A stretch of DNA of 64,000 bases from Parasphingopyxis algicola (lineage in GTDB: Bacteria; Pseudomonadota; Alphaproteobacteria; Sphingomonadales; Sphingomonadaceae): positions 2,306,501 through 2,370,500 of the forward strand of contig NZ_CP051131.1 of NCBI RefSeq assembly GCF_013378075.1. The letters run 5' to 3'. Below, in pieces: positions 1-64,000 of the stretch. The notes under the pieces were generated by a model that was not told the origin of the DNA, did not search any database, and worked only from the letters and a program-made list of their open reading frames with translations. Position numbers and translations under genes: made by a program. Every line of letters begins with the position of its first letter. Position 1 is the first letter of the stretch.

Positions 1-543
1 GGCGAACTCGTCATGCACGGCTATTGGCGCAACGCGGAAGAAACCGACCGCGTCCTCAAGGACGGCTGGCTTCATACCGGCGATATCGGGCATATCGACG
101 ACGCTGGCCGGATCGCGATAACGGACCGCAAGAAGGACCTCATCGTCAACGACAAGGGCGACAATGTCGCGCCCCAGCGGGTCGAAGGTATGCTTACACT
201 CGAACCGGAAATTCTGCAGGCGATGGTCGTCGGCGACAAGCGCCCCCATCTCGTCGGCCTGATCGTCCCCGATCCCGAATGGGTGCGGGAATGGGCGGCG
301 GAGAACGGCGTGCCCAATGACGAGGTCGCCCTGCGCGAAAATCCCGAATTCCACCGGGCGGTTTCGGCGGCGGTCGACCGGGTCAACAAGGGGCTGTCCA
401 CCGTCGAGAAGGTCCGCCGCGTCGTCTTCGCGGACGAACCCTTCAGCGTCGAGAACGACCAAATGACGCCGTCGATGAAAATCCGCCGCCATGTCCTGCG
501 CGCGGTCTATGGCGAACGGCTCGACGCGCTCTACAAGCGGTAG
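1..543 (+). CDS. Long-chain acyl-CoA ligase (AMP-binding), C-terminal part
   Basis: Last 180 residues of an adenylate-forming enzyme that activates a fatty or other carboxylic acid to its acyl-CoA through an acyl-adenylate; the 5' part lies outside the window. The fragment opens in frame with the GELVMHGYW segment. It then carries HTGD at residues 25-28 (motif A7, the ATP-ribose Asp) and the hinge motif GRIAITDRKKDLI at about 37-49 (A8). Lys160 in PSMKIRR sits where the catalytic A10 lysine is expected. The extended linker after A8 fits the long-chain acyl-CoA synthetase branch better than acetyl-CoA synthetase. The substrate cannot be told from this part. The gene converges on a lipoprotein gene 18 bp away. 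Confidence 0.88.
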   Translation, partial: GELVMHGYWRNAEETDRVLKDGWLHTGDIGHIDDAGRIAITDRKKDLIVNDKGDNVAPQRVEGMLTLEPEILQAMVVGDKRPHLVGLIVPDPEWVREWAAENGVPNDEVALRENPEFHRAVSAAVDRVNKGLSTVEKVRRVVFADEPFSVENDQMTPSMKIRRHVLRAVYGERLDALYKR

Positions 544-561
544 CGCGCGGCGGTTCCTGTA

Positions 562-981
562 CTATTCGGGCCGGTACGGCGTAAATTCGCCCAACGCGCA
601 GCTGCCGAACGACGCGCCGCTGTACGGATCGCGCACCTCGACGAGTTCGCCGCTGCACAGCTGGCTCGAGCCGTAGCGCTGCGAAACGAGCGTGCTTTCT
701 GAACGCAGGGTCGGGCACATGCCGTCCAGATCGTTCCGATACACGACGGGGCCCACCCGATAGAGGATCATCTGGTTGCCGATGATCGAGGTTTGCGTCG
801 TCGGACGGGTATTGATGCAGGGCTGACTGTCGCCCGGCGTCTTGCCGTCGAGCAAGGCGGCCATTCGGCGTTCGTCGCGCTCCGACAGGGCATCGGCGCC
901 GGAGTTGGACGCTTCCATCGCACTGGCCGCGCATCCGGCGAGCAGGGGTAATGCGAACGCCATGGGTAGTAATCGAACCAT
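562..981 (-). CDS. Small lipoprotein, hypothetical
   Basis: 139-residue protein of unknown function. The N-terminus MVRLLPMAFALPLLAGC is a lipoprotein signal peptide with lipobox LAGC and acylated Cys17, so the protein should be anchored in a membrane facing the periplasm. The mature part has four more cysteines, which could form two disulfides. An open frame continues 25 codons upstream. I chose the ATG at 981 because it starts the signal peptide and has GGAAC just before it. It lies 52 bp downstream of gloB on the same strand and may be co-transcribed. No domain is recognised. Confidence 0.72.
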   Translation of the reverse strand: MVRLLPMAFALPLLAGCAASAMEASNSGADALSERDERRMAALLDGKTPGDSQPCINTRPTTQTSIIGNQMILYRVGPVVYRNDLDGMCPTLRSESTLVSQRYGSSQLCSGELVEVRDPYSGASFGSCALGEFTPYRPE

Positions 982-1033
982 GAGAGTTCCTTTCGCTTTT
1001 TGCCCCCGAACCTTCCGGTTACCACAAATCCGC

Positions 1034-1756
1034 CTAGAACGCATCCTTTGCGGCACGGCGCTCGGCGAGTTCGGCGGCGGACCGGGCGCGCATGAAGGGA
1101 TTGGTGGCGCGCTCGAGCCCGATCGTCGTCGGTACAGTCGCCTCGCCGCGCTCGCGCATGGCGACGACCTCTGCCATCCTCTCGGTCAGCGCCTGATTGT
1201 CCGGCTCGGCGGTCACGGCATAGCGGCCATTGGCCTCGGTATATTCGTGGGCGCAATAGACGCGCGTTTCGTCGGGCAGTGCTTCGAGCTTGCGCATATT
1301 CGCATACATCTGTTCGGCCGTTCCCTCGAACAGCCGCCCACAGCCCATGGCGAACAGCGTGTCGCCTACGAATGCGGCCTTTTCGCTCGGCAAGTGATAG
1401 GCGATATGGCCGGCCGTGTGGGCCGGGACGTCGATCACCTCGGCGACGACATCGCCCAGCCTTGCGGTATCGCCTTCCTTGACCGTCCGGTCGAGCGTCG
1501 GAATGCGCGCCTGCTCGGCCTCCGGGCCGGTTATCGTGCAGCCGGTCGCCGCCTTGATCGCCTCGTTGCCGCCCGTATGGTCAGGGTGCCAGTGCGTGTT
1601 CCAGATCTGGGTGATCGGCCAGCCGCGCTCGTCGGCCTCAGCGAGTACCGGATCGGCGACGGCGGGATCGACGACCATCGTCTCGCCGCTTTCCGGTTCG
1701 TGGACGAGCCAGACATAATTGTCGGACAGGACGGGGATGCGGACGATTTCAAGCAT
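1034..1756 (-). CDS. gloB: Hydroxyacylglutathione hydrolase (glyoxalase II)
   Basis: 240-residue metallo-beta-lactamase-fold enzyme that hydrolyses S-lactoylglutathione to lactate and glutathione, the second step of methylglyoxal detoxification. The binuclear metal motif THWHPDH is at residues 54-60. Further ligands are in VPAHTAGH (about 108-115), in GDTLF, and in CAHEYT near residue 173. The C-terminal part with NPFMRAR is the usual GloB substrate-binding region. The open frame extends 37 codons upstream, but the family starts at MLEIVRIP, so ATG 1756 is used. A glyoxalase-I-like gene lies 1.9 kb away, beyond a divergently oriented GGDEF gene. Confidence 0.93.
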   Translation of the reverse strand: MLEIVRIPVLSDNYVWLVHEPESGETMVVDPAVADPVLAEADERGWPITQIWNTHWHPDHTGGNEAIKAATGCTITGPEAEQARIPTLDRTVKEGDTARLGDVVAEVIDVPAHTAGHIAYHLPSEKAAFVGDTLFAMGCGRLFEGTAEQMYANMRKLEALPDETRVYCAHEYTEANGRYAVTAEPDNQALTERMAEVVAMRERGEATVPTTIGLERATNPFMRARSAAELAERRAAKDAF

Positions 1757-1934
1757 GAAACAGTCATAGGCTCGCGACCCGCCAAAGTTAAGACTTCGCC
1801 CGACACCAGCCCGATGTGTCGGGGCCCCGATGTCGACTTGCCCGCAGTTCCAGTCCTTTCGCGCCATGGAAACGTTAACGCCGCTTCAACGTCGCTGAGA
1901 TAGAAACGTTCAAGGGGTCAAGGACGAGGGACGA

Positions 1935-3629
1935 GTGGGATTGCGGTTACTGCTCCATATCCTGTTGATTATAAGCGCATTTGTCGCAGCGGGTCCGCTG
2001 TCCGCAGCCGAGCCGCTCGTCGACCGGTTGTGCGTCCTGCAGACCGCGACCGATGTCGATTTCGATGCTGCCATGGCCCGTTCCGATCGATGCCGCGACG
2101 GCGATTTTTCGATAGCCGGCCCCCGCGTCTGGGCGTTCGCCCCGGTCGCCGATCTGGCGGACATCGGGGAGCCGTTGCTGCTGAGTGTCGATCCGTCGAG
2201 CTTCGAACGGATGCTCGTGCATGTGCGCGATGCCGAAGGCCACTGGACCGGCCGAAGCTATGACAATCGGATCGCCGCCGAAAACTGGCGCGCGGGGATG
2301 CGGTTTACAGTCGGCCTTGCAACCGACGGCGCGGACGTCACGGCCCTCGCCGTCGCATTCGATCGGCCTCGGCTTCCATCGAACATATCCAATCTCGCAT
2401 TGACCGGTCCCCTGGCGGCGGAGACCAATCATGTCCGCACGAGCCTGTTCTACGCCTTCTTCATCGCCCTGCTGATCGTGCCGATGATCTACAATCTCGC
2501 CTTCTTCTCCGTGCTGCGCGAGCAATTCATGCTCTGGCATATCGGCATGGGGTGCGGGATCATCGGCTATGCGATCTTCTCCGGCGGGTTCGTCTACTAT
2601 CTCGTGCCCGATATCGCGCTGCCGACACGCTGGACGCTCAATATGTGGAGCATCGCGGTCGGGGTGACCGCGTCCGCCATGTTCTGCCGTACCTTTCTCG
2701 AGCCGGGCAAGGTATCGCCGCTGATCCTGCGCGCGATCGACGCGTCGGCGATCCTGATCCTCGTCACGACGGCAACCGTCACATTGGGCGGACCGCCGCT
2801 GCGCGTCATCGGCCAGAAAATCTATCTGCTCTCCTTCGCGCCCGCGACAACGCTTTTCGCGATCGCGATCATCCAGGCGCTGTTCCGCGACAGCCGGGCG
2901 GCGCGGTTCCAGGCGGTTGCCTGGAGCGCGCTCATTCTGTGCGCCTTCGATCGTATCGGGCGCGGTATCGGGCTTTACGAGGGGCCTGCCATACTCGATT
3001 TCGCAATCTATATCGCGCTGGCATTCGAAACGGTCGTGACCGCGCTCGGCATCGCCGATCGCGTGATGACCATCCGGCGTCAACGCGACAGCGCGCGCGA
3101 GAGCGAAGCGGCATTCGAGAAGCTGGCGAGCACGGACTATCTGACCGGTCTCAACAACCGGCGCGCGCTCGTCGCCGCCTTCGACGACGCGACGGGCTCA
3201 TTCGGCGCCCGCGGTTTTGCGCTGGTCGATCTCGATCATTTCAAACGCGTCAACGACCGGCACGGACACGATGTCGGCGACCGGGTCTTGCAATCGATCG
3301 CGCAAGTCATGCGGGAATGGAGCAACGTCACCGCGGGCCGCATCGGGGGCGAGGAATTCGTCGCGCTGATCCACAGCGCCGATCCGAGGGAAACGGCCAA
3401 GCGTCTGTGCGCGGCGATCAGCGACCATGTGCGGGATGCGGTCCCCGAGCTCCAGGACCCGCTGACCGCCAGCATCGGGCTCGTGCCCATTCTCCCGGGC
3501 CAGAGTTTCACGGAAGCCTATCGGGCTGCGGACAAATGCCTCTACCGTGCGAAGGAGGCGGGCCGCAATCAGGTCGTTGCGGACTGGAACGCGCCTGTTG
3601 TCGGCGAACCGGAGCGCGCCGTCGCCTAG
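1935..3629 (+). CDS. Membrane diguanylate cyclase, 7TM-DISM sensor plus GGDEF
   Basis: 564-residue inner-membrane signalling enzyme predicted to make cyclic di-GMP from GTP. After a signal peptide (about 1-25) comes a periplasmic domain (about 26-165) resembling the DISM extracellular sensor. Seven or so hydrophobic segments follow (about 170-375), then a short linker, then a GGDEF domain (about 390-550). The active-site loop is GGEEF at about 471-475, a functional variant. I see no RxxD product-inhibition site just before it, so feedback inhibition may be absent. The start is GTG preceded by GAGGG. The ligand is unknown. The gene diverges from gloB across 178 bp that contains the 12-bp palindrome TCGGGGCCCCGA at 1819-1830. 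Confidence 0.87.
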   Translation: MGLRLLLHILLIISAFVAAGPLSAAEPLVDRLCVLQTATDVDFDAAMARSDRCRDGDFSIAGPRVWAFAPVADLADIGEPLLLSVDPSSFERMLVHVRDAEGHWTGRSYDNRIAAENWRAGMRFTVGLATDGADVTALAVAFDRPRLPSNISNLALTGPLAAETNHVRTSLFYAFFIALLIVPMIYNLAFFSVLREQFMLWHIGMGCGIIGYAIFSGGFVYYLVPDIALPTRWTLNMWSIAVGVTASAMFCRTFLEPGKVSPLILRAIDASAILILVTTATVTLGGPPLRVIGQKIYLLSFAPATTLFAIAIIQALFRDSRAARFQAVAWSALILCAFDRIGRGIGLYEGPAILDFAIYIALAFETVVTALGIADRVMTIRRQRDSARESEAAFEKLASTDYLTGLNNRRALVAAFDDATGSFGARGFALVDLDHFKRVNDRHGHDVGDRVLQSIAQVMREWSNVTAGRIGGEEFVALIHSADPRETAKRLCAAISDHVRDAVPELQDPLTASIGLVPILPGQSFTEAYRAADKCLYRAKEAGRNQVVADWNAPVVGEPERAVA

Positions 3630-3648
3630 CGTTCGGGCCGGACAGGCC

Positions 3649-4080
3649 TTACCATTCGCCGACATTCTCCATCGACGCCCAAGGCTCGGCCGGCGCTTTC
3701 GCCTCACCCTTCTGCAGCAATTCGATCGAGATATCGTCGGGCGAGCGGACAAAAGCCATCCGCCCGTCGCGCGGCGGGCGGTTGATCGTGACACCGCCGT
3801 CCATCAGCCGCTGGCAGCTTTCATAGATATCGTCGACCGCATAGGCGAGATGGCCGAAATTCCGCCCGCCATCATATTGCTCCGCCTCGCCATCTTCGGG
3901 CGGCCAGTTATAGGTGAGTTCTACTTGCGCGTCCTCGTCGCCGGGCGCGGCGAGAAAGACGAGCGTGAAACGGCCCTGCTCGCTGTCGTAGCGCTTGAGC
4001 TCCCGGAGACCGAGCAGATCGAAAAAGGCGCGGGTTTCGTCGATATCGGAAACGCGGATCATCGTGTGAAGATATTTCAT
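3649..4080 (-). CDS. VOC-family lactoylglutathione lyase-like protein
   Basis: 143-residue vicinal-oxygen-chelate protein close in sequence style to glyoxalase I (GloA), which isomerises the methylglyoxal-glutathione hemithioacetal. The N-terminal [20 protein letters not shown] supplies the first metal His and the beta-alpha-beta half. VELTYNW gives the first Glu, HLAYAVDD the second His and ISIELLQ the second Glu. These are the four expected metal ligands. It converges on the GGDEF gene (19 bp) and diverges from the SIMPL gene. A true glyoxalase I role is likely given gloB nearby, but the VOC superfamily is broad and substrate is not proven. Confidence 0.82.
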
Positions 4081-4234
4081 CGGATCTTTTTCCTTCCGTC
4101 GGTCAACGGCTCATCGTAAGTCAGCAACGGTTCATCTCTGAAGCTTCATAGCCGGAACCGGTATCGGGTCGCGTCATAGACGCCCGCCGGGGCGAACGAA
4201 AGCACTGGCGGGCGAGCATAAGGGGTGTGAACCG

Positions 4235-4981
4235 ATGACCGACGACAATAGCGAAAACAAAGGCCGGGGCTGGCATATGCCGGACTCGCGAACGATCCTG
4301 ATCGCGAGCGGAATGCTCGGCGTCAGCATGATCGCGGGCGGCTATCTGCTCGGTGACGGCCTGTTGCGGGCTCGCATGGCGGACCGGTCGGTAACCGTGC
4401 GCGGACTCGCCGAGCGCGAGGTGACGGCGGACTTGGCGACCTGGACGATTTCCTATTCGGCGCGCTCGTCGAACCTCGCCGAGGCGCAGGGCGATATCGA
4501 CCGCGACACCGAGGCGATCCGCGCCTTTTTCGGGGAACTCGGCTTCGAAGCCGAAGCGCTGCAACCCTCGGGCGTCAACGTATCGCAATACAGCAACAAT
4601 AGGGGGCAGCAGACCTATACGATCCGCCAGCGGCTGCAGCTCCGGACAACCGACATCGAACGGGCGCAGGACGCCGTCGCCCGCCAGTTCGATCTCGTCC
4701 GCCGCGGCGTCGTGCTCGAGGAAGGATCGGGCATGAGCTACACCTTCACCCGGCTGAACGAGATCAAGCCCGAGATGGTGGCCGAGGCGACGCGGGACGC
4801 GCGGGCATCGGCCAACCAGTTCGCCGAAGACAGCGGCACCGATGTCGGCGGCATCCGCAGCGCGACGCAGGGCTATTTCTCGATCCAGTCGCGCGACGGA
4901 GACGCTGGCGGCTATGGCGTCGCCGACACGCCCTACAAACAGGTACGCGTCGTCACGACGATCGATTTCTATCTGGATTAG
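4235..4981 (+). CDS. SIMPL-domain (DUF541) protein, membrane anchored
   Basis: 248-residue protein with a short cytoplasmic N-terminus, one membrane segment at about residues 21-43 and a periplasmic SIMPL/DUF541 domain (about 52-247). The domain begins with the typical VTVRGLAEREVTADLATW strand. It contains the repeated alternation of strands and helices and ends in VRVVTTIDFYLD. SIMPL proteins include oxidative-stress and periplasmic proteins such as E. coli YggE, with no defined enzymatic reaction. The last codons overlap the 3' end of the convergent TPR gene by 4 bp. Confidence 0.82.
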   Translation: MTDDNSENKGRGWHMPDSRTILIASGMLGVSMIAGGYLLGDGLLRARMADRSVTVRGLAEREVTADLATWTISYSARSSNLAEAQGDIDRDTEAIRAFFGELGFEAEALQPSGVNVSQYSNNRGQQTYTIRQRLQLRTTDIERAQDAVARQFDLVRRGVVLEEGSGMSYTFTRLNEIKPEMVAEATRDARASANQFAEDSGTDVGGIRSATQGYFSIQSRDGDAGGYGVADTPYKQVRVVTTIDFYLD

Positions 4982-5856
4982 TTCTGCGGATCTGCAGGCT
5001 CCGGAGATTCGATCTCCGCACCATCCGGCAGCTCGACCGGTACGCCGGGCTCTTCCGCCAGCAAAGCCGCCAGCCGTTCGAGATAGCGTGCCGCAGCCTG
5101 ACCCGGCACGCCGTCCGGGTCCACCGCAGCGGCGCGCGTCCAGGCTTGTTCAGCGATATCATAGGCGTTCAGCCCGATCGCGATATTGCCTGCCTCGAGC
5201 AGGGTCGCGGCATCATTCTGGTCGAGTTCGAGCGCGCGGTCGATAAAGTCGCCGGCCGCATCCAGATCGCCCTGCCGCCGCGCCAGGGTCGCCGAGAGCA
5301 GCCAGACGGCATTGTCATTGGGCAGCAGCGCCTGAGCGGCAATGAGATCGGCCTGCGCCGCGTTGCCGTCGTTCAGCCCGACATGCGCCTGGGCGCGTTC
5401 GAGCAGGATATTGCCGCGCACATCGTCGCTGAGATCGGGGTCGGCGAGCACCGTATCGAACCGCGTCTTCGCCGCCGCCGCGTCGCCCTTTCTCAGCGCC
5501 ACGCGCCCGGCATTGGCGAGAATGCCGATACGGCGCGTATCTTCCACGGCCTCGGCGAGATCGTGCGCGCGCAGATAGGCGCGCTCGGCAGCGTCCCAAT
5601 CAGCCGTGTTTTCGTAGCCGACGCCGAGGCACAGCTCGGCCTCGATGCCGCCATCCGTCAACGCCCAGCGCGCGCCCTCGGCGATCGCGGCGTTGGGGTC
5701 GGAATCTGCCAAGCGCATGCAGTTCAGCAACCGCTGGGCTCGCGCCATGGCCGCGGATTCGGTTTCGACCGCGCTCTCCTCGCGCGGCGGAATCAGGACC
5801 GGGTCGACAGGCGGCGGGGCCGCCTGCAGCGCGGCAAGGAACACAAACAAACTCAT
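4978..5856 (-). CDS. TPR-repeat protein, exported
   Basis: 292-residue protein with a short hydrophobic N-terminus (MSLFVFLAALQAA) that looks like a signal peptide, then a long alpha-helical region of tetratricopeptide-like repeats (about 75-265), and an acidic, proline-containing tail. TPR arrays mediate protein-protein contacts, and no catalytic motif is visible. The gene lies directly downstream of the alpha/beta hydrolase on the same strand, with one base between stop and start, so the two are almost certainly co-translated. The partner and role are unknown. Confidence 0.75.
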   Translation of the reverse strand: MSLFVFLAALQAAPPPVDPVLIPPREESAVETESAAMARAQRLLNCMRLADSDPNAAIAEGARWALTDGGIEAELCLGVGYENTADWDAAERAYLRAHDLAEAVEDTRRIGILANAGRVALRKGDAAAAKTRFDTVLADPDLSDDVRGNILLERAQAHVGLNDGNAAQADLIAAQALLPNDNAVWLLSATLARRQGDLDAAGDFIDRALELDQNDAATLLEAGNIAIGLNAYDIAEQAWTRAAAVDPDGVPGQAAARYLERLAALLAEEPGVPVELPDGAEIESPEPADPQN

Positions 5857-5857
5857 G

Positions 5858-6607
5858 TCAGGACGCTTTCAGGCTCGCGAGCAACCATTCGATTTGGGCC
5901 AGCAGCCGCGCGACATCCTCGACGCGCGACAGCCGGTGATCGCCATCCTTGACGAGCGTGACATGGACATCGGCTGAACGCAGCTGTCGCGCGAGGCGAA
6001 CCGAATATTCCCAGGGGACGTCGCGGTCCTGCTGGCCATGAACCAGACGCACCGGGCAATCGATGGCGATCTCGGTGCCCAGCAGCCGGCTCGCTTCGCC
6101 GCTCTCGAAAAAGGTCCGGCTCGTCACATAGGGAGAATCGTCATAGTCGGAGGGCTGTTCGAGCCGTCCGTCGCGCAGGATCGTGAGCTTCTCGTCCTGA
6201 GTGAAACCCCAGTCGGTGAAATCGGGCGCCGCCGCGATGCCGACCAGCGCCGATACGCGCTCGGGATGCGCGAGCGCGCAGAGCAGCATCAGCCAGCCGC
6301 CCATCGATGAACCGATCAGCACGACCGGCCCCAGCACGAGCGCGTTGACGAGGTCCATGACATCGTCGCGCCAGTCGGTCAGTTTCTGCTCCTCGAACTC
6401 GCCATCGCTCGATCCGCATCCGGCATAGTCCAACAGCAGGCAGGCGCGGTTTTCCGCCTCCGCATAGGCCATGATCGCGCTCGCTTTGGAGCCGGTCATG
6501 TCCGACATGTAGCCGGGCAGGAAAACCAGCGTCGGGCCGATGCCTTCGCGATGGCGATAGGCGAGACGCGGCCTGCCCTTGCGATCGTGATAACGAAGTT
6601 CGGTCAT
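5858..6607 (-). CDS. Alpha/beta hydrolase
   Basis: 249-residue serine hydrolase of the alpha/beta fold. The oxyanion region is FLPGYMSDMTG, the nucleophile elbow is GSSMGGW, the acid is in VHGQQDRDVPW and the histidine in KDGDHRLS, which completes a Ser-Asp-His triad. There is no signal peptide, so it is cytoplasmic. Similar proteins are grouped with the human ABHD10-like carboxylesterases or thioesterases; the substrate cannot be read from sequence. An open frame extends 35 codons upstream, but ATG 6607 precedes the first conserved strand. It heads a two-gene unit with the TPR gene and diverges from the DM13 gene. Confidence 0.84.
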   Translation of the reverse strand: MTELRYHDRKGRPRLAYRHREGIGPTLVFLPGYMSDMTGSKASAIMAYAEAENRACLLLDYAGCGSSDGEFEEQKLTDWRDDVMDLVNALVLGPVVLIGSSMGGWLMLLCALAHPERVSALVGIAAAPDFTDWGFTQDEKLTILRDGRLEQPSDYDDSPYVTSRTFFESGEASRLLGTEIAIDCPVRLVHGQQDRDVPWEYSVRLARQLRSADVHVTLVKDGDHRLSRVEDVARLLAQIEWLLASLKAS

Positions 6608-6721
6608 CCGGATGCCCCCTTGCGAATCAGGCGATTCGTCCACGCGCTGTAACCATGATTGGCCGCGATGCGAAGCCCGGCACGACCGCACGTCGCCGAC
6701 CCGCAACCGCAAGGACCGCTC

Positions 6722-7182
6722 ATGACCCCATTACGCACGCTCCCGCACATCGCCCTCGCCGCAACAGCTGTTGCAGCCTTGACCATTCCGCTTTCGTCCG
6801 GGCCCTATCCGTCTTCCGCCGTTGCACAGACAGCCGTCGACGAGACCCTTGCGTCCGGCCGGTTCAGCGGGGCGGATCGATCGCACCGGGCCAGCGGATC
6901 GGCGCGGGTCGTTCGTCTCGCCAATGGAGAACTGGAGGTCCGCCTCGAGGGCTTTTCGGTAACCGGCGGGCCGGACCTCAGGGTCTGGGTCACCGATGCG
7001 CCGCGGATCCCCAATGCCCGGGCGGCAAGACGCGCCGCCATGCCGATCTGGGACGGTTGCGGCGCAGCCGCGGCGATCAAAGCTACCGGATCCCGGCCGA
7101 CGCGCTCGATGGCGAGTATCGCTCGGTCGTGATCTGGTGCCGCGCCTTCGGGGTGCTGTTTGCAAGTGCGCCGCTAGCCTAG
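6722..7182 (+). pseudogene. DM13-domain exported protein, frameshifted
   Basis: Starts at ATG 6722 after AAGGA with a signal peptide (about 1-35) and reads into a DM13 (electron-transfer DM13) domain: SGRFSGADRSHRASG and LEGFSVTGGPDLRVWVTD. After about 7018 this frame loses similarity and stops at 7132. The rest of the domain (HADLGRL, GDQSYRIPAD, YRSVVIWCRAF, FASAPLA) is read in the next frame from about 7037 and stops at 7182. One base appears missing, or two extra, between about 7015 and 7040. I see no slippery heptamer, so this is a disrupted gene or a sequencing error. It overlaps the convergent isomerase gene by 4 bp. Confidence 0.75.
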
Positions 7183-7787
7183 CCGGCCGCCGCTATCGCT
7201 TCTTCGACCTGACCGAGCCGTTCCTTGCCGAAGAACATCTCGTCGTCGACATAAAAGGTCGGAATGCCGAATGCACCGCGTTCGACGGCCGCCGCCGTAT
7301 TGTCGATCAACGCCTGCTTGATCGCCGGGTCCTGCGCCCCTTCGACCAGCGCCGCGCCGTCGAAGCCCGACTCGAGCATCGCTGCGGCATAGACTTCGGC
7401 ATCGTCCATCTTCTTCGGTGCTTCCCACATATGGTGCAGGCCGGCCTCGACATAATCCATCAGCCGCCCGTCGCGATCGGCGACGAGCGCTCCGCGCTGG
7501 AGCAAGACCGTATTCACCGGAAAATGCGGGTTGAAATTGAAGTCGGACAATCCGTGCTTCTCGATGAAACGACGAAACTCGAGCTGTTCATAGGCCAGCT
7601 TGTTGGGGATCGGCGCATAGGCGGCCATCGGCGCCTGATTGCCGGTCGCCTTGAAAATGCCGCCGAGCAGACAGGGTATGTAACGGAACGTCGCACCGGT
7701 ACGTTCGGCAATCCCCGGCAACACGCGATGCACGAGATACGCGTTCGGGCTCGCAAAATCGAAGATGAAATCGACGGTCATACTCAT
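7179..7787 (-). CDS. DsbA-family 2-hydroxychromene-2-carboxylate isomerase-like protein
   Basis: 202-residue cytoplasmic thioredoxin-fold protein of the kappa-GST / HCCA isomerase family. These are glutathione-dependent and isomerise aromatic-degradation intermediates. The active-site loop is FDFASPNAYL with Ser in place of the redox Cys pair. The cis-Pro region is GAFGIPTFYVDDEMFFGKERL, typical of the family. The product follows a 2-bp gap after the SDR gene on the same strand, suggesting one operon. The actual substrate is uncertain, since many sphingomonad members lie outside aromatic-degradation clusters, as here. Confidence 0.85.
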   Translation of the reverse strand: MSMTVDFIFDFASPNAYLVHRVLPGIAERTGATFRYIPCLLGGIFKATGNQAPMAAYAPIPNKLAYEQLEFRRFIEKHGLSDFNFNPHFPVNTVLLQRGALVADRDGRLMDYVEAGLHHMWEAPKKMDDAEVYAAAMLESGFDGAALVEGAQDPAIKQALIDNTAAAVERGAFGIPTFYVDDEMFFGKERLGQVEEAIAAAG

Positions 7788-7789
7788 GG

Positions 7790-8530
7790 CTACCAGCTCT
7801 CCTTCCAGGGCCTGAGGTCCAGTTCATGTGTCCAGGCGCTGCGCGGCTGCTTGTGCAGCATCACATAATTGGCGGCGATCGCATCGGGCGACAGAATGGC
7901 ATCCTCGTCGCGCTTCGTATCGACGTCCGGCAGGTTTTCGCGAATGAACTTCGAATCGATGGCCCCGTCGATCACGACATGGGCGACATGGATATTCTTC
8001 GGCCCCAGTTCGCGCGCCATCGTCTGGGCCAGCGCGCGCAGCGCGAATTTCGCCCCCGCAAAGGCGCTATAGCCCGGCCCGCCGCGCAGGCTTGCGGTCG
8101 CGCCGGTAAAGAGGATCGTGCCCCGGCCGCGTTCGGCCATATTCTTCGCAACCTCCCGGCCCATCAGGAAACCGGCGAAGGCAGCCATCTCCCAGACCTT
8201 GCGGTAGACGCGGGCCGTCGTCTCGGTGATCGGGAAATTCACGTTGGCGCCGATATTGAAGACGGCCGCCTCGATCGGGCCAACCTCGCTCTCGATCTGC
8301 GCGACAAGTGCGATCATCGCATCCTCATCCCGGGCATCGGTCGGCATCGCATGAGCCACACCGCCGTCCGACCGGATGCTGCTCGCCAGCGTCTCGAGCG
8401 CCCCGGCATGACGAGGCCGTCGCACGAGGCAGGCCGCCAGCCCTTCCCGTGCAAAGGCGCGGGCTATCGCGCCGCCCGTATCATCGCCCGCCCCGATAAC
8501 GAGACAGGCTCCTGAAGAATCCGCTGCCAT
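7790..8530 (-). CDS. SDR-family oxidoreductase lacking the catalytic Tyr
   Basis: 246-residue Rossmann-fold protein of the short-chain dehydrogenase/reductase superfamily. The N-terminal nucleotide motif is the variant VIGAGDDTGGAIA rather than TGxxxGIG. NIGAN stands in for NNAG, and TGATASLRGG carries the usual Ser region. The YxxxK motif reads FAGAK, so the catalytic Tyr is Phe; a Tyr (GYSAF) lies three residues earlier. From memory, a proteobacterial and actinobacterial SDR subgroup shares this change. Such proteins may bind a nucleotide without classical catalysis or use another acid. Forms an operon with the downstream DsbA-like gene. Confidence 0.85.
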   Translation of the reverse strand: MAADSSGACLVIGAGDDTGGAIARAFAREGLAACLVRRPRHAGALETLASSIRSDGGVAHAMPTDARDEDAMIALVAQIESEVGPIEAAVFNIGANVNFPITETTARVYRKVWEMAAFAGFLMGREVAKNMAERGRGTILFTGATASLRGGPGYSAFAGAKFALRALAQTMARELGPKNIHVAHVVIDGAIDSKFIRENLPDVDTKRDEDAILSPDAIAANYVMLHKQPRSAWTHELDLRPWKESW

Positions 8531-8600
8531 CGCTCACAGCGATGCGCATATCGAAGATGAAAATGCAACTTGGCCCGACGCCGTGTCAGGCGCTTCTCGA

Positions 8601-8723
8601 TCAGCTCTGGATCGCGCCGGCATCGGCTGCGACGATCGCGGGCCTTTGGTCGTCCGGGACGGTGCAGGCCAGGACGAAGGATGCGGCAGCACCCATGAAC
8701 AACGCGGCGCCGGCGATACGCAT
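8601..8723 (-). CDS. 40-residue lipoprotein
   Basis: Small gene below usual length limits. It starts at ATG 8723 after a good ribosome site (GGGAG, 9 bases upstream) and ends with TGA. The product MRIAGAALFMGAAASFVLAC has a charged start, a hydrophobic stretch and the lipobox VLAC with Cys20. A mature tail of 21 residues follows (TVPDDQ... to QS). This is the pattern of entericidin-sized membrane lipoproteins, but I recognise no family. It stands alone 70 bp downstream-facing from the SDR start. Confidence 0.6.
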   Translation of the reverse strand: MRIAGAALFMGAAASFVLACTVPDDQRPAIVAADAGAIQS

Positions 8724-8904
8724 AATACTAACTCCCTGTTTTCATTCGTTGGAACCCTAACGCTCAATCCGTTAATAGTTTCCGGATCGCGTAAAAAAGC
8801 GCGACTGCCCTGCTCCCGGCAGCCATGCTGTTGCTTGACTTGTTTCAACCCCCATCTAAGGCAGCCGCTGGCGAAAATGCCGCTTTGGAGTAGCGAACAG
8901 TTCG

Positions 8905-10902
8905 ATGGCCGATATGATTTCCATCACACTTCCCGACGGATCGGTGCGCGAAGTCGAGTCCGGCACGACTCCGGGGGACGTCGCGGCGGATATCGGCCCC
9001 GGACTCGCCAAGGCCGCGCTGGCGGCGAAAGTCGATGGCGAGATACGCGACATCATGAGTCCGCTGGAGCGCGACACCGAACTGGCCCTAATTACGAGCC
9101 GTGACGAGGCCGAGGCGCTCGAACTTGCGCGGCACGATTATGCGCATGTGCTGGCGGAAGCGGTGCAGTCTCTGTTCCCGGGTACGCAGATTACCTTCGG
9201 CCCCTCAACCGAGGACGGCTTCTATTACGACTTCGCGCCCAAGGACCGGCCGTTTACGGACGACGACCTGCCCGCAATCGAGGAAGAGATGCGCCGCATC
9301 ATCGCGGCGGACAAACCGCTGCGCCGCGAAGTCTGGGAGCGCGATGCGCTGATCGAACGCTGGGAGAAAGATGGTGAGACGTTCAAGGCCGAATGGGCCG
9401 CCGAGCTTCCCGAAGGCGAAGAACTGAGCGTCTATTGGTCGGGCGACGACTGGATGGACATGTGCCGTGGCCCGCATCTGGCCTCGACCGGCAAGCTCGA
9501 CCCGAAGGCGTTCAAGCTGCTGCGCGTATCCGGCGCCTATTGGCGTGGCGACCAGCGCAATCCGCAGCTCTCGCGCATTTATGGCACGGGCTGGCTCAAC
9601 CGAAAGCAACTCGCCCAGCACCTGCACCGGCTTGAGGAAGCGGCCAAGCGCGACCATCGCAAGCTCGGGCAGGAAATGGATCTCTTCCATCTCCAGCCCG
9701 AGGCACAAGGCAGCGTTTTCTGGCACCCCAAAGGCTATATCATCTGGCGCGAGCTCGAAGCTTATATACGCCGCCGGATTGACGAGGCCGGCTATGCCGA
9801 GGTCAAGACGCCGCAGCTGATGGATGCGAAGCAATGGCAGCAATCCGGCCATTGGGGAAAGTATCGCGAAAACATGTTCGTCGTGCCCGACGAGATTCCA
9901 TCGACCGAGGACGAGGGGCCGATCGTTTCGAGCGACGCCGACATGATGGCGTTGAAGCCGATGAACTGCCCCGCGCACGTCCTCATCTTCCGCCAGGGCA
10001 TCAAGAGCTACCGCGACCTGCCGATCCGCATGGCCGAGATGGGCTGCTGCCATCGCAACGAGCCGCATGGCGCCTTGCACGGCCTGCTCCGCGTCCGCCA
10101 GATGACGCAGGATGATGGCCATATTTTCGTGCGCGAGGACCAGCTCGTCGAAGAGGTCCGGCACTTTTGCGAACTCACGGATCGCGTCTATCGCGATTTC
10201 GGCTTCGAGGGCTATGCGATCAAGCTGGCTCTGCGGCCTGAACAGCGTTTCGGTTCTGACGAAGACTGGGACAAGGCGGAGACCGAGTTGCGCGATGCGG
10301 TCGTCGAAGCCGGCATGGCCACCGATGACTATGGCTGGGAGGAGCTTCCCGGCGAAGGCGCTTTCTACGCCCCGAAACTCGAATGGCACCTGACGGATGC
10401 GATCGGACGGACCTGGCAGGTCGGCACCATCCAGTCGGACCGGGTGCTGCCCGACCGGCTCGATGCCAGCTATGTCGGCGAAGATGGCGAACGCCACCGG
10501 CCCGTGATGCTGCATCGCGCGGTGATCGGCACCTATGAACGGTTCATCGGCATTCTGATCGAGCATTATTCTGGCAAACTGCCGCTCTGGCTGGCGCCGG
10601 TGCAGGCGACCGTCGCGACGATCGTCTCGGATGCCGACGACTATGCCGAAAAGGTCGCAGGGAGATTGCTCGAGGCCGGCATCCGGGTCGAAACCGATCT
10701 GCGCAACGAGAAGATCAACTACAAGGTGCGCGAACATTCGGTCGCCAAGGTTCCGAACCTGCTGGTCGTCGGCAAACGCGAGGCCGAGGAGGGCACCGTG
10801 GCGTTGCGGCGTCTCGGCTCGGACGAGCACCAGAAGGTGATGACGCTCGACGAACTGGTGACGATGCTCGGCGATGAGGCGAGGCCGCCCGACCTGCGAT
10901 AG
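8905..10902 (+). CDS. thrS: Threonyl-tRNA synthetase
   Basis: 665-residue class II aminoacyl-tRNA synthetase that charges tRNA-Thr and hydrolyses mischarged Ser-tRNA. Order: TGS domain (about 1-64), N2 editing domain with HDYAH and FYYDF (about 65-230), catalytic core with zinc ligands in MNCPAH and in the segment [20 protein letters not shown], then the anticodon-binding domain (about 560-655). The ATG at 8905 has no strong ribosome site; a GGAG lies about 16 bases upstream. A possible promoter is TTGACT at 8835-8840 with TAAGGC 16 bp on, but it is weak. It is followed by infC, as in E. coli. Confidence 0.97.
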
Positions 10903-10936
10903 CGTGGTTCAATCGGCGTGCGCGCAAAGCACGGCT

Positions 10937-10964
10937 TTGATTCCGCGCCGAAGCACCGTATATT
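10937..10964 (+). promoter_or_regulatory. Sigma-70-type promoter of infC
   Basis: TTGATT at 10937-10942 and TATATT at 10959-10964 are separated by 16 bp, a good match to the housekeeping promoter. The expected start point near 10971 leaves a leader of about 40 nt before the infC ribosome site. It means infC need not depend on transcription from thrS. Confidence 0.55.
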
Positions 10965-10973
10965 GAGGACAAA

Positions 10974-11002
10974 GGGCGCAGTGCCGCGCCCGGTAACAGG
11001 AG
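10974..11002 (+). promoter_or_regulatory. infC leader hairpin and Shine-Dalgarno
   Basis: GGGCGC at 10974-10979 pairs with GCGCCC at 10986-10991 to give a 6-bp hairpin with a 6-nt loop. It lies just upstream of the AGGAG ribosome site at 10998-11002. AGGAG is 8 nt from the AUA codon at 11011, an ideal distance, and 20 nt from the first in-frame AUG. The hairpin may influence translation, but that is inference. Confidence 0.45.
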
Positions 11003-11010
11003 ATATTGCT

Positions 11011-11553
11011 ATACGCCCCCCGATGACCCGCCGCCCCGCGGCACCGCCGATGAACGGCCCGCGCTACAATCAGTTCATTCAGTCGCCCAAAGTCCGCGTG
11101 ATCGACGAAAATGGCGAGAATCTGGGCGTATTGCTCACCAACGAAGCGATCGAACAGGCCGCCGATGTCGGTCTCGATCTGGTCGAGGTTTCGCCCAATG
11201 CGGACCCGCCCGTCGCGAAGTTCCTCGATGTCGGCAAATATAAGTATGAGGCCCAGAAAAAGGCCAATCTCGCGCGCAAATCGCAAAAGACGCAGGACAT
11301 CAAAGAGATCAAGATGCGCCCGAACATCGATGATCACGACTATGACGTGAAGATGAAAAAGGTGCATCAGTTCATCGATGATGGCGACAAGGTGAAGGTC
11401 ACCTTGCGGTTCCGCGGACGCGAGCTTTCGCACCGCGAACTCGGCATGGACCTGCTGCGCCGGGTCCAGGAAGATACCAAGGAAACCGCCAAGACCGAAG
11501 CCCATCCGAAGATGGAAGGCCGGCAGATGCTGATGGTGCTCGCGCCCAAATAA
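11011..11553 (+). CDS. infC: Translation initiation factor IF-3, apparent AUA start
   Basis: 180 residues if started at ATA 11011. IF-3 binds the 30S subunit, prevents 50S joining and checks the start codon. The N-terminal domain runs from YNQFIQSPKVRVIDENGENLGV to the linker of lysine-rich sequence (about residues 75-95), and the C-terminal domain from IKEIKMRPNIDDHDYDVK to the end. Start choice: AGGAG sits 8 nt before ATA, while the next ATG codons (11023, 11050) have no ribosome site. A longer open frame from GTG 10918 begins upstream of the promoter. A rare start codon is the known basis of infC autoregulation in E. coli (AUU). Confidence 0.93.
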   Translation: MRPPMTRRPAAPPMNGPRYNQFIQSPKVRVIDENGENLGVLLTNEAIEQAADVGLDLVEVSPNADPPVAKFLDVGKYKYEAQKKANLARKSQKTQDIKEIKMRPNIDDHDYDVKMKKVHQFIDDGDKVKVTLRFRGRELSHRELGMDLLRRVQEDTKETAKTEAHPKMEGRQMLMVLAPK

Positions 11554-11608
11554 GGCGCCTCTGACATCGTCGATTGAATCCGCCGTCCGATGCGCGCATG
11601 GGGCGGCG

Positions 11609-12532
11609 ATGACGGCTTCGCTTCGTTTCGCCTTTCCGCTTTTCCTACTCGGCAGCATCGTCCTGTCGGCCGGGCCGTTGTTTGTAAGGCTGGCCGATGT
11701 CGGCGCCGTCCAGTCGGCCTTTTGGCGGCTCGCGATCGCCGCGCCGATGCTGCTTCTGCTCGTGCGCGCCTTAGAGGGCCGCGTTCCGTCGCTGCCATCG
11801 GGCCGGAGTGCACTCTGGCTGATACTGGGCGGACTGTTCTTCGCGGCGGACCTCGCCAGCTGGCATCTTGGGATCGAGCGCACGACGCTCGCCAATTCGA
11901 CGCTGCTGGCCAACGCCACTGCATTCCTGTTCCCGATCTGGGGGTATGCCGTCATCCGGCGCTGGCCGACACGAACGGCCGGCATTGCGCTGCTTTTGGC
12001 GGCCGCCGGGATCGTCACCCTCGCCGGACAATCGGCCTCGGTCTCACCGGTGAACCTTTCCGGCGACCTGCTCTGCCTGCTCGCAGCGATCTTCTATACC
12101 GGTTATCTGATCGTGATGAACAAGGCGCGCGCCGGGCTGTCCGCATTGTCGGCCCTCAGCTTCGCGACGATCGCCGGTGCGCTGTTCCTGCTTCCGGTCG
12201 CACTCCTGGACGGCGGCGCCTTCTGGCCGCAAGACTGGACGCCTTTGCTCATACTGGCGCTGAGCAGCCAGGTCGCGGGCCAGGGCCTCATCATCTATGC
12301 GCTGCCCCATCTCCCGCCGCTGGCCAGCGGGATCGGATTGCTCGTCCAGCCGCTCTTTTCGGCATTGCTGGGTTTCCTGTGGTTCGCCGAAATACTGACC
12401 GCGGTCGATGTCGCCGGAATGGCGATGATCTTCGTCGCCATCCTGCTCGTCCGCCGACCGAGCGGCGCGACGCCCGCAGTCGAAAAACGCGTTCCGCCCT
12501 CGCTGGGCGGCGCCCAGGCCCCGAATCGCTAA
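11609..12532 (+). CDS. EamA/DMT-family exporter
   Basis: 307-residue integral inner-membrane protein with about ten hydrophobic segments forming two EamA halves (about 5-135 and 150-285), the layout of drug/metabolite transporters such as RhtA or YddG. Conserved features seen are SAFWRLAIAAPMLLLL in the first half and the GLLVQPLFSALLGFLWFAE segment before the last helices. These proteins export amino acids or other metabolites; the substrate cannot be predicted. ATG 11609 is used because it begins just before helix 1; the upstream context GGGCGGCG is a modest ribosome site. It follows infC by 55 bp. Confidence 0.85.
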   Translation: MTASLRFAFPLFLLGSIVLSAGPLFVRLADVGAVQSAFWRLAIAAPMLLLLVRALEGRVPSLPSGRSALWLILGGLFFAADLASWHLGIERTTLANSTLLANATAFLFPIWGYAVIRRWPTRTAGIALLLAAAGIVTLAGQSASVSPVNLSGDLLCLLAAIFYTGYLIVMNKARAGLSALSALSFATIAGALFLLPVALLDGGAFWPQDWTPLLILALSSQVAGQGLIIYALPHLPPLASGIGLLVQPLFSALLGFLWFAEILTAVDVAGMAMIFVAILLVRRPSGATPAVEKRVPPSLGGAQAPNR

Positions 12533-12548
12533 TGCGGATCCGCCGCTA

Positions 12549-12917
12549 TCAGCCGTCGGGTAATTCGGCCGGCGGTTCCCACAGTTCGATGGCATTGCCC
12601 TCCGGATCATGGACGCGGGCGAACCGTCCATAGCTGCCGTCCATGTCCCAATCGTCCTTGCGCAGAACCTCGATCCCCGCCGCTTCGAGCTTCTCGATCA
12701 TCCCCGCGAGATCGTCGACGCGGAAATTAATCATGAATGCTTTATCTGCGCTGAAATAATCGCTGTCCTGCTTGAACGGCGCGAACACGGTCGGTCCGGC
12801 CGCCTGATGCCACCAACTATCCCCACCGCCCAAGTCAAAATGCTCACGATACCATTGGGTTAGCCCATCCGGATCCTGCGCCCGAAAGAACAGTCCGCCC
12901 ATACCCGTAACCGCCAT
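12549..12917 (-). CDS. VOC-family protein
   Basis: 122-residue single-domain vicinal-oxygen-chelate protein. The two beta-alpha-beta-beta-beta modules are visible: GGLFFRAQDPDGLTQWYREHF in the first and MINFRVDDLAGMIEKLEAAGIEV, HDPEGNAIELWEP in the second. The final Glu of IELWEP is a likely metal ligand, but the first-module His is not obvious, so activity is uncertain. It may be a glyoxalase-like or a bleomycin-resistance-like protein. It converges with the DMT gene and diverges from the TonB receptor across about 200 bp. Confidence 0.78.
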   Translation of the reverse strand: MAVTGMGGLFFRAQDPDGLTQWYREHFDLGGGDSWWHQAAGPTVFAPFKQDSDYFSADKAFMINFRVDDLAGMIEKLEAAGIEVLRKDDWDMDGSYGRFARVHDPEGNAIELWEPPAELPDG

Positions 12918-13047
12918 GTCGATTTCTCCCCTTCATCCGAACCATCCTATCAGACTCCTGATATCGCCCAGCGCGGTTAACGGCCAGCGCCCGGTGTGTT
13001 GCCCAAAGGCATCACCGGCGCACGCTAAGGCCGTGCAACCATCGGAT

Positions 13048-13076
13048 TTGCTGGCGTTCCCCACCGAAAATTATAG
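13048..13076 (+). promoter_or_regulatory. Promoter of the TonB-dependent receptor
   Basis: TTGCTG at 13048-13053 and TTATAG at 13071-13076 are spaced by exactly 17 bp, in the 208-bp divergent gap before the receptor gene. It would give a leader of about 45 nt. No Fur-type palindrome is evident next to it, so iron control is not supported. Confidence 0.45.
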
Positions 13077-13125
13077 AAAGCCTCCAACCATAAAAACAAA
13101 ATGTCCGCGAACTGGAGACGAACCC

Positions 13126-15810
13126 ATGCGTAAATCATTGTTGCTCGCGACCGCCGGCCTTGCGGCGATCGCTTCACCCGCCGTGGCTCAGGACACGGAA
13201 ACCCCGGCCGACGTGGCCCAGAACGCGGCGGCCGACGATAATGTCATCGTCGTCATCGCCCAGGGCCGCGAACAGCGGCTGCAGGACGTTCCGATCGCGG
13301 TCAGCGCGGTCAACGCCGAGAGCCTCCAGAATTCGGGTGCCAACGACATCCGCCAGCTCAACCAGCTCGCGCCGTCGCTGCTCGTTTCGTCGACCGGCTC
13401 GGAAGCCAATGGTTCGGCCCGTATCCGCGGCATCGGCACGGTCGGCGACAATCCCGGCCTGGAAAGCTCGGTCGCGGTCTTCATCGACGGTGTTTACCGG
13501 TCGCGCACGGGTGTCGGCCTCAATGAACTCGGCGAAATCGATCGCGTCGAAGTCCTGCGCGGACCGCAGGGCACGCTGTTCGGCCGCAACGCCTCGGCCG
13601 GCCTGATCAACATCGTCAGCCGCGCGCCGGAGTTCGACTTTGGCGGCAATGCCGAGGCCACCTATGGCAATTTCGATCATATCCGCCTCGCCGGCGGGAT
13701 CACCGGCCCGATCGGCGAGGCCAGCGGTTTGGCCTTCCGTCTCGACGGGGTCTATGTCGAACGCGACGGTTTCTATGACGACGTCACCAATGGCGGAACG
13801 ATCAACGATCGCGACCGCTATTTCATCCGCGGCCAGCTGCTCTGGGAAGCGACGCCCGATCTCACCTTCCGGTTGATCGGCGACTATACGAGCCGCGAAG
13901 AAAGCTGCTGTGCGGCCGTCTATGCGACGACCGAGCTTGCGCCGGCCAATGCCGGACTGCTCGATCTCAGCAATCCGATCATTCCCGTCCTGACGGCCCT
14001 CGGCCTTCAGATCCCGTCGCAGAACGATATCTACGAGCGGCAAGTGTCCGTGACTCCGGGCCGCACCTATGACGGCGAAACCGAAGACTATGGCGTCTCG
14101 CTGCAGATGGACTGGGATATCGGTGGCGCGACGCTGACCTCGATCACCGCCTATCGCGAATATGACGCCTCCCAAGCTTCGGACACCGATTACGGCACGG
14201 TCGACATCCTGTTCCGCGCCGACGACGGCAACCAGTTCCGCCGCTTCGAGACGTTCAGCCAGGAACTTCGCCTGCAGGGCGAAGCCTTTGACGGCGTGCT
14301 CGACTGGCTGATCGGCGCCTATTACGCGAACGAAGACCTCACGGTTCGCGAGAATCTGAAGTTCGGCAACCAATATGGCGCGTTCGCACCATGCCGTATC
14401 GTCCTCGCGGTCAACCCCGCCTTGATCGACACTACCCAGTCGGGCTGCCTGAGCGCCGGTGGACGGGCGGTACTGACCGGCGCCGCGCCGGGTACGACGC
14501 CGGCCTTCGGCCCGGCGACACCGCTGATCATCGGCGGTCTTGATCGGCTGGCGACGCTGAACGGCCTCGGCGACGATGGCACCGAATATTTCCAGAACAG
14601 CGAAAATTATGCGGTGTTCACGCATAACATCATCAGCATCACCGACGAACTCGATCTGACACTAGGACTGCGCTATACGAACGAGAGCAAGCGCTTCAAC
14701 GCGACGTTCAACAACACGAACACCGTATGCCCGGCACAGCGGGCGGCGCTGACGCCGCTTCTTGCGCCTCTGCCTGATGGCACGCCGAATCCGCTCGCAG
14801 GTCTTGCCGGCGGGCTTATCGGCTTGGCCTGTCAGGGCAACTCGACGTCAGAGCTGAACGGCCTCGTGCTCAACGATACGCGCGACGAGGATGAGATCAC
14901 CGGCACGGCAATCCTGTCCTACCGTCCGCTCGACGACCTCCTGCTCTACGGCAGCTATTCGCGCGGCTACAAGGCGGGCGGTTTCAACCTCGACCGGTCG
15001 GCGCTCAATGTTCCGCTGTTTAATCCGGCGGTCGCCGGCAGCACGGCGGCGCTGCAGTTCGATCCTGAAATCGTCGACGCGTTCGAAATCGGCGCCAAAT
15101 ATACGGGCCGGAACTTCACGATCAGCGCCGCTGCGTTCCGCCAGGAGTTTTCGAACTTCCAGCTGAACACGTTCAACGGCACGGTGTTCCTCGTCCAGAA
15201 CATCAACAGCTGCGGTACGAACCTCAACGGCGCGGATCGCGATGGCGATGCGACGACGGGCGGCTGCGCAACGGACGATGTCGAGCCCGGCGTGATCTCT
15301 CAGGGTATCGAACTCGAGGCGACGATCCAGCCGGCCGATTATGTCAACGTCACGGCGGGCGTCACCTATGTCGACTCGAGCTATGAGAACAACCTGATCG
15401 GCAACGATCAGGGCGCGCCGCTCGATCCCGCTCTCCGGCTGCTGCCCGGCGACAACCTGTCGAACGCGCCCGACCTCGTGGTCACCGGCTCGTTCGCCTG
15501 GACGCCGCCGATCGGCAATTCCGGCATGACGGGGCTGTTCTATGTCGACACGCGCATCACCAGCGGCTTCAACACCGGTTCCGACCTGTTCCCGCAAAAG
15601 GAACAAGAGAGCTTTGCGCTGGTCAACGGACGCATCGGCATCCGCGGACCGGACGAGCGCTGGAGCCTCGAAGTCTGGGCGCAGAACCTGCTCGACACCG
15701 ATTATTCGCAGGTCGCGTTCAGCTCGCCCTTCCAGGCTCCGAGCCAGATCTTCTCGGCCTTCCTCGCCGAACCGCGCACTTATGGTGTGACCGTTCGCAC
15801 GCGCTTCTAG
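13126..15810 (+). CDS. TonB-dependent outer-membrane receptor
   Basis: 894-residue outer-membrane transporter. The signal peptide MRKSLLLATAGLAAIASPAVAQ (1-22) is followed by a TonB-box-like stretch IVVIAQ near residue 41. The plug domain runs about 50-165, with DVPIAVSAV and RVEVLRGPQGTLFGRNASAG. A 22-strand-type barrel follows and ends in the C-terminal Phe of VRTRF. Paired cysteines in extracellular-loop-like insertions (around residues 262, 425-445 and 700-715) suggest disulfide-bonded loops. Such receptors import siderophores, vitamins, glycans or aromatics; the cargo is unknown. A longer frame from 12916 is rejected since the signal peptide and ribosome site (GGAG) fix the start. It is monocistronic, closed by a terminator. 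Confidence 0.93.
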   Translation: MRKSLLLATAGLAAIASPAVAQDTETPADVAQNAAADDNVIVVIAQGREQRLQDVPIAVSAVNAESLQNSGANDIRQLNQLAPSLLVSSTGSEANGSARIRGIGTVGDNPGLESSVAVFIDGVYRSRTGVGLNELGEIDRVEVLRGPQGTLFGRNASAGLINIVSRAPEFDFGGNAEATYGNFDHIRLAGGITGPIGEASGLAFRLDGVYVERDGFYDDVTNGGTINDRDRYFIRGQLLWEATPDLTFRLIGDYTSREESCCAAVYATTELAPANAGLLDLSNPIIPVLTALGLQIPSQNDIYERQVSVTPGRTYDGETEDYGVSLQMDWDIGGATLTSITAYREYDASQASDTDYGTVDILFRADDGNQFRRFETFSQELRLQGEAFDGVLDWLIGAYYANEDLTVRENLKFGNQYGAFAPCRIVLAVNPALIDTTQSGCLSAGGRAVLTGAAPGTTPAFGPATPLIIGGLDRLATLNGLGDDGTEYFQNSENYAVFTHNIISITDELDLTLGLRYTNESKRFNATFNNTNTVCPAQRAALTPLLAPLPDGTPNPLAGLAGGLIGLACQGNSTSELNGLVLNDTRDEDEITGTAILSYRPLDDLLLYGSYSRGYKAGGFNLDRSALNVPLFNPAVAGSTAALQFDPEIVDAFEIGAKYTGRNFTISAAAFRQEFSNFQLNTFNGTVFLVQNINSCGTNLNGADRDGDATTGGCATDDVEPGVISQGIELEATIQPADYVNVTAGVTYVDSSYENNLIGNDQGAPLDPALRLLPGDNLSNAPDLVVTGSFAWTPPIGNSGMTGLFYVDTRITSGFNTGSDLFPQKEQESFALVNGRIGIRGPDERWSLEVWAQNLLDTDYSQVAFSSPFQAPSQIFSAFLAEPRTYGVTVRTRF

Positions 15811-15832
15811 GCGATATCGCCGAACGTCTTGA

Positions 15833-15866
15833 AAGAGCCCGCGCCCGTCGAACGGCGCGGGCTCTT
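15833..15866 (+). terminator. Rho-independent terminator after the TonB receptor
   Basis: Perfect 13-bp inverted repeat (15833-15845 with 15854-15866), loop of 8 nt, GC-rich stem starting AAGAGCCC and ending in CTT followed by GTCTT. It lies 23 bp after the receptor stop codon. Confidence 0.82.
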
Positions 15867-15923
15867 GTCTTGGCACTTTAACAATCTGTTGAAGAAACCC
15901 ACGTTCCCCGGCATGGACAGGTA

Positions 15924-17822
15924 ATGGCGCTCGACTCCCTCATGGTGAAGATCGCGGTGATCGGTGTCGCCGGGGTCGGCGCACAATGGATCGCCTGGCG
16001 GACTGGACGCCCGGCCATCGCCCTGATGCTGATCGTCGGTATCCTGGTCGGCCCCGTCAGCGCGCTTATCCCGCACGAGTTTTTCCGCGGAGGCCTCATA
16101 AATCCCGAAAGAGATTTCGGGGCTCTGATGGAGCCCATCATCAAGCTTGCGGTGGCGGTGATCCTGTTCGAAGGCGGACTAAGCCTCAATTTCCGGGAGT
16201 TGCGCCAGGCGGGATGGGCGGTGATGCGCGTCGTCGTGATCGGCGTGCCCCTGGGTTGGTTCCTCGGAACCCTGGCGGCGCATTACGGCGCAGGGCTGAG
16301 CTGGGAGGTGTCGGCGCTGTTCGGCGGTATCCTCGTCGTCACCGGGCCGACGGTGATCGGCCCGATGCTGCGCACCTTGCGCGTCGGGCCGCGCGTGTCG
16401 AACATCTTGAAATGGGAAGGGATCGTCAACGATCCGATCGGGGCGCTGCTGGCCGTCTTCATCTTCGCCTATATCACCTATGGCGGCACCGGCACCAATA
16501 TCGCGGCGATCAGCTTCGATGTCATCGGCTCCACCTTCATAGCGGCGCTGCTCGGCGCGGCGCTGGGCTGGGGCGTGACCTGGTTCTTCCCGCGCGGCTA
16601 TGTCCCGGAATATCTGAAAGCACCGACGCTCCTGATCCTGGTGGTCGGGGGTTTCGTCCTCGCCGATATCATCCAGCACGAAACCGGTCTCGTTACCGTC
16701 ACGATCATGGGCGTCGTGATGGCCAACCGGCCGATGTTTTCCAGCCACGCGTTGCGCCGGTTCAAGGAAGATCTTGCGGTGCTGCTGATATCGGGCGTGT
16801 TTATCATGCTCTCGGCGACGCTCGACTGGGAGGTCATCACCAGTTTCCAGACGACCTCGCCCGATCCGATCGAAGGCGTGCTGCGCTTTACCGGCTTCCT
16901 GATCCTGCTGCTGTTCGTCGTCCGGCCGCTGACCATCCTGGTCTCGCTGCTCTTTTCGAGCGTGCCCTGGAACGAACGGCTGTTCATTGCGTGGATCGCA
17001 CCGCGCGGCATCGTTGCCGTGGCGATCACCGGCCTCTTCGCGATCCGGCTCGTGGATTATGGAATAGAGGATGCCGAGGCGCTGATCCCGCTCTCCTTCG
17101 GCGTCGTCATCGCCACGATCTTCGCGCACGGCTTTTCCGCGAAATGGTGGGCCAGGCGGCTCGATCTCGACCAGGGGGAGGCGGACGGCGTGCTGCTCGT
17201 CGGTGCCAATCGCTGGACCATCGACTTTGGCGAGTTGCTCAAGAAGATGGACATCCCCGTTACCATCGCGGACCCCTCGCAATATGCGTTGCGCGCAGCC
17301 AAACGCCGCGAGCTCGATATCTATCGCGGCGATATTCTCGACGAGGTGACGCAGGAACATCTCGATCTCGGGCAGTTCCAGGAACTGATCGCGGCGACGG
17401 ACAACGATGCCTATAATGCCTTGATCTGCGACGATCTTGGCCCGGAAATGGGGTATGATTCGGTCAGCCAGATCGGGACGGATCGGGACCGGGAAGCCTA
17501 TCATGCGCGCGGGCGCGTCCTCATGCGATCCGCGCCGACGATCGACGATTTGCTCAAATGCGAAGACGCCGACTGGGTCTTCACCCGCACCAAGATCACC
17601 GACAAGTTCGGGATCGAGGACCTCAAACAGAATCTGGATCCGGAGGCACTGCTCATCTGCGTCCTCAAGCCGGACCGGCGCCTGCTCTTCTATTCGACCG
17701 ACGCGCGGCCCGTCGTGGAGCCCGGCGATATCGTCATCAGCTACGCCCCGCCCGAAGCGCCCGAGGAACAGCTCGAAAAACGCGAACGCCCGAACCGGCC
17801 GCCCGAACCGCAACCGGCCTAG
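15924..17822 (+). CDS. CPA1-type Na+/H+ antiporter with C-terminal TrkA-N-like domain
   Basis: 632-residue inner-membrane cation/proton antiporter. About twelve or thirteen hydrophobic segments fill residues 5-410. ILFEGGLSL is the conserved helix-3 region and EGIVNDPIGALLAV (about 164-177) holds the Asn-Asp pair that binds the ion in the CPA1 group. Residues 415-540 form a Rossmann-like RCK/TrkA-N domain (VLLVGANRW, DIYRGDILDE), followed by a TrkA-C-like part and a proline-rich tail. The soluble domains probably sense nucleotide or ions and gate transport. The gene overlaps the convergent glnD by 4 bp. Confidence 0.87.
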   Translation: MALDSLMVKIAVIGVAGVGAQWIAWRTGRPAIALMLIVGILVGPVSALIPHEFFRGGLINPERDFGALMEPIIKLAVAVILFEGGLSLNFRELRQAGWAVMRVVVIGVPLGWFLGTLAAHYGAGLSWEVSALFGGILVVTGPTVIGPMLRTLRVGPRVSNILKWEGIVNDPIGALLAVFIFAYITYGGTGTNIAAISFDVIGSTFIAALLGAALGWGVTWFFPRGYVPEYLKAPTLLILVVGGFVLADIIQHETGLVTVTIMGVVMANRPMFSSHALRRFKEDLAVLLISGVFIMLSATLDWEVITSFQTTSPDPIEGVLRFTGFLILLLFVVRPLTILVSLLFSSVPWNERLFIAWIAPRGIVAVAITGLFAIRLVDYGIEDAEALIPLSFGVVIATIFAHGFSAKWWARRLDLDQGEADGVLLVGANRWTIDFGELLKKMDIPVTIADPSQYALRAAKRRELDIYRGDILDEVTQEHLDLGQFQELIAATDNDAYNALICDDLGPEMGYDSVSQIGTDRDREAYHARGRVLMRSAPTIDDLLKCEDADWVFTRTKITDKFGIEDLKQNLDPEALLICVLKPDRRLLFYSTDARPVVEPGDIVISYAPPEAPEEQLEKRERPNRPPEPQPA

Positions 17823-20572
17823 GCCGCTTCCTTCTCATCTTCGCGCGGCGAGGCCGCGGCCTTGAGCAGGCGCTTCTGCAGCGCCTTGAGCCGCGACGGA
17901 TTGACGATCTTCTCGCCGAACAGATCCGTCACGTAGAAGGTATCGACAGCCCGCTCACCATAGGTGGCAATATGCGCCGAACGGATCGTCGCCTTGGACT
18001 GGAACAACGCATGCGTCAGGCTGTTGAGCAGCGCGGGCCGGTCGAGCGCATTGACCTCGATCACCGTATAGCGGTTCGATGCCTTGTTATCGATCAGCAC
18101 CAGCGGCTCGATATGGAAGGCTTCGGCCCGTGCGCGGGGTAGCGGCCGTGCTTCGAGGCGCTCCTTCAGCTTGTGCTTGTTGGCAAGCGCGTCGCGGATC
18201 GCGGTTTGAAGGCGTTGTAGCTGGCCGGGATCGTCGAACGTCCCGCCGAGGGGGTCCTGAACCAGGATGTTGTCCAGCGCCATACCGTCCCGCGTCGTGT
18301 AGATCCGCGCATCGATCACGTTCGCGCCGGCCATGTCGACCGCCCCGGCCAGCCGGTAGAACAATCCCGGATGGTCGGCCGTGTAGACGGTCACAATCGT
18401 CGCGCCGCGCTCCGGGTCCGGCTCCGTGGCTATGGACAGTTTTTCGCTGCCTTCTTCCGCCTCGGCCATCTGCCGCGCATTGGCAGCGGCGGTCTCCTCA
18501 TTCTCGGCGATCCAATAGGCGCGGGGCATTCGCTTGACGAGCCGCCTCATATCCGCATCCGGCCAGCCGAGCGTCTCGGCCAGCGCCTGCTGAGCGGCGT
18601 CGATCCGCGAATCGCGGCCCTGATGCTTGTGACCCAGCCGGAGGGTTTCCTCGGCCGCTTCGAACAGATCGGTCAGAAGCTGGCGTTTCCAGTCGTTCCA
18701 GACGCCCGGCCCGACAGCGCGAATATCGACGACGGTGAGCACAAGCAGCAGTTTCAGCCGTTCGGGGCTCTTCACCGCGAGCACGAAATCCTCGATCGTC
18801 TTCGGGTCGGAGAGGTCGCGCTTGAACGCCGTCGCCGACATCAGCAGATGCCAGCGCACGAGCCATGCCACGGTCTGCGTTTCGCCGGCGTCCAGTCCGA
18901 GACGCGGACATAGTTCGTCCGCCACCTCCGCGCCGAGGATCGAATGATCGCCGCCCCTGCCCTTGGCAATGTCGTGCAGCAGCACCGCGATATAGAGAAC
19001 CCGTCGCGATACGAGCTTCTGCATGACATCATGGGACAGCGGATGGTCGTCCTTGAGCAGCCCGCTTTCGATCTTGGAGAGGAGTCCGATTGCCCGGATC
19101 GTATGCTCGTCGACGGTGTAATGATGATACATGTCGAACTGCATCTGGGCGACGACGCGGCCGAAATCGGGAACGAAGCGGCCGAAGACCCCCGCCTCGT
19201 TCATCCAGCGCAACACCGTTTCGGGATCGCGCGGGCTCGTGAGCACGTCGAGGAACAGCGCGTTAGCGCGGGGATCGTCCCGGATCGTCGCGACCATCTT
19301 CTCGTCGCGGCCGGCCTGGCGCATCGCGACCGGATGGATTTCAAGGCCGTGCTTGTCGGCCAGAGCGAACATTTCGATCAGCCGGACCGGGTCTTCCCCG
19401 AAAAAATCGTCGGCGGGAATCGAAAGCCGTCCTCGATCCAGCGTGAAGCCGTTGAGCTTGCGCGGCTTGCGGCGCAGTGTCGGCATCACGAACCGCCGCC
19501 CGCGCGGTCCGTATTGCTCGTCCAAGTGCGCGAGGAAGACGCCGGTCAGGTCGCCTACCTGTTTCGCGATCAGGAAATAATGCTGCATAAACCGCTCGAC
19601 AGCCGATTTCCCGGTGCGTTCGGCATAGTGCATCCGCTTGGCGATCTCGGGCTGGACATCGAAGGTCAACCGCTCTTCCGGACGGCCCGAAATCAGATGG
19701 AGGTGGCAGCGCACCGCGAGCAGGAAGTCGCGCGCCTTGCGAAACTGCTTGAGTTCCTCGGCCGTAAGCAGGCCGTGTTCGACCAGTTCACCCAGATCGC
19801 GGACCTTGTGCACATAGCGGCCGATCCAGAACAATGTGTGGAGATCGCGCAGCCCGCCCTTGCCGTCCTTCACATTGGGTTCGACCACATAGCGGCTGTC
19901 GCCCATCCGTTCGTGCCGCGCATCGCGCTCTTCCAGCTTTCCGGCGGTGAAGACCTGCGCCGTGCCCTCGACGACCTCGGCGTAGAAGCGCTGCGTCGCC
20001 TCGTCATACAGGTGTTCGTCGCCCCACAGGTATCGCGCTTCGAGCAGCGCCGTGCGGATTGTCAGATCGCTCTTCGCCATGCGGACCATATCGTCGAGCG
20101 AGCGACTCGAATGGCCGACCTTCAGCCCCAAATCCCAGAGCGTGTAGAGGATCGATTCGATCACCTGCTCGCACCAGGGCGATTGCTTGTAGGGCGTCAG
20201 GAATCCGATATCGAGATCGGAAAAGGGCGCCAGTTCGCTGCGTCCGTAGCCGCCGACCGCAATGAGGGTCAGCCGTTCGGCATCCGACGGATTGCTGTTC
20301 GAATAGAGGCGCTGAACGGTGAAGTCGTAGATGAGCCGGAGCAGCTGATCATACAGAAAGGAATAGCTCCGGGTTATGATCGAACCGCGTGACGGCTTCT
20401 CGGCAAGGCGATCCGCGATTTCCGCACATCCCTGCTCCATCGTCTTGCGCAGTTCCTCGACGGCTGCAGCGCGCAACGCGGCAGTACCCTCGGCCTCGAT
20501 TCCATGCAGCGTCGCGGCGACTTCGCGCCGGTCGATAATCGCGCGCCGATTGGGGATGGAAGTGCTGGGCAT
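17819..20572 (-). CDS. glnD: Bifunctional uridylyltransferase / uridylyl-removing enzyme (PII)
   Basis: 917-residue nitrogen sensor that adds UMP to PII proteins when glutamine is low and removes it when glutamine is high. The nucleotidyltransferase motif GGYGRSELAPFSDLD is at about 107-121, with a GlnD-type helical linker after it. The HD hydrolase domain carries LLHDIAKGRGGDHS near 530. Two C-terminal ACT domains start near 725 (VTVYTADHPGLFYRLAG) and 835 (YTVIEVNALDRPALLNSL) and bind glutamine. Length and order are canonical. It lies 9 bp downstream of mutS on the same strand, so both may be read together. Confidence 0.97.
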   Translation of the reverse strand: MPSTSIPNRRAIIDRREVAATLHGIEAEGTAALRAAAVEELRKTMEQGCAEIADRLAEKPSRGSIITRSYSFLYDQLLRLIYDFTVQRLYSNSNPSDAERLTLIAVGGYGRSELAPFSDLDIGFLTPYKQSPWCEQVIESILYTLWDLGLKVGHSSRSLDDMVRMAKSDLTIRTALLEARYLWGDEHLYDEATQRFYAEVVEGTAQVFTAGKLEERDARHERMGDSRYVVEPNVKDGKGGLRDLHTLFWIGRYVHKVRDLGELVEHGLLTAEELKQFRKARDFLLAVRCHLHLISGRPEERLTFDVQPEIAKRMHYAERTGKSAVERFMQHYFLIAKQVGDLTGVFLAHLDEQYGPRGRRFVMPTLRRKPRKLNGFTLDRGRLSIPADDFFGEDPVRLIEMFALADKHGLEIHPVAMRQAGRDEKMVATIRDDPRANALFLDVLTSPRDPETVLRWMNEAGVFGRFVPDFGRVVAQMQFDMYHHYTVDEHTIRAIGLLSKIESGLLKDDHPLSHDVMQKLVSRRVLYIAVLLHDIAKGRGGDHSILGAEVADELCPRLGLDAGETQTVAWLVRWHLLMSATAFKRDLSDPKTIEDFVLAVKSPERLKLLLVLTVVDIRAVGPGVWNDWKRQLLTDLFEAAEETLRLGHKHQGRDSRIDAAQQALAETLGWPDADMRRLVKRMPRAYWIAENEETAAANARQMAEAEEGSEKLSIATEPDPERGATIVTVYTADHPGLFYRLAGAVDMAGANVIDARIYTTRDGMALDNILVQDPLGGTFDDPGQLQRLQTAIRDALANKHKLKERLEARPLPRARAEAFHIEPLVLIDNKASNRYTVIEVNALDRPALLNSLTHALFQSKATIRSAHIATYGERAVDTFYVTDLFGEKIVNPSRLKALQKRLLKAAASPREDEKEAA

Positions 20573-20581
20573 GACCGCAAT

Positions 20582-23221
20582 CTAGGCGTCGTCGCCCTCG
20601 TCCGCCAGCCGTTTGAGGCGGTAGACGAAGTCCAGCGCCTCGCGCGGGCTCAGATCGTCGGCATGGACCGCCTCCAGCGTCTCGCGCAGCGGATCGGCGC
20701 GGTTCTCCTCCTGCGCGACATCGGCGGAAAACAGCGGCAGATCGTCGAGCCCGGCCGCCAGCCCGCCGGTCGAGGCGCGCCCGGCCTCGAGCTTGGCGAG
20801 CACCGACTTGGCCCGCGCGACGGTGTCCTTGGGCAAACCGGCCAGCTTGGCGACGGCAAGGCCGTAGCTGCGATCGGCCGGCCCGTCGGCCAGTTCGTGG
20901 AGCAGCACCAGATCGCCTTTCCATTCGCGGGCGCGAACATGGTGGAGGGACAGCGCGTCGAGCCGTTCGGCGAGCCGGGTCAGCTCGTGATAATGGGTGG
21001 CGAAGAGGCAGCGGCACCGGTTCACGTCGTGGACCGCCTCGACGACGGCCCAGGCAATGGCGAGCCCGTCATAGGTCGACGTCCCGCGCCCGACCTCGTC
21101 AAGTATCACAAGGCTGTTTTCTGTCGCTTGCGCGAGGATTGCGGCGGTCTCTACCATCTCGACCATGAAGGTCGAACGGCCGCGCGCGAGATTGTCCGAC
21201 GCGCCGACACGCGAAAAGAGCTTGTCGACGATGCCGAGTTCGGCCGAAGCGGCCGGTACGTAGCTGCCCGCCTGGGCGAGTACCGCGATCAGCGCATTCT
21301 GGCGCAGAAAGGTCGATTTGCCGCCCATATTGGGGCCGGTAACGAGCCAGAGCCGCTCGTCCGGAGAAAGCCTGCAGTCATTCGCGACGAAGCGTTCGCC
21401 CTGTTGCTCGACCGCCCGCTCGACGACCGGGTGGCGGCCGCCCTCGACCTGGAAACAGGGATGGCCAGCGAGCCTGGGACGGGTCCAGCCGCACAGCGCC
21501 GCCTGTTCAGCGAGGGCGGCTGCGACGTCGAGCCGGGCCAGCGCATCGGCGGTCGCGGCGATGCGATCCTTGTCCGCAAGGGTCGTCGCGATCAGCTCCT
21601 CGAGATGCGCGGCCTCCGCGGCCAGAGCATGGGCACCCGCCTGCATGACACGCTGCGCTTCCTCGTGCAGATCCGGAGCGTTGAAACGCACGACCCCGGC
21701 CAGCGTCTGGCGGTGGGTGAAACCGGACTCCTCGCCCATCAGCGCGTCGGCATGCCGCGAGGGCACCTCGATATGATAACCGAGCACGTTGTTGTGCTTC
21801 ACCTTGAGGCTCGCAATCCCCGTCGTCTCGCGATAGCGCGCCTCGAGCCCGGCGATCGCCTTGCGGCCCGCCCCGGCCGTTTCCCGGAGGTCATCGAGCG
21901 CTGCGTCATAGCCTTCGGCGATATAGCCGCCCTTGGCGATATCGATCGGCGGCGATGGTACAAGTGCGCGGGAGAGATGATCGGTGAGCGCCCCGTGCCC
22001 GGTCAGCGCCGGCAGTAATTCGGCCAGCAGTTTCGGCGGCTCCTCTATCTGGGACAAATCCATATGGAGCTCACGCGCCGCACCGAGTCCGTCCCGCAAC
22101 AATCCCAGATCGCGCGGCGTGCCGCGCGCAGCGACCAGCCGCCCCAGCGCCCGACCGATATCGGGCAGCGCCTTCAGGGCAGCGCGCAGGCTTTCGCGCC
22201 GGCCTGCATCGGCTTCCAACAGCCGGACGAGATCGAGCCGCGCCTCGATCGCGGCAACCGATGTCAGCGGCGCGGAGATATCGGCGGCGAGGAGCCGCGC
22301 ACCGGCCCCGGTCACGCTCTGATCGATGCAGCCGAGCAGGCTGCCGCTGCGGCCGCCGCCGACAGCCTGCGTCAGCTCGAGGCTTTCGCGCGTCGCGGCA
22401 TCGATCAGCATATGATCGCCGGTCCGGTGACGGCGCGGCGGCTGGAGGAAGGGCAAATCGCCCTGCCCGGCGGTCTCGAGATAGGCGAGCAACCCGCCTG
22501 CCGCCGCCAGCTCGGCCCGGTCGAAATCGCCGAATCCGTCGAGCGTCGCCACACCGAACAAGGCCTTCAACCGCTTCTCCGCCCCGATGCTGCCGAAATC
22601 GGTTTTCGGACAGATCTGCGCATGCTCCGGCACGTTTGCGAACCCCTCCGGCACGATCAGTTCGGCGGCGGACAGCCGGGCCAGCTCAGCGTCGAGCATA
22701 TCGGGTTCGGCGGTAGCCAGCGTGAAGCGCCCGGTCGAGATATCCGCCGCGGCAATCCCCAGCTTTCCCACCGTCTCCGCGACAGCGACCAGCCAGTTCT
22801 CCGATTTGGCATCGAGCAGCGTTTCCTCGGTCAGGGTCCCGGCCGTGACCACCCGGATAATCGCCCGCCCGACCAGCGCCTTCGAACCGGCCCGCTTCTT
22901 CGCCTGTTCGGGAGTCTCCGTCTGGTCGGCGATCGCGACGCGATGACCCGCCTTGATCAGCCGCGCGAGATACGCCTCATGGCTGTGCGCGGGCACGCCG
23001 CACATCGGGATCGGTTCGCCATCATGTTCGCCGCGCGCCGTCAATGCGATATCGAGGGTGGCGGCGGCAGCCTTGGCGTCTTCGAAAAACAGCTCGAAGA
23101 AATCGCCCATGCGGTAGAAGAGCAGACAATCGGGTACGCTCTCCTTGAGCGCCAGATATTGCGCCATCATCGGCGTCGGCCCCGCCTTGGCGGCGCGTTT
23201 CTTTTTCACCTGTGTCGCCAT
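20582..23221 (-). CDS. mutS: DNA mismatch repair protein MutS
   Basis: 879-residue mismatch-recognition ATPase. The mismatch-contacting Phe-x-Glu (GDFFELF, Phe41 to Glu43) is near the N-terminus, after a basic leader of about 16 residues. The connector, lever and clamp regions follow, and the ABC-type ATPase has Walker A GPNMGGKS at about 627-634, Walker B LVILDEVGRGTSTYDG, and the switch histidine in FATHYHEL. The C-terminal helix-turn-helix dimerisation region (residues 780-875) is present. ATG 23221 is used. It is divergent from maeB and upstream of glnD. Confidence 0.97.
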   Translation of the reverse strand: MATQVKKKRAAKAGPTPMMAQYLALKESVPDCLLFYRMGDFFELFFEDAKAAAATLDIALTARGEHDGEPIPMCGVPAHSHEAYLARLIKAGHRVAIADQTETPEQAKKRAGSKALVGRAIIRVVTAGTLTEETLLDAKSENWLVAVAETVGKLGIAAADISTGRFTLATAEPDMLDAELARLSAAELIVPEGFANVPEHAQICPKTDFGSIGAEKRLKALFGVATLDGFGDFDRAELAAAGGLLAYLETAGQGDLPFLQPPRRHRTGDHMLIDAATRESLELTQAVGGGRSGSLLGCIDQSVTGAGARLLAADISAPLTSVAAIEARLDLVRLLEADAGRRESLRAALKALPDIGRALGRLVAARGTPRDLGLLRDGLGAARELHMDLSQIEEPPKLLAELLPALTGHGALTDHLSRALVPSPPIDIAKGGYIAEGYDAALDDLRETAGAGRKAIAGLEARYRETTGIASLKVKHNNVLGYHIEVPSRHADALMGEESGFTHRQTLAGVVRFNAPDLHEEAQRVMQAGAHALAAEAAHLEELIATTLADKDRIAATADALARLDVAAALAEQAALCGWTRPRLAGHPCFQVEGGRHPVVERAVEQQGERFVANDCRLSPDERLWLVTGPNMGGKSTFLRQNALIAVLAQAGSYVPAASAELGIVDKLFSRVGASDNLARGRSTFMVEMVETAAILAQATENSLVILDEVGRGTSTYDGLAIAWAVVEAVHDVNRCRCLFATHYHELTRLAERLDALSLHHVRAREWKGDLVLLHELADGPADRSYGLAVAKLAGLPKDTVARAKSVLAKLEAGRASTGGLAAGLDDLPLFSADVAQEENRADPLRETLEAVHADDLSPREALDFVYRLKRLADEGDDA

Positions 23222-23293
23222 GTCGAATCCCGGGATAGCGACTTGCCGCCGCCGCCGCCATGCCCCAAAAGGCGATTGGGCGGGAGGGCCCGG

Positions 23294-23314
23294 TTATCCA
23301 CGAAATCATCCACA
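23294..23314 (+). promoter_or_regulatory. Two DnaA-box-like sequences between mutS and maeB
   Basis: TTATCCACG (23294-23302) and TCATCCACA (23306-23314) each differ by one base from the DnaA consensus TTATCCACA and lie in the same orientation 3 bp apart. They sit immediately before the maeB ribosome site. Chance occurrence is possible. Confidence 0.3.
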
Positions 23315-23324
23315 GGAGAAGATG

Positions 23325-25586
23325 ATGAGCGATCGCAGCAATGTCGAGTTTTCGGAGCGCGAGGCGCTGCTGTTTCACTCGCATGAGCGGCCGGGCAAGA
23401 TCGAGATCGTCGCCACCAAGCCGATGGCGACGCAGCGCGACCTGAGCCTCGCCTACTCGCCGGGCGTCGCGGTTCCCGTGAAGGCGATCGCGGACGATCC
23501 GGCGACCGCCTATGACTATACGGCCAAGGGCAATCTCGTCGCTGTGATATCCAACGGCACGGCCATTCTTGGCCTCGGCAATCTCGGTGCGCTGGCATCG
23601 AAGCCGGTGATGGAAGGCAAGGCGGTGCTGTTCAAGCGCTTCGCCGATGTCGATTCGATCGATATCGAACTCGACACCGAGGATGCCGACAGGTTCATCA
23701 GTGCGGTCGAGATCATGGAACCGAGCTTCGGCGGCATCAATCTGGAAGATATCGGTGCGCCGGCCTGCTTCATCATCGAACAGACATTGCGCGAGCGGAT
23801 GAACATCCCCGTCTTCCATGACGACCAGCACGGCACCGCGATCATCGCGGCCGCCGGTGTCATCAACGCGCTGCACCTGACGGGCCGCGACATCACCGAT
23901 GTCGACATGGTGGTTTCGGGTGCCGGGGCGGCGGCGATCGCGTGCACCGAACTGATCAAGGCGATGGGTGCGCCCAGCGACCGCGTCCTGATGTGCGACT
24001 CCAAGGGCGTCATCTATCAGGGCCGCGAGGAGGCGATGGATCAGTGGAAGTCGGCCCATGCCGCGCCCACCGACAAACGGACATTGCGCGAGGCGATGGA
24101 AGGCGCCGACATCTTCCTCGGCCTCTCGGTCGCGGGCGTCGTCGATCAGGACATGGTGAAATCGATGGGCGAAAAGCCGATCATCTTCGCCATGGCCAAC
24201 CCCGATCCCGAGATACTGCCGGAAGACGCCAAGGCCGTGCGCCCCGATGCGATCATCGCGACAGGCCGGTCGGACTATCCGAACCAGGTCAACAATGTGC
24301 TCGGTTTCCCGTTCATCTTTCGCGGCGCGCTCGATGTGCGGGCGACGACGATCAATGACGAGATGAAGATCGCGGCGGCGAAGTCGCTGGCCGAACTGGC
24401 GCGCCAGCAGGTGCCCGAGGAAGTCGCGGCGGCCTATGGTACGTCGCACAGTTTCGGGCCGGATTACATTATCCCGGCCCCCTTCGACCCGCGGCTGATG
24501 GAGATCGTACCGGCGGCTGTGGCCCAGGCGGCAATGGATTCAGGCGTCGCGCGCCAGCCGATCCTCGACATGGAGAATTACCGGCACACGCTGAAATCGC
24601 GCCTCAACCCGACCAATTCGGTGCTGACGCTCGCTTATGAGCAGGCGCGAGCCCAACCGCGCCGCGTGCTGTTCGCCGAAGGCGAGGAAGAGGTGGTGCT
24701 GCGCGCAGCGATCCAGTTCCGAGACGGCGGCTACGGCATTCCCGTGCTGGTCGGGCGCGACGACGTGCCGGACCGGCTCCGCGACCTTGGCGTCGACGAG
24801 CCGGAGAGCTTCGAATATCACAATAGCCGCAACTCGCCGCTCGTCACGCAAATGGTCGATTTTCTCTACGACCGGCTGCAGCGGCGCGGATTCCTCCGCC
24901 GCGATTGCGAGCGGATGGTCAATAACGACCGCAACATCTTCGGCGCGCTGCTGCTCGCGCTCGGCGAAGCCGATGTGATGATCACCGGCGTGACGCGGCA
25001 GTTCAGCCAGTCACTGAGCCAAGTGATGAAAGTCATCGATCCGATCGAGGGGCGCCGGCCTTTCGGTATCCATATGCTGGTCGGCCGGAACCACAATGTC
25101 TTCATGGCGGACACGACGATCAACGAACGTCCGTCACCCGAGCTGCTCGCCGATATCGCCGAGCAGACGGCCGCTGTGGCCCGGCGCATGGGACATGAAC
25201 CGCGCGTCGCCTTTCTCTCCTATTCGACCTTCGGCAATCCGCCAGGCAACTGGCTCGAGAATATCCGCGAGGCGGTCGCGCTGCTCGACGAGCGCGGGGT
25301 AAGCTTCGAATATGAAGGCGAGATGGCGCCCGATGTCGCGCTCAACCCGCAGCTGATGAAAAGCTATCCGTTCAGCCGCCTGTCGGAACCCGCCAACGTG
25401 CTCGTGATGCCGGGCCTGCAATCGGCAAACCTCTCGGCGAAACTGCTCCGTGAGCTGGGCGGGGATTCGGTGGTCGGGCCGATGCTCGTCGGCATGGCCC
25501 GCCCGGTGCAGATCGCGACCATGTCGGCGACCGCGAGCGAGTTGGTAACGCTGGCGGTACTCGCAGCCGGCGGTATCGCGCGCTAG
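23325..25586 (+). CDS. maeB: NADP-dependent malic enzyme with phosphotransacetylase-like domain
   Basis: 753-residue enzyme that decarboxylates malate to pyruvate. Malic domain about 1-165 with YSPGVAVPV; NAD(P)-binding domain about 170-430 with VVSGAGAAAIACTELI and FAMANPDPE. The C-terminal part (about 440-750) is phosphotransacetylase-like, as in other MaeB proteins, and acts as a regulatory acetyl-CoA-responsive module rather than a catalyst in characterised members. AGGAG ends 3 nt before the ATG at 23322 and 6 nt before the one at 23325, so the second is preferred. The frame is open further upstream into the mutS start region, which is rejected. Confidence 0.95.
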   Translation: MSDRSNVEFSEREALLFHSHERPGKIEIVATKPMATQRDLSLAYSPGVAVPVKAIADDPATAYDYTAKGNLVAVISNGTAILGLGNLGALASKPVMEGKAVLFKRFADVDSIDIELDTEDADRFISAVEIMEPSFGGINLEDIGAPACFIIEQTLRERMNIPVFHDDQHGTAIIAAAGVINALHLTGRDITDVDMVVSGAGAAAIACTELIKAMGAPSDRVLMCDSKGVIYQGREEAMDQWKSAHAAPTDKRTLREAMEGADIFLGLSVAGVVDQDMVKSMGEKPIIFAMANPDPEILPEDAKAVRPDAIIATGRSDYPNQVNNVLGFPFIFRGALDVRATTINDEMKIAAAKSLAELARQQVPEEVAAAYGTSHSFGPDYIIPAPFDPRLMEIVPAAVAQAAMDSGVARQPILDMENYRHTLKSRLNPTNSVLTLAYEQARAQPRRVLFAEGEEEVVLRAAIQFRDGGYGIPVLVGRDDVPDRLRDLGVDEPESFEYHNSRNSPLVTQMVDFLYDRLQRRGFLRRDCERMVNNDRNIFGALLLALGEADVMITGVTRQFSQSLSQVMKVIDPIEGRRPFGIHMLVGRNHNVFMADTTINERPSPELLADIAEQTAAVARRMGHEPRVAFLSYSTFGNPPGNWLENIREAVALLDERGVSFEYEGEMAPDVALNPQLMKSYPFSRLSEPANVLVMPGLQSANLSAKLLRELGGDSVVGPMLVGMARPVQIATMSATASELVTLAVLAAGGIAR

Positions 25587-25634
25587 TTTTCCGAAACCAT
25601 CCGGGCCGAACGGCCGGAAGAATAGATCCGCCGG

Positions 25635-26138
25635 CTATCCGCCAGGATTGTCGGCCGTGCCGCCGCTCTGGCTGACGCTGCCGACGCGGCCGATATTGCC
25701 GAACAGTTCGTCGAAAAAGCCGCGACTGCGGCCGAGGGTCGGTGTTTCGTCGCCCGAGGGGCTGATCGAGGCGACCTGTTCCATCCCGATCCGGTCGACG
25801 GTCGCGACATTGCCGTCGCCGCCAAATCGCACGGCGAGGACCGTCTGGTCCACGGGGCGCGGCCGGGCGAACGCCAGCTGGCGCGTGTCGCGCGAAACAT
25901 AATACCAAGTCGGCGTTTCGCCGGCCGTGGTGAACTGGCTGGTAAAGGTCGGACGCCCGAGCGTCGCCTGGACGGAGGCGCGATTGTCGACGCCCGGCTG
26001 GACGGATTCAATCAGGATCGGTTCGCCGAGATAGCCCTGATGCGTGCGAATTCGAGCGCATCCGCTCGTGAAGAGGCTCGTCGCGAGCAGCGCCGCGGTG
26101 CCTGCGACCAGCGGCATATGCCGCATTTTCCGGGCCAT
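25635..26138 (-). CDS. bamE: BamE/SmpA-OmlA family outer-membrane lipoprotein
   Basis: 167-residue lipoprotein of the outer-membrane beta-barrel assembly machine. The signal peptide ends in lipobox FTSGC with acyl Cys27. The BamE fold is recognisable from SVQPGVDNRASVQATLGRPTF and from TWYYVSRDTRQLAFARP. A Gly/Ser-rich, probably disordered tail follows residue 145. ATG 26138 is preceded by AGGAG; an upstream open frame of 48 codons lacks a signal peptide and is rejected. It converges on maeB and diverges from the chaperone gene. Confidence 0.88.
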   Translation of the reverse strand: MARKMRHMPLVAGTAALLATSLFTSGCARIRTHQGYLGEPILIESVQPGVDNRASVQATLGRPTFTSQFTTAGETPTWYYVSRDTRQLAFARPRPVDQTVLAVRFGGDGNVATVDRIGMEQVASISPSGDETPTLGRSRGFFDELFGNIGRVGSVSQSGGTADNPGG

Positions 26139-26256
26139 TTCAGTCTCCTTACGCGCAACGCCCGTACAGCCGGCATTGCAACTTGATCGATCGCGCTCAA
26201 TATGCGGAAGGCGACCCGGATAGCAAGGCCGCATCGAAGGAGCGATACCCGACGCC

Positions 26257-26784
26257 ATGTCCCTTTTAGACCGGCTCTTCAACCGTAACCGTCCGCGCGA
26301 GGCGATGATTCCGCTCTATCGGAGGATCGTGGAACATGGCCGCGATCCCCAATGGTACACCCAGGGCGGTGTGCCGGACACCAAGGACGGCCGGTTCGAC
26401 ATGATCGCGGCGATCCTTGCCCTGGTGCTGTTGCGGCTCGAAGGCGACGGCGAAGCCTATGCCGCCCAGAGCGCGTTGCTCGCCGAACTGTTCGTCGAAG
26501 ACATGGACGGCCAGCTGCGCGAACTCGGGATCGGCGATATCGTCGTCGGCAAGCATATCGGCAAGATGATGGGCGCGCTCGGCGGGAGGCTGGCCGCCTA
26601 TCGTTCGGGCTTCTCGCCGGACGGCGACACGCATGATGCGCTCGCCCGTAACCTGTATCGCGGGGAACCGCCCGGCGATTCCGAACTCGCCTACACCGCC
26701 AGCCGTCTCGATAGCTTCGGCACCGATCTCGCCGCCGAACCGGCCGAGGCGATCATCGCGGGCAAGTTGCCGGACCTCAGATGA
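26257..26784 (+). CDS. Ubiquinol-cytochrome c chaperone (CBP3-like)
   Basis: 175-residue cytoplasmic all-helical protein matching the ubiquinol-cyt-c chaperone family (yeast Cbp3 / UQCC1 homologues). These assist cytochrome b assembly into the bc1 complex. Recognisable parts are LYRRIVEHGRDPQWYTQGGVPDTKDGRFDM and the segment ELFVEDMDGQLRELGIGDIVVGKHIGKMMGALGGR. The C-terminal extension to residue 175 is acidic. It overlaps the next gene by 4 bp (ATGA), a pairing with DUF177 common in alphaproteobacteria. Confidence 0.88.
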   Translation: MSLLDRLFNRNRPREAMIPLYRRIVEHGRDPQWYTQGGVPDTKDGRFDMIAAILALVLLRLEGDGEAYAAQSALLAELFVEDMDGQLRELGIGDIVVGKHIGKMMGALGGRLAAYRSGFSPDGDTHDALARNLYRGEPPGDSELAYTASRLDSFGTDLAAEPAEAIIAGKLPDLR

Positions 26785-27320
26785 GCGTGAATCCCGAATT
26801 TTCACGCCGGATCGCGATCGACACGATCGGCGCGGGGGCGGCCACCCACGAAATCGAGGCCGATGCAAATGAACGGGCGGCGCTGGCCGAACGATTCGAT
26901 CTCCAGGCGCTTCCGACGCTTTCCGCCCGCGCCGAGATCCGCCGCGAAGGCGCGGACATTTTTGCTCGGGGCGAGGTGTATGCGGACGTAACGCAACGCT
27001 GCGTCGTCACGGGCGAACCGGTAACCGACCGGATCGAAGCGGATTTCGACCTGCGCTTCGTGCCCGAAGACCTGCCTGTCGGCGCGGAGGAAATCGAACT
27101 CAGCGCGGACGAATGCGAGACCATGATCTATACGGACGGCGCCATCGATCTCGGCGAGGCCGCGGCGCAGACCATGGCACTGGCCCTCGATCCCTTTCCG
27201 CGCAGCGCGAATGCCGAGGCGGCGCTGCGCGCGGCGGGGGTTATCAGCGAGGAAGAAGCGGGTCCGTTCGGCACGCTCAAGGCCCTTCGCGATCAGCTCT
27301 CGGAGAAACGCGGTGACTAG
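26781..27320 (+). CDS. DUF177 (YceD-like) protein
   Basis: 179-residue acidic cytoplasmic protein of the DUF177/YceD family, which is linked to 23S rRNA processing in some bacteria and plants. Core features are ARGEVYADVTQRCVVTGEPV and LRFVPED, then an acidic patch and the C-terminal DLGEAAAQTMALALDPFPR. One of the two family cysteines is visible (RCVVTGEP). Here rpmF and plsX, its frequent neighbours, are absent; instead it is translationally coupled to the bc1 chaperone. Confidence 0.85.
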   Translation: MSVNPEFSRRIAIDTIGAGAATHEIEADANERAALAERFDLQALPTLSARAEIRREGADIFARGEVYADVTQRCVVTGEPVTDRIEADFDLRFVPEDLPVGAEEIELSADECETMIYTDGAIDLGEAAAQTMALALDPFPRSANAEAALRAAGVISEEEAGPFGTLKALRDQLSEKRGD

Positions 27321-27336
27321 GCTTTGCGCCCAACCC

Positions 27337-27834
27337 CTAAAAGGGGACGTCGTCGTCGAGATCGTCGTCGAACGCGCCGCCGGCTGGTTTCGAACCTGAA
27401 GACTGGCCGCCGCCATATCCCCCGTCATTGTCCGAAGGCCCGTCATTCCAGCCGCCGGAACCGCCGCTGCCCCCGCCACCATCGCGGCCGTCGAGCATGG
27501 TCATACTGCCGTTGAAACCGTCGATCACGACCTCGGTCGAATAGCGGTCGTTGCCGGACTGGTCCTGCCATTTGCGGGTGCGCAGCTGGCCTTCGATATA
27601 GACCTTGCTGCCCTTGCGCAGATAGCGTTCGGCGACATTGGCGAGTCCTTCCGAAAAGATCGCAACGCTGTGCCATTCCGTACGCTCCCGGCGCTCGCCG
27701 GTCTGCTTGTCCTTCCAGCTCTCCGACGTCGCGATCCTCAGATTGCAGACCTTGCCGCCGTTGCTGAACGTCCGCGTCTCCGGGTCGCGCCCCAGATTGC
27801 CGATCAGGATTACCTTGTTGACGCTGCCCGCCAT
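27337..27834 (-). CDS. ssb: Single-stranded DNA-binding protein
   Basis: 165-residue SSB. The OB fold covers residues 1-110 ([54 protein letters not shown]). A glycine-rich linker follows, and the acidic tip [10 protein letters not shown] recruits replication and repair partners. ATG 27834 has GGGAG upstream. It lies 16 bp from the convergent DUF177 stop. Confidence 0.96.
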
Positions 27835-27960
27835 GTCTTGTCTCCCAGAATTCCGTATCGCCGAATCTCTGCGGCGTCTCTTCGCCCCCGGCTTAGAAAA
27901 CGGGCCGGGTTTCGACAAGCGCAGGCCGAATGCGATGTGGGTAGTATTAGCCGAAGCGCG

Positions 27961-29829
27961 TCAGAGCCCGAGCGCGACCGCCGTCCAATAGGTGGCGCCC
28001 GCCGCCAGATAGGCGAGCACGAACAAGTAGAGGAGCATGAAGCCCGGCCATCGCCAGCTGTTCGTTTCCCGCCGCGTCACGGCGATCGTCGACAGGCATT
28101 GGGGCGCGAAGACGAACCAGGCGAGAAAGGCGAGCGCGGTCGGCAGGGTCCAGCGGCTCTGGAGCTGCTGGGTCAGCGACTGTTCGGCCTGGACCTCGTC
28201 GCTCTCGTCGATCGAATAGGTCGTCGCCAGCGCCGACACGGCGACCTCGCGCGCCGCCATGGCGGGGATCAGCGCCAGCGAGATTTCCTCGTTGAACCCG
28301 ATCGGCGCCATTACGACGTGCAGCCCGTCGGCGACGCGCCCGGCAATCGAATATTCGGTCTGGCTGAGCGGGCTGTCTTCGGGCGCCTGCGGAAAGGACA
28401 GCAGTGCCCAGAGCGCAATCGTCGTGACGAAGATGATCGTACCGGCGCGCTTGAGGAAAATCCAGGCGCGCTGCCACAGGCCGAGTACCAGATCGCGCAG
28501 CATGGGCAGCTGGTATTTGGGCATCTCCATGATGAAGCTCGCCGAGCTGCCCTTGGCGACGGTGCGGCGCAATACGAACGCTGCCCCCATCGCGCCGACG
28601 ATACCGGCGATATAGAGCGCAAACAGCACGACGCCCTGCAATCCGATACCAGGGCCGATACTGTTGTTCGGGATGAAAGCGGCGATGATAATCGCATAGA
28701 CCGGCAGCCGGGCCGAGCAGGTCATCAGCGGGGCGATGAGAATCGTGGTCAGCCGGTCCTTGGGATCGGCGATCGTCCGCGTCGCCATTATCCCGGGAAT
28801 AGCGCAGGCGAAGGAAGAAAGCAGGGGAATGAAAGACGAACCCGAAAGGCCGAAGCGCGCCATCAACCGGTCCATCAGAAAGGCCGCCCGGGTCATATAT
28901 CCTGTCGCCTCAAGCAACAGGATGAAGAAGAAGAGGATCAGGATCTGCGGCAGGAAGACGAGGACCGATCCAACGCCGTTGATCACCCCGTCGATCAGGA
29001 AGGATTTGAAATATCCGTCGGCGAGCGTCCCGTCGGCCCCGCTCGTCAGCCAGCCCTGGGCGGCCTCGATCCAACCCATCGGCGCTTCCGACCAGGCGAA
29101 CACGGCCTGGAACATCACGAACAACAGGCCGGCGAGGAGTAAAGGCCCGAAAAAGGGATGCAGCGCCACTGCATCGATACGCTGGTTGAATTTCCGCGCC
29201 GGCGTCTCGCTGACGATCGCCCGTCGCGCGATCGCCCGCGCGCGCCTGGCATCGAGCGTGAAGTCGAATTCATCGCCGTCGCCGCGGCCGGCCTGGATTT
29301 CGCGAAGATTGGCGCCCGTCACCTTACCGCCAATCGCGTCCTTGAGCTCGGCTATCCCGCGCCGCCGGACCGCAACTGTCGGCACGACCGGCACGCCCAG
29401 TTCCCGTGCGAGCGCGACGGGATCGATCTCGAGCCCGTCGCGTCGGGCAAGATCCACCATGTTGAGCGCCACGACGACGGGCAGGCCCAGTGCGATCAGC
29501 TGCAGCGTGAAGCGCAGATGGTTTTCGAGATTGGCGGCGTCGACGACGACGACCAGCGCGTCGGGCAGGCGCTCGCCGGCCTGCGCGCCGGTGACCACGT
29601 CCCGTGTGACCTCCTCGTCGGGGCTCGACGGATCGAGGCTGTAGGCGCCGGGGAGATCGATCAGTTCGACCGGGCGGCCGTCGGGCAGCGCGAGCCGTCC
29701 CGCGTGCCGCTCCACCGTCACGCCCGGATAATTGCCGATTTTCTGGCGCGCGCCGGTCAGCGCGTTGAACAGAGCGCTTTTGCCGGCATTGGGATTGCCG
29801 ACGAGCGCGACCAGCGGAATGGATGTCAT
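27961..29829 (-). CDS. feoB: Ferrous iron transporter FeoB
   Basis: 622-residue inner-membrane Fe(II) transporter with an N-terminal G domain. G1 is GNPNAGKS (11-18), G3 is DLPG near 59 and G4 is NMVD near 122. A helical spacer (about 175-240) precedes two inverted Gate repeats with hydrophobic segments through to the C-terminus. Shorter than the 750-plus residue E. coli protein, as usual for alphaproteobacteria. The start overlaps the feoA stop by 4 bp. Confidence 0.95.
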   Translation of the reverse strand: MTSIPLVALVGNPNAGKSALFNALTGARQKIGNYPGVTVERHAGRLALPDGRPVELIDLPGAYSLDPSSPDEEVTRDVVTGAQAGERLPDALVVVVDAANLENHLRFTLQLIALGLPVVVALNMVDLARRDGLEIDPVALARELGVPVVPTVAVRRRGIAELKDAIGGKVTGANLREIQAGRGDGDEFDFTLDARRARAIARRAIVSETPARKFNQRIDAVALHPFFGPLLLAGLLFVMFQAVFAWSEAPMGWIEAAQGWLTSGADGTLADGYFKSFLIDGVINGVGSVLVFLPQILILFFFILLLEATGYMTRAAFLMDRLMARFGLSGSSFIPLLSSFACAIPGIMATRTIADPKDRLTTILIAPLMTCSARLPVYAIIIAAFIPNNSIGPGIGLQGVVLFALYIAGIVGAMGAAFVLRRTVAKGSSASFIMEMPKYQLPMLRDLVLGLWQRAWIFLKRAGTIIFVTTIALWALLSFPQAPEDSPLSQTEYSIAGRVADGLHVVMAPIGFNEEISLALIPAMAAREVAVSALATTYSIDESDEVQAEQSLTQQLQSRWTLPTALAFLAWFVFAPQCLSTIAVTRRETNSWRWPGFMLLYLFVLAYLAAGATYWTAVALGL

Positions 29830-30077
29830 GAGACCGGTACTTCGACCTCGATCGCCGATGCATGGGCGCGGCGCACCGCGATCGTCATCCGGCCGACCTT
29901 GCAGGCGATGGGATCCCGTCCGAACGGCGCGCGGTGCAGCGGTTTGACGGTGACACCTTCGTCGAAGCCCAGTTCGCGCAACCTCTTGGCGTCGGCGGGC
30001 GACAGGGCCGACCAGTTGATTGCCGCAATAAGGGCGGATTGGCGCAGGGGCAGGTCGTCAAGACTCACGAGAATCAT
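29826..30077 (-). CDS. feoA: Ferrous iron transport protein FeoA
   Basis: 83-residue SH3-like cytoplasmic protein that interacts with FeoB. LRELGFDEGVTVKPLHRAPFGRDPIACKVGRMTIAVRRAHASAIEV is the canonical FeoA core (quoted in part: the motif GRDPIACKVGRMTIAVRR is diagnostic). Translationally coupled to feoB. A Fur-like palindrome lies 20 bp upstream of its start. Confidence 0.92.
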   Translation of the reverse strand: MILVSLDDLPLRQSALIAAINWSALSPADAKRLRELGFDEGVTVKPLHRAPFGRDPIACKVGRMTIAVRRAHASAIEVEVPVS

Positions 30078-30097
30078 CCCATCGAACGGTTAGCTGC

Positions 30098-30114
30098 GAT
30101 TGATTATCAATATC
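30098..30114 (-). promoter_or_regulatory. Fur-box-like operator of feoAB
   Basis: Read on the minus strand, GATATTGATAATCAATC resembles the GATAAT hexamer arrangement of a Fur box. Its core ATTGATTATCAAT (30099-30111) is a perfect 6-bp palindrome around one base. Position just upstream of feoA fits iron-dependent repression. Confidence 0.55.
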
Positions 30115-30152
30115 GGAAAGAAAAAGCCAGCCGTCTGTGCCGCGCGCACGGA

Positions 30153-30818
30153 TTATCGTCCCGGATAGCGCAACCGCCCGAGAAAGCGCGTGGCGCTGAA
30201 CCGGCGATCAGGGTCGCCGCGCAGCTTTTTCTTGAGCTTTTCGAACTGGGCGACATTGCCGAGCCGCCGATCGAGAAAGGCGACCGTTTCGGCTTCGCCT
30301 TCGCTTTCATCGTCGATCCAGACCATGATGGTCGAACCATAGACGCCGGCGAGGATCGTGCGCTTGCTATAGTGGTTGAAATCGGTCGCCGTGTCGCCGG
30401 CCAGCCGCCACATCGCATCGGCCGACCGCCAGCCGAGCTTTCCAGCAAGGGGGACATTTTGCGGCATGGCGAGGATCGCGATCGCCCGGCGCAGCGCCTC
30501 CTTGTGCGGCCGGACGATATCGAGCCGTTCGAGAATCGCCGCACGGATCCGTTTGTGGACCGGCATGGCCGCCAGTTCTTGGGCCGAAAAGGATGACGCC
30601 ATTTCCGTATCGACATGGGCGAACCAGGCATCGATCATGTCGGTCGCGCCTTTGGGAAAAGCGAGCTTTGCCGCGCCCGGATCGGCTCCGGCATCGTGCG
30701 CCGCGCGTTCGACGGCTTCCTCCGTCCACCCGTCGAACGCGGCATGTCCGGCAATGATCGGCGCCAGATGCGAACGGATTTCGTCGAGAGTCGGATCGTC
30801 GGGAAGCGGAGCGGCCAT
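30153..30818 (-). CDS. COQ9-family protein
   Basis: 221-residue COQ9 family protein, a TetR-like fold repurposed as a lipid-binding accessory factor in ubiquinone synthesis. Recognisable blocks are LAPIIAGHAAFDGWTEEAVERAA, the AFPKGATDMIDAWF segment, and the C-terminal DTATDFNHYSKRTILAGVYGST, which is the conserved COQ9 stretch. I chose ATG 30818 over an upstream in-frame start at 30935 because the intervening sequence is not family-like. Diverges from the PuuD-like gene. Confidence 0.88.
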   Translation of the reverse strand: MAAPLPDDPTLDEIRSHLAPIIAGHAAFDGWTEEAVERAAHDAGADPGAAKLAFPKGATDMIDAWFAHVDTEMASSFSAQELAAMPVHKRIRAAILERLDIVRPHKEALRRAIAILAMPQNVPLAGKLGWRSADAMWRLAGDTATDFNHYSKRTILAGVYGSTIMVWIDDESEGEAETVAFLDRRLGNVAQFEKLKKKLRGDPDRRFSATRFLGRLRYPGR

Positions 30819-30952
30819 GCGCTCATATATAGACCGTCGGCAAACAAGGCCAAGGCCTGTGCATCGCCCTTGGTGACAGATTCCGGCGCTTTTGCTATCT
30901 CTCGCGCCAGCGGGCTCAGGGCTAGGGCCCGACAAGGAATAGGGGACGCGAA

Positions 30953-31534
30953 ATGGCTAAGTTTTTCGGAAATCTGAATGCCGTGCTGGTCGCGGGATTG
31001 GTGGTTCTGATCGTTATCATGTTCGGGCTGCACAGTGCCGTGCTCGGCGAATCAATCTATCTCAACCAGCTTTTCCGCTATCTGCACGTGCTGTGCGGCA
31101 TCATGTGGATCGGCCTGCTTTACTATTTGAATTTCGTGCAGGTGCCGGCCATGCCCAGCATTCCGGACGAACATAAGCCGGCGATATCGGGTCATATCGC
31201 GCCCAGGGTCCTGTTCTGGTTCCGCTGGGCGGCGGCATTTACCGTGCTGACCGGCCTGATCGTCGCGCATCTTTCCGGCTATCTCGTCGAGGCGCTGACG
31301 TTTCAGACCGGTGTGGTGCTGATCGGCATCGGCATGTGGATGGCGCTGATCATGGCGTTCAACGTCTGGTTCATCATCTGGCCGGCGCAGAAGAAGATAC
31401 TCGGTATCGTCGAGGCAAGCGCCGACGAAAAAGCGGCTGCGGCGCCGCGGGCGCTGATCGCGTCGCGGACCAACACGCTGCTCTCGATCCCCATGCTCTA
31501 TTGCATGGTCACGCAGAACGCGCTGGGCGTCTGA
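30953..31534 (+). CDS. PuuD-like membrane protein (urate hydroxylase membrane domain type)
   Basis: 193-residue membrane protein with about four hydrophobic segments. It resembles the membrane part of cytochrome c-coupled urate oxidase PuuD: YLHVLCGIMWIGLLYYLNFVQVP followed by FWFRWAAAFTVLTGL and NVWFIIWPAQKKILG. The C-terminal cytochrome c domain of full PuuD is absent and no CxxCH is present. Purine-catabolism genes are not nearby, so a urate role is not supported. Conserved histidines could bind haem. Start ATG 30953. Confidence 0.65.
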   Translation: MAKFFGNLNAVLVAGLVVLIVIMFGLHSAVLGESIYLNQLFRYLHVLCGIMWIGLLYYLNFVQVPAMPSIPDEHKPAISGHIAPRVLFWFRWAAAFTVLTGLIVAHLSGYLVEALTFQTGVVLIGIGMWMALIMAFNVWFIIWPAQKKILGIVEASADEKAAAAPRALIASRTNTLLSIPMLYCMVTQNALGV

Positions 31535-31542
31535 ATAGCTAT

Positions 31543-31568
31543 CGGGCGGCGGTTCCGGCCGCCGCCCG
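31543..31568 (+). terminator. GC-rich hairpin after the PuuD-like gene
   Basis: Perfect 10-bp stem CGGGCGGCGG / CCGCCGCCCG with a 6-nt loop, 9 bp after the stop codon. There is no T-run, so termination is uncertain. The rest of the gap to 31688 holds no gene. Confidence 0.45.
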
Positions 31569-31688
31569 TTCGCTACCGGCCCACTCCCTTCCTTTAGACA
31601 GCATTAGAAAAGTTTGGGCGTTTGCCACTGGCCGAACCAGCCGCATCCCCTATGTTTCGTCCTGACGACAATTAGGGGACTTCTCTAC

Positions 31689-32783
31689 ATGCCAACGCTT
31701 TTCGATCCGATCTCGCTCGGGGCCATCGAGGCGCCCAACCGCATCCTGATGGCGCCGCTGACGCGCGGCCGCGCCTCGCCCGGCCATGTCGCCAACGACC
31801 TCATGGCGACCTATTATACGCAGCGCGCGGCCGCGGGGCTGGTCATTACCGAAGCGACGGGAATCAGCCGGCAGGGCCTTGGCTGGCCCGCCGCACCCGG
31901 CGTCTGGACCGAAGCACAGGTCGAGGGCTGGAAACAGACGACCGCGGGTGTCCATGAGGCCGGCGGGCGGATCATTCTCCAGATGTGGCACATGGGCCGG
32001 CTCGTCCATCCTGATTATCTCGACGGCGAGCCGCCGGTGTCCGCGTCCGCCACCACCGCACCCGGCCATGCCTATACGCCGACCGGCAAGAAGGACTACG
32101 AACAGGCGCGCGCCCTGCGGCTCGACGAGATACCGGGCCTGCTCGACGATTACGCAAAGGCGACGCGCAACGCGCTGGAGGCGGGTTTCGACGGCGTCCA
32201 GATTCACGCCGCCAACGGCTATCTGATCGACCAGTTCCTGCGCGACGGTTCAAACCTGCGCGACGACGAATATGGCGGCTCGCCCGACAACCGGACGCGC
32301 CTGCTCGCCGAAGTGGCCGAAGCGGTTATCCGGGAAGCCGGGGCCGACCGGACGTCCGTGCGGCTATCGCCCAACGGCGAAACCCAGGGCGTCGACGACA
32401 GCGACCCGGAAAGCGTTTTCCCGCTCGCCGCGGAAAAGCTTAATGATCTCGGTATCGGCTTTCTCGAACTGCGCGAGCCCGGCCCGGACGGCACCTTCGG
32501 CCGGACCGACGTGCCGAAACTGTCGCCGCTGATCCGCAAGGCGTTCACGGGACCGTTGGTGCTGAACTCCGACTATGGAAGCGAAGACGGCCAGGCTGCG
32601 CTCGACGCGGGCGCGGCCGATGCGATCAGCTTTGGCCGGCCCTTCCTCGCCAATCCCGATCTGCCGCACCGGTTCCGCGCGGGCCTGCCGCTCAACGAGA
32701 GCAATATGGCAACCTGGTACACGCCGGGCCCGGAAGGCTATACCGACTATCCGTTCGCCGAAGAGGCGGTGGCGGCCGAATAG
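31689..32783 (+). CDS. Old yellow enzyme family alkene reductase
   Basis: 364-residue FMN-dependent TIM-barrel oxidoreductase that reduces activated C=C bonds or nitro compounds with NAD(P)H (NemA / OYE group). Seen are the N-terminal ISLGAIEAPNRILMAPLTRGRA, the substrate-binding HAANGYLIDQF (His and Asn near 173 and 176), YGGSPDNRTRLL, and the FMN-phosphate region DAISFGRPFLANPDLP. ATG 31689 matches the family start MPTLFDPI; an upstream frame is rejected. Followed by the small SnoaL-like gene after 13 bp. Confidence 0.92.
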   Translation: MPTLFDPISLGAIEAPNRILMAPLTRGRASPGHVANDLMATYYTQRAAAGLVITEATGISRQGLGWPAAPGVWTEAQVEGWKQTTAGVHEAGGRIILQMWHMGRLVHPDYLDGEPPVSASATTAPGHAYTPTGKKDYEQARALRLDEIPGLLDDYAKATRNALEAGFDGVQIHAANGYLIDQFLRDGSNLRDDEYGGSPDNRTRLLAEVAEAVIREAGADRTSVRLSPNGETQGVDDSDPESVFPLAAEKLNDLGIGFLELREPGPDGTFGRTDVPKLSPLIRKAFTGPLVLNSDYGSEDGQAALDAGAADAISFGRPFLANPDLPHRFRAGLPLNESNMATWYTPGPEGYTDYPFAEEAVAAE

Positions 32784-32796
32784 GGAGTTGGCCCGA

Positions 32797-33240
32797 ATGG
32801 CGGACTCAGGCGATATCACGCTGGAGATGATCGAAGCGGAGATCGTTGCCGTGCACGACTTCATCGCCGTCTGGTTTCGCGGCGAGGCCGACCGTTCGTC
32901 TTTCGATCGCACGCTGCGCCGGCGCCTTGCCCCCGACATGATCAATATCCAGCCATCTGGCGAGGTCTTGAGCGCATCTACACTGCTCGCCGGGCTCAAG
33001 CACGGGTTCGGCGCCAATCCCGATTTCCGGATCGAGATTTCTGACGTGGCCATCCTTCGTACGATAGATAGTCCTGCCGGAGCCGTCGTTCTGGCGATCT
33101 ATACCGAGCACCAGTTCGGCGCGCGCAACACCGATCCGCCCGACAACGACCGGCGATCGACGGTGATGCTGCGCCGCGCGCACGATGCCGACGGTTTCGA
33201 ATGGCTTCACATTCACGAGACGGGCCTGACCAAAGCCTGA
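32797..33240 (+). CDS. Hypothetical protein, NTF2/DUF4440-like
   Basis: 147-residue cytoplasmic protein of cystatin-like alpha+beta pattern: helix with EAEIVAVHDFIAVWFRGEADR, then strands ending in TVMLRRAHDADGFEWLHIHETGL. This layout is typical of DUF4440/SnoaL-type NTF2-fold proteins, but similarity is by pattern only. It has GGGAG 10 bp before ATG 32797 and lies just behind the old yellow enzyme gene, likely in one transcript. Confidence 0.68.
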   Translation: MADSGDITLEMIEAEIVAVHDFIAVWFRGEADRSSFDRTLRRRLAPDMINIQPSGEVLSASTLLAGLKHGFGANPDFRIEISDVAILRTIDSPAGAVVLAIYTEHQFGARNTDPPDNDRRSTVMLRRAHDADGFEWLHIHETGLTKA

Positions 33241-33259
33241 CCCGCCGGATGGCGCCCGC

Positions 33260-33691
33260 TTATCCGCGCGCCGCCATCTGCTGACCGAGATCGAACAGCG
33301 CGATGGCCGCCTTGGCCGCCTCTCCGCCCTTGTCCTTGCGATCGGGCCGGGCGCGGACTTCGGCCTGATCGCTATTCTCGACGGTCAGGATACCATTGCC
33401 GATAGCAACGCCATCCATGGTCAGTGCCATCAGGCCCCGCGCGCTTTCGCCGGCGACGATCTCGAAATGATAGGTTTCGCCGCGGATCACGACGCCGATC
33501 GCGACGAACCCGTCATAGCGCCCACTTTCCGCCGCCATCGCAACCGCGCCCGGTATCTCGAGCGCGCCGGGAACGGTGATCACGTCATGGCTATGCCCGG
33601 CCGCCTCGAGCGCCGCCTCGGCTCCCTCGACCAGCCAGTCATTATACTGCTCGTAAAACCGCGCTTCGACGATCAGGAAATTGGCCATCAT
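33260..33691 (-). CDS. ribH: 6,7-dimethyl-8-ribityllumazine synthase
   Basis: 143-residue lumazine synthase that condenses 5-amino-6-ribitylamino-uracil with dihydroxybutanone phosphate. The substrate pocket segments are seen: [46 protein letters not shown] with its catalytic His, and the C-terminal [10 protein letters not shown]. The start is a double ATG (33691 or 33688) inside the ribBX stop, after GGAGG. Last gene of the ribD-ribE-ribBX-ribH order. Confidence 0.95.
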
Positions 33692-34974
33692 TCGCCTCCG
33701 ACATCGATCGCGCGCTCACCGACGATCGACAGCCCATAGGCGTCGAGCCCGACCAGGCTGTGATGCGTATTGGTCAGCAGGATCATCTCATGGACGCCGA
33801 GTTCGGTGAGGATCTGTGCGCCGACGCCATAGTCGCGCAACTCCTCCATATCGGGCCGCTCCTGGCCGGTTTTGAGCAGCAGCGCCTTGGTGAACGCGCC
33901 CTGCATCGTGCGGTTGATGACGACGACGACGCCCGCGCCCTCCTCGCCGATAATCTCCATCGAGCGCGAGAGCATCTGGCCGCGCGCGCCCTCCTCGCCG
34001 AACACATCGGTAAAGGCCGAGAGCGCGTGCATGCGCACCAGGGTCGGCTTTTCGGGATCGACTCTGCCCTTGACGAGCGCGACCTGCTCGGTGCCTGTCG
34101 CCTTGTTGTAAAAGGTCATCGCGGTCCAGTCGCCGCCCCAGCGGCTGGTGAACGGGGCCTCGGCCTTTTTCTCGACCAAGTGATCGTGCCGGCGGCGATA
34201 GGCGATCAGATCCCGGATCGTCCCGATCTTCAGGTTATGGAGCTGGGCGAAGGCGAGCAGATCACCCATGCGCGCCATCGTCCCGTCTTCGTTCATGATC
34301 TCGCAGATCACGCCGGAGGGGTTGAGGCCCGCGAGCCGCGCGATATCGACCGCCGCTTCGGTGTGGCCCGCCCGCACCAGCACGCCGCCGGGCCGCGCGA
34401 CCAATGGAAATACGTGGCCCGGCGTCACGATCTCGTCCTTTCCTTTGGACGCGTCGATCGCGACCGAAACCGTCCGCGCCCGGTCGGCCGCGGAAATCCC
34501 GGTGGTAACGCCGTCGCGCGCTTCGATCGAGACGGTGAACGCCGTCTCGTGCCGCGTGCCGTTGTGGCGGCTCATCAGGTCGAGCCCGAGTTCCTCTGTC
34601 CGCTCCTTGGTCATCGCGAGACAGATCAGTCCGCGGCCATATTTGGCCATGAAATTGATCGCGTCGGGCGTCGCCATCTGCGCGGGAATGACGAGATCGC
34701 CCTCATTTTCGCGATCCTCGTCATCGACGAGGATGAACATGCGGCCGTTGCGCGCCGCCTCGATAATCTCTTCGGGGCTGGCCAGCGCTTCGCCGCCGCC
34801 GGTCACCAGATAGCGCTCGAGCTTGAGCAGGGTCTCGGCGGTCGGATTCCAATCGTCATCGTCGAGCTTGCGCAGCGAGTTGGGATGGAGGCCGGCCGCC
34901 TTGGCGAGGCCCGCCTTGCTGGCCTCGCCGGAAGCCACAAGGGTGCGGATGTTTTCGATGAGCGGTGTAGACAT
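33688..34974 (-). CDS. ribB: 3,4-dihydroxy-2-butanone-4-phosphate synthase with degenerate RibA half (RibBX) and N-terminal HTH
   Basis: 428 residues in three parts. Residues 1-58 look like a Cro/C1-type helix-turn-helix ([35 protein letters not shown] region). Residues 66-265 are RibB, with the Mg-binding [10 protein letters not shown] and [17 protein letters not shown], making the four-carbon donor for lumazine. Residues 285-425 resemble GTP cyclohydrolase II. The three zinc cysteines are missing ([15 protein letters not shown] replaces the Cys region), and HRQEGR is replaced by INRTMQG. GTP cyclohydrolase activity is therefore not expected. RibBX-type proteins with an inactive RibA half are known in alphaproteobacteria. 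Confidence 0.93.
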
Positions 34975-34997
34975 GACCGCCGATTAACACACTGCAA

Positions 34998-35022
34998 TGT
35001 GATCGACAACTATCCAATCACA
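34998..35022 (-). promoter_or_regulatory. Inverted repeat upstream of ribBX
   Basis: TGTGAT (34998-35003) and ATCACA (35017-35022) form an inverted repeat with 13 bp between. A second small palindrome, CACA-N6-TGTG, overlaps at 34988-35001. They lie in the 56-bp gap between ribE and ribBX, just upstream of the ribBX start. A binding site is possible but not shown. Confidence 0.3.
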
Positions 35023-35030
35023 CAGGGATG

Positions 35031-35627
35031 TTATTTGCTCGTCATCCTTGCCAGATAGCGGGCCAGTATGTCGATTTCGATGTTCAGCGGCTGCCTGGCC
35101 TCGACGGCGTCGAATGTGGTGACTTCTGCGGTATGCGGGATCAGGTTGATGGTGAAATGGCAGCCTTTATCGGTATCGCTTACGGTGTTGACCGTCAACG
35201 AGACGCCGTCGAGCGTGATCGAACCCTTGGGCGCGATAAGCTTCGCCAGTTCGTCCGGCGCATGGATCGCGAGTTCCGTCGAATCGCCGACCGGCTCGGC
35301 AGACACGATTTCGCCGATGCCGTCGACATGGCCGGTGACGATATGGCCGCCCATTTCGTCGCCCAGCTTGAGCGACCGTTCGAGATTGAGCCGCGCACCG
35401 GCATTCCACTGCCCGGGCGCTGTCCGGGACACGGTTTCCGTTGAGACGTCGACGGCAAACCAGTCCTCGCCCTTGTCGACCACCGTGAGGCAGACGCCTG
35501 AACAGGCGATCGAGGCGCCAAGCTCGACGCTCGCCATGTCGTAGCCGCAGCGAATTTTCAGGCGCAGGTCGCCGCGCTGCTCGGCCTCGGCGATCGTGCC
35601 GATATCGGTGATGATTCCGGTAAACAT
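35031..35627 (-). CDS. ribE: Riboflavin synthase, alpha subunit
   Basis: 198-residue enzyme that dismutates two lumazines to riboflavin. It has the two-fold repeated lumazine-binding barrel: MFTGIITDIGTI with ACSGVCLTVVD in the first half and GGHIVTGHVDGIGEI with SITLDGVSLTVN in the second. ATG 35627 shares one base with the ribD stop (TGATG), so translation is coupled. The frame is open 21 codons further upstream inside ribD and is rejected. Confidence 0.95.
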   Translation of the reverse strand: MFTGIITDIGTIAEAEQRGDLRLKIRCGYDMASVELGASIACSGVCLTVVDKGEDWFAVDVSTETVSRTAPGQWNAGARLNLERSLKLGDEMGGHIVTGHVDGIGEIVSAEPVGDSTELAIHAPDELAKLIAPKGSITLDGVSLTVNTVSDTDKGCHFTINLIPHTAEVTTFDAVEARQPLNIEIDILARYLARMTSK

Positions 35628-36610
35628 CAGGCGCGCTCGTAGACCTCCAGCCGGTCCTTGCCAAGCATCCGCGTTTCGATAAGCCGCCATCGGCCATGCG
35701 CGTCGTCAAGCTGCGCGAGCCCGATATCGCCGAGCGCGCTCAACCCGGAACCGATGAGGATCGGCGCGCGATAGAGAATGAGCCGGTCGACGAGATCGGC
35801 CGCGACAAAGGCGGCCGCCGCGCCGGCCCCGCCCTCGACGAGAACATGGTCGGTATTGACGAGGTCGGCGATCGCCTCCGGGCTGGCGAGATGCTGCCAG
35901 ACGGGATTGTCGGCCCGCAGCTGAAGCCTGGCGAAATTGCCGTACTCGCTCGTCAGCACAGCGCGGCCCGGCGTACGCTCGCCGAGACCGTCGAGCCGGA
36001 CATTGAGGGTCGGGGAATCACTCGCCGCCGTTCCCCGGCCGACCACCACCATATCGGCCAGCGCCCGCTCGACATGGGCGTGCGCGCGCGCCTCCGGCCC
36101 CGTGATCCACTGGCTGGTTCCGTCCGGGAGCGCCACCTGCCCGTCGAGCGATGTCGCCAGCTTGAGCGTGACATGCGGCCGACCCTTTTCCCGGCGCGCG
36201 AAAAAACCCGCCATCGCGCGCCGCGCGTCGCCGGAAAACACATTTTCCACGACTTCGATTCCCGCATTGCGCAGTTTTTGGACGCCGGCGCCGTCGGTGC
36301 GCGGATCGGGATCACCGGCGGCGACGATCACCCGGCCGGGCGCCGATTCGACGAGGAGGTCCGCGCAGGCCGGGCCACGCTCGCTCTCATGGGCGCAGGG
36401 CTCCAGCGTCACATAGACATCGGCGCCGCGGATATCCGTGTTTCGGGCATCGGCGCCGTCCAGCGCCATCGCCTCGGCATGCGGCCGGCCGCCGGGCTGC
36501 GTCCAGCCGCGCGAGACGACCCGGCCTTCGCGGACGATCACGCAGCCGACATTGGGGTTGGGAGCCGTGCGGCCCCGGCCGCGCCAGGAGAGCGCCAGCG
36601 CTGCCGCCAT
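35627..36610 (-). CDS. ribD: Bifunctional diaminohydroxyphosphoribosylaminopyrimidine deaminase / uracil reductase
   Basis: 327-residue enzyme for the second and third steps of the pyrimidine branch of riboflavin synthesis. Deaminase domain about 1-145 with HAEAMAL and EPCAHESERGPACADLL zinc motifs; reductase domain about 150-325 with HVTLKLATSLDGQ and VLVEGGAGAAAAF. ATG 36610 lacks a ribosome site. In frame upstream, TCGAAACTGACGCCCGCTGAC would encode LTPADRRF, typical of RibD N-termini. A CTG at 36634 is preceded by GGAG at 7 nt. So the real start may be that CTG; see findings. Confidence 0.93.
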   Translation of the reverse strand: MAAALALSWRGRGRTAPNPNVGCVIVREGRVVSRGWTQPGGRPHAEAMALDGADARNTDIRGADVYVTLEPCAHESERGPACADLLVESAPGRVIVAAGDPDPRTDGAGVQKLRNAGIEVVENVFSGDARRAMAGFFARREKGRPHVTLKLATSLDGQVALPDGTSQWITGPEARAHAHVERALADMVVVGRGTAASDSPTLNVRLDGLGERTPGRAVLTSEYGNFARLQLRADNPVWQHLASPEAIADLVNTDHVLVEGGAGAAAAFVAADLVDRLILYRAPILIGSGLSALGDIGLAQLDDAHGRWRLIETRMLGKDRLEVYERA

Positions 36611-36620
36611 AAACCGCCGG

Positions 36621-37052
36621 TCAGCGGGCGTCAGTTTCGATCTCCAGCGTCACGCCATCGATCGCCTCGCCGGGGCGGAGCAGGTTGCGACGGTTTTCCT
36701 CGGTGATTCGATCCGCCTCGGCCGCGGCCTCCCGATCATATTCCACGCCGCTGCCTTCGGCGAGCTGCTGAAACCGTTGGCGGGACAGCGCGCGGCGCTC
36801 GTTTTCCCGGAGCGCCAAAATCCGCTGCCGCTCGATGATTTCCTCGTCGGTCCGGTCCGAACCCCACACTTCCACATAGGTAATGATGGGCTCGGTCGGC
36901 AGGATATCGGTTTCGCTGTCGATCGCGAACGTGCCGATTATCACTGTGGGAATCGCGATCGCGAAAATCAGCGCAACCCAGTTATGCCGCTCGCGGCGCG
37001 CGAAGAAAGACGCGACATCCTTTACAATCACACGAGGTTTGGGCGGCAGCAT
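36621..37052 (-). CDS. Single-span membrane protein, hypothetical
   Basis: 143 residues: a short cytoplasmic start (LPPKPRVIVKDVASFFARRERH), one membrane segment at about 26-47 (WVALIFAIAIPTVIIGTFAI), then a charged helical region (Arg/Glu-rich, about 75-125) likely in the periplasm. No family recognised. Two ATGs compete (37058 and 37052); GGAGG is 2 and 8 nt away, so 37052 is preferred. It sits between tonB and ribD on the same strand, and its stop overlaps the possible upstream ribD start. Confidence 0.72.
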   Translation of the reverse strand: MLPPKPRVIVKDVASFFARRERHNWVALIFAIAIPTVIIGTFAIDSETDILPTEPIITYVEVWGSDRTDEEIIERQRILALRENERRALSRQRFQQLAEGSGVEYDREAAAEADRITEENRRNLLRPGEAIDGVTLEIETDAR

Positions 37053-37114
37053 GACCATCGCCTCCAGATAGGCGATCTCCCGGCGCAGCGCCAGAGGCTG
37101 CCGCCGCCGACGCC

Positions 37115-37762
37115 TCAGCTTATGCGAAACTCGACTGTATGCCGCTGCCAGCTTTCGACCGGAACGCCGTCGCGCGTCGCGGGCTCGAACCGCCAGCGGC
37201 GAAGCGCATGGCGCTGCGTCGCTTCGCAAAAGGCCGGATGCGTCGCGTTGACCGGTTCAGCCGCCATTACCCGGCCATTGGGCGCAATCCGCACCCGGAT
37301 CGTGCAACTGCCTTCCAGGTCCTGGCGAAGGAGGTTGGACGGGTAGCGCGGCTGGAGCGCGGCGAGCGCGGATCGCGTAAAAACCGCCTCTTCGTATATC
37401 GGATCGGGAACCGTTGGCACCGGCGTTGCGGGCGGCGACGGGGTGCTGGACAAGGGCGGATCGCTTACCGTCACCGGTGTTCTTGGCAGATCGATGCCCG
37501 TTTCGGTCGCCGCCGGAATATTCGGCAATTCGACTTCCGGCTCGACCGGTTCGACGCGCTCGATCGGTTCGGGAGGCGGATTGGTCGGAACCGTGTAGGT
37601 CTTGATGACCTCGCCCGTCGGATCGAACGGGATGACACCCGATTTGGCGAGCAGGGCCAAGGCGATGGCGGCGCCATGCAGGCCGATAACCAGCGCGAGC
37701 CCCGACGAACTGTGGCGCGACTGACCGAGATAGCCGGATTGGTGGGATGTATGTCGTGTCAT
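37115..37762 (-). CDS. tonB: TonB-family energy transducer
   Basis: 215-residue protein coupling the inner-membrane proton gradient to outer-membrane receptors. Cytoplasmic N-terminus, one membrane anchor at about 21-43 (GLALVIGLHGAAIALALLA), a Pro/Glu-rich spacer (about 55-120: PPPEPIERVEPVEPEVELP) and a C-terminal TonB domain (about 130-215: YPSNLLRQDLEGSCTIRVRIAPNG and RRWRFEPATRDG). ExbB and ExbD are not in the window. Possible partner of the receptor at 13.1 kb, by inference only. Confidence 0.88.
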   Translation of the reverse strand: MTRHTSHQSGYLGQSRHSSSGLALVIGLHGAAIALALLAKSGVIPFDPTGEVIKTYTVPTNPPPEPIERVEPVEPEVELPNIPAATETGIDLPRTPVTVSDPPLSSTPSPPATPVPTVPDPIYEEAVFTRSALAALQPRYPSNLLRQDLEGSCTIRVRIAPNGRVMAAEPVNATHPAFCEATQRHALRRWRFEPATRDGVPVESWQRHTVEFRIS

Positions 37763-37880
37763 GTTCCTCTCCCAAGACGTCTGACAATAACGTTATGTTA
37801 CACCATATCATTCAAAAAAGCCAGCCAGCCGAGGGCCGGCCCCTCCCGCCCATGGCATCATCGCATGTGGAACGCGCCGG

Positions 37881-38786
37881 CTACTGGCAACGCAGCCGCA
37901 TCAGCCCTTCCTGCGCGGCGCTGGCTACGAGCCGCCCATCCTGGGTGAAGATCTGCCCCCGATTGAAGCCGCGCGCATGGCCGCTCCAGGGCGCGTCGGT
38001 CGCATAGAGCAGCCATTCGTCGGCGCGGAAATCCTCGTGCAGCCAGAGCGAATGATCGAGGCTGGCCATTTGCAGCGGATCGCGCATCCAGCTGATCCCG
38101 TGCTTCAACGTGCTCGTGCCGAGCAGGCTCATGTCCGACGCATAGGAGAGGATCGCCTGGTGCAGGCGCCGATCGTCGCCGATCGGGGCGACCGCGCGGA
38201 ACCAGGTATAGCTGAAGGGTTCGGACTTTTGCGGCTTGGCCGGATTGCGGCGCTCGACCGGGCGCAGTTCGATCGACCGCTGGCGCAGCATCCGCTTGCG
38301 AAACGGTTCGGGGATGAGCTCGATATTCTCGCGCCAGTAATCGGCCTCGCTCTGCAAATTTTCCGGTCCCGGAACGTCCGGCATGGCGAACTGGTGCGCG
38401 AGACCGTCCTCCGGCCGCTGGTAATTCGCCGCCATGTTGAGGATCGGTTTGCCGCGTTGCAAAGCGATGATCCGCCGCGTCGAAAAGCTCCGCCCGTCCC
38501 GGTCGCGCTCGATCCGGTAGATGATCGGATAATTCTCGTTCCCCGGCCGCATGAAATAGGCGTGCAGCGAATGGGCGAGCAGTTCGTCGTCGACCGAATG
38601 GTTGGCCGCAACCAGTGCCTGCGCGATCACCTGCCCGCCGAACACGCGGCCGACGCCGCCGGGCAACCGCGGCCCGCGATAGAGATCGGTGTCGAGTTCC
38701 TCGACCGTCAGCAGATCGCACAGTTTCGCAACCAGCTCTTCGGGCGTCTTCAGCCCCTTGCCGAGCGCGTCTTCGTCTTTTTCCAA
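37881..38786 (-). CDS. tesB: Acyl-CoA thioesterase II
   Basis: 301-residue double hot-dog thioesterase hydrolysing medium and long acyl-CoA. N-terminal hot-dog has YRGPRLPGGVGRVFGGQVIAQALVAANHSV; the C-terminal one has DMSLLGTSTLKHGISWMRDPLQMASLDHSLWLHEDFRADEWLLYATDAPWSG (only parts are needed: ASLDHSLWLHED holds the catalytic Asp). Length matches the family (about 286). Separated by about 120 bp from tonB downstream and by 102 bp from the esterase gene. Confidence 0.93.
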   Translation of the reverse strand: MEKDEDALGKGLKTPEELVAKLCDLLTVEELDTDLYRGPRLPGGVGRVFGGQVIAQALVAANHSVDDELLAHSLHAYFMRPGNENYPIIYRIERDRDGRSFSTRRIIALQRGKPILNMAANYQRPEDGLAHQFAMPDVPGPENLQSEADYWRENIELIPEPFRKRMLRQRSIELRPVERRNPAKPQKSEPFSYTWFRAVAPIGDDRRLHQAILSYASDMSLLGTSTLKHGISWMRDPLQMASLDHSLWLHEDFRADEWLLYATDAPWSGHARGFNRGQIFTQDGRLVASAAQEGLMRLRCQ

Positions 38787-38888
38787 GTTGAACCCTTTTC
38801 GACTGTCGTGCCGTCTTCGGTCAGCGTTCCGCGCAATTCAAGCCCGAACGCACATCCTTCCCGGCGAGGCACGCACTCCGCAATCCCG

Positions 38889-40169
38889 CTAGCCATGCAG
38901 ATCGGCATAGACCGAACCGAGAACCCCGGCGCGGAACGGCGTGATCTCGCTCGGCAGGTTCTGGACATAGCCCGACGCGCGCAGATTGTTGGCGCGGTCG
39001 ACCCAGGCGATAGTGCCCGCCGCGCCGCCCCAGCCGAAAGTGCCGACGCCCTCGCCGGCCGCGCCGGGTTCGATCGTCACGCGGCCGCCGGCGCCGAAAC
39101 CCGACTCATAATACATTGCCGTCTTGTCGATCTCGGGTGGCAGCAGGTCCGACATGGCGAGCCTTGCCGTTTCGGTCTCCATGATCCGGACATCGCCCAG
39201 CGCGCCCTCGCCAAGCAGCATGGTGAGAAAGCGATCATAGTCGCGCGCGCTCGAAACCAGCCCCGCCCCGCCATAGGGATAGCGCGGCGGCTGCGCATAG
39301 ACCGAGCCCCGTGCCGGATCGACCTGGACCACCTCGCCCTCGCGCAAGGTGTAGCTCGCCGTCATCCGGCCTTCCTTTTCCGCGGGAATGTGGAAGAATG
39401 TGTCGGCCATGCCGAGCGGCCCGAAAAGCCGCTGCTGGAGGAAAGCGTCGAACGCCATGCCCGATGCGATCTCGATGACCCGGCCGAGCAGGTCGATCGA
39501 CACCGAATAGCTCCACTTGGTGCCGGGGTCGGCAATGATCGGCAAGGTCGCCAGCCGGTCGGCAAACTCCGCGAGGCTCGACGGGCGGCGGGCAACGACC
39601 TCCGGATCCTCGTGCATGATCACGCCCGGCTCGAGCCCCAGGCGTTGATATTCGGCCAGCAGCGGCCCGGTCGTGACGATCGTGTAGCCGAGCCCCGCCG
39701 TATGGGTCAGCAGGTGCCGGATCGTGATCGGACCGCTCGACGCCCGGGTGTCGAGGCTGTTGGCCGGATCGGTCAGGACGCGCGGCTCGGCGAAGCCCGG
39801 AAGGAAATCGGCGATGTTCTGGTCGAGCCCGATCGCACCATCTTCGACGAGCATCATCGTCGCGATGCCCGTGACGGGTTTGGTCATCGAATAGATGCGC
39901 CAGAGCGTGCCGGCATCGACGGCGACATCGCTATCGAGCGCTACCGTGCCATCGGCGAAATAGGTCGGGGCGTCCTGCCCGGTTCCCAGTGCAATCAGCG
40001 CGCCCGGGACGAAATGCTCGGACACGAACCGCGGCACGAACGACGCGACGGACGGCCAGGCCGGCGCGCCGTCCAACGCCGCCAGCGCCCGGGCGGGCAG
40101 CGTGGAAAGCGCAAGTCCGCCCCCCAGTCCTCCCAGAAAATGCCGCCGATCGATCCTGAAGTCGCCCAT
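38889..40169 (-). CDS. Serine hydrolase, beta-lactamase / EstB family, Tat-exported
   Basis: 426-residue class-C beta-lactamase-fold esterase. The N-terminus has a twin-arginine signal (DRRHFLGG, hydrophobic core, ALAALD), so it should be exported folded. The catalytic Ser-Met-Thr-Lys is in RIYSMTKPVTGIATM (about residue 93). The Tyr motif is in KWSYSVSIDLLGRVIE. WGGAAGT replaces the KTG box of beta-lactamases, as in EstB-type esterases. Likely a periplasmic esterase rather than an antibiotic-resistance enzyme. Confidence 0.88.
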   Translation of the reverse strand: MGDFRIDRRHFLGGLGGGLALSTLPARALAALDGAPAWPSVASFVPRFVSEHFVPGALIALGTGQDAPTYFADGTVALDSDVAVDAGTLWRIYSMTKPVTGIATMMLVEDGAIGLDQNIADFLPGFAEPRVLTDPANSLDTRASSGPITIRHLLTHTAGLGYTIVTTGPLLAEYQRLGLEPGVIMHEDPEVVARRPSSLAEFADRLATLPIIADPGTKWSYSVSIDLLGRVIEIASGMAFDAFLQQRLFGPLGMADTFFHIPAEKEGRMTASYTLREGEVVQVDPARGSVYAQPPRYPYGGAGLVSSARDYDRFLTMLLGEGALGDVRIMETETARLAMSDLLPPEIDKTAMYYESGFGAGGRVTIEPGAAGEGVGTFGWGGAAGTIAWVDRANNLRASGYVQNLPSEITPFRAGVLGSVYADLHG

Positions 40170-40250
40170 CCCTTTTCCCCCTATTGGTTTTGCTTTGAAA
40201 CCAGCTTTGCCGGACCGTGCGGTTTTGGCAAGCGCGGCGGGTGTAAGAAT

Positions 40251-41582
40251 TTATTGGCGGCGGGACAGCCGGGCGATCGCGCGATCCCTGCCGATCAGCG
40301 GGAGCAGCGCCGCCATTTCCGGCCCCTGGTCCCGGCCGGTCAGCGCCTGGCGCAGCGGCAGGAACAGCGCCTTGCCCTTGCGGCCGGTCTGTTCCTTGAG
40401 TTGGCCGGTCAGGGATTTCCACGCCGTATCCGACCAGTCCAGGCCGGCCGCAGCCTCGGCCGCCCGATCGAGATAGGCCGCGGTGTCGGCATCGAAATCG
40501 ACCGGATCGACCGGCCCTTCGACGACATGCCACCAATCGGCTGCCTCGGCGACGGTGCCGAGATTGGGCCGGATCGCCTCCCAGCCGTCGGCGCCCATGC
40601 CCTCGGGCAGCCGGTCGGCCACCGTTTCGAAATCGAGCTGATGGACGATCTTGGCGTTGAGCGTTTTCAGTTCTTCGCTGTCGAAGCGCGCCGGTGCGCG
40701 GCCGAACCGGTCGAAATCGAAACTCTCGATCAGCGGCGCGGCGTCGGTAAAGGGCTCGACGGGATCGCTCGTGCCGATCCGCGCGAGCAGGGCGATAACC
40801 GCCATCGGCTCGAGGCCTTCGTCCCGGAATGCCTCGACGCCGAGCGACCCCAGCCGCTTGGAGAGCTTGCCTTCGCTGCCGACGAGCAGTGCCTCATGCG
40901 CGAAGGTCGGCGGCGCAACGCCCATCGCGTCGAACATCTGGATCTGCAGGCCGGTATTCGTCACATGGTCCTCGCCGCGCACGACATGGGTGACGTTCAT
41001 ATCGATATCGTCGATCGTCGAGGGCAGCATGTAGAGCCAGCTTCCGTCCTCGCGCCGGATCACGGGGTCGGAGAGCAGCGCAGGATCGAAATGCTGCGGC
41101 CCGCGGATCAGATCGTCCCACTCGATCGGCGTTTCATGATCGAGCCTGAAACGCCAGTGCGGCGTGCGGCCTTCGGCCTCGAAATCGGCGATCTGCCGGT
41201 CGGTCAGGTCGAGCGCGGCGCGGTCATAGATGGGCGGCTTGCCGCGCCCGAGCAGGATCTTGCGCTTGAGTTCGAGCTCCTGCGCGGTCTCATAGGCCGG
41301 ATAGATGCGCCCTGCCGCGCGCAGTTTTTCGAACGCCGTCTCGTAGCGGTCGAAGCGGGCGGACTGGCGCTCCTCGCCGTCGATATCGAGGCCGAGCCAG
41401 CCGAGATCGGCCCGGATCGCCTCGACATACTCCTCTTTCGACCGTTCGCTATCGGTATCGTCGAGCCGCAGCAAGAAGCGCCCGCCCCGCTTGCGCGCCC
41501 AGAGCCAGTTGTGAAGCGCGGTGCGGATATTGCCGACATGGAGGCGGCCGGTCGGCGAGGGAGCGAAGCGGGTGATGGTCAT
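40251..41582 (-). CDS. gltX: Glutamyl-tRNA synthetase
   Basis: 443-residue class I synthetase that charges tRNA with Glu. The HIGH motif reads HVGN (15-18) in FAPSPTGRLHVGNIRTAL and KMSKS reads KLSKR near 238. The Asp-rich LRLDDTDSERS follows the first motif, and the C-terminal helical anticodon-binding region is shortish. Its LDDTD type resembles the second GluRS paralogue found in many alphaproteobacteria, so another gltX may exist elsewhere; this is inference. Lies 3 bp downstream of nadE on the same strand. Confidence 0.94.
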   Translation of the reverse strand: MTITRFAPSPTGRLHVGNIRTALHNWLWARKRGGRFLLRLDDTDSERSKEEYVEAIRADLGWLGLDIDGEERQSARFDRYETAFEKLRAAGRIYPAYETAQELELKRKILLGRGKPPIYDRAALDLTDRQIADFEAEGRTPHWRFRLDHETPIEWDDLIRGPQHFDPALLSDPVIRREDGSWLYMLPSTIDDIDMNVTHVVRGEDHVTNTGLQIQMFDAMGVAPPTFAHEALLVGSEGKLSKRLGSLGVEAFRDEGLEPMAVIALLARIGTSDPVEPFTDAAPLIESFDFDRFGRAPARFDSEELKTLNAKIVHQLDFETVADRLPEGMGADGWEAIRPNLGTVAEAADWWHVVEGPVDPVDFDADTAAYLDRAAEAAAGLDWSDTAWKSLTGQLKEQTGRKGKALFLPLRQALTGRDQGPEMAALLPLIGRDRAIARLSRRQ

Positions 41583-41585
41583 CGA

Positions 41586-43250
41586 TTAGTGCGTCCGAAA
41601 CGCGTTGGTGATCGGATAGCGGCGGTCGCGGCCGAAATTGCGGACGCCGATCTTGACGCCCGGCGGGGCCTGACGGCGTTTATATTCGGCGATGTAGAGC
41701 AGCCGCTCGATCCGCGCGACGGTCTCGCGCTCGAAGCCCCGTTCGACCAGCGTATCAATGCCGACTTCCTCCTCGACGAGCCCCTTGAGGATCGGATCGA
41801 GCACGTCATAGGGCGGCAAGGAATCGCTGTCCTTCTGGTCGGGGCGCAATTCGGCGGAGGGCGGCTTGGTGATAACCTGTTCGGGCATCACGGGTCCGTC
41901 CGGGCCCATGGCGAGGCTTGGCCGCGTTGCATTGCGAAAGCGCGACAGATCGAACACCGTCGTCTTGTAGGCGTCCTTCAGCACCGAATAGCCGCCCGCC
42001 ATATCGCCATAGATGGTCGCGTAACCGACCGCCATTTCGGACTTGTTGCCGGTGGTCAGCAGCATGTGGCCGAACTTGTTGGAGAGCGCCATCAGGGTGA
42101 CGCCGCGGATACGCGACTGGATATTCTCTTCGGTGATGTCGACCTCTGCGTCGGCGAAACTGTCGGAGAGCATCACATCGAAGCCTTCGACCGCCGGCAT
42201 GATCGGAATCGTGTCGAGCTTGCAGCCGAGCAGGCGCGCACAACCGGCAGCATCGTCGAGGCTTTCCTGGCTCGTGAAGCGCGAGGGCATCATCACGCAC
42301 CAGACCCGGTCGGCGCCCAAGGCATCGACCGCGATGGCGGCGGAGAGCGCGCTGTCGATCCCGCCGGACAGGCCGAGCACGACGCCCGGGAAACGGTTGC
42401 GGTTCACATAGTCGCGCAGGCCGAAGAGCATCGCATGGTAGATGTCCGCCGGATGGTCATCGAGGTCGTGCTGCGGGCCGTCCGTGCAGGCCCAACCCCC
42501 ATTTCCCTTGGCGCCCTGCTTCTCCCAGACCGTCGTCGCGATCTCCTCCTCCCAGTCGGCGAACTGCCAGGCGATCTCGCCATCCTTGTTGAGGATGAAG
42601 GACGAGCCGTCGAACACGATCTCGTCCTGCCCGCCGACGCGATTGAGATAGGCGAGCGGCAACCCGGTATCGGCGACGCGACCGCGCGCGAGCGCCAGCC
42701 GGATATCGTCCTTCTCGACCTCGTACGGGCTGCCGTTCGGAACGATAAACAGTTCGGCGCCGCGCGACGCGAGATGCGCGCACACCCCGTCGACCCAGAT
42801 ATCCTCGCAGATCGGCACGCCAATCTTCACACCGCGAAAATCGATCGGATCGGGCAGGGGTCCGGGCTTGAACAGGCGCAGCTCGTCGAACGTGCCGTAA
42901 TTGGGCAGCCGATGCTTGCGGACGACCGCCGCGATCTTCCCGCCGTCGAGCAACGCCATCGCATTGTGGAGATCGCCGTCCTCGACGATCGCCGTGCCGA
43001 CGAGCATCGCCGGTCCGCCGCCCGCCGTCGCCTCGGCCATCCGCTCCAGTTCGGCACGCGCCCGCGCGATCAGCGCCGGCTTGAGCACCAGATCCTCTGG
43101 CGGATAGCCAATCAGCTGCAGCTCGGGAAAGACGATCAGATCGGCGTCGGGGCAGTCCGCGCGCGCGCCGAGCATCGCATCGGCATTGCCGGGAAGATCG
43201 CCCATCACCTGATTGAGCTGCGCAAAGGCTATCTTTAGGGAGGTGGTCAT
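41586..43250 (-). CDS. nadE: Glutamine-dependent NAD+ synthetase
   Basis: 554-residue enzyme amidating nicotinate adenine dinucleotide to NAD. N-terminal nitrilase-type glutaminase (about 1-255) with the Glu/Lys/Cys triad: FPELQLIGYPPEDL, KHRLPNYGTFDE, and GVPICEDIWVDG with the nucleophile Cys near 147. C-terminal synthetase (about 275-554) has the P-loop LGLSGGIDSALSAAI near 290 and the LLTTGNKSEMAVGY segment. ATG 43250 matches the family start; the frame is open 12 codons upstream. Downstream gltX follows after 3 bp. Confidence 0.95.
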   Translation of the reverse strand: MTTSLKIAFAQLNQVMGDLPGNADAMLGARADCPDADLIVFPELQLIGYPPEDLVLKPALIARARAELERMAEATAGGGPAMLVGTAIVEDGDLHNAMALLDGGKIAAVVRKHRLPNYGTFDELRLFKPGPLPDPIDFRGVKIGVPICEDIWVDGVCAHLASRGAELFIVPNGSPYEVEKDDIRLALARGRVADTGLPLAYLNRVGGQDEIVFDGSSFILNKDGEIAWQFADWEEEIATTVWEKQGAKGNGGWACTDGPQHDLDDHPADIYHAMLFGLRDYVNRNRFPGVVLGLSGGIDSALSAAIAVDALGADRVWCVMMPSRFTSQESLDDAAGCARLLGCKLDTIPIMPAVEGFDVMLSDSFADAEVDITEENIQSRIRGVTLMALSNKFGHMLLTTGNKSEMAVGYATIYGDMAGGYSVLKDAYKTTVFDLSRFRNATRPSLAMGPDGPVMPEQVITKPPSAELRPDQKDSDSLPPYDVLDPILKGLVEEEVGIDTLVERGFERETVARIERLLYIAEYKRRQAPPGVKIGVRNFGRDRRYPITNAFRTH

Positions 43251-43296
43251 CCCGCGCTCTTTATGGATGTTGCGCGCGCTAGCCAAGGTGATGACG

Positions 43297-43710
43297 ATGC
43301 CGCTGTCCCGAAACGCCCTGATCGATCTCGCCGTGGACGGCTATTTCGGCAATGTCGGACGGCGCGATATCGCCGCCCTGCTCGGTAACATGGCCGAAGA
43401 CGTTTCCATGCAGGTCCCCTCGATGGGAATCCGTTTCGCCGACAAACAGGCGATTGCCGACCATTTCGACGATTTTCTCGACGCCTATTCGGCCGTTTCG
43501 GTCGATGATTTCATCGTCACGGCCGATATCGAGAACCAGTCGGTCGCCGTGCGGTTCCGGATCACGCTGACGCCGAGCGATGGCGGGGAGCCGAGAGTGA
43601 TGCGGAACTGCAATTTCTTCGAGATCGACGCGGCCGGCCGTATCCGGGCCATCACCAACTATATGAGCGGCCAGATCGAAGCCGGGTTTCACGCGGGCGT
43701 GTCCCGCTAG
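43297..43710 (+). CDS. SnoaL/NTF2-like protein
   Basis: 137-residue protein with the SnoaL-like pattern: helix LIDLAVDGYFGNVGRRDIAALLGNM, then strands, DHFDDFLDAYSAVSVDDFIVTADIENQSVAVRFRITLT and a C-terminal CNFFEIDAAGRIRAITNYMSGQ. SnoaL folds include polyketide cyclases, isomerases and many small-molecule binders; no function is assigned. AAGG lies 8 nt before ATG 43297 and 2 nt before ATG 43291. Diverges from nadE and overlaps the DUF2306 gene by 4 bp at its 3' end. Confidence 0.75.
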   Translation: MPLSRNALIDLAVDGYFGNVGRRDIAALLGNMAEDVSMQVPSMGIRFADKQAIADHFDDFLDAYSAVSVDDFIVTADIENQSVAVRFRITLTPSDGGEPRVMRNCNFFEIDAAGRIRAITNYMSGQIEAGFHAGVSR

Positions 43711-44189
43711 CCGAAGGCCAGGTCGCCCAGAAAGCGGCCCGGGATGAAGGCGAAGGCGCCGGCGATGACGAGGCCGATATACATGCCCTCCATCGCCCGC
43801 CGATGGCCGGTGATATCGCCCTGCCGCAGCCGCCATAGCGAGAGGGGCACCGACACCAGCACGACCAGCGAAAAGATGTGGATGAAGGAGAGCGCAAACC
43901 AGAAGCTCGAAATCGCGGCCACGAGCATCAGCATCACCCATATCCGGCCCAGCAACCGGTGCCGCGCATCGCCCTTGCGGCCGTAGAGAATGAGGGCGCC
44001 GATCGGCAGGGCCGGCAGCACCGACGCCAGATGGACGGCCACGGCCGGCGAGAAGGCGTTGTCGCTCGGCCGCCCGCTTCCATAGCTCAACGCCATGAGG
44101 GCGAAGGTGACGACGACCGTCCCGCCCGCGATCGCCAGCATGGCAGGCACCGGAAGGCGGCCGGACATATAGGCCGCGGCTCGCGTCAT
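43707..44189 (-). CDS. DUF2306-like membrane protein
   Basis: 160-residue integral membrane protein with four hydrophobic segments and conserved features of the DUF2306 type: FSPAVAVHLASVLPALPIGALILYGRKGDARHRLLGRIWVM, then SFIHIFS and GDITGHRRAMEGMYIGLVIAG, where the histidines are conserved in the family and may bind a metal or haem. No known activity. ATG 44189 overlaps the stop of the upstream 44-residue gene by 4 bp. Diverges, as a unit, from a LytTR regulator. Confidence 0.8.
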   Translation of the reverse strand: MTRAAAYMSGRLPVPAMLAIAGGTVVVTFALMALSYGSGRPSDNAFSPAVAVHLASVLPALPIGALILYGRKGDARHRLLGRIWVMLMLVAAISSFWFALSFIHIFSLVVLVSVPLSLWRLRQGDITGHRRAMEGMYIGLVIAGAFAFIPGRFLGDLAFG

Positions 44190-44320
44190 ACGATGACCGC
44201 CATGGCCGGGAGCGCGCCGATCGGCAGGCTCGCGGTGGCCGCGACCAAGGCGCCCGAAACGACAAGGGCGAGGCAGGCCGCGCCGAGCGACGGTACGAAA
44301 GTGCGAAAATCGATGTTCAT
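44186..44320 (-). CDS. 44-residue hydrophobic microprotein
   Basis: Gene too short for standard calls. ATG 44320 has AGGAG 8 nt upstream; the TGA stop overlaps the ATG of the DUF2306 gene (ATGA), so the two are translationally coupled. The product starts MNIDFRTFVPSLGAACLALV and contains one 25-residue hydrophobic segment (Ala/Leu/Val-rich) that could be a signal peptide or membrane span, ending PAMAVIV. No homologue recognised. Confidence 0.62.
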   Translation of the reverse strand: MNIDFRTFVPSLGAACLALVVSGALVAATASLPIGALPAMAVIV

Positions 44321-44473
44321 GTCGTGTCTCCTGTTTGTGACGCAGACAGCATGACGCACGCCCATTCGCCGGCAAGCGGATCTGCGCGGACCGGAGAAAA
44401 TCTTCGCAAAGCCGCCGATTTTGGTCTATCCGCCCATTCACGAAGCGCGAACGGTACGCGCGAAAGGACGAAT

Positions 44474-45265
44474 TTGCGCCAGCTGGCCATCGAAATCTTC
44501 ATCATCGCGGCAATCGGCGCGGTTCTCGGCCTGCTCGGGCCGTTCGGAACCTATGAAATGCCGACCGCGATGCGTCTCGCCTATTGGATCGGCTTCATAC
44601 TCGTCGGCTATGCGATCTATCGCCCGGTCCAGACGGTAGCGGTCTGGCTGTCCGACGCCACCGAAATACCGCTCTGGACGGCGCTCCTGTTCGCGGCGGC
44701 GCTGGCGGCGATCCCGTTGACGGCGGCGGTCGGTTTCGCACTGGCGGGGATGAGCCTCGACACCGACTATCTCGGCGCGGGCTTCGCGTCGCTCTATCTG
44801 CAGGTGCTCGGCATCGGGCTGGGGATCCAGGCCGGCATGTGGCTCCTGTTCACCCGCCACGTCCGGAACGGCGATACGCAAACCGAGCCGATCGCGGAAG
44901 AGGCGGCGCCGATACCGCTCGATGTGCGGGATATCGCCATGCCGGAACGCCCGGAGGCGCCCTTCTTCCAGCGGCTGCCGCCCGAACTCGGCAACCATCT
45001 CGTCTGTCTCGAGATGCAGGATCACTATGTGAAGGCGCACACGCTGGCCGGCAGCGAAATGCTCCTGATGCGACTGCGCGACGCGATTGCCGAGCTTGAC
45101 GGGGTGGCCGGACTGCAGGTCCATCGCAGCTGGTGGGTGGCGCGCGACCAGGTGCGGGCGATCCGGCGCGAAGGACGCAGCATCAGGCTCGAGCTCGCGA
45201 ACGGCCTGCTCGCCCCGGTCGCGCGCAACCGCCAGGAGACATTGCGCCGCGAGGGGTGGTTCTAG
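44474..45265 (+). CDS. Membrane-bound LytTR-family transcription regulator
   Basis: 263 residues if started at TTG 44474, which has AAAGGA 7 nt upstream and begins just before helix 1. An ATG at 44351 would add 41 low-complexity residues and leave only 30 bp to the divergent gene. Four hydrophobic segments (about 5-130) are followed by a linker and a LytTR DNA-binding domain (about 165-263: NHLVCLEMQDHYVKAH, LQVHRSWWVARDQV, LAPVARNRQETLR). Such proteins bind promoters from the membrane. The divergent microprotein and DUF2306 genes are the obvious target and partner candidates. Confidence 0.84.
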   Translation: MRQLAIEIFIIAAIGAVLGLLGPFGTYEMPTAMRLAYWIGFILVGYAIYRPVQTVAVWLSDATEIPLWTALLFAAALAAIPLTAAVGFALAGMSLDTDYLGAGFASLYLQVLGIGLGIQAGMWLLFTRHVRNGDTQTEPIAEEAAPIPLDVRDIAMPERPEAPFFQRLPPELGNHLVCLEMQDHYVKAHTLAGSEMLLMRLRDAIAELDGVAGLQVHRSWWVARDQVRAIRREGRSIRLELANGLLAPVARNRQETLRREGWF

Positions 45266-45364
45266 ACCCGCCGACCGCGCCGGCCCTCCCCAGAAAAGCA
45301 CGGCAAACCGGTTTCTTTTTTTCGGGCACAGCCTAAAACGGCGCGCAAAAGGGGAAGAGCATCC

Positions 45365-46300
45365 ATGAAGTTGCTGTCGGGTAATTCCAATCTGCCGCTC
45401 GCAAGCGCGATCTCCCAATATCTCGAGATCCCGCTGACCGAAGCGAATGTCCGGCGGTTCGCCGACGAGGAAATCTTCGTTGAGATTCTCGAAAATGTCC
45501 GCGGCGAAGACGTGTTCGTCGTCCAGTCGACCAGCTATCCGGCGAACGACAATCTGATGGAGCTGCTGATCATAATCGACGCGCTGAAACGCGCCTCGGC
45601 GAAACGGATCACGGCCGTCATGCCCTATTTCGGCTATGCCCGTCAGGACCGCAAACCCGGCCCGCGCACGCCGATCTCGTCCAAGCTCGTCGCCAATCTG
45701 ATCACCGTCGCGGGGGCCAACCGGGTGCTGACGATGGATCTGCACGCCGGCCAGATTCAGGGCTTTTTCGACATCCCCACCGACAATCTCTACGGCGCGC
45801 CGGTGATGGCGGCGGATATTACCGCACGTTTCTCCAAGAAGGACATCACCGTCGTCTCGCCCGATGTCGGCGGCGTCGTCCGCGCCCGCGCGCTCGCCAA
45901 GCGCCTCGACAATGCGCCCCTCGCCATCATCGACAAGCGCCGCGAAAAGCCCGGCGAATCCGAGGTCATGAACATCATCGGCAATGTCGAGGGGCGGTTC
46001 TGCATCATCGTCGACGATATCGTCGATTCGGCCGGCACCCTGTGCAACGCCGCCGCCGCGATGAAGGAATCGGGGGCCGAAGAGGTCATCGCCTATTGTT
46101 CGCACGGCGTATTGTCCGGCGGCGCCGTCGCCCGGGTCGACGGCTCGGTGATGAAGGAGCTGGTGATCACCGATTCGATCGGCAACCATGACGCGATCGC
46201 CGAGGCGGAGAAGATCCGCCACCTGCCGATCGCCCCGCTGTTCGCCGAAGCAATCCGCCGCATCGCCGACGAAAGCTCGGTCTCGAGTCTGTTCGATTGA
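45365..46300 (+). CDS. prs: Ribose-phosphate pyrophosphokinase
   Basis: 311-residue PRPP synthetase transferring pyrophosphate from ATP to ribose 5-phosphate, feeding purines, pyrimidines, His, Trp and NAD. Seen are [19 protein letters not shown], the flexible loop [21 protein letters not shown], the metal motif [12 protein letters not shown] and the PRPP loop [11 protein letters not shown] at about 214-224. Start ATG 45365. Followed by four-way-junction repeat copy A. Confidence 0.96.
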
Positions 46301-46307
46301 GACTTTC

Positions 46308-46412
46308 TGTCAGACTCGACCTTGTGATCGAGCGCCGCAACGGGATTTTCTGTCAGGCCTCGGCTGCGCCTCGGCGCGGCACCGGCGACATTGCGCCAGC
46401 AATGTTCTGACA
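46308..46412. repeat. Four-way-junction repeat, copy A
   Basis: 105-nt palindromic element. Basal stem TGTCAGA (46308-46314) with TCTGACA (46406-46412). Left 18-nt hairpin 46315-46332 (CTCGA/TCGAG). Right 18-nt hairpin 46388-46405 (ACATTGC/GCAATGT, loop GCCA). The central arm closes with CGCCG/CGGCG, but its interior (46338-46382) is not the long stem seen in copies B and C. It lies 7 bp after prs. No open frame. Confidence 0.75.
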
Positions 46413-46478
46413 AGCCCCCTTCGACAGACTGGCCTTTGATTGCGTAGAGAAAACGCAAGACGCGCGGGAGGAGAGACC

Positions 46479-47417
46479 ATGCCGAAGATCGCCGACAGCG
46501 GAATCACCAACTGGACACCCGATCGGCTCCCCGACCTTGCCGGCAAGACCTATCTGGTCACCGGCGGCAATTCCGGCATCGGCTTCGAAGCGTCCCGGAT
46601 GCTCGGCGAGGCCGGCGGCGATATCGTCATCGCCTGCCGCGATCCGGCCAAGGCCGAAAAGGCCGTTGCCGAGCTGAAACAATCGGTGAAAGGCAAGGTC
46701 GAAACCGTCGCGCTCGATCTCGCCGATCTCTCGTCGGTGCGCACGGCAGCCGAGGAGATACACACGCGCTACGACACGCTCGATGCGCTGGTGAACAATG
46801 CGGGCATCATGCAGACGCCCGAAACGCGGACCGTGGACGGCTTCGAACTGCAGCTCGGCACCAACCATCTCGGTCATTTCCTGCTGGCCGGGCTGCTCTT
46901 CGATCTCGTCGAGAAAGCCGAAGGCCGGATCGTTATCGTATCGAGCATCGCGCACAAATACGGGATCATCTATCGCGACGATTTGATGCTCGAAAAATCC
47001 TATTCGCCGACCAGCGCCTATACCCAGAGCAAGCTCGCCAACCTGATGTTCGCCATCGAGCTAGACCGGCGGCTCAGGGCCAAAAATCTGCCGGTCAAGG
47101 CGATTGCCTGCCATCCGGGCTATTCGAACACCGCGCTGCAAAGCACGGGACCCGCCGGGTTGCTGAATGTCCTGTACACATTCTTGAACCCGATCATGGC
47201 GCAGCCCGCCGGAAAGGGCGCCATCCCGACCGTGCTCGCGGCGGCCGGAACCGAAGCGCAATCGGGCGCCTATTACGGACCCACCGGCTGGGGCGATGCA
47301 CGCGGCCCGGTTGGCGACGCGTTCGTCGCGCGGCGCGCGCTCAACGAAGAAACCGCCGCCTGGCTCTGGGAAGCGAGTGAAAAGCTCACCGGGTTCGAAT
47401 GGACAAAGCTCGACTAG
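46479..47417 (+). CDS. Short-chain dehydrogenase/reductase
   Basis: 312-residue SDR with the classical motifs: cofactor loop TGGNSGIG, NNAG, Ser in IVSSIAHK and YTQSK catalytic Tyr-Lys. The C-terminal region (HPGYSNTALQSTGP onward) is of the retinol-dehydrogenase / WW-oxidoreductase-like extended group found widely in bacteria. DPAKAEKAV after the Rossmann strand suggests NADP use via the preceding CRD. Substrate unknown. ATG 46479 follows GGGAGGAG. Confidence 0.9.
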   Translation: MPKIADSGITNWTPDRLPDLAGKTYLVTGGNSGIGFEASRMLGEAGGDIVIACRDPAKAEKAVAELKQSVKGKVETVALDLADLSSVRTAAEEIHTRYDTLDALVNNAGIMQTPETRTVDGFELQLGTNHLGHFLLAGLLFDLVEKAEGRIVIVSSIAHKYGIIYRDDLMLEKSYSPTSAYTQSKLANLMFAIELDRRLRAKNLPVKAIACHPGYSNTALQSTGPAGLLNVLYTFLNPIMAQPAGKGAIPTVLAAAGTEAQSGAYYGPTGWGDARGPVGDAFVARRALNEETAAWLWEASEKLTGFEWTKLD

Positions 47418-47465
47418 ACGAATTGGGACTGGCGGATTCCCGCGCGCCGGGGTAGCGCCGCCGTC

Positions 47466-48254
47466 ATGACCCTCGAATCCGATCTTGCCCTGGCCAACCG
47501 GCTCGCCGACGCGGCCGGCGCCGCCATCCGACCCTTTTTCCGCGCCGATTTCGCGCGCGAGGACAAGGCCGATGCTTCGCCGGTAACCGAGGCCGATCGC
47601 GCCGCCGAGATGGCGATCCGCGAGATCCTGGAAAGCGAACGGCCGGACGAAGGCATTATCGGCGAGGAATACGGAGCGACGCGCGAATCGGCCGCGCGCC
47701 AATGGGTGCTCGACCCGATCGACGGGACGACGAGCTTCATCGCCGGACGGCCGACTTTCGGGACGCTGATCGCGCTGATGCAGGACGGCTGGCCGTTACT
47801 GGGCGCCATCGACCAGCCGATTTCGGGCGAACGCTGGATCGGCGCCGTGGGGGGCACGACGCAGTTCGGGGACAGTCCGGCGGCCACGCGCCGATGCGGG
47901 GGGCTGGACAGCGCAACGGTCGCGACCACGAGCCCGCACTGTTTCAACCAGGAGGAAGGCGAGGCTTTCCTGCGTCTGGTCGCCAAGTGCCACGCCAACC
48001 AGCGGCAAGGGCCGATCTACGGCGGAGACTGTTACAATTACGGCCTGCTGGCGTCCGGCCATATCGATATCGTCGTCGAGGCGGGTCTCGCGCTCCATGA
48101 TTTCGCGGCGCTGATTCCGGTCGTCGAGGCGGCCGGCGGGCAGATGTGCGACTGGGAGGGCAACCCTCTGACCGCCGAAAGCGACGGCCGCGTCATCGCG
48201 CTCGGCGATTCGGCGCGGCTCGACGATGTGCTCGAGGCGCTGCATGAGGGCTGA
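47466..48254 (+). CDS. hisN: Histidinol-phosphatase, inositol-monophosphatase family
   Basis: 262-residue Mg-dependent phosphatase that removes phosphate from histidinol phosphate, the penultimate step of histidine synthesis in many alphaproteobacteria and actinobacteria. Metal motifs: IIGEEYG (Glu), WVLDPIDGTTSFIAGRP near 83-88, and the distal LALHDFAALIPVVEAAGG. The segment GDCYNYGLLASGHIDIVVEAG is typical of HisN rather than SuhB. hisC lies 11 kb away. Assignment to HisN is strong by motif context but related phosphatases overlap. Confidence 0.85.
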   Translation: MTLESDLALANRLADAAGAAIRPFFRADFAREDKADASPVTEADRAAEMAIREILESERPDEGIIGEEYGATRESAARQWVLDPIDGTTSFIAGRPTFGTLIALMQDGWPLLGAIDQPISGERWIGAVGGTTQFGDSPAATRRCGGLDSATVATTSPHCFNQEEGEAFLRLVAKCHANQRQGPIYGGDCYNYGLLASGHIDIVVEAGLALHDFAALIPVVEAAGGQMCDWEGNPLTAESDGRVIALGDSARLDDVLEALHEG

Positions 48255-48333
48255 CGTAACACTATGTTTAGCTTCGGTTCGCTTCAAAATATTCGAATTG
48301 CGAGAAAGTGTGAACTGAGAGTAAGGATCGAGA

Positions 48334-48561
48334 ATGTGGGACGATAACGAGTGCCCGCACTGCCATAGTGGGCTAATTACGTCATCTCTCGCCGCTGTTG
48401 TGTCTATGGGGACGGCGGCGTCCGGGCTATGTTCCGAATGCGGCGGGTCTGGGGAAGTGAGTCCTTACAAGAATGACTTTTTCAATCCTGATGATCTTCA
48501 GTGCAAAGCCTGCAACGGAACAGGGGAATGCCCATTTTGCAATGGCTCCGGAGTTTCTTAG
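48334..48561 (+). CDS. 75-residue CxxC-rich zinc-ribbon protein
   Basis: Small protein with four Cys pairs: CPHC (7-10), CSEC near 33, CKAC near 57 and CPFC near 67, the latter three followed by Gly repeats (GGSGE, GTGE, GSG). This is the CxxCxGxG pattern of the DnaJ zinc domain, enough for two zinc sites. The surrounding 48255-48600 DNA is visibly less GC-rich than the flanks and its codon use differs. No signal peptide. Function unknown; could be a standalone DnaJ-type zinc module. Confidence 0.65.
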
Positions 48562-48600
48562 TCTGCTCCAAGCGCTGTGTTTACTTACTCGCAAAATCCA

Positions 48601-48629
48601 TTGCCTTTCGCGCGGCATCGCCCTATATC
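48601..48629 (+). promoter_or_regulatory. Promoter of rpmI-rplT
   Basis: TTGCCT (48601-48606) and TATATC (48624-48629) with 17-bp spacing, followed by GCGCC. The leader to rpmI would be about 80 nt. This is the clearest promoter in the window. Confidence 0.62.
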
Positions 48630-48716
48630 GCGCCTCTTCCAAACGATGTGAGGAACTGTCCGGCCGGTATGGGCTGCCGAGGCCGTTCGCAAATCGTCAG
48701 TGACAAGGAGACGAAA

Positions 48717-48920
48717 ATGCCCAAGCTGAAGACCAAGAGCGGTGTGAAGAAACGCTTCAAGATCACCGCCACCGGCAAGGTCAAACACGGTGTCGCGGGC
48801 AAGCGCCACCGGCTGATCAGCCATAATTCGAAATATATCCGCCAGAATCGCGGCACCACCAAACTGTCCGACGCCGATGCGAAGACGGTCAAGAAATGGG
48901 CGCCCTACGGGCTGCGCTAG
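48717..48920 (+). CDS. rpmI: 50S ribosomal protein L35
   Basis: 67-residue, very basic ribosomal protein: [20 protein letters not shown] and the [12 protein letters not shown] segment are canonical. AGGAG lies 7 nt before ATG 48717. A longer in-frame opening upstream is rejected. First gene of rpmI-rplT-pheS-pheT. Confidence 0.97.
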
Positions 48921-48933
48921 GAGGTAAGCGACA

Positions 48934-49296
48934 ATGGCACGAGTGAAACGCGGGACGACCACGAAAACCCGCCACAAAAGACTTCTCAACGAAGCGAAGG
49001 GCTATTGGGGCCGCCGCAAGAATACGATTCGCGTGGCACGCCAGGCGGTCGAAAAGGCCGGCCAGTATGCCTATCGCGATCGCAAGGTCAAAAAGCGGAA
49101 ATTCCGTGCGCTGTGGATCCAGCGGATCAACGCCGCGGTGCGCGCCGAAGACCTGACCTATGCGCGCTTCATGCACGGCCTGAAGCTCGCCGGCGTCGAG
49201 CTGGACCGCAAGGTTCTGGCCGATCTCGCGATGAACGAACCCGAGGCGTTTAGCGCCGTCGTTGCCCAGAGCAAGGACGCGCTCTCGAACGCCTGA
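48934..49296 (+). CDS. rplT: 50S ribosomal protein L20
   Basis: 120-residue 23S rRNA-binding protein, needed early in 50S assembly and a known translational autoregulator in other bacteria. Canonical blocks: [24 protein letters not shown], then [25 protein letters not shown]. Starts 13 bp after rpmI with AGGAGG. A small hairpin GCCGGT/ACCGGC (49313-49330) follows its stop before the terminator. Confidence 0.97.
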
Positions 49297-49340
49297 GGCA
49301 ACGACAGCAATAGCCGGTAGCAAGACCGGCAATTCCAACT

Positions 49341-49382
49341 AAAAAGGGCGCGGGGAGCGACATGGCTCCACGCGCCCTTTTT
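49341..49382 (+). terminator. Intrinsic terminator / attenuator in front of pheS
   Basis: AAAAAGGGCGCG (49341-49352) pairs perfectly with CGCGCCCTTTTT (49371-49382). An inner GGAGC/GCTCC pairing extends the hairpin. The stem ends in five T. It sits 29 bp before the pheS ATG, leaving no room for a separate pheS promoter, so pheST expression probably depends on read-through. Confidence 0.75.
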
Positions 49383-49412
49383 CGCATCAGCTATTCGAAA
49401 CGGACGGAATAA
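49362..49412 (+). CDS. Possible 16-codon leader ORF of pheS
   Basis: ATG 49362, with GGGGAG 4 nt upstream, reads [16 protein letters not shown] and stops at TAA overlapping the pheS ATG (TAATG). Its start lies in the loop of the terminator hairpin, so its translation would disrupt the right arm. It contains one Phe codon only, unlike the Phe-rich pheM of E. coli. May be chance. Confidence 0.25.
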
Positions 49413-50521
49413 TGGACGAGCAAAAGCCCGATCTGGAACAGCTCAAGCAGGATCTGTGCGCCGCGATCGAAGTCGCCACCGGGCTCGACGCGCTCGATGC
49501 CGTGCGCGTGCACGCGCTCGGCAAGAATGGCGTGGTTACCGGGCTGCTGAAGACGCTCGGTTCGATGTCGCCGGAAGACCGGAAGGTCGAAGGTCCGCGG
49601 ATCAACGGGCTACGCAGCGAGATCGCCGAGGCCATCGAAAGCAAGAAGGCAGCGCTCGCCGCGGACTTGCTGGAACAGCGTCTGGCGTCCGAAACGCTCG
49701 ACCTCTCGCTGCCGCCGAAGGAAACGCCCAAGGGGTCCGTGCATCCGGTCAGCCAGGTCATGGACGAGCTGGCCGAAATCTTCGCCGATCTCGGCTTCGC
49801 GGTCGCGACGGGGCCGGAGATCGAGGATGACTGGCACAATTTCACCGCGCTCAACATCCCGGAAAGCCATCCGGCGCGGGCGATGCACGACACTTTCTAT
49901 TTCGGCGAGAACCATAAGCGCGACGGCCAGGCGATGATGCTCCGCACGCACACCTCGCCCGTTCAGATCCGCACGATGACCTCCGAGGAGCCGCCGATCC
50001 GGATCATCGCGCCGGGCCGCACCTACCGCTCGGATTCGGACGCGACGCATACGCCGATGTTCCACCAGGTCGAAGGCCTGGTCATCGATCGCGACATCCA
50101 TATGGGCCATCTCAAATGGACCTTGGAGACCTTCGTGAAGGCGTTTTTCGAGCGCGACGATATCGTGCTGCGCTTCCGCCCCAGCTATTTCCCCTTCACC
50201 GAACCCTCGGCGGAGGTCGATGTCGGCTATTCGCTGAAGGACGGCAAGCGGATCATCGGCGGCGACCCGACGAAGGAGGAAGGCGGTTGGATGGAAATCC
50301 TCGGCTCGGGCATGGTCAACCGCAAGGTGATCGACGCGTGCGGTCTCGATCCCGATGAGTGGCAGGGTTTTGCCTTCGGCTGCGGGATCGACCGGCTCGC
50401 CATGCTCAAATACGGGATGGACGATCTCCGGGCGTTCTTCGACGGCGATTTGCGCTGGATCGAGCATTACGGCTTCTCGGCGCTCGACGTGCCGACCCTG
50501 AGCGCGGGAGTGGGCGCATGA
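49412..50521 (+). CDS. pheS: Phenylalanyl-tRNA synthetase alpha subunit
   Basis: 369-residue catalytic subunit. N-terminal coiled coil (about 1-95) for tRNA contact, then class II core with [54 protein letters not shown], and [17 protein letters not shown]. Glycine-rich motif 3 is [15 protein letters not shown]. Start ATG 49412. The stop overlaps the pheT ATG by 4 bp. Confidence 0.97.
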
Positions 50522-52935
50522 AGTTCACGCTGGGCTGGCTCAAACAGCATCTCGAGACCGAAGCCGATCTCGACACCGTTCTCGACACGCTGACCGCGAT
50601 CGGGCTCGAGGTCGAAGGCGTCGAAAATCCGGGCGAAACGCTCGCCGATTTCAGGATCGCGCGGGTGGTCTCGGCAGACAGGCATCCCAATGCCGACAAG
50701 CTGCAGCTGCTGCAGGTCGATACCGGCGACGGGATCCCGGTCCAGGTCGTGTGCGGCGCGCCCAATGCGCGGGCCGGGCTGGTCGGCGTGTTCGCGGCGC
50801 CGGGCACCTATGTCCCGGGGATCGACACCACGCTGAAACCGGCCAAGATCCGCGACATCGAAAGCTTCGGCATGATGTGTTCGGAGCGCGAGCTCGAAAT
50901 GTCGGACGAACATCAGGGGATCATCGATCTCGACGAGAGCGCGGCGGCGGAAGTTGGCGAAAGTTACGCGCATTGGGCGGGGCTCGACGATCCGGTGATC
51001 GACCTCAAGATCACGCCCAACCGGCAGGATTGCATGGGCGTGCGCGGCATTGCACGCGACCTCGCCGTGGCGGGTCTCGGCACGCTGAAACCATTACAAG
51101 TACGTGAAATAAAAGGGCAAAATGAGCCGTCGATCGAGATACGCACCGACGATCCGGAAGGCTGCCCGGCCTTTTTCGGACGCACCGTCGCGGGCGTTTC
51201 GAACGGCGCGTCGCCCGACTGGATGCAGAAACGGCTGCGCGCGATCGGGCAGAAGCCGATCTCGGCGCTGGTCGACATCACCAACTATATCATGATCGAT
51301 CACGGCCGCCCGCTGCACGTCTACGACCGGGCGAAACTGGGCGAGGCGATCTTCGCGCGCCGCGCCGAAAACGGCGAAAGGGTCGTCGCGCTCAACGGCA
51401 AGGACTATGTGCTCGACGACAGCATGACCGTGATCGCGGACGAGAATGGCGTCCACGATATCGGCGGGATCATGGGCGGCGAAGATAGCGGCGTGCAGCC
51501 GGAAACCGCGGATATCGTGATCGAATGCGCTTATTTCGATCCGCCGCGCATCGCCCGGACCGGGCAGAAGCTCGGCCTGATGTCGGACGCGCGCGCGCGT
51601 TTCGAACGCGGCGTCGATCCGGCGTTCCTGGACGACGGCCTCGCCATCGCGACGCAGCTGATCCTCGATATCTGCGGCGGCGAACCGTCGGAGACAGTCG
51701 AAGCCGGCGCCCCGCCGCTCGACACGAAGACGATTCGCTACGACCCGCACCTCTGTGCAACCTTAGGCGGCGTTTCCGTGCCCATCGACACCCAGCGCGC
51801 CACGCTCGAGGCCCTCGGCTTCACCGTTGGCGGCGACGGACCCTTCGAGGTCACCGTGCCGACCTGGCGCCGCGATGTGGACGGCGCCCCCGACCTCGTC
51901 GAGGAGGTGCTGCGCATCGAACGCTATGATGCGATTCCCTCGACGCCGCTGCCGCGCGCCGAGGGCGTCGCGACGCCGACCGCCTCGCCCGAACAGAAGC
52001 GCGAACGCACGGTTCGCCGCGCCGCCGCCGCGCGCGGGCTCAACGAGGCGGTGACCTGGAGCTTCATACCCCAAGCCGAAGCCGCGCTGTCCAATGATTC
52101 TGATTCCGGGGCCCCCTGGATCCTCGCCAATCCGATCAGCGAAGACATGAAGGTCATGCGCACCGCGATGATCCCGGGCCTCGCCGCCGCGGCGAAGCGC
52201 AATGCCGATCGCGGCGCGGCGAGCATCCGGCTCTTCGAGATCGGTCGCCGCTATCTGGAACAGGAAGAACGCCCGACCCTCGGCCTGATCCTGGCGGGTG
52301 CGAGGGACGCCCGGCACTGGCAAGGCGGAGGCGATCCGTTCGACGCCTATGACGCCAAGGCCGAAATCGTCGCGCTGCTCGAAGCGGCCGGCGCGCCGGC
52401 CGCGAACCTGCAGCTCTTCGGCGATGCGAGCGGACACTACCATCCCGGCCGCTCGGGCCGGCTGTGCCTCGGGCCGAAGAACATGCTGGCCGAGTTCGGC
52501 GAGCTGCACCCGAATACGCTGAAGGCGCTCGATCTCGACGGCCCCGTCATGGCCGGCGAAATCTATCTCGACGCGATTCCGATGCCCAAGGCGAAGGGAA
52601 GCGGCGCTGGGAAAGCGGGCGGCGGCCATATGCGCAAGCCCTTCACCCCGCCCGCGCTCCAGTCCGTCACCCGCGACTTCGCCTTCCTGCTCGACACCGA
52701 CACGCCCGCCGGCGACCTGCTCCGCGCGGTCCGCAATGCCGACAAGCAGGCGCTGGTCGATGCGCGGATCTTCGACGTGTTTACCGGCGAAGGCGTGCCC
52801 GAGGGCAAGAAATCGGTCGCGATCGAGGTGACGCTGCAACCCGGTGACAAGAGCTTCACCGAAGAGGATCTGAAAGCGATTTCGGACAAGGTGGTGAAGG
52901 CGGCCGGGAAGGTCGGGGGTGAGCTCAGGGGCTAG
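50518..52935 (+). CDS. pheT: Phenylalanyl-tRNA synthetase beta subunit
   Basis: 805-residue subunit with editing and tRNA-binding domains. Start [18 protein letters not shown] domain about 40-150; B3/B4 editing region with [17 protein letters not shown] and the [10 protein letters not shown] segment; catalytic-like core in the middle; C-terminal anticodon-binding FDX domain (about 715-805: [30 protein letters not shown]). ATG 50518 overlaps pheS (ATGA). A frame extending upstream is rejected. Confidence 0.97.
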
Positions 52936-52964
52936 AAAAGCTGGCTGTACAGAAGAAAGTACAG

Positions 52965-53042
52965 CGCTTCGCCAGGCTCAGCCCAAGCGGTTTCTCAGGA
53001 CGGTCCTTTCCCTAATCCGTTTGCCCTGAGCTTGTCGAAGGG
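52965..53042. repeat. Sphingomonad short palindromic repeats (two copies)
   Basis: A degenerate copy CGCTTCGCCAGGCTCAG... at 52965-52990 and an inverted intact copy at 53017-53042 with core TGAGCTTGTCGAAGGG. This 25-nt motif (consensus CCTTCGACA-GCTCAGGG) is frequent in sphingomonad intergenic DNA. The second copy lies within the 3' end of the GIY-YIG gene and encodes its C-terminal PSTSSGQT. Confidence 0.6.
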
Positions 53043-53323
53043 CTGTCCTTCTTCTTGCCCAAGCGCGAAATCTCGTCCCAATGCCCACGGATAAGCGCCA
53101 GTTTCTTCGCCCGGCTCCAGCCCTTGATACGGCGCTCCATCGCCGTGGCGTCATCGCGGGTCTGGAATTTCGCGGACCAGACGAGCTCCACCGGCAGATG
53201 ATCGCGCGAAAATCCCGGCAATTCGCCTGACTGGTGTTGCGCGAGGCGATGCTCGAGATTGTCCGTCTGCCCGGTGTAGAAATAGCCGCCCCGGCAGTGA
53301 AGCATATAGGTCCAGAAGGGCAT
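53012..53323 (-). CDS. GIY-YIG nuclease-domain protein (YhbQ/UvrC-N type)
   Basis: 103-residue protein consisting of the GIY-YIG endonuclease domain: YMLHCRGGYFYTGQTDNLEHRLAQH (GGYFYTG stands for GIY/YIG), then Arg in RDHLPVELVW and the Glu in AMERRIKGWSR that completes the active site. Such small proteins act in repair or as structure-specific nucleases; the exact role is unknown. The C-terminal residues come from an intergenic repeat that overlaps the gene end, so the last 10 residues are probably not functional. Confidence 0.82.
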   Translation of the reverse strand: MPFWTYMLHCRGGYFYTGQTDNLEHRLAQHQSGELPGFSRDHLPVELVWSAKFQTRDDATAMERRIKGWSRAKKLALIRGHWDEISRLGKKKDSPSTSSGQTD

Positions 53324-53336
53324 GGCCCTACCTTAA

Positions 53337-53426
53337 CCCGTTGAGGCTGAGCTTGTCGAAGCCCTGCCGTTGCTCTTTCGGCGGTCAAAAGGAAGGACAA
53401 CCCTTCGACAGGCTCAGGGTAAGCGG
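53337..53426. repeat. Sphingomonad short palindromic repeats (two copies)
   Basis: Copies of the same 25-nt family at 53337-53366 (core TGAGCTTGTCGAAG) and inverted at 53401-53426 (CCCTTCGACAGGCTCAGGG). They flank the GIY-YIG gene on its 5' side, mirroring the copies beyond its 3' end. The 53324-53446 gap holds nothing else. Confidence 0.6.
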
Positions 53427-53446
53427 TATTGGGTTGCGGTCGCGCC

Positions 53447-54037
53447 TCACCGCCCCAGCAAGAACACCGCCTGCTCGGCCAGCAGATTCGCCGCCGCCGC
53501 GCGGCGCTGCCGGTTGCCGCTCAGGAACCAGGCCCGTTCCACCGCAATCCCCTGTTTTTCCACGAGCGCACGGAAATCGTCGATCGTGACATGGTGTATG
53601 TTCTCGGTCGCGTACCAGCTCAGCGGCAGCGCGCCGGTGACCGGCATCCGGCCGCCGAAGAGCAGGCTTGCCCGCACGCGCCAATAGGCGAAGTTCGGAA
53701 AGCTGACGAAGGCGCGCGGGGCGATGCGCAGCAGCTCGCCGAGGATCGCGTCGGGGGCGCGGGTCGTCTGCAGCGTCTGGCTGAGGATCGCATAGTCGAA
53801 GGCGCTGTCAGGATAGTCGGCAAGGTCGGTATCGGCATCGCCCTGCACCACCGACAGGCCCTTCGCCATCGCCTGGGCGACATTGTCCGCATCGAGCTCG
53901 AGCCCGCGGGCATCCGCGCTTTTCTCGTGACGCAATGCCGCCATGAGGCCACCGTCGCCGCAGCCGATATCGAGCACCCGCGCGCCTTCGGGCACATGAT
54001 CGGCGATGATTGCGAGATCGGGGCGGAGATCAGTCAT
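53447..54037 (-). CDS. metW: MetW methyltransferase-like protein
   Basis: 196-residue SAM-methyltransferase-fold protein with motif I VLDIGCGDGGLMAAL and an N-terminal LRPDLAIIADHVPEGA typical of MetW. It works with MetX in methionine biosynthesis; the exact catalytic role is not settled. The middle NFAYWRVRASLLFGGRMP and C-terminal FLSGNRQRRAAAANLLAEQAVF are MetW-specific. Read in the same direction as metX, 175 bp downstream of it. Confidence 0.93.
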   Translation of the reverse strand: MTDLRPDLAIIADHVPEGARVLDIGCGDGGLMAALRHEKSADARGLELDADNVAQAMAKGLSVVQGDADTDLADYPDSAFDYAILSQTLQTTRAPDAILGELLRIAPRAFVSFPNFAYWRVRASLLFGGRMPVTGALPLSWYATENIHHVTIDDFRALVEKQGIAVERAWFLSGNRQRRAAAANLLAEQAVFLLGR

Positions 54038-54073
54038 GCGTGCATTTCTTGCAGATCCACACGGTGGCGATAA

Positions 54074-54180
54074 CCGTCATTGCGAGCGGAGCGAAGCAAT
54101 CCAGAGTAACAGGCGATGCGCGTGCGGCCCTGGATTGCCGCGTCGCCCCGAACCGAGTTCGGGCCTCCTCGCAATGACGG
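54074..54180. repeat. CGTCATTGCGAG palindromic repeat between metX and metW
   Basis: 107-nt element with perfect 13-bp ends CCGTCATTGCGAG / CTCGCAATGACGG (54074-54086, 54168-54180). Inner arms are GCAATCCAG/CTGGATTGC and CCCGAAC-cga-GTTCGGG (54147-54163). The terminal motif is a widespread bacterial intergenic repeat. Here it would lie in the metX-metW transcript and could form a stable RNA structure between the two genes. Confidence 0.7.
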
Positions 54181-54212
54181 GAAATGGGAGCAGGGCGGCG
54201 ATAGGATATTCA

Positions 54213-55334
54213 TCACCCCTCCCCCGCCTTCAAAAACCCGTCCACCGTCGCGTTCATGCCCGGCGTATCGAGCAGGAAGGCGTCATGGCCGAACGGGCTC
54301 GACAGTTCCACGAAGCTGACCTCGGCGCCGCTCGCGTTGAGCGCGCGGACGATCGTTTTCGCCTCGCTCGTCGGATAGAGCCAGTCGCTGTCGAAGCTGA
54401 TCACGCAGAAGCGGGTTTTCGTGTCCTTGAACGCGTTGGCGAGCAGGCCGCCATGTTCTTCGGCGAGGTCGAAATAGTCCATCGCGCGCGTGATATAGAG
54501 ATAGGAGTTGGCGTCGAACCGGTCGACGAAGCTGATCCCCTGGTGCCGCAAATAGCTTTCGACCTGGAAATCGGCGTCGAAGCCGAAGCTCTTCGCATCT
54601 CTCGCCTGCAAGCGCCGCCCGAATTTCTCGGTCAGGCCCTCTTCGGAGAGATAGGTGATGTGCGCGGCCATCCGGGCGACGGCGAGGCCTTTGGTCGGCT
54701 GGTCGCCGTCCGCATAATAATCGCCGCCGCGCCAGTGCGGATCGGCCATGATCGCCTGCCGCCCGACCTCGTGGAACGCGATATTCTGCGCCGAATGCCG
54801 CGGCGCGGTCGCGATGGCGATGGCCGAGCGGACGCGGTCCGGATACAGGCACGCCCATTCGAGCACCTGCATCCCGCCCATCGAGCCGCCGATCACGGCG
54901 TGAAGCGTCTCGATGCCCAGATGATCGAGCAGCATGGCCTGGGCGCGGACCATGTCGCGGATCGTGATCACCGGGAAACGCATCGCATAGGGCTGGCCGT
55001 CCCCGGCAAGGCTCGCCGGGCCGGCGCTCCCCATGCAGCTGCCGAGCACATTGACGCAGATGACGAAATGGCGCGCCGGATCCACCGGCTTCCCCGCGCC
55101 CACCATCCGCGCCCACCAGCCGGGCTTGCCGGTCACGGGATGGGTGGAGGCGACATGCTGGTCCCCGGTCAGCGCGTGGCAGATCAGGATGGCGTTGGAT
55201 TTGTCGTCATTGAGCGCGCCATAGGTTTCATAGGCGAAATCGACAGGCGCGAGCGACGCCCCGCCATCGAGCGCCAGCGGCCCGGGCAAGGTAACGGCGC
55301 GCGCGGCGCCGAAGGGGGAGGGATTGTCCGCCAT
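54213..55334 (-). CDS. metX: Homoserine O-acetyltransferase
   Basis: 373-residue alpha/beta-hydrolase-fold acyltransferase making O-acetyl- (or succinyl-) homoserine, the first committed step of methionine synthesis. Catalytic Ser in [12 protein letters not shown] (about 148), Asp in [11 protein letters not shown] (about 315), His in [12 protein letters not shown] (about 348). [14 protein letters not shown] is the acyl-CoA loop. Length fits the family. Acyl-donor specificity is not certain, since MetX proteins include succinyl users. Upstream of metW. Confidence 0.94.
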
Positions 55335-55455
55335 AGAGAAGCGGCGCTAGGGCGCGGGGGGCGGAGTTGTCAAACGTTCGCGGGTGTTGCGGCGCTATGC
55401 GGTGCAATTATCTGTCGGCAACTCTCTCACAAAGATTCCGCCGCGATTGTTTGAT

Positions 55456-55589
55456 TGTCAGACTCGACCTTTCGGTCGAGCGCCGCACCAGCCCGCTCCC
55501 CCTCCCGGCCTCCCATAGAATATACTGAGTGGGAGGCCGGGAGGGGGAGCGGGCTGGTGCGGCGATTTCGCGCTAGCGAAATTCTGACA
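55456..55589. repeat. Four-way-junction repeat, copy B
   Basis: 134-nt element. Basal stem TGTCAGA (55456-55462) / TCTGACA (55583-55589), extended outward by TTGAT/ATCAA. Left hairpin 55463-55480 (CTCGACC/GGTCGAG, loop TTTC). Central arm: 55481-55515 pairs perfectly over 35 bp with 55530-55564, loop 14 nt. Right hairpin 55565-55582 (ATTTCGC/GCGAAAT, loop GCTA). It lies in the 343-bp gap upstream of metX. The remaining gap holds only the remnants listed next. Confidence 0.85.
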
Positions 55590-55600
55590 ATCAAAATCCC

Positions 55601-55675
55601 GGTGCGGCGAACTTCCGACAGAAAGTTTCTGACAAAAAGAATCTGCCGTGATTTCCTGCCAAGGAAATTCTAACG
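55601..55675. repeat. Two right-end remnants of the four-way-junction repeat
   Basis: First, GGTGCGGCG, then an 18-nt module 55610-55627 (AACTT/AAGTT), then TCTGACA (55628-55634). Second, an 18-nt module 55651-55668 (ATTTCCT/AGGAAAT, loop GCCA) followed by TCTAACG, a degenerate TCTGACA. Their modules differ in sequence but keep length 18. The second abuts the stop codon of the zinc-ribbon gene. Confidence 0.6.
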
Positions 55676-55677
55676 AA

Positions 55678-56403
55678 CTAAACCCCTTCGAACGGAATGA
55701 ACGCGAGGTTCAGTTCCTCGGCGTTGCGCGGGATATCGATTTCGGCCGAGTTGAACTCGACCATTTCGCGCGGCGGCAGGGTGCGCTGCGGCGCCTGGAT
55801 CGTCCAGTCGTAGACGACCGCGCCCTGCGCGTTGCGCAGTTCGGCGCGGATATCGGGCACGCGCTGCTCCTCGTCGGTCATGTTGACGATCCGGCCCGAG
55901 ATCGAGAGCAACTCATGGCCGCTGGCGAGCGTCCGCCGCTCGGGGCTGCGCACGAGCTGGACGTCGAGCGCGCTGTCGTTCGCCGCGCCGCCGAGGCCGG
56001 CGACGAAACCGGGCGGCCCGAACCAGGCGACAGCGCCGACCCCGGCGCCGAGCAGGAGGAAAATCCCGATCGCTATCGCCGTCCACATCTTCGCCGGATT
56101 GCGCCGCGGCTTGAAGGGCGGCTCGTGCGCGAACGGATCGCTATCGCCGATCGCTCCGGAGCGGGCCGCCGGTTTTTCGACCTGCGGCTCTTCTGCCAGC
56201 GGTTCGGGAAATTCCTGCTGGACGGGCGCGGGCGGCGGTGGCGATGGCGTCACCGGTTGGGGCGGCGCCTCGGGTACCGTTTCCGGTCCTTCGGCGAACC
56301 AGCTATTCTTGCAATTGGCGCAGCGGACCTGCCGTCCGTCCACGCCGATCGCCGTGTCGGGCACCAGATACCGGGTTGAACAGGCGGGACAAACGAGGAT
56401 CAT
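55678..56403 (-). CDS. Zinc-ribbon membrane protein (MJ0042/DUF3426-like)
   Basis: 241-residue protein. N-terminal zinc ribbon MILVCPACSTRYLVPD ... VRCANCKNSWF (two CxxC, residues 1-36), then a Pro/Glu-rich linker (about 40-100), one membrane segment at about 107-130 (WTAIAIGIFLLLGAGVGAVAWF), and a periplasmic Ig-like/DUF3426 domain (about 145-241). Function unknown. Divergent from ftsEX in this order, as in many alphaproteobacteria, which suggests a cell-envelope role; this is inference. The 3' end abuts repeat remnants. Confidence 0.84.
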   Translation of the reverse strand: MILVCPACSTRYLVPDTAIGVDGRQVRCANCKNSWFAEGPETVPEAPPQPVTPSPPPPAPVQQEFPEPLAEEPQVEKPAARSGAIGDSDPFAHEPPFKPRRNPAKMWTAIAIGIFLLLGAGVGAVAWFGPPGFVAGLGGAANDSALDVQLVRSPERRTLASGHELLSISGRIVNMTDEEQRVPDIRAELRNAQGAVVYDWTIQAPQRTLPPREMVEFNSAEIDIPRNAEELNLAFIPFEGV

Positions 56404-56519
56404 GCGACAGGAACGCCAACTGGTTGCAAATCTAGCCGTGATCTACGCGCGCCGGGGCCCGGCTGGCAAGGTCGTGGCGCTGTGCGTTGTGTGCTTTACG
56501 CCGGATAGCGGGCTGTGCC

Positions 56520-57263
56520 ATGGCTGCGCCGATGGCCACGACGATCGCCCAGTTCGAAAATGTCGGGCTGCGCTACGGTACGGGCGCAGAGACGCTGTCT
56601 GACGTCAGCTTCTCCCTCGATGGCGGCGGCTTCTATTTCCTCACCGGTCCGTCGGGCGCCGGCAAGACGTCATTGCTCAAGCTGCTCTATCTCGCCCTGC
56701 GCCCCTCCCGCGGGCTGATCCGGCTGTTCGACGAGGATGTCGTGACCCTGCCGCGCGACCGGCTGCCGGGCTTCCGCCGGCGGATCGGCGTGGTGTTCCA
56801 GGATTTCCGGCTCGTCCCGCACCTCTCCGCCTTCGACAATATCGCGCTGCCGCTGCGGGTCGCGGGGGTCGAGGAAGAGGAGCTCGCGACGCCGGTCAAC
56901 GAGATGCTGGCCTGGGTCGGGCTGTCGGATCGCGCGAGCGCGCGGCCCGCGACCCTGTCGGGCGGCGAACAGCAGCGGGTCGCGATCGCGCGCGCCGTGA
57001 TCGGCCGGCCCGAGATCCTGATCGCCGACGAGCCGACCGGCAATGTCGATCCGGAAATGGCGGCGCGCCTGCTCCACCTGTTCGACGCGCTGAACAAGCT
57101 CGGCACGACGCTGGTGGTCGCGACCCATGACATTCACCTGCTGAGCCGGGTCTCCTCGGCGCAGATGATGCGGCTCGAGGGCGGACGGCTCGCCGATCCC
57201 ACCGGGCTGTTGAAGAACCCGCCCCGCGAGACGGGCGGACGACGCCGGAAACCCCGCACATGA
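56520..57263 (+). CDS. ftsE: Cell division ATP-binding protein FtsE
   Basis: 247-residue ABC ATPase that partners FtsX to activate septal peptidoglycan hydrolases. Walker A GPSGAGKT (43-50), Q-loop in VVFQDFRLVPHLSAFDNI, signature TLSGGEQQRVAIARAV, Walker B ILIADEPTGNVDPE, H-loop ATHDIHLL. A C-terminal extension (about 215-247) is basic. Start could be ATG 56520 or 56532. Stop overlaps ftsX by 4 bp. The 116-bp gap to the divergent gene presumably holds its promoter, though I find no clear one. Confidence 0.93.
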   Translation: MAAPMATTIAQFENVGLRYGTGAETLSDVSFSLDGGGFYFLTGPSGAGKTSLLKLLYLALRPSRGLIRLFDEDVVTLPRDRLPGFRRRIGVVFQDFRLVPHLSAFDNIALPLRVAGVEEEELATPVNEMLAWVGLSDRASARPATLSGGEQQRVAIARAVIGRPEILIADEPTGNVDPEMAARLLHLFDALNKLGTTLVVATHDIHLLSRVSSAQMMRLEGGRLADPTGLLKNPPRETGGRRRKPRT

Positions 57264-58153
57264 CTCTGCCCTTTTCCGCGAGCCCGGCCGAACGCCGGCT
57301 GCTGACCGAGGGCCGGCTATCCGGGCCGATGCCCTGGGTGATCGCGATCATGATGTTCCTCACCGTCCTCGCGGCGGCGGGCGGCCTCGCGCTCAACCAT
57401 GCCGCGCGCAACGTTACCGGCAGTATCGCGCAGCGGATCACCGTCCAGATCGTCGAGGCCAATCCCGACGCGCGCGAGCAGCAGACGCGTGCCGCCATGA
57501 CGGCACTCGGCCGCATGGAGGGGGTGACGGAGGTCGTCCGCGTTCCCGATGCCGAGATCGACGCGCTGATCGAACCCTGGATCGGCGCGGCCGGCGAGGA
57601 TGAGGGCATTCCGGTGCCGACGATGATCGACGCCGACCTGACCGAGGCGGCCCATGCGCAGCTCGAGCTGGTCGAGGAAGCCGTGCTCGCGGTGGCGCCC
57701 GCCGCGCGGGTCGACGATCATGCGCAGTTCCTCGCGCCGCTCGCCGGGCTGATCGGATCGCTGACCTGGCTGGCGCTGGCGCTCGTCCTGCTGACCGCGA
57801 GCGCGCTCGCCGCGTCCGTCATCCTCGCGGTGCGCGCCGCGCTCAACACGCATCGCGCGACGATCGAGGTCTTGCACCTGATGGGCGCGACCGACATCCA
57901 GATCGCGCGCCTGTTCCAGCGCCGGATCGCGCTCGACGCGCTGCTCGGCGGAATCGTGGGCTTTTTATGCGCGATCATCGTGCTGCTGCTGCTCGGCCAG
58001 CGGATCGGGGCGGTCGGATCGGAACTGCTCGGTTCGGCGAGGCTGCCAATTACCGCTTGGCTTCTGCTCGCGCTTCTGCCCATTGTCGGCGCGATAATGT
58101 CGACGCTGGTCGCGCGCTTTACCGTGATCGGCGTCCTCCGCAAAATGCTGTAG
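57260..58153 (+). CDS. ftsX: Cell division protein FtsX
   Basis: 297-residue inner-membrane partner of FtsE. One membrane span near residues 25-45, a periplasmic loop of about 110 residues, then three spans (about 165-295: LTWLALALVLLTASALAASVIL, GFLCAIIVLLLLGQR, LLLALLPIVGAIMSTL). VLHLMGATDIQIARLFQRRIALDALLGG is the conserved FtsX loop. Overlaps ftsE; ydcF follows after 9 bp. Confidence 0.92.
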   Translation: MTLPFSASPAERRLLTEGRLSGPMPWVIAIMMFLTVLAAAGGLALNHAARNVTGSIAQRITVQIVEANPDAREQQTRAAMTALGRMEGVTEVVRVPDAEIDALIEPWIGAAGEDEGIPVPTMIDADLTEAAHAQLELVEEAVLAVAPAARVDDHAQFLAPLAGLIGSLTWLALALVLLTASALAASVILAVRAALNTHRATIEVLHLMGATDIQIARLFQRRIALDALLGGIVGFLCAIIVLLLLGQRIGAVGSELLGSARLPITAWLLLALLPIVGAIMSTLVARFTVIGVLRKML

Positions 58154-58162
58154 GTCCGTCCG

Positions 58163-58693
58163 ATGGTGCGCCGTATAATTTCCCTGATCCTGCTGTTCTG
58201 GGCGCTCGGCTTCGCGGCGTTCGCGGTCGGGCTGCCCGGCCCCGCCGGCCCGCAACGGACCGACGCGATCATCGTGCTGACCGGCGGCGAAAACCGGATC
58301 GAGCGCGGGATCGAACTGCTCGAGGCCGGCCAGGCCGAACGGCTGCTCGTCTCCGGCGTCAACCGCACGGTCCGGCCGGTCGAGCTGGCCGAGGAGACCG
58401 GCAAGCCCGAGGCGCTGTTCGACTGCTGCATCGATCTCGGCCAGGAAGCCGTGGACACGCGCAGCAACGGGAGGGAGGCCGCCCGCTGGATGCGCGAGAA
58501 CCGGTTCACGAGCGTGCGCCTCGTAACGACCGACTGGCATATGCCCCGTGCGCGGTTCGAGCTGCGGCGCGAGCTGGACGACGGCGTGGAGCTGATCCCG
58601 GATGCCGTGACGAGCGAGCCCAGCTTCATGCAACTCTTTCTGGAATATAACAAATATCTGCTGCGCAGGCTGAGCGCGATCGTCGGGATATAG
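58163..58693 (+). CDS. YdcF-family (DUF218) protein
   Basis: 176-residue membrane-anchored DUF218 protein with an N-terminal hydrophobic segment (about 5-24). Conserved parts: TDAIIVLTGGENRIERGIELLEAGQAERLLVSGVN and NGREAARWMRENRF, then TTDWHMPRARFELRREL with the family His/Arg. The family includes ElyC and SanA, tied to envelope integrity. Third gene of the ftsE-ftsX-ydcF-plsC unit. Confidence 0.87.
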   Translation: MVRRIISLILLFWALGFAAFAVGLPGPAGPQRTDAIIVLTGGENRIERGIELLEAGQAERLLVSGVNRTVRPVELAEETGKPEALFDCCIDLGQEAVDTRSNGREAARWMRENRFTSVRLVTTDWHMPRARFELRRELDDGVELIPDAVTSEPSFMQLFLEYNKYLLRRLSAIVGI

Positions 58694-58704
58694 GCCTAGA
58701 TTTC

Positions 58705-59394
58705 ATGGCGGCAATCCGGTCCCTTCTCTTCATGCTCGTCTTTTACGGGCTGACCGTCCCCTGGGTCATCGCGGCCTTGGTCGGCGCGGCGCGCGGCGAC
58801 AAGGCCATGCACAGCGTAATCTACGCCTGGGTCCGCTTTCACCGCTGGTGCGCACGCGCGATCCTCGGCATCCGGGTCGAGATCGAGGGCACGATCCCCG
58901 ACGGCCAATATCTGTTCGCCGCGAAACACCAGGCGATGTTCGAAACGCTCGACTTCCTCAACCTGCTCGATACGCCGGCGCCGGTGCTCAAAAAGGAGCT
59001 GACCGGGATCCCGGGCTGGGGCTGGCTGGCGAAACGCTATGGCGGCATCGCCGTCGACCGGAGCGGCGGCGCAGGCGCGATGCGGATCATGCTCAAACGC
59101 ACGCGCGAAGTGCTCGCCGACGGCCGCTCGGTCGTGATCTTCCCCGAAGGCACGCGCGTCCTGCCCGGCGAAACGCCGCCGCTCCAGGCGGGCTTTGCCG
59201 GCCTCTACAAAATGGTCGGGCTTCCCGTGGTCCCGATCGCGATCCGGAGCGGCCATGTCTGGCCGCGCAACAAATGGGTCAAATATCCGGGTGTCGTGAC
59301 GTTCCGCTTTTTCGAACCGATCCCGACCGGCCTGCCCCGCGCCGAAATCGAAGCGCGCGTGCATAGACTGATCAACGATTTCGAGCTGGAGTGA
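58705..59394 (+). CDS. plsC: 1-acyl-sn-glycerol-3-phosphate acyltransferase
   Basis: 229-residue membrane acyltransferase that converts lysophosphatidic to phosphatidic acid. An N-terminal hydrophobic segment precedes the acceptor motif KHQAMFETLDF at about 74-84 (His with an acidic residue five on, here Glu instead of the usual Asp) and the glycerol-phosphate motif FPEGTR at about 146-151. GIAVDRSG and VPIAIRSG complete the family blocks. Read with ftsEX and ydcF; repeat copy C follows. Confidence 0.92.
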   Translation: MAAIRSLLFMLVFYGLTVPWVIAALVGAARGDKAMHSVIYAWVRFHRWCARAILGIRVEIEGTIPDGQYLFAAKHQAMFETLDFLNLLDTPAPVLKKELTGIPGWGWLAKRYGGIAVDRSGGAGAMRIMLKRTREVLADGRSVVIFPEGTRVLPGETPPLQAGFAGLYKMVGLPVVPIAIRSGHVWPRNKWVKYPGVVTFRFFEPIPTGLPRAEIEARVHRLINDFELE

Positions 59395-59408
59395 GCGGGG
59401 AGCCTGTT

Positions 59409-59543
59409 TGTCAGAACATTGCTGGTGCAATGTCGCCGCACCAGCCCTCTCCCCCTCCCGACCTCCCATTGAGTGTACCCTGGTGGGAGGCCGGGAGGGG
59501 GAGAGGGCTGGCGCGGCGCTCAACCGACAGGTTGAGTCTGACA
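59409..59543. repeat. Four-way-junction repeat, copy C
   Basis: 135-nt element between the convergent plsC and hisC. Basal stem TGTCAGA (59409-59415) / TCTGACA (59537-59543). Left hairpin 59416-59433 (ACATTGC/GCAATGT, loop TGGT). Central arm 59434-59468 with 59484-59518 (33 of 35 bp paired, loop 15 nt). Right hairpin 59519-59536 (CTCAACC/GGTTGAG, loop GACA). The ACATTGC module is on the right in copy A and on the left here. Confidence 0.85.
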
Positions 59544-59588
59544 AAAAAGGAACCTGCGCCGCTCCACCGTCAGATCGAGTGCGACACC

Positions 59589-60689
59589 CTACAACGCTTC
59601 CGAAACCAGCTCCTCGAGCGCCGCGGCGACGCCGCGGGTTTCCGCTTCGGTGCCGATCGTGATCCTGAGACCATGGGCGAGGCCCTGGCCGGGGAGCCAG
59701 CGGGTGATATAGCCGCGCGCGAGCAGCCCTTCATAGGCGGCTTCGGCGCCGAGGGCGCCGTCGAACAGGATCAGCAGGAAATTCGCTTCGGACGGTATCG
59801 CGCGCAGCCCGGCATTGCCCAGCGCCGCAATCCGCCCGGCGAGCCAGCTGCGCCATTGGCGGTTGTGCGCCCGGCTGGCCTCGACAAATTCGCGGTCGTC
59901 GAGCGCCGCGATCGCCGCCGCCTGCCCCGCCGTCGTGACGTTGAAGGGCGCGCGGATCCGGTTGAGCGCTTCGATCACCGGCGCCGGGCCATAGCCCCAG
60001 CCGATCCGCTCGGCCGCCAGCCCGTAAATCTTCGAAAAGGTGCGCGTGACCAGGACGTTCGACGCGTCGCGCGCCAGCTCCAGCGGCGCTTCGGCCTCCG
60101 CATCCGGCAGATATTCGGCATAGGCCTGATCGATCACGAGCAGGCAATCCTCGGGCATGGCCGCATGCAGCCGCCGGACCTCGGCCATCGGCGTATAGGT
60201 GCCGGTGGGATTGTTCGGATTGGCGAGAAAGACGACGCGGGTGCGCTCCGTGATCGCCGCGCTCAGCGCATCCATATCGGCTGCATAGTCCCGGTCCGGC
60301 GCCTCGACCGGCGTCGCCCCGACCCGCTGCGCGGCGAGCGGATAGACCGAAAAGCCGTAGCGGACATAGAGGACCTCGTCGCCCTGCCCCGCATAGGCGC
60401 CCGCCGCGAGATGCAGGATCTCGTCCGAACCCGTGCCGCAGATGATGCGGTCGGCCGCGATACCGTTCAACGCGGCGATCGCCTCGCGCAGTGCGGTCGA
60501 GGCCGGATCGGGATAGCGCGCGAGGCTGCCGCGCGCCTCGGCCAATGCCTGCGCCGCATTCTCGCTCGTGCCCAGCGGATTCTCGTTCGAGGAGAGCTTG
60601 ACCGCCGATCCATCCGATCCGCCTTTCGAGCGGCCGGGCGTATAGGGCGTCATCGCCGCGATCCAGGGTTTGGGCGTCGGTCCGGTCAT
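59589..60689 (-). CDS. hisC: Histidinol-phosphate aminotransferase
   Basis: 366-residue PLP aminotransferase of fold type I. Seen are [15 protein letters not shown], the PLP-phosphate [38 protein letters not shown], and the Schiff-base Lys in [20 protein letters not shown] (about 218). Family-typical C-terminal [26 protein letters not shown]. Start ATG 60689; upstream frame to 60779 rejected. May also serve aromatic amino acids, as HisC homologues do. Divergent from phosphofructokinase. Confidence 0.92.
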
Positions 60690-60822
60690 GCGTGTCTCGA
60701 TAGAGGGATTCGGCCGCGGTTCAAACAAAAGCTTGGCCCGGCGGGCACGCCGTCCATAATCCGCTTTTCCCGCGCGCAAACCGCTCTATGCTGGCGGCAC
60801 GGCTCAGCCACAGGAGGGTCCC

Positions 60823-61920
60823 ATCCATATCGGCATCTTGACGGGCGGCGGCGACGTGCCGGGATTGAACGCCTGCATCCGCGCGATCACGCTGGGCGCG
60901 CTCGACGAGGGCTGGACGGTGACCGGATTCCGGCGTGGCTGGGAAGGCTTTTTGCGTATCGATCCGGACGATCCCGCGACGATCGAAGCGCAGAGCTGGA
61001 CGCTCGACCGCGCCCGGGTCCGCGGCATCGACCGCAGCGGCGGCACGATCCTCCACACCTCGCGCACCGACCCGCGCACGCAAAAGGAGGGCGACCGCAC
61101 GGATCACGTTCTTCACGTGCTCGACCAGCTCGGCATCGATGCGATGATCACCCTGGGCGGCGACGGCACGCTGCGCTTTTCCGCGCATCTTGCCGATCAG
61201 GGCTTCAAGGTGATCTCGATCCCCAAGACGATGGATAACGACGTCCATGGCACCGACTATTGCATCGGCTTCTCGACCGCGATCACGCGATCGGTCGAGG
61301 CGATCAACGCGCTCAGGACGACGACGCGCAGCCATGAGCGGATCGGCGTGATCGAACTGTTCGGCCGCCGGTCGGGCGAAACCGCGCTGCTCTCGGGCTT
61401 TCTCGCCCAGGTTGCGCGCACGGTGATCGCCGAAGTGCCGGCGGATTCCGATATCCTCGTCCCGCTGCTCGCCGAGGACCGCGAGCAGAGCGGCGAGAAT
61501 TACGCGATGTGCGTGATTTCCGAAGGCGCGCGGATCGTCGGCGAGGAGGCGAGCGGCGAGCTCGGCAAATCGGCGACGCACCGGGTCGAAGGCGGGGTCG
61601 GCCAGCGGCTGGCGCGGATCATCGAGGCGCGGACCGGGATCGGCACTGTCGTTCAGGAGCTCGCCTATCTGATGCGCTCGGGCGAACCCGATGCCATGGA
61701 CCGGATGGTCGGCTTCGCGTTCGGCGGGCTCGCGGTCCAGCTGCTGCGCGACGGCAAGGCGGGGCGGATGGTCGCGCTGACCGACGGCAATTACTGTCAT
61801 GTGCCCAACGGCACGCTGCTCGAACAGCAGAAATCGGTCGATACCGCCAATCTCTACGACAGCGCCGCTTATCGCGCGAAGCTGCTGCGCATCGAAGGCA
61901 TGCCCATGTTCCTGTATTAG
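60823..61920 (+). CDS. pfkA: 6-phosphofructokinase, apparent AUC start
   Basis: 365 residues if started at ATC 60823, which gives HIGILTGGGDVPGLNA, the expected N-terminus. AGGAGG (60812-60817) lies 5 nt upstream. No ATG or GTG is in frame after the stop at 60757; the first TTG (60838) would cut off the first strand. Phosphorylates fructose 6-phosphate. GGDGT (about 113-117) and PKTMDND (about 134-140) pair Gly104 with Lys124 in E. coli numbering, the pattern of ATP-dependent group III enzymes rather than PPi-dependent ones. Otherwise intact to ATG-proximal features and C-terminal AYRAKLLRIEGMPMFLY. Confidence 0.9.
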   Translation: MHIGILTGGGDVPGLNACIRAITLGALDEGWTVTGFRRGWEGFLRIDPDDPATIEAQSWTLDRARVRGIDRSGGTILHTSRTDPRTQKEGDRTDHVLHVLDQLGIDAMITLGGDGTLRFSAHLADQGFKVISIPKTMDNDVHGTDYCIGFSTAITRSVEAINALRTTTRSHERIGVIELFGRRSGETALLSGFLAQVARTVIAEVPADSDILVPLLAEDREQSGENYAMCVISEGARIVGEEASGELGKSATHRVEGGVGQRLARIIEARTGIGTVVQELAYLMRSGEPDAMDRMVGFAFGGLAVQLLRDGKAGRMVALTDGNYCHVPNGTLLEQQKSVDTANLYDSAAYRAKLLRIEGMPMFLY

Positions 61921-61943
61921 CGCTCCTCTATTGAGGCCGGCTG

Positions 61944-62162
61944 CTATTCGAATTCGACGAGACGATGGATCCGGTCCGTGCCGGGCGTTTCCGGATCCGG
62001 CATGCGGCGCATTACCACGCGGCCGGGCTGGTCGACGATCCGGTCCGTACGCTCGAAATCGATGGACTCGGCCGCAACGATGCGGACGGTGGCGCGGGCC
62101 TGCGCGATCGCACCGGATTCGGGCAGCACGGCGAGCAGCAGGAGGGCGGACGGGACAGCCAT
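61944..62162 (-). CDS. Small exported hypothetical protein
   Basis: 72-residue protein with signal peptide MAVPSALLLLAVLPESGAIA followed by QARATVRIVAAESIDFERTD and a short acidic C-terminus. Resembles small periplasmic proteins of sphingomonads with no known role. ATG 62162. Divergent from the tRNA gene. Confidence 0.55.
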   Translation of the reverse strand: MAVPSALLLLAVLPESGAIAQARATVRIVAAESIDFERTDRIVDQPGRVVMRRMPDPETPGTDRIHRLVEFE

Positions 62163-62292
62163 GCGGCCGGGCTAGGCCGTTCGCCGCCAGCCCGGAAGGT
62201 AAAGAAATGGTTAAACCGGCCGGAAAAGAGCGTTAACGCAGGTATTTGCGCGATAATTCGCATAGGCGCGGGGATTCGCATGCGTTCGCCCA

Positions 62293-62321
62293 TTGCGCCC
62301 GCCCGCGCCCTTTGCTAGAGG
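62293..62321 (+). promoter_or_regulatory. Possible promoter of tRNA-Leu
   Basis: TTGCGC (62293-62298), 17 bp, TAGAGG (62316-62321), about 45 bp before the tRNA. The -10 match is weak; the spacing and position are right. The rest of the 62163-62368 gap shows no gene. Confidence 0.33.
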
Positions 62322-62368
62322 CTCGCGCCTGCCAGAGGCCGGTCCATGACCGGCGTTCAGGAAAATGT

Positions 62369-62455
62369 GCGGTCGTGGCGGAACTGGTAGACGCGCAACG
62401 TTGAGGTCGTTGTGGGCGAAAGCCCGTGGAAGTTCGAGTCTTCTCGACCGCACCA
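62369..62455 (+). tRNA. tRNA-Leu (anticodon GAG)
   Basis: 87 nt including an encoded CCA. Acceptor GCGGTCG pairs with CGACCGC, discriminator A. Anticodon stem CAACG/CGTTG encloses loop TTGAGGT with anticodon GAG (reads CUC/CUU). The long variable arm and D arm with GGTAGACGC fit leucine tRNA, and TTCGAGTC is the T loop. Confidence 0.95.
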
Positions 62456-62554
62456 TTTTCCAGATTCTCAGACATTCAGAGAACCGGAAAGTCGCGCCGC
62501 ACGACTTTTTGTCTGTCGGGAAATCGCCACAGGTTTCTCGTCAGACTCAACCCG

Positions 62555-64000
62555 TCACGGCGTTTCGGAGGACGATACCGCGTTCCCGCCAATGGCGACG
62601 GTCCCGAGCCGGACGCTGTCATTCTCGTCGGTAACGAAAGCCCGGCGGCCGAGCGCCGCGATCGCGCCGAGCGCCTGCGCCGAAAGTTCGGCCATCCGCA
62701 CCGAATATTGGCCGTAGGGGACGCTCTGGAAGACGAAAAAGCCGTCGAAATCGGTCCGCACGACCTGCACGACGCGGCCTTCGATATCGACCAGCTCGAG
62801 ATCGACGCCTTCGAGCGCACCGCCGCCTGCGCGGACCAGCATGCCGTCAATCTCGCCGGCGCTGACCAGCGGCAGCTCCACGGCCGCCGCGGTTCCGGGC
62901 CGCGGCGTGACCACGACGCCGGGGCCACGCGGCTGGACGAAGGGGTCGGCGAGCGAGGAGGTGTCGATGCCCACGAGGATCGGCCGGTACGGCGTCAGTC
63001 CGGTCACCACGGCGAGCCCGTTCTCGTCGGTCGGATCGTTGGCCGGCGCCCGGCCGGTCGTGATCTGTACCCCTTCTTCAAAGGGTTCGTTCGGCTGCCG
63101 CACGCCGTCATTGTTCAGATCGCGATAGACGCGCGCGACCGTCTGGCCACTGCTCGCGAGCTTGTCGGCGGTCATATGGACGCCGCCGCGCGGATCGGGG
63201 CCGATGCTGAAGGCGAGGTTGAGCCCGGCCGCTACCGATCCGTCGGTCGCCGTCTCGGCCGAGGCGGTCAGCGCGAACCGGTTGAAGCGCCGGACATAGC
63301 CGATGCTCGCCCGGGCGCGATCGAGCGTCGCCTGATAGCCGAGTTCGGAGCGCCAGGCGCTGTTTTCGCCGCCCCCCCAATCGGCGGTGAGCGACGCGCT
63401 TTCGAACCGGCTGCCGGGAGAAAGTCGCCAGCGCGCCTCGCCGCGCAGGCGGACGCGCCCGATCCGGCCATTGGCCAGGATGGCGGCATTGGTCTGGTCG
63501 GGCGGGTCGAGCCCGTCCGCCGTGCCCGCGCCCTGCCGCCGGTATCCGATCTCCCCGGTCAGCGCAAAACGGCGCATATTCGCAGAAATCCGCGCCGCGC
63601 CGTCGAGCTGGTCGGCGCCGTCCTCCCGCGTCTGATAGGTGGCTTGCACCCGGACCGGCATCACGACGCGGCCGAGATTGACGCTATGATCGACGGCCAG
63701 GCTGTGCCGGCCCGTCGTATCGATACCATAGCGTTCGGTGCGGAAATCGCGGGCGACCACCGATTCCGCGTTTATATAGGCGCGTCCGAACCGCCCGAGC
63801 AGCTGCGCGCGGGCCGCATAGCCGCCATTATCGGCCCAGGCGGCCGTCACTTCGACCAGCGCCGGCCCGATCGCCCGGCGGACCGAGCCCTCGACAACCG
63901 TCATGCGGTCATCCGCGATGACCATGTTGTTGAGCTGGAATGCCAGCGAAGTCCGGGGGTTGAGCCCCCTTTCGAGCCCCAAGCCCGCGCGCCAGTTGGC
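62555..64000 (-). CDS. Large outer-membrane protein, C-terminal part (usher-like)
   Basis: 482 residues in the window; the N-terminal part lies beyond the right edge (frame open to 64000). Residues to about 285 are amphipathic beta strands like an outer-membrane barrel (alternating short polar turns, SLTADWGGGENSAWRSELGYQ). Then come a Ca-binding-like repeat DLNNDGVRQPNEPFEEGV and two small beta-sandwich units, one like a carboxypeptidase regulatory domain (VDLELVDIEGRVVQVVRTDFDGFFVF). This layout recalls fimbrial ushers or large surface proteins of alphaproteobacteria; the family is not certain without the missing part. Confidence 0.6.
   Translation of the reverse strand, partial: ANWRAGLGLERGLNPRTSLAFQLNNMVIADDRMTVVEGSVRRAIGPALVEVTAAWADNGGYAARAQLLGRFGRAYINAESVVARDFRTERYGIDTTGRHSLAVDHSVNLGRVVMPVRVQATYQTREDGADQLDGAARISANMRRFALTGEIGYRRQGAGTADGLDPPDQTNAAILANGRIGRVRLRGEARWRLSPGSRFESASLTADWGGGENSAWRSELGYQATLDRARASIGYVRRFNRFALTASAETATDGSVAAGLNLAFSIGPDPRGGVHMTADKLASSGQTVARVYRDLNNDGVRQPNEPFEEGVQITTGRAPANDPTDENGLAVVTGLTPYRPILVGIDTSSLADPFVQPRGPGVVVTPRPGTAAAVELPLVSAGEIDGMLVRAGGGALEGVDLELVDIEGRVVQVVRTDFDGFFVFQSVPYGQYSVRMAELSAQALGAIAALGRRAFVTDENDSVRLGTVAIGGNAVSSSETP

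Follow-up and report, generated by a model that had tools for sequence, protein, structure and literature searches.

The window, a 64-kb stretch of the Parasphingopyxis algicola genome, contains several copies of a modular repeat. The repeat unit consists of a tag (TTTGTCAGA), an 18-nt hairpin (7+4+7) and a foot with the consensus CGCSGCACC, and is smaller than the element proposed in a preliminary description of this DNA. Units pair in inverted orientation, with their tags outward, around a long palindromic arm, and nine of them were detected in the window at E < 0.01 with a covariance model. Copy A comprises a left unit on the plus strand (46305..46343; tag TGTCAGA, hairpin CTCGACC/GATCGAG with one mismatch, foot CGCCGCAACGG), a degenerate middle unit on the same strand (46348..46385; TGTCAGG-hairpin-CGCGGCACC, 18.2 bits in the covariance model) and a right unit on the minus strand (46382..46415; ACATTGC/GCAATGT). 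In copy B a plus-strand left unit (55453..55491; CTCGACC/GGTCGAG, loop TTTC) and a minus-strand right unit (55554..55592; ATTTCGC/GCGAAAT) flank a central arm (55481..55564), a module that recurs in other genera of the Sphingomonadaceae. Two further minus-strand units lie outside copy B: an outer unit (55599..55637; AACTTTC/GGAAGTT), which forms a direct repeat with the right unit, and a degenerate outermost unit (55640..55678; ATTTCCT/AGGAAAT), which reaches the stop codon of a minus-strand gene at 55678-56403. Copy C has a plus-strand left unit (59406..59444; ACATTGC/GCAATGT), a central arm (59434..59518) whose halves (59434-59468 and 59484-59518) are complementary at 33 of 35 positions, and a minus-strand right unit (59508..59546; CTCAACC/GGTTGAG).

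Inspection of the sequence confirmed that the three copies lie where the preliminary description had placed them and that they possess the basal stem TGTCAGA/TCTGACA and hairpins of exactly 18 nt; the ACATTGC module is indeed found on the right side in A and on the left side in C. The central arms that it had assigned to all three copies are present in B and C, but the middle of A is occupied by the degenerate unit and has no plain closing stem. Its statement that modules of different sequence each keep their pairing and length holds in general, although the left stem of A has one mismatch, and the modules AACTT and ATTTCCT in its list are real but belong to the two units outside B.

When folded as single-stranded DNA, copies B and C are predicted to adopt at minimum energy a perfect four-way junction with zero unpaired bases between helices. 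The arm of B forms 36 bp with a 12-nt loop and the fold lies far below those of shuffled sequences (z -16.4); in C, 34 of 36 arm positions are paired (z -13.7). Since the two halves carry different hairpins, a four-way junction is predicted instead of one long hairpin. The fold of copy A is weaker (z -3.1); this copy is a decayed three-unit version of the element. A second kind of repeat coexists with these elements in the window, where a CGTC-type REP pair, assigned by eye, is located at 54075-54179 (CGTCATTGCGAGC and an inverted partner), flanked by a methyltransferase-like and a homoserine acetyltransferase-like gene. This pair likewise consists of tagged inverted palindromes behind a gene, but belongs to another sequence family; a congener (L118) has a TGTCAGA element at this position.

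A covariance model of the unit, built from 63 copies, identified 161 units in the 3.67-Mb P. algicola genome. Among the 150 of these that were listed we distinguished 77 clusters, including 23 plain inverted pairs and 20 in which such a pair has additional units to one side; the remainder are single units or direct arrays. Direct neighbours are mostly spaced 44-45 nt apart, and inner inverted pairs span, from tag to tag, 135 bp in 29 of 51 cases and 134 bp in 10 of 51. Units are also present in eight of nine congeneric genomes of these marine bacteria (139, 134, 72, 33, 27, 14, 12 and 5 units, the last in a 66%-complete genome); no unit was detected in the ninth, a fragmented, 87%-complete assembly. 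Outside the genus, 28 of 30 genomes lack units and the other two each yield a single marginal match (E about 0.005). A pattern scan of 84,980 species genomes, in which the 18 hairpin positions were left free, returned 108 stretches, 97 of them in Parasphingopyxis or in three close MAGs classified no further than Sphingomonadales or Sphingomonadaceae and 11 in unrelated taxa, the organism having been checked for every locus. The preliminary description had envisaged a modular family of hairpins that keep their structure while their sequences are interchangeable, and this is supported both genome-wide and genus-wide.

The elements are concentrated at the 3' ends of genes. With genes called by a simple codon model that had learned from the window, none of 62 clusters in the P. 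algicola stretches lies inside a gene; 30 occupy convergent, 27 co-directional and 5 divergent gaps, compared with 54, 133 and 50 for all neighbouring gene pairs in the same stretches (chi-square p 0.00016). The relatives show a similar distribution, with 55 convergent, 40 co-directional and 2 divergent among 97 clusters versus 130, 412 and 123 gene pairs. A median of 15 nt in P. algicola and 11 nt in the relatives separates the elements from the stop codon, and 53/87 gene ends here and 101/150 in the relatives have the element within 20 nt of the stop. On the chromosome, where parS-like sites (one exact, one with a mismatch) are found at 2.396-2.398 Mb, the clusters crowd towards the origin: the nearest fifth of the replichores holds 40 of the 77 clusters (KS p 6e-11), the two replichores contain 49 and 28 clusters, and the intervals from about 0.27 to 0.86 Mb and from 3.04 to 3.53 Mb are devoid of units, all for the 150 listed of 161 units. 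Either replication-linked spread or better retention in conserved regions would give such crowding.

The hairpins are variable in sequence and constant in form, with 86 stems and 38 loops represented in 350 hairpins of 18 nt and the 7+4+7 arrangement found in 369 of 429. In the 63-row alignment 98.2% of 441 stem cells pair, versus 61.3% in shuffles, and 147 cells are changed on both sides, with two-sided changes in all seven stem pairs. Because the rows of this alignment had been preselected for at least six of seven pairs, the pattern scan with the hairpin left free provides the fair test of pairing. The 129 distinct hairpins that it found in Parasphingopyxis and close MAGs have 7/7 pairs in 104 cases, 6/7 in 14, 5/7 in 10 and 3/7 in 1, so that at least six pairs are formed in 118/129, in contrast to none of the 11 matches in other taxa. 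Within the four main stem families (326 hairpins) we counted 139 two-sided paired changes, 96 one-sided changes and 6 two-sided unpaired changes; this count replaces a version with five consensus sequences (180 two-sided versus 125 one-sided) that forced in hairpins of other families. The first stem pair is A-U in 33/63 rows and C-G in 29/63. The TGTC of the tag is invariant in the alignment, although detection of the units required this motif, and the constancy of tag and foot is therefore inflated. TGTC is unpaired in a single unit and pairs with the partner unit in the junction.

The loops are informative with respect to the strand and the type of nucleic acid in which the structure may be maintained. 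The loop begins with T and ends with C in 321/350 hairpins and is closed by a C-G pair in 322/350, whereas its middle bases are free. Read on the opposite strand, loop and closing pair become c-GNNA-g, and d(cGNNAg) is reported in the title of Nakano and others (2002; in the reference list of PMC2984261) as a motif that forms stable DNA tetraloops. Energies calculated with DNA parameters favour the bottom-strand hairpin in 313/350 cases and the top-strand hairpin in 22/350. It is possible that the elements instead represent structured 3'-UTR RNAs, in which the cloverleaf would act in the transcript, for example by blocking exonucleases or limiting readthrough, and pairing would be selected at the RNA level. 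The proximity to stop codons and the rarity of divergent gaps (5/62 and 2/97) are in keeping with this explanation, as is the observation that the elements fold as well with RNA as with DNA parameters. However, among 917 sense-strand cells of co-directional elements, 10 are G-U, 13 are A-C and 22 are other mismatches, and hence there is no excess of G-U, albeit in only 23 cells. The loops are of the GNNA/TNNC type, and only 82 of the 321 T..C loops read GNRA on the bottom strand, which indicates that conservation does not concern the RNA tetraloop motif. The species differ from one another at many sites, and no match to Rfam 15 was obtained at the gathering score in the window. The structured RNA, one of the readings offered in the preliminary description, is thus weakened, and we consider it distinctly unlikely. 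An intrinsic terminator was rejected, since the copies read lack a T-run behind the stems. The absence of a G-U excess, together with loops that fit cGNNAg, favours constraint at the DNA rather than the RNA level. The family offers a clean case of pairing that is kept while the stem sequence is replaced, with signs of constraint at the DNA level.

Most hairpin stems belong to a small set of families (CTC, ATT, ACR, AAC, CCT and some rarer ones), CTC being the commonest (59 of 181 units) and CTCGACC the commonest stem. The two units of an inner inverted pair almost never belong to the same family: such pairs number 0/51 in the P. algicola genome, where 11.1 are expected, and 4/83 in the relatives, where 16.1 are expected. 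Direct neighbours avoid the same family less strictly (5/62 versus 12.2 expected here, 1/36 versus 7.3 expected in the relatives). All four exceptions in the relatives are included in these counts; two of them (L093 and L094) start 35-36 bases from a contig end and are possible assembly artefacts, L121 looks misfiled by the family rule, and L192 seems to be a genuine exception. For two natural copies with the same family on both sides, each located at a contig end, the fold is a single linear hairpin. Two other formulations were tried and discarded. A rule of exactly one CTC-family side per pair (31/51 versus 21.8 expected) disappears when same-family pairs are excluded (31.0 expected), and a grouping by one C-starting stem (45/51 versus 25.6 expected) was dropped, as several families start with C.

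In anatomy and placement the elements resemble two known types of bacterial repeat. Di Nocera, De Gregorio and Rocco (2013, PMC3733652) describe CGTC-tagged REPs, mostly from Alphaproteobacteria including sphingomonads, whose terminal unpaired tag CGTC is in many repeats replaced by TGTC; CCTC is a further variant. According to the sections of that report consulted here, they have stems of 8-9 bp, almost always starting with A/T pairs, loops of 4-5 nt and a short tail, mostly CCA; they form dimers, often heterodimers, near 3' ends in mostly convergent or co-directional gaps, and lack a dedicated transposase. The Parasphingopyxis units share with them the terminal TGTC tag, a loop length (4 nt) within this range, the heterodimeric arrangement, the position near 3' ends in mostly convergent or co-directional gaps and the lack of an associated transposase, as judged from Y1 searches and, for other transposases, from 20 proteins near dense copies. 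Inverted pairs predominate in the Parasphingopyxis family and head-to-head dimers among CGTC-tagged REPs, arrangements that may or may not correspond. The Parasphingopyxis units differ in their 7-bp stems, whose first pair is nearly as often C-G as A-U, in the foot CGCSGCACC in place of the CCA tail, in the long arm and in having several stem families on one tag and foot. As the stem and the tail do not agree, the repeats are not members of the CGTC REP families as defined. REPINs are inverted doublets of short palindromes with a spacer, located between genes and predicted to fold in single-stranded DNA, as set out in the part of Bertels and Rainey (2011, PMC3116915) consulted. The 51 inner inverted pairs in the P. 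algicola stretches examined are likewise inverted doublets with a spacer. In contrast to the single long hairpin of REPINs, B and C have the four-way junction as their minimum-energy fold, although the same-family exceptions do fold linearly; nor does the P. algicola genome encode a RAYT over the cut-off.

The central arm has a wider distribution than the unit, being present in 41 of 149 sampled Sphingomonadaceae genomes at E up to 1e-4 (38 outside the genus and 3 inside) and also on Novosphingobium and Sphingomonas plasmids, including pSA1 and pNP2-R2. Arm elements of other Sphingomonadaceae combine the same arm with varied side hairpins, and some of the 22 stretches that were folded are predicted to form four-way junctions. 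They carry other tags (such as CTGTTTG/CAAACAG and TTTGTC/GACAAA) and often longer side hairpins (e.g. L243, L252, L259 and L238). No description of this arm repeat of several Sphingomonadaceae genera was found in the open-access literature searched, and the same search, which included the consulted sections of PMC3733652, did not reveal the Parasphingopyxis family. The Parasphingopyxis repeats are a new, unusually modular REP-like family, akin to CGTC REPs and REPINs in anatomy and placement. Novel features are many different stems combined with a single tag and foot, an almost absolute heterotypic rule, the geometry of the junction and unrelated hairpins at shared sites; the heterotypic rule in particular is a sharper case than the heterodimer preference of CGTC-tagged REPs.

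These observations lead us to consider it probable, with moderate confidence, that the elements are genus-specific REP-like (REPIN-like) non-coding DNA repeats in the 3' ends of genes, a reading that includes proposed structure at the DNA level, turnover of the stems and spread by a non-Y1 route. The preliminary description had listed a REP-type sequence moved by a Y1 transposase, a MITE and a structured RNA as candidate identities, of which the REP-type is the best in anatomy and gene context, but the Y1 component is not borne out. Inverted doublets of tagged hairpins between genes correspond to REPIN anatomy as presented in the consulted part of PMC3116915, and a Y1 gene over the cut-off is present in 2 of 10 genus genomes, so the elements might be envisaged as non-autonomous REPINs whose Y1 (RAYT) transposase resides elsewhere or has recently disappeared. 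The best match to PF01797 in the P. algicola genome, however, scores 13.2 bits, below the cut-off of 23, and 8 of 10 genus genomes lack a match at E up to 0.01. Within the genus, neither 3.3-kb Y1 locus contains a unit above threshold (best unit match E 0.88). Among 149 family genomes, Y1 is found in 24, the arm in 41 and both in 10, an association that is not significant (Fisher p 0.13), and a search for motifs in 27 Y1 loci yielded only two short partial arm matches. We accordingly judge movement by Y1 to be quite improbable. PF04986 (IS91-type Y2) gave no match in the 10 genus genomes, a result that is uninformative as the control was also without a match.

Mobilisation as a MITE by a DDE transposase acting on TGTCAGA terminal inverted repeats would account for the inverted ends and the near-constant length of the inner pairs, but appears very improbable: tags are repeated inside arrays, no consistent target duplication was seen by eye at seven aligned sites, and a scan of 20 proteins encoded between dense copies returned ordinary or unassigned proteins (his genes, transporters, a methyltransferase) and no transposase. 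Among these 20 proteins there was thus also no sign of an autonomous copy flanked by units. A phage origin was also rejected, no match to the element having been found in a phage collection.

Comparison of sites shared between species bears on the turnover of the stems. We compared 42 element pairs at 22 sites, aligning the flanks outside the elements (68-90% identical); two of 44 initial pairs had been dropped, one of them lying within the P. algicola genome and the other having less than 200 bases of flank (15/88 agreements versus 17.3 expected before their removal). Hairpin families at shared sites agree no better than chance, with 15/84 same-side agreements versus 16.4 expected, or 8/44 versus 10.2 expected when one pair per site is taken. 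Mirror matches, examined in a late test, amount to 20/84 (16.2 expected, p 0.18) and, with one pair per site, to 16/44 (10.7 expected, p 0.052), so that the side swapping and module recombination suggested in the preliminary description receive only a hint of support at shared sites. Nor are the arm-plus-loop cores of shared-site pairs (mean similarity 0.830) closer than those of random between-genome pairs (0.841). Near-identical junctions do occur, such as CGGGTTCAGTAG(A)GTTTGTCAGAACC in L169 and L189, in which the CTC unit is found on opposite sides of the arm. Sites are shared in 38/61 site pairs from P. algicola and 49/63 from the other genomes, in loci fetched because they bear elements. 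The unselected window, in contrast, shares 0/7 foreign element sites and 0/3 covered site pairs of A and B, which counts against simple ancestry, as do the choice of the compared loci for carrying elements and the state of site A in congeners.

Site A was followed in six of eight congeneric stretches that could be anchored at the end of prs (G008 and G009 were left out). It is empty in G002, with the same gene neighbours, and G003, G004 and G005 have no unit in the part shown. G001 and G006 (L299 and L304) possess a repeat pair behind prs that by eye looks CGTC-type, and the same 3' end thus looks to attract different repeat families. Gene 3' ends may therefore be hot spots at which apparent exchange reflects independent insertion; hairpin exchange in old elements and repeated insertion at favoured 3' ends both fit the data.

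Under the REP-like DNA reading, structure would matter in single-stranded DNA, with the complement strand presenting stable cGNNAg hairpins. As the stem sequence appears to be free, copies may swap stems when they recombine through their nearly identical arms and tags, or successive insertions at permissive sites may substitute one stem for another. With the same family on both sides, an element would be perfectly palindromic over about 60 bp per arm and would fold linearly; such pairs might be lost through palindrome instability or fail as junctions, leaving heterotypic survivors. Copies would be propagated independently of any resident Y1 transposase; neither movement nor a responsible enzyme was observed. 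A more specific version, which we regard as unlikely, is that an unrecognised non-Y1 system of Parasphingopyxis acting on folded single-stranded DNA reads the tag, the cGNNAg loop and the geometry of the hairpin but not the stem, which would make stems free, exchangeable parts; the perfect four-way junction would then be the working intermediate, and the requirement for it in place of a linear hairpin would forbid equal stems on the two sides.

Pairing could also be maintained by template switching instead of selection. In this case the elements would be a neutral mutational product in which imperfect stems are repaired by template switching and homotypic copies disappear by deletion, with neither recognition nor function. 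The excess of two-sided over one-sided changes within families (139 vs 96) and the homogenised cores are compatible with this, and palindrome instability would leave behind just such a heterotypic pattern. The fixed 18-nt length (369/429), the T..C loop ends (321/350) and the closing C-G pair (322/350) combined with free middle bases are nevertheless unexpected for such a product, and 161 copies are not expected from correction alone, so that we hold a neutral origin to be unlikely. The consulted sections of PMC3733652 state that the preference of CGTC-tagged REPs for heterodimers has 'no obvious explanation' and leave their mover open as well. Both puzzles should be testable with the REP-like repeats of Parasphingopyxis, which provide many copies, a constant tag and foot, a quantified heterotypic rule and a copy-rich genome without a Y1 gene over the cut-off; P. 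lamellibrachiae DSM 26725 and P. marina GrpM-11 are named strains that carry the elements.

Two variations in the arrangement of the elements were observed elsewhere in P. algicola. At two places (L023 880-1250 and L051 150-560, near 2.706-2.712 Mb), an arm of a second type (GCGGAGATGGCAGAGGCTCCGG...CATCGGAGGGCGGTGCCGCG) lies next to one half of the usual arm or takes its place. At 2.541-2.546 Mb (L215), elements or single units are located between and beside the genes of a histidine biosynthesis cluster.
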